NCBI GenBank assembly: GCA_001797745.1
Contig: MGQF01000074.1
Coordinates: 37,071 to 69,797 of the forward strand
DNA: 32,727 bases
Source: Deltaproteobacteria bacterium RBG_13_52_11
GTDB lineage: Bacteria; Desulfobacterota; B13-G15; RBG-16-54-18
Direction of reading: 5' to 3'
Part shown: piece by piece, positions 1 to 32,727 of the stretch
Numbering within the stretch: position 1 is the first letter of the stretch
Layout of the letters: each line of letters starts with the position of its first letter
Position numbers and translations under genes: made by a program
Notes under the pieces: model-generated
Database searches by the model: none
Told to the model about the DNA's origin: nothing
Seen by the model: only the letters and a program-made list of their open reading frames with translations

Positions 1-761
1 TCTATATCAATAAAGCCGTATTTCTCTGGTTCCTTGGCGATGAGGGCGGCGGCAATCATCTTGGGGACATAATGCCTCGTCTCCCTCTTCAAGTACTTAT
101 ACTTGGTTAGCTCCCAGAAGTCCTCGGTTTGATAACGCTGTATGGCCCGGGAGATCTTCCCGGCCCCTGCGTTGTACCCGGCGGCTGCCAGATACCAGCA
201 GTTGAACTGGTCGTAGAGGTCTTTGAGGTGTCTGGCGGCGGCGATGGAGGACTTTTCGGGATCCCTCCGCTCATCGATCCACCAGTCGACCTCCAGGCCG
301 TATTTCTTCCCTGTTCGGGTGATAAACTGCCACGGCCCTGAGGCCCGGCGACGGGAGTATGCCTTGGGGTTGAAACCGCTTTCGATTAAGGCCATATAGA
401 CCAGGTCTTCAGGGAGTCCGTTTGCCCTGAGGACTTCCTGCATCATGGGGATGTATCTCCCCGAGCGCTGCAGCCAGAGGGCGAAGGCCTTGCGGTGGGT
501 GGTCTGGAAGTATGCGATGAAGTTCTCAACCTGATCATTGATCACGATGGGGATATCAAAGGTGACTTCTTTTTCTTGTTCCTCTTCACCTATCTCGAGA
601 GGTGGTGCTTTCTCCTCTTCACCTATCTCGAGAGGTGCTTTCTCTTCTTGGGTGTCTGCTGTTTCTTGAGGGGGAACCGCTTCTTTTTTCAGAAAGGGGG
701 TGGTGCAAGCAGCGATGAAGAAAAACGAGATGCCGATGAGCGTAAGCGATCTATTCACCAT
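1..761 (-). CDS. Lytic murein transglycosylase (MltD/SLT-type lipoprotein), C-terminus runs off the window
   Basis: Reverse-strand reading absent from the ORF track: MVNRSLTLIGISFFFIAACTTPF (lipobox) ... EVLRANGLPEDLVYMALIESGFNPKAYSRRRASGPWQFITRTGKKYGLEVDWWIDERRDPEKSSIAAARHLKDLYDQF..YLAAAGYNAGAGKISRAI, an SLT active-site ESGF plus AAGYNAG motif. Confidence 0.92.
   Translation of the reverse strand, partial: MVNRSLTLIGISFFFIAACTTPFLKKEAVPPQETADTQEEKAPLEIGEEEKAPPLEIGEEEQEKEVTFDIPIVINDQVENFIAYFQTTHRKAFALWLQRSGRYIPMMQEVLRANGLPEDLVYMALIESGFNPKAYSRRRASGPWQFITRTGKKYGLEVDWWIDERRDPEKSSIAAARHLKDLYDQFNCWYLAAAGYNAGAGKISRAIQRYQTEDFWELTKYKYLKRETRHYVPKMIAAALIAKEPEKYGFIDI
581..643. repeat. Two-copy in-frame tandem repeat (period about 33 bp) within the transglycosylase linker
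   Basis: CCTCTTCACCTATCTCGAGAGGTG at 581-604 and again at 614-637; encodes EEKAPLEIG-EEEKAPPLEIG-EEE on the minus strand. Confidence 0.9.
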
Positions 762-1015
762 TATTTCGCGTGCCTCCTCTGCGGTTAAATGAACCGGAAA
801 TAGCTTAACGGAGGCGAGGTCCTTTGTCAAGGATTACCGACACAGGCGGCACGGCATCGGTGAGTCCCGGCAAGGGTCACCAGACAATCATGGCGGTGGT
901 TTGTTGTACTATGAGGGGTAAGATAACGTCTGTCGTAACAGGTAAGGCGATTGATTACAAAAGGTACAAGCCTTACCTCCTTTCCGCTGTCTATTTGTTG
1001 CCTTCATTCCATACT

Positions 1016-1528
1016 TCAGTGAGCATCTCTTTTCTGCGTGGAGATGACCCTTCCTTCTATGATATCGGCTATCCCGCGTATGTCGTTGGGGCTTAAACAG
1101 GGGACATCCAACGAAAGGGCAACATCGCTTACCACGGCTATCAGGTTCTCCAATTCAGGTGCCAGGGGAAGGGGATGGCCCTCTTTCCTGAAGACCTCTA
1201 TCTTGGGGTGTTTGTCTCGTTTAAACCCCTCGGCGATGATGATATCCGCCCCTCGGATAAATCGAGTGGCCAGCTCATCCAGGGAGAGGTCGTGGGAGGT
1301 ATCTTCTATTAAGGCGACCTTGTGCGGTGAAGAGATGATCACTGTTTGGGCGCCGGCCTCTTTATGGCGCCAGCTATCCTTCCCTTCATGATCTATCGGA
1401 AAGTCCTTCCCATGGTGTTTTATTGTCGCCACCCGGTAGCCGCGCTTGATGAATTCCGGGATCAATCGTTCAATGAGGGTGGTCTTGCCGCTGTTGGATC
1501 TCCCGACAATGGAGATGATTGGAATCAT
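1016..1528 (-). CDS. mobB: Molybdopterin-guanine dinucleotide biosynthesis protein B (MobB)
   Basis: MIPIISIVGRSNSGKTTLIERLIPEFIKRGYRVATIKHHGKDFPIDHEGKDSWRHKEAGA: P-loop plus the characteristic MobB KHH..F..D..GKDS.R..AGA signature. Confidence 0.93.
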   Translation of the reverse strand: MIPIISIVGRSNSGKTTLIERLIPEFIKRGYRVATIKHHGKDFPIDHEGKDSWRHKEAGAQTVIISSPHKVALIEDTSHDLSLDELATRFIRGADIIIAEGFKRDKHPKIEVFRKEGHPLPLAPELENLIAVVSDVALSLDVPCLSPNDIRGIADIIEGRVISTQKRDAH

Positions 1529-1637
1529 GGTTCCTTTTCCCTCCAGACGATTTCATACTACAATCGCCCTGGGGGAATAGTCAATATCAGATCAGCTTGC
1601 CCTTGAGGTTCAACACGTGCTGTGTTAAGAATTGTCC

Positions 1638-2465
1638 ATGGCCTCCGAGGAAGGCCCGCCGCAGATGAAGGGAAGGGGTAAGATGGCAGCAGACTTTGAT
1701 ACTTCTCTGTTTGATCGACCTGAGGTCTCTCACTATATCTTCTATCCGCGGAGAGATCCCCCCCCGCTGGATGATATAGCCCTCTATCCGGTGGAGGTGG
1801 GGGAGGGGATCTCCGTTGTATGCCGATTCTACCCGGCCCCCGAGGGGGCGGTTACCATCCTCTATTTCCACGGCAATGGCGAGACGGCAGGGGATTACGA
1901 CCTCGTCTCCTCCCTCTACACCGCTCTAGGGATCAACCTCTTTGTGGCCGACTACCGCGGCTATGGCTTAAGCTCAGGGGAACCTACCATGAGCCATATC
2001 CTCCACGATGCCCATCCCATCTTTGCGAGGCTCAGAGAGCTCTTGCGGGAAGGGGGTTATCCCAAGGCGATTTTCGTCATGGGGCGCTCTTTGGGGAGTG
2101 CCCCGGCCATCGAGGTGGCCTTCCGATCACAGGATGCCTTGCAAGGGCTCATTGTGGAGAGTGGCTTCAGCGATGCCTTCCGCCTGCTCAGCTATATCGG
2201 GTTGCCCATCAAGATACCGCCGCACCAGGGGGAGGGCTTCCCCAATGGGGAGAAGATGCGCTCCATCCGCATCCCCACCCTCCTCATCCATGCCGCCGAG
2301 GATCATCTCATCCCCCTGCCTGAGGCCGAGGAGCTGTTGCGGTTGTGTGCTGCCGAGGGAAAGCGCCTCGTGGTGATACCGCGGGCGGATCACAACACCT
2401 TGATGCTGGTGGGGAAGAATCAATACTTTCAGGCCATTGAGGAGTTCATTAAGAGATATGCCTGA
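1638..2465 (+). CDS. Alpha/beta hydrolase (serine aminopeptidase/BAAT-like)
   Basis: ILYFHGNGETAGDY, DYRGYGLSSG, GRSLGSAPAIE nucleophile elbow, IHAAEDHLIPL and ADHNTL motifs. Start uncertain (TTG 1632 or ATG 1638). Confidence 0.88.
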   Translation: MASEEGPPQMKGRGKMAADFDTSLFDRPEVSHYIFYPRRDPPPLDDIALYPVEVGEGISVVCRFYPAPEGAVTILYFHGNGETAGDYDLVSSLYTALGINLFVADYRGYGLSSGEPTMSHILHDAHPIFARLRELLREGGYPKAIFVMGRSLGSAPAIEVAFRSQDALQGLIVESGFSDAFRLLSYIGLPIKIPPHQGEGFPNGEKMRSIRIPTLLIHAAEDHLIPLPEAEELLRLCAAEGKRLVVIPRADHNTLMLVGKNQYFQAIEEFIKRYA

Positions 2466-2679
2466 ACACAAAGCTCATCTACTACAAACCCAAACCCATG
2501 CCTTTCTTTCTAATTTATTGAAGCTTTTTTCTTATCTTCTTGTCTTTTTAACGTCTGGTTAACTCCGTCACTGCATTACCATGATCTGTGGTAAAACAAA
2601 GGCCAATAGGGGGGATGCCATAACAAAGGTGATGTGAATATCTTTCATGTTCATATGTCGTAGTCGGTTTTTATAAAAC

Positions 2680-3993
2680 TTATAACAGTATCTTGGTGAG
2701 GGCCTTGATGTGGCGAAAACGCTTATCGACGATACGCTGAAGTTCTTCGAAATCTTCTTTTTCCAAATGGGAAAATTTCTTTAAGAGTTTGGTGTATTCA
2801 GAAATAGGTTTTGGTTTTTCCACTTCTTTGGTCAACCGGTATTCTCCTTGCTCACACTCCCAGAGCGGAAAATAGTTTGTCTCCACAGCTGCCCGGCAAA
2901 TGTCTAGGGATGCCGGTATGCCAAATCCCCAGCCAAGAATGCAGGGGCTCAAAATGTGGATATATGACATGCCTTCTTTGACGGCCTTGGCCTTGAGCAA
3001 TTTCATGAGAAAGTCCTCAGGGTAAGCGATGACTGCTGTAGCTACATAGGGGATGCCGTGTGCTGCCATGATAAGGGGGACATTCTTGGAGGGTATTTGT
3101 TTCCCTTTTCTTTTTCCCATTGCCGGGGTGGTCGTTGTCCATCCCCCATAGGGGGTGGTGCTGCTTCTCTGGACGCCCGTGTTCATATAGCCTTCATTGT
3201 CGTAGCATATGAAGATGATATTTTCATTTCTCTCGGCTGCCCCTGAGAGCGGTTGAAATCCCACGTCTGTAGCGCAGCCATCACCCACAAAGGCCACACA
3301 CCTGACGTCTTTCCCCATCTTTCTGTAATATCTCTTAACGCCGGTCATGGTAGAGGGTACCGTCGTCATGTTCGACATGTGAGCGGGGATACGGATCATC
3401 GTCCTGATCCCCTGTCCGTTGAACATATTGGTGCCACAGCCGGGGGCGCCAAACAAAAAAGTATCTTTCCCCATGACTCTGAGAATAAATCGCAGGGTTG
3501 TCTCAGCTACGCAGCCGATGCATAACGAAGACCCTGATAATAATGGGTCTTCATGAAAGTGTTGAGTAATGGAACGCGCTTTTATAAAGGAAATGGCATG
3601 CACAGGGCACACCTCTTGGCACTGGGGGCGACCGTCGCAAAGGTCACATTTCGATGCCTTCTTCGAGCCTGCGTGGAAATCTATTCCACCGTAAGGACAG
3701 GAAAGATCGCATAAACCGCATCCCAGACATTTTGCATCATTAATCCTGACGATGCCGTCCGCTTCGCTCTTTGTCATGGCCCCGGTTGGGCAGACATCCA
3801 GACAGGCTGGGTCCGAACATTGGTTACAGGTATACGCCATGTGGACATCGATTTCCGGAATGTGGACCTCTCGAATACCGGTTCCATCAAGACCTTTGTC
3901 CTGTTGAACTTCGCCACACTTTTTGCGGCAGGCACTGCAATCAGGGGGGCATATATTCTCTTCAATTTTTAACGTATTATAAAAGGTTTTCAT
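2680..3993 (-). CDS. padI: 2-oxoacid oxidoreductase beta (TPP) subunit fused to an N-terminal multi-[4Fe-4S] ferredoxin domain (PadI-like)
   Basis: N-terminal Cys motifs CNQCSDPACLDVCPTGA, CLGCGLCDLSCPYGG, CDLCDGRPQCQEVCP; C-terminal PorB-like GDGCATDVGFQPLSGAAERNENIIFICYDNEGYMNTGVQRSSTTPYGG. Order matches padEFGHI. Symbol is by homology and order only. Confidence 0.85.
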   Translation of the reverse strand: MKTFYNTLKIEENICPPDCSACRKKCGEVQQDKGLDGTGIREVHIPEIDVHMAYTCNQCSDPACLDVCPTGAMTKSEADGIVRINDAKCLGCGLCDLSCPYGGIDFHAGSKKASKCDLCDGRPQCQEVCPVHAISFIKARSITQHFHEDPLLSGSSLCIGCVAETTLRFILRVMGKDTFLFGAPGCGTNMFNGQGIRTMIRIPAHMSNMTTVPSTMTGVKRYYRKMGKDVRCVAFVGDGCATDVGFQPLSGAAERNENIIFICYDNEGYMNTGVQRSSTTPYGGWTTTTPAMGKRKGKQIPSKNVPLIMAAHGIPYVATAVIAYPEDFLMKLLKAKAVKEGMSYIHILSPCILGWGFGIPASLDICRAAVETNYFPLWECEQGEYRLTKEVEKPKPISEYTKLLKKFSHLEKEDFEELQRIVDKRFRHIKALTKILL

Positions 3994-4007
3994 ATAGACG
4001 CTTCGTT

Positions 4008-5270
4008 TTATTCTTCCTTAGAAATTGTTTCGTGCTTTTCAGCCTCGTTCATCAGCCACAGCCCCACCTCACGGGGCGCATGTAACAGTATGTCTTTATA
4101 TCTACCGATTTCAGTCCGCTTCCTGATCAGATACTGGATCACTCCGGCGTCAATATCCGTATCGAGGAAGGCGGCACCGAGAAGCTTCCCGTCTCTACAA
4201 ATAATCTTTTTGTAATACCCATTATCCTTCTCAACGAGCGCATCGTCACCTTTTGAAGGCACTGTTTTTCCGATGGACGTGGCAAGATGGCCGAAGAAAT
4301 TAAAGGTGTTCATCGGTAGCCAGCCTTCGTATTCCGCCTTCTCTCCAGCCATAGTGCTCCCTGCGATCTTCCCTTGCGAAACAGCATTGGGCACTATGGG
4401 GTTGAGTCCCCTCTGGCCTGTGAAGAAATCGACAGCCTCCGCCGCATCCCCGGCAGCAAAGATATTGGGGATATTTGTCCTCATCTGCCGATCAACTACG
4501 ACGCCTTCACTAATGTCAATACCACTGCCGGCGAGGAATGAAACCCTTGGTTTCACCCCGATGCACACGAGGAGGATCTCGGTCTCAAGTGCCTTATCCT
4601 GGTTGAAACGGACTTTGATTTCGTTCCCGGATTGCTCAGCCGCTGTGGCTTCACCCCAATTCACGTTGACGGCTGTACCGGAATCAGCAAATAAATCAAT
4701 AATACGGCGGCTTGCCTCAATATCGAAGTAATTGCGCAGAATTCTTTCCCGGGGGGCAATTACCTGGACCTCGTTGCCTTTTTCCTTCAAGGCGGCTGCG
4801 AGCTCCATGGCCACTAAACCGGCCCCCAAGATTGTGGCCTTTTTCCTTGCTTTTAACTGTTGAATCAGGGCCAGGCAGTCATCCATTACGTGAAACCCGA
4901 TACCCCCAGCCTTCTTCAGTATTGAGGGGACAAAGGGATCTGAACCAGTCGCGATCAAAAGGCTATCGTAAGAGTCGCCCTTCCCGTTATTATAGAGGAC
5001 TCGCTGTTCCCCAGGGGCAATGCCGACGACTTTCCTTCCTCTCGTAAAGGTCGCATTCATGTGGTCGAAGAACCCATCCGGTACCATCTGGATATCCGCT
5101 TGTTTTACTTTGTCTGAAACAACATAGGGAAGAGACATGGGTGAATAGGGGGGATAATCCTCCATGGTCAGCACAGTGACCGCATCCTCGCAGCCCGCCT
5201 TTCTCATCTGCTTCAGTGCGCTCAATGCCGCTGCGCCTGATCCAATGATAATATGCCTTTTCTTTTTCAA
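4008..5270 (-). CDS. padH: FAD/NAD(P)-dependent oxidoreductase, NADH-linking subunit (PadH-like)
   Basis: IIIGSGAAALSALKQMRKAG Rossmann motif, ATGSDPFVPS, ILGAGLVAMELAAALKEKG, IFAAGDAAEAVD; sits between the alpha and beta oxidoreductase subunits. Confidence 0.85.
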   Translation of the reverse strand: MKKKRHIIIGSGAAALSALKQMRKAGCEDAVTVLTMEDYPPYSPMSLPYVVSDKVKQADIQMVPDGFFDHMNATFTRGRKVVGIAPGEQRVLYNNGKGDSYDSLLIATGSDPFVPSILKKAGGIGFHVMDDCLALIQQLKARKKATILGAGLVAMELAAALKEKGNEVQVIAPRERILRNYFDIEASRRIIDLFADSGTAVNVNWGEATAAEQSGNEIKVRFNQDKALETEILLVCIGVKPRVSFLAGSGIDISEGVVVDRQMRTNIPNIFAAGDAAEAVDFFTGQRGLNPIVPNAVSQGKIAGSTMAGEKAEYEGWLPMNTFNFFGHLATSIGKTVPSKGDDALVEKDNGYYKKIICRDGKLLGAAFLDTDIDAGVIQYLIRKRTEIGRYKDILLHAPREVGLWLMNEAEKHETISKEE

Positions 5271-5299
5271 TGCCTTTTCTCTTCTCGATCTATCTCTAT

Positions 5300-6505
5300 C
5301 TATTCGAGGGAAAGCCAGGTCACGGTTTTCTGCTCTTCCCCTCTCGCCGCGGCGAAGGTCCTGTCGATGACTCGCTCCACATGGTGAGCAGTAATGTCGG
5401 CCCCTCCCAAACCTGCTATAAAATCGAGCAACAGGGGAAGCGGCGGCTGCAAATCGCTTAAGAGGGTTTTCAGTTCCACGTAGTTATGACCACAGTTCCA
5501 GGCATAGCAGACACTCCGATCAATCACCCCGATGGCCTTTTTCCCCTTGAGGGCTTGAATCAATCGCTCTCGTGGACTGGGCCGGAACATCCTAACTTTT
5601 ATCAAACCCACCTTCAGTCCTTGTTCGCGCTTCTTGTCCACCACCACTTTCGCTGTCCCCGTGGCACTTCCCATGGTCACAATGACGACCTCGGCGTCCT
5701 CTGCTTTGTACTCCTCAATCTGGCCTCCGTAACTGCGGCCGAACTGCTTTCCGAATTCGCTGTCGATCTCATCGAATTTCCCTTTTGCCCTCTGGTGTGC
5801 TGCACATGCCTTATACCGATATTCGGTAAAAAGCTCTGGGGGGACAGTGTAGCTTGAAAAAACCATCGGATCATCAAGCGTCCACTTGAGCCTTTCCATG
5901 GTCTTCAGAGGCGCCAGGAACGCATCCACCTCTTCTTGCCGAGGGATCTCCACCCGCTGTGAATGATGGGAAAGATAAAAGCCCTCATAGCACACATTGA
6001 CAGGGAGCAGGATCTCTGAATCTTCCGCCAATCGGTAAGCCATGATGATTGAGTCGAGAATTTCCTGACAGGATTCCGTATAGATCTGGATCCAGCCATG
6101 ATCCTTTACCAACACGGCATCTTGCTGCCCTGCTATTACACCGTGGGGGCTCACCTGCTCCCTCATACCAATAGCCATCACGATAGGAAAGCGATTTCCG
6201 GCGGCAAGGAGATAGGCGTCATTCATGAAGGATAAACCCTGAGAGGAGGTTGCCGTGAATGTTCGTCCTCCTGCAGCGCAAGCCCCTAAGAGAATGCCCA
6301 TAGCTGAATTTTCTCCCTCTGGCTCAATCATTTCTGCATCCAATAAGCTTTCGGCTTCAAGCTTGTAGAGCGTTTCCAGTAAAGGTGTCTGAGGCGTAAT
6401 AGGATAGGATGCAATGACGTCCGGCCGGCATAACAGAACCCCGTATGCCCCTGCCCGATTCCCATCCAATACCCTTATTTGACCCCTTACATCAATCGTT
6501 GACAT
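5300..6505 (-). CDS. padG: 2-oxoacid:acceptor oxidoreductase alpha subunit (PadG-like)
   Basis: MSTIDVRGQIRVLDGNRAGAYGVLLCRPDVIASYPITPQTPLLETL...EGENSAMGILLGACAAGGRTFTATSSQGLSFMNDAYLLAAG, PorA family. The ATG overlaps the upstream ferredoxin stop (TGATG); the 425-aa ORF extension is probably not used. Confidence 0.88.
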   Translation of the reverse strand: MSTIDVRGQIRVLDGNRAGAYGVLLCRPDVIASYPITPQTPLLETLYKLEAESLLDAEMIEPEGENSAMGILLGACAAGGRTFTATSSQGLSFMNDAYLLAAGNRFPIVMAIGMREQVSPHGVIAGQQDAVLVKDHGWIQIYTESCQEILDSIIMAYRLAEDSEILLPVNVCYEGFYLSHHSQRVEIPRQEEVDAFLAPLKTMERLKWTLDDPMVFSSYTVPPELFTEYRYKACAAHQRAKGKFDEIDSEFGKQFGRSYGGQIEEYKAEDAEVVIVTMGSATGTAKVVVDKKREQGLKVGLIKVRMFRPSPRERLIQALKGKKAIGVIDRSVCYAWNCGHNYVELKTLLSDLQPPLPLLLDFIAGLGGADITAHHVERVIDRTFAAARGEEQKTVTWLSLE

Positions 6506-6771
6506 CAAATCTCCTCTCTTACCAGCATAATTGCCCTGGCCGGACATACCGTGGCGCAGACCCCGCAACCCTTGCAATAATCGAGATCGGCTGAAAAGTA
6601 ATGTCTCCTTTCTTTAATGCAACCGGCAGGACAAAAAATGAAGCACCATCCGCATTGGCGACATTTTTCCATTTTGGTAACCGGCCTCTGCGACCGCCAC
6701 TCACCTGTTTTGATATCAAGAGGCTCTTTCGGTGTTGACCAGGGTCCTTCAAATGTGCTTATGAATTTCAA
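6505..6771 (-). CDS. padF: 2x[4Fe-4S] ferredoxin-like delta subunit (PadF-like)
   Basis: CRQCGWCFIFCPAGC and CKGCGVCATVCPARA motifs in an 88-aa protein between gamma and alpha subunits. Confidence 0.88.
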   Translation of the reverse strand: MKFISTFEGPWSTPKEPLDIKTGEWRSQRPVTKMEKCRQCGWCFIFCPAGCIKERRHYFSADLDYCKGCGVCATVCPARAIMLVREEI

Positions 6772-6776
6772 TGTTT

Positions 6777-7328
6777 TTACTCCTTGACGGATATGGTGAC
6801 ACTTTCATAGCCACGCTTTACCAGATTTTCATTTTTCTTCAGTAATTTCCCATCGAAGTTCATGTCCAAGCTCGATATGACAGATTCCAACGTGACCCAT
6901 CCCGTGACCTTTGCTATCACCCCGAGCATGCAGGTATTGACGATTGCCCTTCCAATCTCATCAAGGGCCAATGCCGTTGCATCGACAAGACCGAGAACGT
7001 TCAGCCCTTGAGGCCAGCTCTCCAGCGTTTGCTTTGGCGTGTTTATGACTGCTACCCCATCACCTTTGAGGCCATTGAAAATCGCCTGCGATCTTCCTAT
7101 GAAGGGGTCTAAGACCATAATACAGTCCGGTTCATAGATCTGATGGGTCTCTCTGATCGGTTTTTCATCAAACCGAAGGAAGGCCGCTACCGGTGCCCCT
7201 CGTCTTTCAGCCCCGAAGGTTGGGAATGATGAAGCATATTTGCCCTCAAGGACAAAGGCGTATGCGAGCATTTCCGCACCCATCACCACACCTTGTCCTC
7301 CCCTGCCATGAAACCGTATCTCCTTCAT
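6777..7328 (-). CDS. padE: 2-oxoacid oxidoreductase gamma subunit (PadE-like)
   Basis: MKEIRFHGRGGQGVVMGAEMLAYAFVLEGKYASSFPTFGAERRGAPVAAFLRFDEKPIR: classic PorG/POR gamma signature. Confidence 0.9.
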   Translation of the reverse strand: MKEIRFHGRGGQGVVMGAEMLAYAFVLEGKYASSFPTFGAERRGAPVAAFLRFDEKPIRETHQIYEPDCIMVLDPFIGRSQAIFNGLKGDGVAVINTPKQTLESWPQGLNVLGLVDATALALDEIGRAIVNTCMLGVIAKVTGWVTLESVISSLDMNFDGKLLKKNENLVKRGYESVTISVKE

Positions 7329-7480
7329 GTTGTTCTCAATCCTCCTGAGACAGCACGGTAATATTTTTTTGTTCAGTCGTACAGGGGGTTTGCCAATCCC
7401 ATCAACATCGTGTATTGGGTCTTGTGCCCACGTTGTTTTAGGGGGAAATTACGTCAAATGCAAATTCATAAACTCCCTTC

Positions 7481-9124
7481 CTACCCGAGCTTCTCACTGA
7501 TGATGCGCCGGAGTTCCTTTTTGTCGATCTTACCTACCTCGGTCATGGGGAAGGAATGGACAAGCTCCAGCCGCTCGGGGAGCTTGTAGGCCGATATATT
7601 CCGCTCGTCTTTGAGGAACCGGCAGAGTTCATCCAGGGTCAAGTCCTGGCCTGCCTTGGCCAGAACGAAGGCACACCCTTTCTCCCCGAGAATGCGGTCG
7701 GGCATGGCAACGTAGGCACAGTTTTCCACCTTGGGGTGGGAGAGGATGTGATTTTCTACCTCTTCGGCACTTATTTTTTCACCACCGCGGTTGATGGTAT
7801 CTTTGATGCGGCCTTCCACAGAGAGGTAGCGCCCTTTATACATGCAGGCCACATCACCAGTACGGTAAAAACCGTCAGGGGTGAAGGCCTTCTTGTTGTA
7901 CTCAGGGGAATTGTAGTAGCCACGAATGGTGGTGGGACCGCGGACTAACAGTTCTCCTGGTTGCCCGTAGGGGACCTCTCGATCGTTCTCGTCGACCAAG
8001 CGGACCTCATCATCCTCAAACATGGGGGCTCCCTGGGTATTGATGAGAAGGTCTTCAGGGTCATCCCGCTCGGTCCAAAAGAGCATACCTTCGGACATAC
8101 CGAGGTTCTGATGGTAATTACAGCCGAGGATGGGCTTTATCCTTTTCGCAGCTTCGGGGTTGAGGCGTGCCCCACCGGCAAGGACCGCATCGAGGGAGCT
8201 CAGGTCATACCTCGAGAGTTCCGGGGCCTCCATCCAGCGGAGCAATAAGGCAGGAGGGGTGGGCATGATGGTGATGCGCTCCCTCTCGATGCTCTCGAAG
8301 ACCACGTCGGTTCGGGGGGAAGGGATAAGGACCACCTTGACACCGCAATAGAGCGCTCCTTGCAGCCCTGGGGAGGTCAGGGCAAAGTTGTGGTTGACCG
8401 GGATGGCGATGCCAAAGACCGAATCTTTGGTGAGGCGGATGATCTCCGACGCCCGTTTGAACATGAGGGCATAATCATTGTGCGTCCTCGGTATGATCTT
8501 GGGTACCCCGGTGGTTCCCCCTGAGAGCTGAAAGACCCCCGGCTCCATCGGGTCAGGTCGGTAGCTGCTCAAGGCGGCAACGGGGATACGCTCTTCGATT
8601 CTGTCGTTTAAGAGGGCAGTGATGGAGATGAATGCCGGATCGACGTTATCCCCTGAGACGAAGGTGAGCGTAAGGGCGGGTGATTTTTTCCTGATCTCAT
8701 GGGACATTGCCTGGTGGGAGAAGTCCTTGAACCGGGAGGGGATGACGTGGGCCTTTGCTTTCGTGAACTGGGCAAAAAAGGAGATCTCCGCATCCCTGTG
8801 AACCGGCAGCGACATAATCGGTATCACACCAATCTTGACCGCGGCAAAGTAGACGTAGACGAACTCCAGCTCATTGGGAAGCTGGAGGATCATCCGGTCA
8901 TAGGGGCGAAGGCCGAGTTCAATGAAGTGGAGGGCGAGGCGGTAGACCCGCTCTGCCATCTCGCGAAAGGTGCAATACTCACCGTTACAGGCAAGGGCAA
9001 TACGATCTGCGTATTTGATCGCGAAGTCATCGAACTCCTCTCCCAGGGTCTTATCGATCCAGTACCCCTTTTGTTTATACCGTGTGGCGAATTCCTCCGG
9101 AAACGGGACAAAACCATCTAACAT
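7481..9124 (-). CDS. AMP-dependent aryl-acid ligase (EntE/DhbE-like; probable aryl-CoA ligase)
   Basis: FQLSGGTTGVPKIIPRTHNDYALMFKRA (AMP-binding core), NLGMSEGMLFWTERDD, GELLVRGPTTIRGYYNSPEYNKKAFTPDGFYRTGDVA, GRIKDTINRGGEKISAEEVE. Confidence 0.9.
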   Translation of the reverse strand: MLDGFVPFPEEFATRYKQKGYWIDKTLGEEFDDFAIKYADRIALACNGEYCTFREMAERVYRLALHFIELGLRPYDRMILQLPNELEFVYVYFAAVKIGVIPIMSLPVHRDAEISFFAQFTKAKAHVIPSRFKDFSHQAMSHEIRKKSPALTLTFVSGDNVDPAFISITALLNDRIEERIPVAALSSYRPDPMEPGVFQLSGGTTGVPKIIPRTHNDYALMFKRASEIIRLTKDSVFGIAIPVNHNFALTSPGLQGALYCGVKVVLIPSPRTDVVFESIERERITIMPTPPALLLRWMEAPELSRYDLSSLDAVLAGGARLNPEAAKRIKPILGCNYHQNLGMSEGMLFWTERDDPEDLLINTQGAPMFEDDEVRLVDENDREVPYGQPGELLVRGPTTIRGYYNSPEYNKKAFTPDGFYRTGDVACMYKGRYLSVEGRIKDTINRGGEKISAEEVENHILSHPKVENCAYVAMPDRILGEKGCAFVLAKAGQDLTLDELCRFLKDERNISAYKLPERLELVHSFPMTEVGKIDKKELRRIISEKLG

Positions 9125-9262
9125 ATTTTCCTCCCTGTCCAGGGTCTGAGGACTAGCCCTTCGGCCTTAAGGCCTCATGTTATGCTCGACCTCATCTATT
9201 TACGGCGAAGTAAAAAGCTCCAGATGCAGCGCAACGCCGCAGATGGGCTTTTGGCACAGTCG

Positions 9263-9730
9263 TCACTTCATCGTTTCTGCTGCTGCCATAACCGCGTCAA
9301 CGATCTGCTGGTAACCTGTGCAGCGGCAGAGATTGCCTGAAAGGGCCTTTCTCACCTCGGCAGGAGTGGGCTTGGGATGTTCATCGAGAAACGCCTTTGC
9401 CGCAATCACCATCCCCGGAGTACAAAAACCGCACTGGATGGCCGTATGTTTCACAAAGGCCTCCTGCACAGGATCAAGCTTCTCCCCCTGGGCAAGGCCT
9501 TCAATCGTGGTGATCTCCTTGCCCTGGGCAGCTACGGCGAGGACCAGGCAGGATGCCACCGGCTTTCCGTCCATGAGAATGGTACAGGCACCGCATTCCC
9601 CCTCGTTGCATGACTTTTTCGTCCCTGTGAGACCGAGCGTATCCCTCAGAACTTCGACGAGCGTTCGGTGCGTCTCGACAGTGACGTTGTATGTTACGCC
9701 ATTGACTTTCAATACGATATCCTGTTTCAT
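9263..9730 (-). CDS. Xanthine dehydrogenase-family [2Fe-2S] small subunit (CoxS/HcrC-like)
   Basis: CNEGECGACTILMDGKPVASCL ... QCGFCTPGMVIAAKAFL ... LSGNLCRCTGYQQIV. ATG at 9730 preceded by GGGAGGGAG. Confidence 0.93.
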   Translation of the reverse strand: MKQDIVLKVNGVTYNVTVETHRTLVEVLRDTLGLTGTKKSCNEGECGACTILMDGKPVASCLVLAVAAQGKEITTIEGLAQGEKLDPVQEAFVKHTAIQCGFCTPGMVIAAKAFLDEHPKPTPAEVRKALSGNLCRCTGYQQIVDAVMAAAETMK

Positions 9731-9757
9731 AAACGTACTCCCTCCCACTAATCGGTT

Positions 9758-10645
9758 TTAAGCGGTGATTCTCCTGTAGGCCTCCATCACGGCCCTCCGT
9801 GTGAGTACCTCCACCATGCTGCATCGATAATCCAAGGACGCGCGGATGTCGCTGATGGGTCGGCACTGCATCCCTGCAATCCGCGCTGCTTCTGTCACAA
9901 GCTTCTCGTCGATCGCCTTGTTGACGAGGAGTGCTTCCACCTCGGGGACCCTGATCGGGGTAGGGGCCACGGCGCCGAGGGCGATTCGTGCCTCCTTGCA
10001 GACCTTTTTGCCTGCATCAAGCTTCAAGTACGCGGCAACCCCCACGATGGCGAGGTCCATGGCGTGTCTGCGCATGAGCTTTATGTAGCACCCTGCGGAA
10101 GATGGTTCTGGTTTGGGGATCATGATGGCAGTCAAGATTTCATGTGCCTTTCGAACCGTCTCTTTCGGACCGGTGAAAAATGCCTCAACGGACACGTTCC
10201 GTTTCCCTCGCGGCCCGACTAATGTCAGTGATGCATTGAGGGCAATAAGAGGGGGCGCTGTATCCGCCGAAGGGACTGCACTGCACAGGTTGCCGCCGAT
10301 GGTGGCGAGGTTCCGTACCTGGGGAGATGCCATCACATCGACTGCGTCCCGGAGGGGGAGAAACTGTTTTTTAATAATATCGGAGCGTTCAATCTCCGCG
10401 AGCGTCGTGAGGGCACCGATTTTCACCCCTCCCTTCTTGTCTAAGGAGATCCCTTTTAACGCGGCTATGCCGTTTAAGCTGATAAGGTGTTGAGGAGCTA
10501 TTTCCCTTTTTTTCATAGCCAGCAAAAGATCGGTCCCGCCTGCGATAAACCGGCCGTTGTTTTTATACCGTGCCATGAGGTCGAGCGCCGCTGCGATGGA
10601 GACCGGGGCATGATATTCGAATGTGGGCAGTCTTTTGATAAACAT
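9758..10645 (-). CDS. Xanthine dehydrogenase-family FAD-binding medium subunit (CoxM/HcrB-like)
   Basis: RFIAGGTDLLLAMKKR and SPQVRNLATIGGNLCSAVPSADTAPPLIAL FAD-binding motifs; TGATG overlap with the large-subunit stop. Confidence 0.92.
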   Translation of the reverse strand: MFIKRLPTFEYHAPVSIAAALDLMARYKNNGRFIAGGTDLLLAMKKREIAPQHLISLNGIAALKGISLDKKGGVKIGALTTLAEIERSDIIKKQFLPLRDAVDVMASPQVRNLATIGGNLCSAVPSADTAPPLIALNASLTLVGPRGKRNVSVEAFFTGPKETVRKAHEILTAIMIPKPEPSSAGCYIKLMRRHAMDLAIVGVAAYLKLDAGKKVCKEARIALGAVAPTPIRVPEVEALLVNKAIDEKLVTEAARIAGMQCRPISDIRASLDYRCSMVEVLTRRAVMEAYRRITA

Positions 10646-12924
10646 CACTTTCCCTCCTTTGCCTTGAGCGCCTGGAGAATCTTTTCAGGCGTAATAGGAA
10701 GATCTTTGATCCTCACCCCTATGGCGTCACTAATCCCGTTGGCTATGGCGGCTATCGTGGAACAGGAGCTTGCTTCTCCTGCACCCTTTGCCCCAAAGGG
10801 ACCGTAGGGGTCATGGGTGTGTACGTGCTCGACGATGTATTCGGGGACATCCATGGCAGTGGGCTGTTTGTAATCACGCCACGTATGGTTAAGGACACGC
10901 CCCTTCTTATCGTACAACGACTCCTCATAGAGCGCATGGCCAGTCATATGGGCGCTGCCGCCATTCACCTGTCCCTCCAGCATGGCCGGATTGATGGGCT
11001 GACCTGCGTCGTCCCCGTGCACACCCCGAAGCAGTGTCACCTGGCCTGTCTCCTTATCGATTGCTATGTCTATGGCTGTCGCGATAAAATCAAGGCCGTG
11101 GGCCAGGTTTCCCTTCCCCGTCTTCCAGTCGACAATATCGATGTCTGTTGCCGCCCAGTGACCACGCCCGTAAAGAGGCGCCCCCTTTTCGTAGTACGAC
11201 TTCCGTACCGCGAGGAGCCAATCCATGCCCCGTTCAGGCTGTCCCCTTACGAAGATGCGCCGATTCGCGAATTCGAGTTCGGACGCATCGGCCTTCAAAT
11301 CCGGTGCTGCGATCTCTGCAAGCTGCTTTTTGAGGTCCTGGGCAGCCATGATCGTCGCGTTGCCGTCCCAGTAGGTGGCTCGGTCGCCGAACATGCCTGA
11401 ATCAAGAATCGCTGTATCTGAGTCACTCACACCCTGGAGAATATCTTCATAAGGTAGGCCAAGTTCCTCTGCCGCCATCTGGCAGAAGACCGTGTTCGCC
11501 CCCTGTCCGATCTCAGTTGCACCGTGAGTGATGATCACCTTCCCATCCTCAAGGAGTTTCAGCATAACAGACGAGCCAAAGTGGCCGCCCAACCTCGTAC
11601 CTGAGGGGTGCGATGCGCAACTGAAGCCGATGCCCCGCCCTTCGGGTCTGGATTTCCGGGACTCTTTCCATCCGATTTTTTGAGCGGACTTCTCTATACA
11701 CGCCGGCAAACCGGAGACATCGACAACCAGGCCGTTCGCGCAGCGCCAGTTGTCAGTCACTGCGTTTATGCTCCGCATTTCGACAGGGTCAATGTCAAGA
11801 TCCTCACCCACCATGTGGAGGAGGGAATCGAGGGCAAACTGGGCCAGGACTATCTCTTGCCCCCGCACGGTCCCGCAGGGAGCCCTGTTGGAGTAGACAA
11901 GCTTTCCGTGATACTCGATGGCAGGGATCTTGTATGGAATGTTAAGGAACGCCCCGAAGAAGTAGATGTTGAAGGGCCCGATCCCTGAGATGGGGCCGCC
12001 CTCGAGGATGTTTTCTGCCCGAAGGGCAGTAATGACACCGTTCTTCTTGACCCCGATCTTCAGTTGCGCATCCATGGCATTACGCTGCCGGTAGGCAGCC
12101 AACACCTCGTCGTAGTTCAGGACTATCTTGACCGGCTTGCCGGTCACCTGAGCCAGCTTAACCGCAGAAAAATCGACGTCAAAGGGGTCATGTTTGCCGG
12201 AAAAACCTCCGCCGACAAACGGATTTACTATCCTCATCTTGGAAAGGGGGATGTCCAAGGCCCGGCACATGTGCCGCCAGGTAATATAGGGGCTCTGTTT
12301 TGAGCCCTGAAGGAGTACCCTCCCTGTGGCATCGACCTCGGCGAGGCAGGCGTGCGGTTCGATAAAACCCACCGAGGTGCGCTGAGAACGGAAGGTTTCT
12401 TCCTTAATATAATCCGCTTCTTTGAACCCCTTTTCTACATCGCCAAAAAGAAAGTCGGAGAAATAGGCAACATTGCTATTCTTGAATTCGTTGACCAGCG
12501 GCGCATCCGGAGCTAAAGCGTCTTGGGCGGTCAGGACGACGGGAAGCTCCTCGTAGTCCACCCTGATCAAGTCAAGGGCCTCTTCCGCCGTGTCTTCATC
12601 AACGGCGGCAACGGCGGCAACTCCCTCCCCGAAATGGTGGACCTTGGTAATCGGCATGGGAAGCTGGTCCCGTATGTCTGGGCGCGTGCCAAAGGGGATG
12701 CCCGGGAAGTCTTTCCCTGTGATGGCGGCCATAACACCGGGAAGTGCACGGGCTCGGCTTGTGTCGATATGGAGTATCCGTGCGTGGGCGAGAGGGCTCC
12801 TGAGGAGCTTGGCGTGAAGCATGCCGGGGGCAACAAGGTCCCCGGCATACCGTGCCGAGCCCGTCACCTTGACCCTCGCATCCGTTCGTTCGACAGACTT
12901 GCCTACAACAGAATAGGTCTTCAT
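10645..12924 (-). CDS. Xanthine dehydrogenase-family molybdopterin-binding large subunit (CoxL/HcrA-like)
   Basis: GSARYAGDLVAPGMLHAKLLRSPLAHARI; NPFVGGGFSGKHDPFDV; SNRAPCGTVRGQEIVLAQFALDS; GATEIGQGANTVFCQMAAEELGL; PFGAKGAGEASSCSTIAAIANGISDAIGVRI (GxGE catalytic Glu region). Confidence 0.93.
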   Translation of the reverse strand: MKTYSVVGKSVERTDARVKVTGSARYAGDLVAPGMLHAKLLRSPLAHARILHIDTSRARALPGVMAAITGKDFPGIPFGTRPDIRDQLPMPITKVHHFGEGVAAVAAVDEDTAEEALDLIRVDYEELPVVLTAQDALAPDAPLVNEFKNSNVAYFSDFLFGDVEKGFKEADYIKEETFRSQRTSVGFIEPHACLAEVDATGRVLLQGSKQSPYITWRHMCRALDIPLSKMRIVNPFVGGGFSGKHDPFDVDFSAVKLAQVTGKPVKIVLNYDEVLAAYRQRNAMDAQLKIGVKKNGVITALRAENILEGGPISGIGPFNIYFFGAFLNIPYKIPAIEYHGKLVYSNRAPCGTVRGQEIVLAQFALDSLLHMVGEDLDIDPVEMRSINAVTDNWRCANGLVVDVSGLPACIEKSAQKIGWKESRKSRPEGRGIGFSCASHPSGTRLGGHFGSSVMLKLLEDGKVIITHGATEIGQGANTVFCQMAAEELGLPYEDILQGVSDSDTAILDSGMFGDRATYWDGNATIMAAQDLKKQLAEIAAPDLKADASELEFANRRIFVRGQPERGMDWLLAVRKSYYEKGAPLYGRGHWAATDIDIVDWKTGKGNLAHGLDFIATAIDIAIDKETGQVTLLRGVHGDDAGQPINPAMLEGQVNGGSAHMTGHALYEESLYDKKGRVLNHTWRDYKQPTAMDVPEYIVEHVHTHDPYGPFGAKGAGEASSCSTIAAIANGISDAIGVRIKDLPITPEKILQALKAKEGK

Positions 12925-13123
12925 TGATTGCCCTCCTTAAAAGTGTTTCCGGTTTTGTGGGGCCCTTCGGACAGAGCCTCTGATTCCTCATCAACGTCCC
13001 TGTGGGGCAACATCCCCCGTTTGACGTCGGGACAGGCCGACCAAATGATGGCGCATTTATCCACGGCCAAAAGCAATTGCCTTCTGTTGCCGGAGCAAAA
13101 ATCCATCTTCTGCGATTCTAACC

Positions 13124-13408
13124 CTACCCGCCGCCAAGGAGTATGAGTTTGATGGTTACTTTATCTCCGTCTTTTAACATAGCCTCCAGACCCCCATCGC
13201 ACATGGCATAGGCGCGTCCGTTGACCTCGATGTCCCAACCGGGATTCAGATCTTTTCCGTCATGACGCAAAAATTCCGGGGAATCAGTAGAACGGCGGGA
13301 AAGTACTTCAAGGAGCTCTTTGAGAGTCATTTCAGAGCGTTCAAAATCCATGCTCTCAGCGTCCTCAGACCCAAGAAGCAGGAAATTGGACTCAAGATAG
13401 ATCTTCAT
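13124..13408 (-). CDS. MoaD/ThiS-like ubiquitin-fold (putative sulfur carrier) protein ending in LGGG
   Basis: 94 aa; TLKELLEVLSRR ... EVNGRAYAMCDGGLEAMLKDGDKVTIKLILLGGG*: beta-grasp sulfur-carrier pattern with C-terminal GG. First small gene after iclR on the same strand. Confidence 0.72.
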   Translation of the reverse strand: MKIYLESNFLLLGSEDAESMDFERSEMTLKELLEVLSRRSTDSPEFLRHDGKDLNPGWDIEVNGRAYAMCDGGLEAMLKDGDKVTIKLILLGGG

Positions 13409-13429
13409 AAGCTCCTTTTCCTTAAATTG

Positions 13430-14239
13430 CTAAATGTACGTGGTCCTTCTCTCCATTTCATCGCCCGCGCTGTCTTTGCTACCTGAATCAAACCCGAGCT
13501 GACGTGAGATCCTTGCTGCAGCGCTTTGCAGTCGTGGCTCAATGAAGCGCTTGTGCTCAGAATTGAAACGGACACTTGGTAGGGTCACAACAATTGATCC
13601 GACGACATTTCCGTAAAGGTTGAAAATGGGCGCGGCAATTGCGCAAATGCCGTGATGATATTCTTCGCGGCCATATGCAAGTCCTTTGGAACGGATATCG
13701 TTTAATTCACGCCTGAGGACCTCCGGATCAGTTATGGTATTTTTTATTATAGGAGCAAGGCTTGCCGCAGAAAAATATATGGAGATCTCATCTTCTGAAA
13801 GATGTGCGAGGATAGCCTTTCCAGCGGACGTTGCATACATAGGGGCACGCTCGCCGATCGCTATCGAGTATTTTAGCGGCTTTGAACATTCCTCTTTATA
13901 CAAAAAAAGGATTTCATTGCCTTTCATGACAGCGAGCTCGGTATCCTCATTGATTTCCGAGACCAGTTCATGGAGGATGGGTCGCCCCACGCGTACAAGG
14001 TCAAGATTTGATAGGTAGCGACCTGTGAGGACCAGGAGCTTCGACCCAAGCATGTATAGTTTACTCAATCGGTCAAACGTCAAGTAATCGCGAGCTACCA
14101 GGTTAGAGAGCAAAAGTGAGAGGCTCCCTTTTGGAATCCCAAGGACTTTAGAAACCTCGCCATGGGTCATGCCATGGTTTTTAGACCCAATAGTCTCGAG
14201 TATTTGGATGACCCTGTCAGCGGACTTGACAACAGTCAT
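13430..14239 (-). CDS. IclR family transcriptional regulator
   Basis: VKSADRVIQILETIGSKNHGMTHGEVSKVLGIPKGSLSLLLSNLVARDYL wHTH; C-terminal effector domain YATSAGKAILAHLSEDE ... YHHGICAIAAPIFNLYGNVVGSIVVTLPSVRF. Confidence 0.93.
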   Translation of the reverse strand: MTVVKSADRVIQILETIGSKNHGMTHGEVSKVLGIPKGSLSLLLSNLVARDYLTFDRLSKLYMLGSKLLVLTGRYLSNLDLVRVGRPILHELVSEINEDTELAVMKGNEILFLYKEECSKPLKYSIAIGERAPMYATSAGKAILAHLSEDEISIYFSAASLAPIIKNTITDPEVLRRELNDIRSKGLAYGREEYHHGICAIAAPIFNLYGNVVGSIVVTLPSVRFNSEHKRFIEPRLQSAAARISRQLGFDSGSKDSAGDEMERRTTYI

Positions 14240-14254
14240 TGTACCTTTGCCGAA

Positions 14255-14310
14255 TAGTTTATATTTGTAAACTTAGTTTATATATAGATTTTTTCACGGG
14301 ATACTAAACT
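14255..14310 (-). promoter_or_regulatory. Candidate IclR autoregulatory operator upstream of the regulator/operon
   Basis: Inverted repeat AGTTTA-tatttg-TAAACT (14256-14273), 10-bp direct repeat TAGTTTATAT at 14255-14264 and 14274-14283, and a related ATACTAAACT at 14301-14310. Confidence 0.45.
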
Positions 14311-14396
14311 TGTCAAGTAAAAAATGAACCATGTGTCTTTGAAATTACGGAGGGAACCACTGCGTCCGGTGGATCGGCTTGTTCCGTGGCCCTGCT

Positions 14397-15119
14397 TTAC
14401 CACGGTGTTTCTCCTTCTTCACTGAAGAATTTTCCAGTCGGTCCATTCTCGTCCAGTGTCGCATACTTCACGATTACAGCAGCGCCTTGAGCAACAGGCT
14501 TTGTACCGGTGTAATTATTAAACTCCGTTGCGGTGTAGCCTGGATTTACCGAGTTGACCTTGAATTTCGAGTCCTTAAGTTCGGTTGCCAACGCAACCGT
14601 GTAAGCATTCAGTGCGGTTTTTGAAGGTCCGTAGGCAGCCCTTTCTATTTTGTAATGTTTCCAACCGGTGTCGCTGCGCAACGTTAAAGAACCTATGTCG
14701 CTCGTTACATTTACAATGACTGGAACTTGCGACTTCTTCAAGAGGGGGATGAATTCCTGAGTGACTTGTATGACACCAAAAAAATTCGTTTCGAAGACTT
14801 CTCTCAGTACCTCGATTGGTATGTGCGACGCACGTTGCGGGACTTCTCCCCTCATTCCGGCGTTATTGATCAACACATCGAGTTTTGTAGCCTTGGTTTC
14901 GAGGATTCGCCTTGCTTTCTTGATTGAGTCAAGATTTGTAACATCAAGCTCCAGGGCGTCGACGTTACGCAGCCCGCTGCCCTGCAGCTCCTGTTTTGCT
15001 CTTTGCCCCTTTTCTTTGTCTCTACTGCCGATGTACACGAAGTAATCGAGTTGAGCCAATTGTCTTGCTGTCTCGAAGCCGATGCCTCTGTTCGCCCCTG
15101 TTATGAACACAGTTTTCAT
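14397..15119 (-). CDS. SDR-family oxidoreductase (carbonyl-reductase-like)
   Basis: VFITGANRGIGFETARQLA (TGxxxGxG), DVLINNAGMRGE (NNAG), YGPSKTALNAYT (YxxxK). Confidence 0.93.
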   Translation of the reverse strand: MKTVFITGANRGIGFETARQLAQLDYFVYIGSRDKEKGQRAKQELQGSGLRNVDALELDVTNLDSIKKARRILETKATKLDVLINNAGMRGEVPQRASHIPIEVLREVFETNFFGVIQVTQEFIPLLKKSQVPVIVNVTSDIGSLTLRSDTGWKHYKIERAAYGPSKTALNAYTVALATELKDSKFKVNSVNPGYTATEFNNYTGTKPVAQGAAVIVKYATLDENGPTGKFFSEEGETPW

Positions 15120-15206
15120 TAACTAACCCTCCCGGTGAATAAGGTTTCGTTTAGCCATGGTCCTAAAATCAGCGGAAGTTATTGCTGCGTCCCTCGTGAG
15201 CGATAT

Positions 15207-15226
15207 GTTAGGCGGATCCGCCTAAC
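15207..15226. repeat. Perfect 20-bp palindrome GTTAGGCGGATCCGCCTAAC overlapping the stop of the SRPBCC gene; probable attC-core remnant
   Basis: Palindrome read directly; it contains canonical integron core-site heptamers GTTAGGC and GCCTAAC. Confidence 0.6.
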
Positions 15227-15656
15227 TGCGCCGTGGCTTGGACTTTCCTTTCCCTTGTTCCCTACGCCTCTTTAGATATTCCCTCCAAGGTGCCCAATAA
15301 TAAATCTCCCAACCCTGACTCACGCCGGCAAAGTCGTGATCCGCGACATTGACATGGACGAGTTCGATTCGTGTCCCACGCCCTTCAGGCCAAAACGTCA
15401 AGATCAGTGTCGAATCAATGTCACTGGCCTTCCAGCCCGCAGATCTCCAGGACTGCACGATCAGTCGCTTCGGTACAACCTGAAGGATTGTTCCCTGAAG
15501 CCCGTTGTCGAAGGCCTGAAACCGCGCCCCGGCATGTGCCCCGATCGAAACAGGTGCACCCGTAATAGCGGCATGCAACGCTGGATCGAGATACATGTCA
15601 AAGAGCTCATCGGGTGATGCCGGCAATGACGCTGCGAGATGGATCGTGCGAGGCAT
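15222..15656 (-). CDS. SRPBCC/AHSA1-like (START-fold) domain protein
   Basis: MPRTIHLAASLPASPDELFDMYLDPALHAAITGAPVSIGAHAGARFQAFDNGLQGTILQVVPKRLIVQSWRSAGW...STLILTFWPEGRGTRIELVHVNV. GGAGGAACGCCT precedes the internal ATG at 15656. Confidence 0.88.
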   Translation of the reverse strand: MPRTIHLAASLPASPDELFDMYLDPALHAAITGAPVSIGAHAGARFQAFDNGLQGTILQVVPKRLIVQSWRSAGWKASDIDSTLILTFWPEGRGTRIELVHVNVADHDFAGVSQGWEIYYWAPWREYLKRRREQGKGKSKPRRS

Positions 15657-15746
15657 AGGCGTTCCTCCTTCTTCTTTGATTTGAACGTTCTCCCAACCCA
15701 TAGGCAGATCTCACTGCCGCCTCATGGTCGAGTTGAGTCCCGCCAA

Positions 15747-15830
15747 GGGCGCAACGTTCAAGGTAAGGGGCTGGCTGGAAGCGGGCGGAGCCCGCTGTAA
15801 GCCAGTCCCACCTGACCGCAATGTTAGGGG
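15747..15830 (-). other. attC-like recombination site (putative)
   Basis: Minus strand: CCCCTAACATTGCGGTCAGGTGGGACTGGCTTACAGCGGGCTCCGCCCGCTTCCAGCCAGCCCCTTACCTTGAACGTTGCGCCC. Outer AAC...GTT, imperfect inner arms (AGGTGGGACTGGCT / AGCCAGCCCCTTACCT), central hairpin GCGGGC-GGA-GCCCGC. Starts next to the stop of the 80-aa ORF. Confidence 0.6.
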
Positions 15831-16073
15831 TCATAGTGCACCATCCGGCTTGGTTCGCCGACTAAGCCTTCTACCGAACCAAAGCAAGGCTACTCCCACG
15901 ACACACAGAAAGAGCGTCAATATGGCCAATATTTCAACGTCAGCAAACATCAACCCTGGACCAAACCTGATTCGCTCATTCAGAGAAATTGCCGCGGCTA
16001 TCGCTGTAAAAACAGCCAATAGCAACGTCAATACTCCAATGACAGTGAGCGTATTTGCCAGAAAATGCTTCAT
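15831..16073 (-). CDS. Small two-TM membrane protein, unknown function
   Basis: MKHFLANTLTVIGVLTLLLAVFTAIAAAISLNERIRFGPGLMFADVEILAILTLFLCVVGVALLWFGRRLSRRTKPDGAL: two hydrophobic helices and a basic tail. Confidence 0.7.
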   Translation of the reverse strand: MKHFLANTLTVIGVLTLLLAVFTAIAAAISLNERIRFGPGLMFADVEILAILTLFLCVVGVALLWFGRRLSRRTKPDGAL

Positions 16074-16171
16074 CGTCAGGGAGACACCTAATGACCGAGC
16101 TGAGCGAAATCCGAGTAATGGAGAAAGATAAATATTTCGGAATGAAGCGGATTTCCGCTCGAGTCCCGCCC

Positions 16172-16231
16172 GGCGCGAACGCTGCGGATCAGGCGAGGCT
16201 ATTTGCCGTCGCCTGCATCCGGCTTGTTAGC
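16172..16231 (-). other. attC-like recombination site (putative)
   Basis: Minus strand: GCTAACAAGCCGGATGCAGGCGACGGCAAATAGCCTCGCCTGATCCGCAGCGTTCGCGCC. Arms CGGATGCAGGCGA / TCGCCTGATCCG pair with exactly one extrahelical base; outer AAC/GTT. Begins in the stop codon of the lipoprotein gene. Confidence 0.65.
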
Positions 16232-16742
16232 TTCTCCTTTCTATTTTCCTGAACCTACCTGGATCTTTAAACAGATTTTTGTCGTCTTTGTGTTTTAAGA
16301 AGGCTTTCTTCAGTGCTTCACTATCTTTTAAGCCATCATCTACCAGGTTGGTGTTCAGTATCTTGATAATCAGTTCGCCATTGGACAATTGGTAAGATAC
16401 CACGTGGAATAGTTCTTTGTTATCTTTGTCGAGATTTCCCTCCGCAGTCCCGATAATTTGAATCTGGACACAAGGTACACCCCCGATCTTGACAGGGTAT
16501 GCACGAAAATACATTCCCTCCTTTCCGATGGGGTAATGGATTAGATACTCGGTGTCCGCGTACTTTAGAATCATCATCCTTTCATTTTGATCCAGCTGTT
16601 TACCTTTGTCAGGAACTAGTTCCCACAGCCCCAAAACAGATTGGTCGATGGAAATGCTATGTTCTTCAGTTAATGGCGCTTCATATTTACATCCGATAAG
16701 TAACAGAAGGAGGACGACTGGTAACAGGATGAGGTTCTTCAA
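16227..16742 (-). CDS. Putative lipoprotein of unknown function
   Basis: MKNLILLPVVLLLLLIGCKYEAPLTEEHS: signal peptide plus lipobox LLIGC; the rest has no family I can name. Confidence 0.75.
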   Translation of the reverse strand: MKNLILLPVVLLLLLIGCKYEAPLTEEHSISIDQSVLGLWELVPDKGKQLDQNERMMILKYADTEYLIHYPIGKEGMYFRAYPVKIGGVPCVQIQIIGTAEGNLDKDNKELFHVVSYQLSNGELIIKILNTNLVDDGLKDSEALKKAFLKHKDDKNLFKDPGRFRKIERRS

Positions 16743-16770
16743 ATTGATCTCTCCATTCTATTCAAAGCTA

Positions 16771-16932
16771 ACCCCCATGGCGCTGAGCGACTGCGACTGA
16801 GGCGGCAAGCCCGAAGGGCTTGAAGGTGACGGGAGCAGTGCGCTCCAGCGATTTGATGGGCGGCCTCTGTAAGAGGACGGCCAGCGGATCGCTGGGGTGA
16901 GCGCAAGCTCAGCGCCATGCGATGGGGCGAAC
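16771..16932. repeat. Structured GC-rich palindromic element (13-bp terminal inverted arms plus internal hairpins); possibly a large attC-like site
   Basis: CATGGCGCTGAGC (16776-16788) versus GCTCAGCGCCATG (16907-16919); internal hairpin CAAGCCC-GAA-GGGCTTG (about 16806-16822); CGCTCCAGCGAT versus ATCGCTGG..AGCG. Minus-strand 3' end reads GGGGGTTAGC just upstream of the lipoprotein ORF. Confidence 0.6.
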
Positions 16933-17013
16933 TCCCTCTGGATTTTTATGAGTCACTGCCCATTGTTTTTCTGTTATTGTGGGCAGTGACATCATATTAA
17001 TTTTCGCCCCATC
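16921..17013. repeat. Nested double inverted repeat
   Basis: Outer GATGGGGCGAA (16921-16931)/TTCGCCCCATC (17003-17013); inner GTCACTGCCCA (16952-16962)/TGGGCAGTGAC (16980-16990). Both 11-bp perfect. Confidence 0.85.
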
Positions 17014-17243
17014 AATTAATATACGAATTTCCTGTTTGCTCTTGACATGAGTACACTATAACACATGCTAAGATATGGATAGAAGAAAAATCCTTTAAAA
17101 ATCGGGGTGGTGAGAGCACACAACGTCGTATTTTTCGGTAATAAGGACTAAAAACGCAATTCGTATAATATGGGAAATCTGTCCAATACCGCCAGAGAAT
17201 CGTGAAGGTCGTCCCTTTTCTCTCCTCTTGTAACTTGTAAGAC

Positions 17244-17573
17244 TTACGCCACCTTTTCCAACTTAGACTTCAGCTGGTCCTTGGGCACCACCCCGGTGAT
17301 CCGTTCCACCACCTCTCCCTTCTTAAAGAGGATGAGGGTAGGGATGGCACGAATGCTAAAGAGGGGGGGTGTGGCGGGGTTTTCGTCCACATTCATCTTG
17401 GCGATCTTCACCCTTCCGCTGAACTCTTGGGCCAGTTCCTCCAGCACGGGGGCGACCATTTGGCAAGGTCCGCACCACGGTGCCCAAAAGTCCACCAGGA
17501 CAGGTATATCCGCCTTGGTGACCTCTTGCTCAAATTCTGCATCCTTGATATGTAAAATCGTTCCTTCAGCCAT
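17244..17573 (-). CDS. trxA: Thioredoxin
   Basis: VLVDFWAPWCGPCQMVAPVLEELAQEF ... KMNVDENPATPPLFSIRAIPTLILFKKGEVVERITG: WCGPC active site and cis-Pro. Start at MAEGT. Confidence 0.96.
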   Translation of the reverse strand: MAEGTILHIKDAEFEQEVTKADIPVLVDFWAPWCGPCQMVAPVLEELAQEFSGRVKIAKMNVDENPATPPLFSIRAIPTLILFKKGEVVERITGVVPKDQLKSKLEKVA

Positions 17574-17739
17574 GGATTGCACCTCCGCTTTTCTTTATTT
17601 AGTCATTAAAAACATATATATCATCCCCCCTTTTTTCAAGGTGCAATTTTTTGGCAGATCTCCCGCACCTCAAGCTATACAAGGGGCTTCGTTGACAATG
17701 GGTGAGACGGCATATATCATGCTTAGCAAGGGAGATAAT

Positions 17740-20334
17740 ATGGTAAAGGACCTTTTGCCTCTCGTCAGCAGGCCCACTCGATATCTGGGGGGGGAGGTAA
17801 ACACAAGCCGCAAGGCGATCAAGCAGGCCAAACTGCGATTTGCCCTGGTCTTTCCCGACGCCTATGAGATCGGCATGTCCCATCTCGGTATGCAGATCCT
17901 CTATGGATTGCTCAACGCCCAGGAGGGGATCGTGTGCGAGCGGGCCTTCAGCCCGTGGTTCGATATGGAGTCTTTGCTGCGCTCCCGGGGCATCCCCCTC
18001 GGCACCCTCGAATCCGGCACCCCCTTGCGGGCATTCGACGTCATCGGTTTTTCTCTCCAATACGAGCTCTGCTATACCAATGTCCTCAACATCCTCTCCC
18101 TCGCCCAGATACCCCTGCTCGCGCGGGAGCGGGGAGCTGATATGCCCCTGATCATCGGGGGAGGGCCGTGCGCCTTCAACCCCGAGCCCCTGGCGGATTT
18201 CTTCGACGCCTTTTGCCTGGGGGATGGAGAAGAGGTCCTCTTAGAGGTGACTGCCCTGATCCAACAATGGAAAGAGGGTGGGGGTGACAAAGAGGCACTA
18301 TTAAAGGAGATGGCCTCCATTGAGGGGGTCTACATCCCCTCCCTTTTCCGGGTCAGCTACCTGCCCGATGGCACCATCGAGGGGATCAACCCGCTTGTGG
18401 CGCATTACCAGGGGGTGCGGAAGAGGATCGTCGCTGACCTCAATGATTGCTACTATCCCCTGGCCCCTGTGGTCCCCTTTATGAAGGTGATCCATGATCG
18501 ATTGAGCGTGGAGATAATGAGGGGGTGCACGAGGGGGTGCAGGTTTTGCCACGCGGGGTATATCTACCGTCCTGTGAGGGAGCGGGATCCTCAAGCTTTG
18601 TTGGAGATGATCGATAAGTCCATGAAGCGGACGGGTTATGAGGAAATCTCCCTCCTCTCCCTGAGCACGGGTGATTATACCTGCATCTCCCCCCTCTTGC
18701 AGACCTTGATGAGGCGATATGAAAAGGGGAAGGTTGCCATTTCCCTGCCATCCCTGCGGGTGGGCACCCTGACGAGGGGGCTTATCGAAGAGATCAAGAG
18801 GGTGCGCAAAACCGGATTCACCTTGGCCCCTGAGGCTGCCACCGAGCGGTTACAGGGGATCATCAACAAGATCACCGACGAGAAGGAGCTGTTGGAGACC
18901 ACAGCCCAGGTCTTTGATGCGGGTTGGAACCTGATCAAGCTCTACTTTATGGCGGGACTCCCTTTCGAAGGGGAAGAGGATCTTCGGGGGATCGTCTCCC
19001 TCTCGCAGCGGATCGCCCGTCACGGGGGACGGGGAAAGAGACGAGGGAATGTGAATGTCAGCATTTCCACGTTTGTCCCCAAGCCCCACACCCCTTTTCA
19101 ATGGGAGCCCCAGTTGCCGTTGGCGGAGGTTGAAGAGAGGCAACAATACCTCAAGGAGGAATTGAGGGGAAGGGGTCTGCGCCTGAGGTGGCATGATGCC
19201 AGGATGAGCCTCCTGGAAGGGGTCTTTGCCAGAGGGGATAGGCGGCTGGGAGCGGTCTTGCTGAAGGCGCATCAGCGTGGCTGTACGTTCGACGGCTGGA
19301 CAGAGCACCTGAAGTGGCAAGCATGGGAGGAGGCCTTTGCCGCAAGCGGTCTTGACCCCTCCTTTTACGCCTGTCGAGGGCGGGAACCTTCAGAAAAAAC
19401 TCCGTGGGGACATCTCCAATGCGGGGTGCAAGATGAATTCCTGGAAGCAGAATGGGCGAGGGCAAAGGAGGGGGTTATAACCCCTGACTGTCGTGGGGGA
19501 GCGTGTCTGCAGTGTGGGGCCTGCGAAAAACAGGTTAAGATGATGGAGGCGGATGCTTCTTTTGCGCCTCCTCCCGTATCATCATTTCGAGAGGTGGTGC
19601 GGAAGAGGCCATGGGTGAAGAAGATCCGTTCTCAATTTATCAAGGTGGGAGAGGCCAGATTTCTCGGTCACCTGGAGATGATTGATGTCTTCGTCAGGGC
19701 AGCCCGCCGGGCCGGCATCTCCATGCAGTTCTCGGAGGGATTTCACCCCCTGCCCAAGATATCCTTTACCAATCCACTCCCCGTCGGCATGGAGAGCCTG
19801 GCCGAATTTGTAGATCTCGAGCTTGCCCACTATATAAAGGCCAGGGAATTTCAGGAGCAATTGAACAGGGAGCTCCCTCTTGGATTGCGGATCATCCATG
19901 CCTCTGAGATGGCCTTAAAGGGGAGGCCGCTGCCCACGGTATTTGAGGTGGATTGCTTTCTCATCTCTCTGGAGGCAATAGGTAGAGCATTCTCAGAAGA
20001 GGAAGTGCTTGATAGGTTGCAACAAACCCTTCAGAGTAAAGAACTCATCCTCATCCAGGAGAAGAAGAAGGGGGTGAGGAACGTAAATGTCCTGCACTAC
20101 ATTGAGAGGCTCCAGATGGTGAAGAGGGATACTTATACTCCCTCTTTCTCCATTCAGGACAGTGTCCCTCCCGTCCAGGATCTTTTTAAAGCGGATTTCT
20201 TGATCGAGATGGGGATTAAGAAAGAGGGAGGGGTGAGACCCGCCGCCATCCTCCAGCTTATCCTCGAACTGACCTCTGAGGAGACTGATCTGCTCAGGGT
20301 GGTCAAGATGGAATCCCTCCCCCCGTTATCGTGA
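17740..20334 (+). CDS. Fused radical SAM protein (TIGR03960-like) plus C-terminal DUF2344/TIGR03936-like domain
   Basis: MVKDLLPLVSRPTRYLGGEVN (RBS GGAGATAAT); RGCTRGCRFCHAGYIYRPVRER (CxxxCxxC); C-terminal IRSQFIKVGEARFLGHLEMIDVFVRAARRAGISMQFSEGFHPLPKISF. The in-frame extension back to 17281 is antisense to trxA. Confidence 0.9.
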   Translation: MVKDLLPLVSRPTRYLGGEVNTSRKAIKQAKLRFALVFPDAYEIGMSHLGMQILYGLLNAQEGIVCERAFSPWFDMESLLRSRGIPLGTLESGTPLRAFDVIGFSLQYELCYTNVLNILSLAQIPLLARERGADMPLIIGGGPCAFNPEPLADFFDAFCLGDGEEVLLEVTALIQQWKEGGGDKEALLKEMASIEGVYIPSLFRVSYLPDGTIEGINPLVAHYQGVRKRIVADLNDCYYPLAPVVPFMKVIHDRLSVEIMRGCTRGCRFCHAGYIYRPVRERDPQALLEMIDKSMKRTGYEEISLLSLSTGDYTCISPLLQTLMRRYEKGKVAISLPSLRVGTLTRGLIEEIKRVRKTGFTLAPEAATERLQGIINKITDEKELLETTAQVFDAGWNLIKLYFMAGLPFEGEEDLRGIVSLSQRIARHGGRGKRRGNVNVSISTFVPKPHTPFQWEPQLPLAEVEERQQYLKEELRGRGLRLRWHDARMSLLEGVFARGDRRLGAVLLKAHQRGCTFDGWTEHLKWQAWEEAFAASGLDPSFYACRGREPSEKTPWGHLQCGVQDEFLEAEWARAKEGVITPDCRGGACLQCGACEKQVKMMEADASFAPPPVSSFREVVRKRPWVKKIRSQFIKVGEARFLGHLEMIDVFVRAARRAGISMQFSEGFHPLPKISFTNPLPVGMESLAEFVDLELAHYIKAREFQEQLNRELPLGLRIIHASEMALKGRPLPTVFEVDCFLISLEAIGRAFSEEEVLDRLQQTLQSKELILIQEKKKGVRNVNVLHYIERLQMVKRDTYTPSFSIQDSVPPVQDLFKADFLIEMGIKKEGGVRPAAILQLILELTSEETDLLRVVKMESLPPLS

Positions 20335-20649
20335 ACACACGGTATGGGAAATTGACTTCACCATAGACCTCTTCATCTGCGTTTTTTTGACCATAGTGCA
20401 CCCTCATTGAAACCCTATGAAGTCGAAAATAGACTTTCACAATTTCCTCTTCCCGTTCTTAGGGGGCCGGGACCTTACGGCGCACCGGCAGGAGAGGAGG
20501 GGGATAGGATTCTCAGCGTTTGTAGTGACGGCTCGATATATTACTGTTTTGGGAGGTTTTAAAACCGAGGGTTACCTGGGGGATGTACTCTATAAGTACC
20601 TCAGTATGATAATCATGGGAAGGGGGACGAGACCATCACAAGGTTGAGG

Positions 20650-21162
20650 TTACATCTTGTACTTGCCAAAATCATCGGGTTTGAGGCCTTCCAACCACTT
20701 TTTCAGGTCTTCAGATTCACTAAAGTCGCTGCGCTGTTTGAGCAGCCCAAGATCGGCTGCCGTCTCCATGACCTTTTCGGCGCAATAGATAGGGGCCTCC
20801 ACCCTGACGGCCAAGGCAATGGCATCGCTGGGGCGTGAATCAATCTCTAGTTTTTTGCCGTCAGCTATCAGATGAATCACTGCGTAGAAGGTATCGTCTT
20901 TCAACTCGGTGACTACCACCTTGATCACCTCAACCTTGAATTCATCCAGGAGATTCTTCATCAGGTCATGGGTCATGGGTCGGGGGGTGTTCACCTTCTC
21001 CATCCCGATGGCAATGGCATTTCCCTCCATAGGTCCGATCCAGATGGGGAGTACCCGTTCCTGTTTGGGGTCGAGGAGGACGACTACTGTGGTGTTGAGA
21101 TTGGGGTCGAAGATCAGCCCCAATATCCTCATGCCGACTATTGTTTTTCCCCCTTTAGACAT
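20650..21162 (-). CDS. Bifunctional nuclease (DUF151) family protein
   Basis: VVVLLDPKQERVLPIWIGPMEGNAIAIGMEKVNTPRPMTHDLMKNLLDEFKVEVIKVVVTELKDDTFYAVIHL...IDSRPSDAIALAVRVEAPIYCAEKVM. Confidence 0.93.
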   Translation of the reverse strand: MSKGGKTIVGMRILGLIFDPNLNTTVVVLLDPKQERVLPIWIGPMEGNAIAIGMEKVNTPRPMTHDLMKNLLDEFKVEVIKVVVTELKDDTFYAVIHLIADGKKLEIDSRPSDAIALAVRVEAPIYCAEKVMETAADLGLLKQRSDFSESEDLKKWLEGLKPDDFGKYKM

Positions 21163-21302
21163 TTTTCTACCACCGAGCCTTACCTCTATTATTGTCCCAC
21201 ATCTGTGGGGGAAAAGATACCATATTTATTGTTCCTCTCGTGGATGAGGGCACGCGACATTTGACTGAGGAGCTTGATTCGAATTTTTAAGCCGAAAGGG
21301 TA

Positions 21303-21436
21303 CGAGGGGTCAAGGGTTCTAGGGTTCAAGTGTTTAAGAATTCATGGGTTTAACCACTCGACCCCTCCCGCTTTGCGGGATCCCGTAGTCCATAAAATCA
21401 AAATTAAGGAGCGGGATTGACTCCTTGAACCCTCGG
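21303..21436. repeat. Intergenic degenerate repeat region with GGGTTCAAG-type motifs and inverted copies
   Basis: AGGGTTCAAG (21321-21330) versus CTTGAACCCT (21424-21433); GAGGGGTC versus GACCCCTC; hairpin CCCGC-TTT-GCGGG (21367-21379). Confidence 0.6.
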
Positions 21437-21444
21437 ATCGACAT

Positions 21445-22410
21445 CTAAAGGCCTTCTTTGGACAAGCCTTCGACCAATTCCTTCTGTTTGGAGGTCAACT
21501 TTTTGGGGATCCTGATAACGATGCGAACATAGGCGTCGCCCTTACCTTTCCCCTTGAGATGAGGTATTCCCTCTCCTTTTAACCTCAATTTTGTATTCCC
21601 TGAGGTGCCGGGGGGGATCTTTACCTTTTTGATCCCGTTGAGGGTGGGTACCTCGATGCTCGTGCCCAAGGCGGCTTCACTGAAATTTATCTCCTGATCG
21701 ATATAGATATCATTCCCTTCCCTGTGGAATAGGGGATGCCTTTGTACGTTAACGCGCACGTAGAGGTCGCCGGATGGTCTTCCTCCAGGTCCGCTCTCCC
21801 CCTTTCCTGCTGCCCTCAGTTTTTTTCCCGTATCGATTCCAGGGGGGATCTTCACCGCGATCTTTTCGACCTTGCCTTTTCTCTGGAGGGAGACGAGCTT
21901 TTCCGTTCCCTTGGCCGCCTCCTCCAGGGTAATGGTAAGATCAGCGACCATATCCCTTCCCTGAGAGGGTCCAGCCCCCCCTCGGGAAAAATAATCAGCG
22001 AAGTCAGGTCCCCCCTCTCCAGCGGTCTGCTGGCCGGAGGGCCCGGTATAGGTGGTATACCTAAACCCTCTCCCCTTGCCGCTGCCACCGCCAAAGAGGA
22101 CGCTGAAGATGTCCGAGGTGCCAAAACCGAAATCCTTCAAGGTATCGCCTATGTCGAATCCCTGAAAGATGTCCTCTTGAGAGTATCGTTGCCGGAATCC
22201 CTCGGCCCCGAACATATCGTATTGACGTTTCTTCTCCTGATCGCTGAGTACGGCATAGGCCTCATTGATCTCCTTAAAACGTTCCTCGGCCTCTTTATCC
22301 CCTTTGTTCCTGTCCGGGTGGTACTTCAGGGCCAACCGGCGATAGGCCTTTTTTATCTCGTCTACGGTTGCGTTTTTGTTTGCTCCCAAAACAGCGTAGT
22401 AGTCTTTCAT
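21445..22410 (-). CDS. DnaJ C-terminal family / CbpA-like J-domain co-chaperone (no zinc-finger domain)
   Basis: MKDYYAVLGANKNATVDEIKKAYRRLALKYHPDRNKGDKEAEERFKEINEAYAVLSDQEKKRQYD (HPD); G/F-rich linker; C-terminal VKIPPGIDTGKKLRAAGKGE; no CxxCxGxG repeats. Confidence 0.93.
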   Translation of the reverse strand: MKDYYAVLGANKNATVDEIKKAYRRLALKYHPDRNKGDKEAEERFKEINEAYAVLSDQEKKRQYDMFGAEGFRQRYSQEDIFQGFDIGDTLKDFGFGTSDIFSVLFGGGSGKGRGFRYTTYTGPSGQQTAGEGGPDFADYFSRGGAGPSQGRDMVADLTITLEEAAKGTEKLVSLQRKGKVEKIAVKIPPGIDTGKKLRAAGKGESGPGGRPSGDLYVRVNVQRHPLFHREGNDIYIDQEINFSEAALGTSIEVPTLNGIKKVKIPPGTSGNTKLRLKGEGIPHLKGKGKGDAYVRIVIRIPKKLTSKQKELVEGLSKEGL

Positions 22411-22431
22411 AAACTTTTTCTCACCTGGCTT

Positions 22432-24192
22432 CTATTGTTTGTGTGCGTAGGCATCCTTTATTAAGCCATCAAAGTAGGTCTCAGGATCTTCAATCCCCTC
22501 TACAGGTATGGAGAAGGCGTTGACTCCTACCTTGTCCCGGATCAATTGCAGGGCAGGTTCAAAGAGGTTGTCTAATGTGGTGAGTATTTCCTTGATATCT
22601 TTCTCCTCCCTCACTATCCAGGTCAACAGGAGGTCCACGGCCTCATCATCGAGGTTGACCTCGATCGCGTGCCGCTCCAAGAAGGATTTTTCAAACCCCC
22701 GGATCTGGTAATAGGTGGAGAGGACTTCTTCGAAAGAAGAGTTCACGTCCGTCTCCTTTTTAATCACCTGATCCACGACGAGGTCCAAACGGCAATCGGT
22801 AAAGATGGCCCCATATCGGCTCAGAAATTCGGACTGACGGTCCTTTATATAGTTCTTCATCTCCTCTCTTTCGAGGGCCACAAGCTCTCGGTATCGCCTG
22901 AGCCGCTTTTCTTCAAGAGGATCTTTGAGCAGCTTTTTAAGCTCCTCCCCTGGATCCTGAACCATCTCCACCGTTACTACGAGTTCCGTGATGTCGGTGG
23001 AAGGGAGTTTCCTCTCGAATTTCAGGAGGACCTTTTCGATGGCGCTGATCAGCCCTCTGGCGCCGGTGTGTTCTTGATAGGCCATCTGGGCCATCTTCCA
23101 CAAGGCCTCATCCTCAAACTGGAGGCCGATGCCGTACGACAGAAAATCCTTCTTTTTGCTGTTAACAATAGGGCTGTGGGGGTTTTTCAGGATTTCATAG
23201 AGGTCCTGAATCTCCAACTGATGGAAGATGGCAACTACCGGAAGGCGCCCGATGAACTCTGATTCAAATCCATAGGCGATAAGGTCCTCGGCCGAGACAT
23301 GTTTGAGGTATTCAGCCTTATCATCCTTGGACTTGAGTTCCGCCCCAAAACCGATCCCTTCTTTGCTCATCCGCTTTTTGATGATGTCCTCGAGGCCATT
23401 AAAAGCCCCGCTCACGATAAAGAGGATATTTCTGGTGTTTATAGTCTTCTTTTCCCTCTTTCCTGTTCGGCGATATTTCTCGATGGCCTCCATTTGGGAG
23501 ATGGGATCATGGGGTACCCGGAGATCCACCTCTGTCTCTTCCATCGGTTTTAACAAAGCCCGCTGCACTCCCGTTCTCGACACATCAGGGCCGATAATAT
23601 TACCGCTGCTCGCGATCTTGTCTATCTCATCGATGTATACAATCCCATATTGGGCGCGCTCTATGTCGCCGTTGACTTCGTAGACCAGATCCCGCAGCAG
23701 ATCCTCCACGTCACCTCCCACATAGCCAGTCTCACTGAACTTAGTGGCGTCTCCTTTTACGAAGGGGACACCGATCTTCTGGGCAATGAGCTTAATCATA
23801 TATGTCTTCCCCACGCCCGTTGGGCCGGCCATAATGATATTGTTCTTGATATTGCCGACTGGCGGCTTAGAGCTACCCCTCTTTTCGGTCATGAATTTTA
23901 TCTTGTTATAGTGTGTGCAAATCTTGGTGGCCAAGATCTCTTTCGCTTCATCCTGTTTGACGATGAATGAGTTGAGATACGAGATGAGTTGCTCAGGCTT
24001 CATGTCGAAGTTAAGCTGGGGGGATGCCTTCTCCAATGTCTTTCCTTTTTCGCCCTCTTGCTCAAGGGAGACCTTGGGAACGATGGTGGAGACCACCAGT
24101 TTTACCTTATCACCATACTTTCTCTCCAAATATGTGTTCAATTCCTGCTCCAACTCTTTTTGGTCAGGAATCTTTTCGTTTGTATCCTTCAT
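22432..24192 (-). CDS. Divergent ClpX-like AAA+ ATPase lacking the N-terminal zinc-binding domain, with an about 150-180-aa C-terminal extension
   Basis: Walker A GPTGVGKT, pore loop ETGYVGGDVED, Walker B GIVYIDEIDKIA, IVSGAFNGLEDIIKKR..KEGIGFGAE (IGF-type loop), EFIGRLPVVA, HTGARGL sensor 2. Confidence 0.9.
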   Translation of the reverse strand: MKDTNEKIPDQKELEQELNTYLERKYGDKVKLVVSTIVPKVSLEQEGEKGKTLEKASPQLNFDMKPEQLISYLNSFIVKQDEAKEILATKICTHYNKIKFMTEKRGSSKPPVGNIKNNIIMAGPTGVGKTYMIKLIAQKIGVPFVKGDATKFSETGYVGGDVEDLLRDLVYEVNGDIERAQYGIVYIDEIDKIASSGNIIGPDVSRTGVQRALLKPMEETEVDLRVPHDPISQMEAIEKYRRTGKREKKTINTRNILFIVSGAFNGLEDIIKKRMSKEGIGFGAELKSKDDKAEYLKHVSAEDLIAYGFESEFIGRLPVVAIFHQLEIQDLYEILKNPHSPIVNSKKKDFLSYGIGLQFEDEALWKMAQMAYQEHTGARGLISAIEKVLLKFERKLPSTDITELVVTVEMVQDPGEELKKLLKDPLEEKRLRRYRELVALEREEMKNYIKDRQSEFLSRYGAIFTDCRLDLVVDQVIKKETDVNSSFEEVLSTYYQIRGFEKSFLERHAIEVNLDDEAVDLLLTWIVREEKDIKEILTTLDNLFEPALQLIRDKVGVNAFSIPVEGIEDPETYFDGLIKDAYAHKQ

Positions 24193-24401
24193 GGCAGCTT
24201 TTCATGCCTCCTGGTCCCTATTTCGCTTTAATATAACAATTGTTCCTCTCTGTTTCAATGGTTCTCAATTACCTTTCATTCTGCATCATCCGTTCAGAGG
24301 ATGTCAACCGAAGCTTTACTTTTGTCGGATAAGGTTATATGTTTTAGTTATAAAGCTCTTAGAAGAAAGCTGTTTTATTGGCGAAGGGCAGTTGTTATCA
24401 T

Positions 24402-25001
24402 ATGTCTCGTCTTGCTTCCTGTACAGATGATCTGATCCAGAGGATCAAAGAGACCCTGGCCAATCGCGAGATCAAGCGGGTGTCGGCAGGACCAGGCCTC
24501 ACCAGGGCCGGGGTCTTAATCCCCGTGTTCTGCAAGGATGGTTCATATCACTGCCTTTTTACCAGGCGGACCAATAGGGTAAAACGCCATAAGGGGGAGA
24601 TCTCTTTCCCCGGAGGGATTTACGACGCCTCTGATAAAGATATTGTGGCCACTGCCCTTAGAGAGGCCCACGAGGAGATCGGCGTGAAGCCTCGGGACGT
24701 CGAGCTCTTGGGGGCATTGGATGAAATAATGACCATGTCCGGCTTTATCGTATCACCCGTTGTGGGTTTCATTCCCTACCCCTATCCCTTTGTTCCATCT
24801 CCTGAGGAGATTGAAGAAATCATTATCCTCCCCCTCGCTGGTTTTTTCAAAGAGGGGGTTTTGAGCGAGGAATACAGGACGTATCAAGATAAGACCGAGA
24901 AGGTGTCTATCTACCAAAGTGGCGGGTACGTTATCTGGGGGGCAACGGCTAAGATCTTGCGGCAATTCCTCGAGCTCATTCCCGCGGGAGGGATCAGATG
25001 A
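24402..25001 (+). CDS. NUDIX hydrolase (CoA pyrophosphatase-like)
   Basis: RHKGEISFPGGIYDASDKDIVATALREAHEEIGV NUDIX box with the UPF0035-type SFPGG preamble. ATG at 24402. Confidence 0.9.
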   Translation: MSRLASCTDDLIQRIKETLANREIKRVSAGPGLTRAGVLIPVFCKDGSYHCLFTRRTNRVKRHKGEISFPGGIYDASDKDIVATALREAHEEIGVKPRDVELLGALDEIMTMSGFIVSPVVGFIPYPYPFVPSPEEIEEIIILPLAGFFKEGVLSEEYRTYQDKTEKVSIYQSGGYVIWGATAKILRQFLELIPAGGIR

Positions 25002-25647
25002 TAACCATCCGTTTGATGTATTTGATGATTTCGCTGGGTTCGTCGATGACCTGAATGATCTCCAGATCTTCTGGCGAGATGTGCTGTACCTTCAAAAGGG
25101 TGCCCTTTAACCAATCCAGCAAACCCTGCCAATATTCTTTCTCTACCAGGATGACGGGGAAAGGTTTGATCTTTTTGGTCTGGATGAGCGTGATCGCCTC
25201 AAAGAGTTCATCGAGGGTCCCGAACCCACCGGGGAAGATAATATAGGCCATGGCGTACTTGACGAACATCACCTTCCGTACGAAGAAGTAGCGGAAGCTC
25301 AAGTGGATGTTCGTATAGGCATTGGGAGGTTGTTCGGCGGGGAGGTCTATGTTCAGCCCTATAGACTTTCTACCTCCTTCCAGGGCCCCTTTATTGGCGG
25401 CCTCCATGATTCCAGGGCCGCCGCCGGTGATGACGTTAAAACCATTTTCTGCCAAAAGCCTTGCCAACTGCAGCGCCTTTTCATAGAGGGGATTACCGGG
25501 GCTCACGCGCGTTGAGCCGAAGATGCTCACAGCAGGTTGAACATCCGCCAGGGTCTCAAATCCCTCAACAAGCTCGGAGAGGATCCTAAAGAGCCTCCAG
25601 GAGTCTCTAATGGTAATTTCATCGATAAGATATTGTTTTTCTGTCAT
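24994..25647 (-). CDS. LOG family / TIGR00730 Rossmann-fold protein (phosphoribohydrolase-like)
   Basis: VSIFGSTRVSPGNPLYEKA, VITGGGPGIMEAANKGALEGG, IIFPGGFGTLDELFEAITLIQTKKI. Confidence 0.93.
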   Translation of the reverse strand: MTEKQYLIDEITIRDSWRLFRILSELVEGFETLADVQPAVSIFGSTRVSPGNPLYEKALQLARLLAENGFNVITGGGPGIMEAANKGALEGGRKSIGLNIDLPAEQPPNAYTNIHLSFRYFFVRKVMFVKYAMAYIIFPGGFGTLDELFEAITLIQTKKIKPFPVILVEKEYWQGLLDWLKGTLLKVQHISPEDLEIIQVIDEPSEIIKYIKRMVII

Positions 25648-25774
25648 GGAGGCGCCTTCTGAATATTCATCTCACATATTTATCAAAATTCATCTTGAAA
25701 ACGCGCGAACCCACCTATATTATGGCAAAGATTTACCCAAGTCAACGATATTTAAAAGAAAGTAGTTTAGCTGC

Positions 25775-27268
25775 ATGCACTACGACGTGATCGTCATCGG
25801 CGGGGGTATGGGGGGATTGACAACAGCTGCACTGTTAGTTCGGCGCGGCCTGCGGGTCTTGCTGCTGGAGCAAGGGGAGCGAACCGGCGGGTATGTGACC
25901 TCTTTTACGCGAAAAGGGTTCACCTTTGATGCTACCGGGTCTTTTCTTGGCGGGTGTGAGGAGGGAGGGGAATTTCATAAGCTCTTGGCCCAGACAGGGG
26001 CGCTGCCGCACCTTCATTTCCTCGGCATTGAGACCGCCCGGAATATCTACCCTGATTTCAGTTTCGATCTCCACCTCACGGGGGGCTTTGAGGAATATCT
26101 CAGCGAGGTAAAAAAGCGCTTTCCCGAAGAGCAAAAGGGTTTTGAAAAATACTTCGCGTTGCTCAGGCGGATCGGGGCGGAGATAGGCCGTTTTGAGACG
26201 ATCACGCGGTGGCAGATGCTCCTCTTCCCTTTTTTCTTCTGGCACCTCATCAGGTATGAGCGGGCCTCTTTGGGGGAGATCATGGATCAATCATTTCAGG
26301 CAGAGGGGATCAAACAAGTTCTCTCCTCCCTCCCTGCCCATCTCCCCCCTGCTCGCCTCTCCTTGCTCTTTACCGCGACCCTTATCAGCAAGGTCCTCGC
26401 CCAGGGGGTGTGGTACCCTCAAGGGGGGATGGGGACCATCGCTCAGGCATTGGAGACTGCCTTTGTAGAGGGGGGTGGTGAAGTAAGGCTCAAGACGGAG
26501 GTAGAGCGGATTGAGGTGGAGGGTGGTAGTGTGCAGGGGGTGGTTACCCGCGGAGGGGATTTTTTCCCAGCCCAGACGGTGGTGGCCGCCATCAACATCC
26601 GCCGTGCCCTCATCGATTTGTTGCCCGAGGAATATAGGGGGCGGTTCTCCAGCATGGTCCATACCTTAGAGTATTCCCTCTCTTCATTCTTGGTCTATCT
26701 GGGGGTGAAAATGGATCTTGACCGACGGACCTTACCATACTTTACCTACGTGAGCCCCGGGGATGCGCAGGTGGAATATGACCAGTTGATCAGGGGTGAG
26801 ATGCCTGATTACCCCGCGGTGATTATCACCATACCGACCCTCCTCGACCCCTCCCTTGCCCCGCCTGGTCACCACATCGTGCGCCTTATGACCCCTGCCC
26901 CCTATGGATTCCGCGATGGATGGGGGTGGAACGATCAATCCAGGTATCGTACAATAAAAGAAGAAGTGGCCCATCGACTCATCCGCCTGGTAGAAGGGAG
27001 GTATCTCCCCGGCCTCTTGAAGCAGAGCATCGTGATTGAGGCCGCCACCCCCCGTACGTTAGAACGGTACACGGCTAATGAAAAGGGCGCGACGTACGGG
27101 CTTGCCCCGACCCCTGGTCAGATCGGCAGGGGGAGGCCGGCCAACAAAACCCCTCTTAAGGGGCTCTATCTGGCAGGTCACTATACCCGTCCTGCACATG
27201 GGATCGTGGGGGCGGCCCTGTCAGGGAGGTTTGCCGCGGACATGATCAGCAAGGAGTACAGGAGGTAA
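25775..27268 (+). CDS. CrtI/phytoene desaturase-like FAD-dependent oxidoreductase
   Basis: YDVIVIGGGMGGLTTAALLVRRGLRVLLLEQGERTGGYVTSFTRKGFTFDATGSFLGG; WYPQGGMGTIAQALETAFVEGGGEVRLKTEVERIEVEGG; C-terminal LKGLYLAGHYTRPAHGIVGAALSGRFAADMI. Confidence 0.88.
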   Translation: MHYDVIVIGGGMGGLTTAALLVRRGLRVLLLEQGERTGGYVTSFTRKGFTFDATGSFLGGCEEGGEFHKLLAQTGALPHLHFLGIETARNIYPDFSFDLHLTGGFEEYLSEVKKRFPEEQKGFEKYFALLRRIGAEIGRFETITRWQMLLFPFFFWHLIRYERASLGEIMDQSFQAEGIKQVLSSLPAHLPPARLSLLFTATLISKVLAQGVWYPQGGMGTIAQALETAFVEGGGEVRLKTEVERIEVEGGSVQGVVTRGGDFFPAQTVVAAINIRRALIDLLPEEYRGRFSSMVHTLEYSLSSFLVYLGVKMDLDRRTLPYFTYVSPGDAQVEYDQLIRGEMPDYPAVIITIPTLLDPSLAPPGHHIVRLMTPAPYGFRDGWGWNDQSRYRTIKEEVAHRLIRLVEGRYLPGLLKQSIVIEAATPRTLERYTANEKGATYGLAPTPGQIGRGRPANKTPLKGLYLAGHYTRPAHGIVGAALSGRFAADMISKEYRR

Positions 27269-27273
27269 CATTG

Positions 27274-28863
27274 ATGGACTGCCTCTTTGTCCATGTGCCC
27301 AAGTTCAAGAACTACTACCGCCCCATCGGCGAGTACACCTTTATCAATTACATGCCTATGGGGGTCTTGGCCCTGGCCGATCTCCTCTCGCGCGAGGGGT
27401 ATGAAACTGGGGTCGTGCATCTTGGGGTGGAGTGGCTCGAGGATAAGGGTTTTTCTCTGATTGACTATATCGCCCGCAAAAAGCCGCGGATCGTGGCCCT
27501 CTCCCTCCATTGGCACCCCCAAACCTATGAGGTGTTGGAACAGGCGAGGAGGGTCAAGGAGGCCTTTCCAGAGGTCTTTCTCCTCCTCGGGGGATTGACC
27601 GCCAGTTTTTATCACCGTGAGATCATGGAGCGATTCCTCTGGGTGGACGCCGTCATCCGGGGTGACGGAGAAATTCCTCTGCTCCGGTTGACCGAGACCA
27701 TAAGCAAAGGTGGTTCCCTTGATCAGGTGCCCAACCTGACGTGGAGACAGGGTGGTGCCATCCAAGAGAACCCGCTGGCGTATTGCGCCTCTCAAGACAT
27801 GATAGATGGACTCTGCTTCACCAACTTTTCTCTGTTGAAAAATCACCGCACCTACATCGATTGGGTGCTCATGCCTTTTTTTGTCAAGGGGTTTTCCAAA
27901 GAGCGCAATCGCCTCTTCTTTTCCTTGAAGACCCGCATGTTCGACCTGATGGTAGGGAGGGGGTGCCCGGTCAATTGCACGTGGTGCGGCGGAGGGAAGG
28001 ATGCGCAGAGGCTCATTGCCGGACGCCGGCAGGTGATTTTCAGAGATATGGAGCGGGTGCTGGATTCTATCAGGGAGGCCCTGCGCTGGGGATATGAGAC
28101 CATGCACGTCTGTTTTGACCCCTACCCCCATCGTCCAGACTACTATCTCAAACTATTCTCGCGGATCAGGGAGGAGCGGCTCAAGGTGGAGTTCTTTTTT
28201 GAATCCTTCGGTCTCCCTACTAGAACGTTCATCGATGGGTTTGCCCAGACCTTTGGTCCCCGCTCCCTTCTCGCCCTCTCTCCGGAGAGCGGTTCGGAGG
28301 AGGTACGCCGGCGCAACAAGGGATATTCCTACACGAACCGGGAACTATGTGATTGTCTGGAGTACACAAGGGAGAAAGGGGTGAAGGTTGATCTCTTTTT
28401 TGGCCTTGGTCTCCCTTATGAACGCGAAGAGGATTTGAACGAGACCGCTCGGCTGATTGCGCGTAGCAGGAGACAATTCCCCAATGTGCAGGGGTTCAGG
28501 ACCTTCACCATCGAGATGGAACCAGGGGCGCCTTGGCAACGGCAACCAGAAAAGTTTGGGGTAGAAACAACCCTGCAGACCTTCTCCGATTTTTACTCAT
28601 ATCATAAAGAGGAAGGGGAGGGGTTTAGTGCGTTCGGTTATTATATCCCAGACTACTTCCCTGATCTGGGTGAGGATGCCGGAGAGGAATTTCAGAGGAG
28701 GTTGCAGGAGATAAAGTGCCGCCGCTTTTGCTTCATCCACCCTGATGCCCGCAAGAGCAGCACCCCCTTCTGGGGGAGGATGTTGTGCCGTGCCTCAGCC
28801 CTGATGGCGAAGGTAGTGCGAAGGCGGAGGGGGCGCAGAGGTTCTGATTCCTTGCTCTTCTAA
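27274..28863 (+). CDS. B12-binding-type radical SAM protein
   Basis: N-terminal cobalamin-binding-like domain (MPMGVLALADLLSREGYETGVVHL; LLLGGLTASFYHREIM; VDAVIRGDGEIPLLRL) and GRGCPVNCTWCGGG (CxxxCxxC). ATG 5 bp after the upstream stop, with AGGAGG RBS. Confidence 0.88.
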   Translation: MDCLFVHVPKFKNYYRPIGEYTFINYMPMGVLALADLLSREGYETGVVHLGVEWLEDKGFSLIDYIARKKPRIVALSLHWHPQTYEVLEQARRVKEAFPEVFLLLGGLTASFYHREIMERFLWVDAVIRGDGEIPLLRLTETISKGGSLDQVPNLTWRQGGAIQENPLAYCASQDMIDGLCFTNFSLLKNHRTYIDWVLMPFFVKGFSKERNRLFFSLKTRMFDLMVGRGCPVNCTWCGGGKDAQRLIAGRRQVIFRDMERVLDSIREALRWGYETMHVCFDPYPHRPDYYLKLFSRIREERLKVEFFFESFGLPTRTFIDGFAQTFGPRSLLALSPESGSEEVRRRNKGYSYTNRELCDCLEYTREKGVKVDLFFGLGLPYEREEDLNETARLIARSRRQFPNVQGFRTFTIEMEPGAPWQRQPEKFGVETTLQTFSDFYSYHKEEGEGFSAFGYYIPDYFPDLGEDAGEEFQRRLQEIKCRRFCFIHPDARKSSTPFWGRMLCRASALMAKVVRRRRGRRGSDSLLF

Positions 28864-28974
28864 TTTAAGGGAAGGGATTGTGTTGGGAAGTGATTTGCTT
28901 TTTATCCCTGACAAGGCTACAGTAATAGAGTATTCGATCAACATCCTACCTGACTTAATCAAAGGAGGTCGATC

Positions 28975-29163
28975 ATGTGCGAGTCTACGGCGTATCTGCT
29001 CAAGGATGGCAAAGAAGAAGAGATCATGGCAGACATCGCAACCATCATCCCTGTGGGCAAGAAGCTGCGCCTGATCAGCCTCTTTGGCGAGGAAAAGGAA
29101 GTTGAGGCCTCCATCGAGGAGATCAACCTCTTAGGGCATAAGATCCTGCTGAAGCCGGAATAG
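28975..29163 (+). CDS. CooT-like small nickel-binding-family protein
   Basis: 62 aa: MCESTAYLLKDGKEEEIMADIATIIPVGKKLRLISLFGEEKEVEASIEEINLLGHKILLKPE. Conserved Met-Cys start and CooT-like beta-rich pattern; GGAGG upstream. Confidence 0.8.
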   Translation: MCESTAYLLKDGKEEEIMADIATIIPVGKKLRLISLFGEEKEVEASIEEINLLGHKILLKPE

Positions 29164-29274
29164 TACGCTCACCGCTCGATCAAAGGGTTGATATATATCA
29201 GGGTATAAGACAGTCCCCGCTGAGGCGAGCGCTCCCCGCAAGCGAAGCGTAGTGAAGGCTTTATAAGGACAAAC

Positions 29275-31233
29275 ATGCTTTCTTCAATTCGATCAAAACT
29301 CATCGTCAGTTTTCTCGGGGTGTCCTTTTTGGTGGGTGCTGTCTCTCTGATAGTCGGCGGCCAACTCCTTTACAAGGCCTTCCTCAACGAGGCAACGAAC
29401 CGCATCAGATTGGATCTGAATACCGCCCGTGAGATTTACCTTAATCGAGTCAGGGGTGTGGAAGTTGCCCTTAACACTACCACGCTGGGATCTGGATTCC
29501 GCTCCGCGCTTAAGAAACAAGATGCACCGGAACTTGTCAAGCGGCTCACGCGTTTAGCCCGTCAAACCGAGATGGATTTCGCCGGTATCGTTACGAGAGA
29601 AGGTAAGACGCTCTGCCGCATTGGAAATCATGCCGTTCCCAAGCAAAAAAAACAGGTTCCTAATTCTATAGCAAACCTAGCGTTAGAGCGTAGGGCCCCT
29701 GTTTCAGGAACTGAGGTTCTGAGTAAAGAGTTTCTTTTGGCTGAGGATCCCAGACTCGCTGATCAAGCCATGATACGGGTACTCCCCACCCCGAGGGCTG
29801 CGCCGAGAGCCGAAGAAGAGGAAACAGCGGGGATGGCGCTTGCAGCCGCCATTCCGGTTCTGGAAGGTACTCACCTGCTTGGTGTTCTCTATGGGGGGGT
29901 TCTTCTCAATCGAAATTTTTCGATTGTTGACCAGGTGCGCGATACGGTTTTTCAACAAGAAATTTACAAGGATCGCAACATCGGAACAGCCACTATCTTT
30001 TTCAATGATATGCGCATCTCTACAAATGTTCTCACCCCAGACGGAGAACGTGCTATTGGAACGCGGGTATCGGAAGAGGTCAGAGAACGCGTTCTCACAG
30101 GGGGGGAAAAATGGACAGGCCGTGCCTTCGTAGTCAATGGCTGGTACATCACAGCCTATGAGCCCATCGTGGACATTTTTGGCGAAAGAATAGGTATGCT
30201 CTACGTGGGCGTGTTAGAGGCAAAATATGCTGATATCCGAACGAAGGCCCTATCTGTTTTTATCCTATTGACTATAGTCGGCATAGTTTTGGCAATTTGG
30301 CTGGGATACTTTTTGGAAAGCATAATCTTGCGACCGGTGCATCGGTTGATCGAGGCGAGTAATGAAGTTTCACACGGAAACTTCTCGCCCAATGTTGGAC
30401 CTATTTCAAAGAGTGAGATAGGGGTTCTCCAGAGGACCTTTGCGGACATGCTCACCTCGCTCCAAGAGCGTGATAGACGCATAAAGGCCGAGAGCGAGAT
30501 AAAACTGGTGCGATCTGAAAAACAGGCCAGCATTGGTAGGTTAGCAGCCGGGGTGGCCCACGAGATAAACAACCCTCTCACAGGGGTATTGACATTTACA
30601 CATATGTTGTTGCGGCGTCAAGACATTGCGGAAGATATTCGCTCTGATCTTGAGACAATCGCCCAACAGACTGAACGCGTTCGCAAGGTAGTAAAGAACC
30701 TGTTGGATTTTTCACGCCAGACAGAGCTCAACACCGAGCCAACAGATGTAAATCGATTTGTCCAATCCGCCGTTTCAATGATGAAAAACCAGGCACTTGT
30801 CAAAGGAGTAACCTTACAATACAGGCCAGGCGAGGGAATCCCGCTGCTTCCCCTTGATGCCAATCAGATGCAGGGCGTTTTACTCAATTTGCTGCTCAAC
30901 GCCCTTGACGCTACCCAGCAGGGCGACAGCATTATGGTAGCCACTGGTATCAACATTTCCACCAACGCCATGCATCGGAAGGGTGTGGAGATTACGGTCA
31001 GGGACACAGGTTGTGGCATATCGCCTGAACATCTTGATAAATTATTCGATCCTTTTTTTAGTACGAAGGAGGTAGGGCAGGGTACGGGGCTTGGACTGGC
31101 AGTTTCTTATGGCATCGTTCAACGCCATGGGGGGACCATTCGAGTTCAGAGTGAGGTTGACAGGGGGAGTACGTTTACCATTTGGCTGCCGATAGGAGGG
31201 CACAGCAAGGAAGATGAAGGCACTCATCGTTGA
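29275..31233 (+). CDS. Cache-HAMP sensor histidine kinase
   Basis: N-terminal TM, extracytoplasmic cache-like region (KWTGRAFVVNGWYITAYEPIVDIFGERIGMLYVGV), second TM, HAMP, HisKA (VAHEINNPLTGVLTFTHMLL), HATPase (GVLLNLLLNALDATQQGD; DTGCGIS; GTGLGLAVSYGIVQRHGG). Confidence 0.95.
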   Translation: MLSSIRSKLIVSFLGVSFLVGAVSLIVGGQLLYKAFLNEATNRIRLDLNTAREIYLNRVRGVEVALNTTTLGSGFRSALKKQDAPELVKRLTRLARQTEMDFAGIVTREGKTLCRIGNHAVPKQKKQVPNSIANLALERRAPVSGTEVLSKEFLLAEDPRLADQAMIRVLPTPRAAPRAEEEETAGMALAAAIPVLEGTHLLGVLYGGVLLNRNFSIVDQVRDTVFQQEIYKDRNIGTATIFFNDMRISTNVLTPDGERAIGTRVSEEVRERVLTGGEKWTGRAFVVNGWYITAYEPIVDIFGERIGMLYVGVLEAKYADIRTKALSVFILLTIVGIVLAIWLGYFLESIILRPVHRLIEASNEVSHGNFSPNVGPISKSEIGVLQRTFADMLTSLQERDRRIKAESEIKLVRSEKQASIGRLAAGVAHEINNPLTGVLTFTHMLLRRQDIAEDIRSDLETIAQQTERVRKVVKNLLDFSRQTELNTEPTDVNRFVQSAVSMMKNQALVKGVTLQYRPGEGIPLLPLDANQMQGVLLNLLLNALDATQQGDSIMVATGINISTNAMHRKGVEITVRDTGCGISPEHLDKLFDPFFSTKEVGQGTGLGLAVSYGIVQRHGGTIRVQSEVDRGSTFTIWLPIGGHSKEDEGTHR

Positions 31234-31582
31234 TGACGATCAGATTGTGCTCGATAGCTGCAGGCGCGTTTTCGAGGCTGAGGGCTTTGAAGTCTATCTA
31301 GTTCCAGGTGCTGAGAAAGCACGGGAGGAATTAGAACATAATATCTTTGATCTCCTCCTTATCGATGTGAAGATGCCTGAACAAGATGGCATGTACCTCA
31401 TGCGAGAAGTTAAAGAACAATGGCCAGAGGTACCTATCTTAGTTATGAGCGGGTATCCTACACCGGAGACAATCGGTGATGAGTTTCAATTAGGAGCAGA
31501 GGAATTTATAGCCAAACCTTTCACACCCGAGGAACTCATAGAAACTGTCCGGAAGATCATGAGATGGAAAGAGTACAGATAG
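31214..31582 (+). CDS. Receiver-only response regulator
   Basis: KALIVDDDQIVLDSCRRVFEAEGFEV ... LLLIDVKMPEQDG ... ILVMSGYPTPETI ... EFIAKPFTPEEL. ORF overlaps the kinase 3' end by 20 bp. Confidence 0.94.
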   Translation: MKALIVDDDQIVLDSCRRVFEAEGFEVYLVPGAEKAREELEHNIFDLLLIDVKMPEQDGMYLMREVKEQWPEVPILVMSGYPTPETIGDEFQLGAEEFIAKPFTPEELIETVRKIMRWKEYR

Positions 31583-31738
31583 AACAGATCAAGGTGCCGG
31601 TGGAGATGTGGCTCACAAATGATATCGTATGGGTTGATATCAGACACCTATGAGATGGGGCCGGGTCAGTGGCTTGATGCTGTGAGCATAGGCAATAAAT
31701 ACTATTATAAATAATCAGGATACTGAGGAGGTGCCAGT

Positions 31739-32110
31739 ATGGCTGAGACGATGCTTATCATCGATGATGAAGATGTTGTGCTCGAATCATGCCGCAGGAT
31801 ATTTTCTGCCGAGGGGGTTCAGGTGACGTGTACCACGAGTCCTCGTGAGGGGCTCAGGCTTGTTGAGAACTCATCCTTTGATGTGATTCTGTGCGACTGG
31901 AAGATGCCAGGGTTTGATGGAATGGATGTATTAGCGGAGCTTAATCAACGATCACCAGATTCCGTTGTAATTATGATCAGCGGTTACCCGACCGTTGGCC
32001 GGGCGACCGAGGCTATGGAGCGAGGAGCGATGGCGTACGTGCCTAAACCGTTTACTCCCGATGAAATCGTCAAGGCCGTTAAGGATGCACTCAAGCGCAG
32101 GGCAATATAA
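31739..32110 (+). CDS. Receiver-only response regulator
   Basis: MLIIDDEDVVLESCRRIFSAEGVQVTC ... VILCDWKMPGFDGMDVL ... VIMISGYPTVGRA ... AYVPKPFTPDEIVKAV. GAGGAGG RBS. Confidence 0.94.
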   Translation: MAETMLIIDDEDVVLESCRRIFSAEGVQVTCTTSPREGLRLVENSSFDVILCDWKMPGFDGMDVLAELNQRSPDSVVIMISGYPTVGRATEAMERGAMAYVPKPFTPDEIVKAVKDALKRRAI

Positions 32111-32145
32111 AAGAAAAGGCCACTACAGAAACGTTTGCCTCAACC

Positions 32146-32608
32146 GTGAGTGGCGGGAAGGCAACCTCACCATGGCTGTCTGTTTTTGTTTTGGGCATTC
32201 TGGCTGGGGCATACATCGGGTTCGGAGGTCTCCTTTCGACGACAGTGACCTTTGACCTGGTTGCACAGGTAGGCATAGGTCTCACAAAGTTCCTAGCGGG
32301 CTCTGCTTTTAGCCTTGGGCTGATGCTCGTCGTCATCGCGGCAGCGGAGCTGTTTACCGACAACAACTTACTAGTGTCAAGTGTCATGACCAGGAATGTA
32401 ACGTTCGGCACCATGGTCGAGAGACGGGTCCATGGTGTACGGTGCCAACTTTATCGGATCGATTATTCTGGCATTGATCTTCTACTTCTCGGGGCTCTGG
32501 AAGACTGGCAACGGAGCGCTGGGGTCTGCTGCTGTTGACATTGCTATCCCGACGAGTCGGGATGGTAGTTGGCTTTTCATGCCCCCATTCTATACTGCTT
32601 GTTGCTAA
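32146..32608 (+). pseudogene. Formate/nitrite transporter (FNT) family remnant: frameshifted and C-terminally truncated
   Basis: Frame 1: SGGKATSPWLSVFVLGILAGAYIGFGGLL...FLAGSAFSLGLMLVVIAAAELFTDNNLLVSSVMTRNVTFGTMVER; then +1 frame: MVYGANFIGSIILALIFYFSGLWKTGNGALGSAAVDIA, then a non-FNT tail to TAA at 32606-32608. Confidence 0.82.
32546..32563. repeat. Short perfect hairpin ATCCCGAC-GA-GTCGGGAT within the FNT remnant
   Basis: 8-bp perfect arms around GA, at the point where FNT similarity stops. Confidence 0.75.
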
Positions 32609-32686
32609 AATAGTTCTAGCTTGTCAATTTCTTTATATCTCACGGTGGTCGTTATAAAAATAATGGGTATGTTATCCCAAAATGAT

Positions 32687-32727
32687 AATGTCCTGTTTCG
32701 CCAATGTAGAAATGTCCTTTTTTAGGC
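32687..32727. mobile_element. Possible end of an insertion sequence (repeated AATGTCCT), runs off window
   Basis: AATGTCCT at 32687-32694 and 32711-32718, 24 bp apart, resembling multi-repeat IS termini. No transposase is visible in the window. Confidence 0.3.

Follow-up and report, generated by a model that had tools for sequence, protein, structure and literature searches.

Integrons are usually described as one attI site beside one integrase gene (intI), and CALINs, arrays of at least two attC sites with no neighbouring intI, are regarded as their degraded leftovers; outside class 1 integrons, attI is poorly described and is not modelled (PMC9024848). An early survey found nearly a third of intI genes to be pseudogenes (PMC2426708). 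In Xanthomonas, intI at the fixed ilvD locus has been lost or truncated in some lineages that keep the cassette array, and CALINs lie elsewhere in the genome (PMC12444791). Cassettes that bear attI sites are known from mobile integrons (PMC12901181). How does a chromosomal array with no integrase gene of its own compare with these systems?

The window, the whole 32,727-nucleotide stretch analysed here (G000:C74:37071-69797), belongs to an uncultured deltaproteobacterium represented by a 2.54-Mb draft genome of 107 contigs (G000; 86% complete, 5.4% contamination). We are highly confident that it carries a genuine chromosomal integron, small, sedentary and decaying, from which intI has been lost, and its placement as a decayed member of a known integron kind is well supported. 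The cassette array spans 17012 to ~14351 and comprises five cassettes on the minus strand downstream of attI: one without an ORF, followed by those encoding a lipoprotein-like protein (ORF at 16227-16742), a two-TM 80-aa protein (TM80; 15831-16073), an AHSA1/SRPBCC protein (15222-15701; Pfam AHSA1) and an SDR protein (14397-15119; Pfam adh_short). A Pfam search placed nothing above the curated cut-off for the lipoprotein-like and 80-aa proteins. Two attC sites and two attC half sites lie between these same-strand ORFs, and attI heads the array in the correct orientation from 17013 onward. The initial annotation had proposed an integrase-less cassette array at 14345-16932 with three same-strand ORFs and probably a fourth, SDR; all four were confirmed on the minus strand, as was the lack of an IntI ORF in the window, and the array itself is supported by the two same-strand attC matches and two attC 5' halves. 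Its limits were too narrow, for the array reaches further right, and it had missed what lies at 16772-17193: the cassette without an ORF, attI and the stub of intI.

What remains of the integration platform? The region at 17013-17193 is homologous to the upstream DNA and first codons of an intact intI in the relative G004 (G004:C29), the product of which scores 430 bits against TIGR02249. By this homology, attI and the leader region upstream of intI occupy 17013-17169 on the minus strand, with the crossover at 17013/17012. An intI stub lies next to them on the plus strand at 17170-17193, where the start codon and eight homologous codons (MGNLSNTA, matching the MGNMSNKA that begins the intact IntI) precede an in-frame stop at 17203. 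These eight codons are all that is left of intI beside attI, so the locus is not a complete integron. Expression of the cassettes would presumably proceed from the attI side; a scan of 16700-17600 for sigma-70 promoters and terminators found nothing.

The neighbouring thioredoxin gene (17244-17582, minus strand) is a chromosomal flank common to relatives that have intI or attI beside it. A full intI adjoins the same gene in G004 and G006, which puts the platform at a conserved locus as befits a sedentary chromosomal integron, and in G002 the attI at this position is decayed and adjoins other genes. The synteny comparison covered this flank, the opposite end of the array being the IclR side, and the vertically conserved gene order that the initial annotation had named as evidence against an integron did not appear: same-flank loci of relatives carry intI, or attI with other cassettes. 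Loss of intI at a fixed locus with retention of the array is likewise seen at ilvD in Xanthomonas (PMC12444791). The platform adjoins a thioredoxin/radical-SAM gene pair, and its intI is deleted beyond codon 8. However, the thioredoxin-side intI of G004 and G006 differs in type from that of the stub (44-46% identity with the G004:C29 protein), and a simple deletion is therefore not enough to account for the history of the locus. The sole other trace of intI in G000 is a frameshifted, degraded fragment (G000:C76:9694-10108, L009) that is closest to this thioredoxin-side type and was thus apparently displaced by rearrangement; its stretch KEWGWFWLFP resembles what we take to be an IntI-specific patch. 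No intact integrase was found in the 86% complete genome, and the array is therefore probably immobile, or frozen, at present. As a separate observation, two intact integrases (L047:6270-7544 and L046:10174-11412) have ~100 extra N-terminal residues ahead of the TIGR02249 match, and one IntI clade is known to be ~120 residues longer (PMC2426708).

A CALIN is likewise characterized by several attC sites on one strand with no functional intI nearby, and with the attC model built here two or more attC sites are counted at the locus and intI is absent from their vicinity, although a formal IntegronFinder call may differ. Could the cassettes have gathered at a secondary chromosomal site that never lay beside an integrase? 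The lack of an intact intI in the window and in the examined sequence of G000 agrees with such an origin, but attI and the start of intI head the array and relatives have intI by the same gene, so that the homology of attI contradicts it and we consider it very improbable. The initial annotation used the term CALIN-like; with attI and the first codons of intI still at 17013-17193, however, the array is not a bare CALIN, and it differs further in that two of its attC sites survive as half sites.

Recognition of the attC sites proceeded from a symmetric finder, with which the window was not separable from Markov controls, to a strand-asymmetric finder and then to covariance models. Nine attC sites from outside the window went into model R1, in which covariation is seen at 14 of 19 pairs, above all 500 shuffles, and 44 such sites went into model R2; the training of both took sites from other contigs of G000 and none from the window. 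R1 recovers arrays adjoining intI genes, in which sites of the same array are nearly always on the same strand. Its best match in the window is the attC of cassette 2 at 16174-16232 on the minus strand (31.1 bits, E 2.1e-5), which reaches 40.6 bits and E 1e-8 with R2. This site is intact: folding of the bottom strand gives z=-3.5 and leaves one base of L extrahelical, the single unpaired base already described at 16172-16231, and the bulge pattern is nearly that of an attC by the intact intI in G004. The attC of cassette 3, with a degenerate L stem, lies on the same strand at 15749-15829 and folds at z=-3.2, in keeping with the hairpin proposed at 15747-15830; it scores E 1.8 with R1 and, at 15750-15829, 18.2 bits and E 0.01 with R2. 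No other match under E 1 was returned by the R2 scan of the window, and an Rfam scan gave no match. The top three window matches of R1 (16174-16232, 14351-14387 and 15749-15829) are all on the minus strand and all in gaps between genes. At least two same-strand attC matches had been proposed as support for the array, and an absence of covariance matches as evidence against it; a covariance model blind to the window finds two on the minus strand.

The ends of the last two cassettes are less complete. No full hairpin was found after AHSA1 (15119-15222, z=-0.67) or SDR (14340-14399, z=-0.30). Cassette 4 retains an attC 5' half (R''-L'') at 15188-15213 (minus strand, 16.4 bits), its 3' half being lost, and cassette 5 retains one at 14362-14387 (minus strand, 22.0 bits) with a box GTTCCCT at 14351-14357 that has no L' arm. 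Scored as a full attC, 14351-14387 gave 11.2 bits and E 1.3 with R1 and was absent with R2, and it was accordingly termed a half site. Among ~65,400 window positions scored with a 5'-half profile, 14362-14387 ranks first and 15188-15213 second. The Markov null has no score above 16 bits, and 136 kb of other DNA holds one match of 17.7 bits, which means that position supplies part of the case for the AHSA1 half site. The claim that each gene is followed by TAAC and a palindrome closing in GTT is accordingly true in part: the lipoprotein stop codon overlaps a TAAC, and those of TM80 and AHSA1 are followed by one within a few bases, but SDR has GGAAC, and the palindrome is complete for two of the four genes, AHSA1 and SDR having the attC 5' half only.

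A gene cluster of the ordinary kind, having unrelated palindromes or terminators between its genes, would also leave some sites without a hairpin, as is the case for two of the four here, and the integron reading has to be taken with a second attC at only E 0.01 and with those two half sites. Nevertheless, the array signal exceeds chance. The covariance match at E 1e-8 has its extrahelical base on the right strand and stands beside attI, and 16700-17600 contains no terminator-like site; a chance assemblage is scarcely credible.

The cassette boundaries follow from these sites. Cassette 1 (16772-17012, minus strand, 241 bp) has no ORF and a large attC (R'' at 16922-16932) in which a GAT/ATC core replaces GTT/AAC. 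In its circular form the 5' end pairs with R'' at 11 of 11 positions and the L arms at 13 of 13, and its hairpins fold at z=-7.9 and z=-7.4. Three attI loci of G004 carry the first 61 bp of this cassette in identical form. It was also observed that the G004 assembly breaks at each copy of the GAT-core ORF-less cassette (contig ends of L047, L058 and L059). Cassette 2 (16180-16771, minus strand, 592 bp) carries the lipoprotein-like ORF, and in its circular form the 5' end GTTAGCT pairs with R'' AGCTAAC at all seven positions. Across arrays beside intI, R'' agrees with the 5' end of the cassette that it belongs to at 2.9 of the 4 variable positions on average, perfectly in 12 of 20 cases, and with the in-place R' at 2.0 of 4. 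Each R' box thus belongs to the next cassette, and R' boxes that seem to deviate are to be expected. The suggestion that these boxes mark an unusual lineage therefore does not hold, since R'' pairs with its own 5' end and GTTCGxx boxes also occur by the intact intI in G004.

Cassette 3 (15755-16179, minus strand, 425 bp, TM80) has an attC site at either end, and its R'' mismatches its own 5' end; cassette 4 (15170-15754, minus strand, distal end approximate, AHSA1/SRPBCC) begins at an attC R' box and ends in a half site. Because both break the pairing rule, both may be hybrids. Cassette 5 (14351-15169, minus strand, ends approximate, SDR) is followed by its half site. Independently of these boundaries, window positions 16087-16192, the cassette 3 leader, recur at 77-90% identity on G000 contigs C89, C47 and C90, in the examined stretches of which no TM80 homologue was found. 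Each cassette would have entered as a circle at attI through IntI, which is expected to act at G^TT on attC folded from its bottom strand. Subsequent decay would have left the attC of cassette 2 intact, weakened that of cassette 3 and removed the 3' halves from those of cassettes 4 and 5.

The attI of the window is not confined to it. Six genera of the family (G000-G004 and G006) hold about 20 copies between them, most of which retain a stub of intI or lack it altogether (G000:C3, C7, C50, C72; G001:C3, C56, C65; G002:C9, C13; G003:C55; G004:C9, C16, C18, C29; G006:C7, C11, C38), and the same attI is present in the deltaproteobacterial MAGs RBG_16_54_11, CSMAG_1136 and Zod_Metabat.542. The copies are identical up to the crossover, with the same sharp edge at TATTAAWTG, and each joins a different cassette at G^TT, except four that share cassette 1. 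The repeat was considered as a MITE and rejected, since copies pass the inner inverted repeat into intI and their intI-side break points vary by locus, while the crossover is always the sharp edge. The attC sites are scattered as well, with 17 at E < 0.02 across 13 contigs of G000 and a similar distribution in relatives (n=17 in G004, for example), and additional attC clusters away from the main locus are again a feature shared with Xanthomonas (PMC12444791). Here, by comparison, attI copies and not attC clusters alone are dispersed, and they stand at the same loci across genera. Upstream flanks identify orthologous attI loci at atpC (G000:C3, G003:C55, G006:C38) and folE2 (G004:C18, G006:C7) and an orthologous intI locus (G004:C29 and G006:C11, the latter with an internal deletion in intI). 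At some loci attI recurs in tandem: attI - cassette - attI arrangements ~500 bp apart lie at L054:6436-6466 and 6939-6969 and at L118:1510-1656 and 2000-2147, the cassette terminating in attI and not in attC. Such tandems (G000:C72, G001:C3), and attI sites within arrays, recall the delta-attI-type cassettes of mobile integrons (PMC12901181), but here they are chromosomal and belong to uncultured deltaproteobacteria.

Does a lone attI then require an integrase beside it? We put forward, at somewhat below even odds, the hypothesis that the window belongs to a large set of attI outposts lacking an integrase nearby, whose cassettes are exchanged in trans by an IntI encoded elsewhere; this would supplement the decayed-integron explanation, not replace it. 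The identity of the copies up to the crossover, with differing cassettes beyond it, is consistent with such exchange. At atpC, G000 and G003 have an identical junction of operon terminator and truncated attI, yet carry different cassettes, a pattern in two draft genomes that suggests capture in trans. G006 has an intact intI at thioredoxin, and its contigs C7 and C38 carry attI sites that lack intI, each joined to a cassette that terminates in attC. On the other hand, every locus may originally have possessed an intI, as G006:C11 retains both ends of one; stub lengths vary from 0 to 26 codons; the atpC argument is based on two MAGs; and attI of this type may not be a substrate for the integrases. 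On balance it is a tentative but serious proposal that within the family attI spread by duplication over numerous chromosomal loci, leaving intI behind, that these outposts gained and lost cassettes in trans, a single integrase serving a multitude of small arrays at separate places, and that one recurrent ORF-less cassette has a GAT core in place of GTT. Dispersed attI sites would be a new variant, and they were not encountered in a literature search of partial coverage, which is weak evidence of novelty.

The window provides a clean example of integron decay in steps. Unlike the usual arrangement of one attI by one intI, attI copies are here dispersed and kept across genera with differing cassettes. 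If this arrangement is confirmed, arrays filed as CALINs may hold attI sites missed by annotation, because attI is not modelled outside class 1 (PMC9024848), and one integrase can supply several chromosomal sites in trans.
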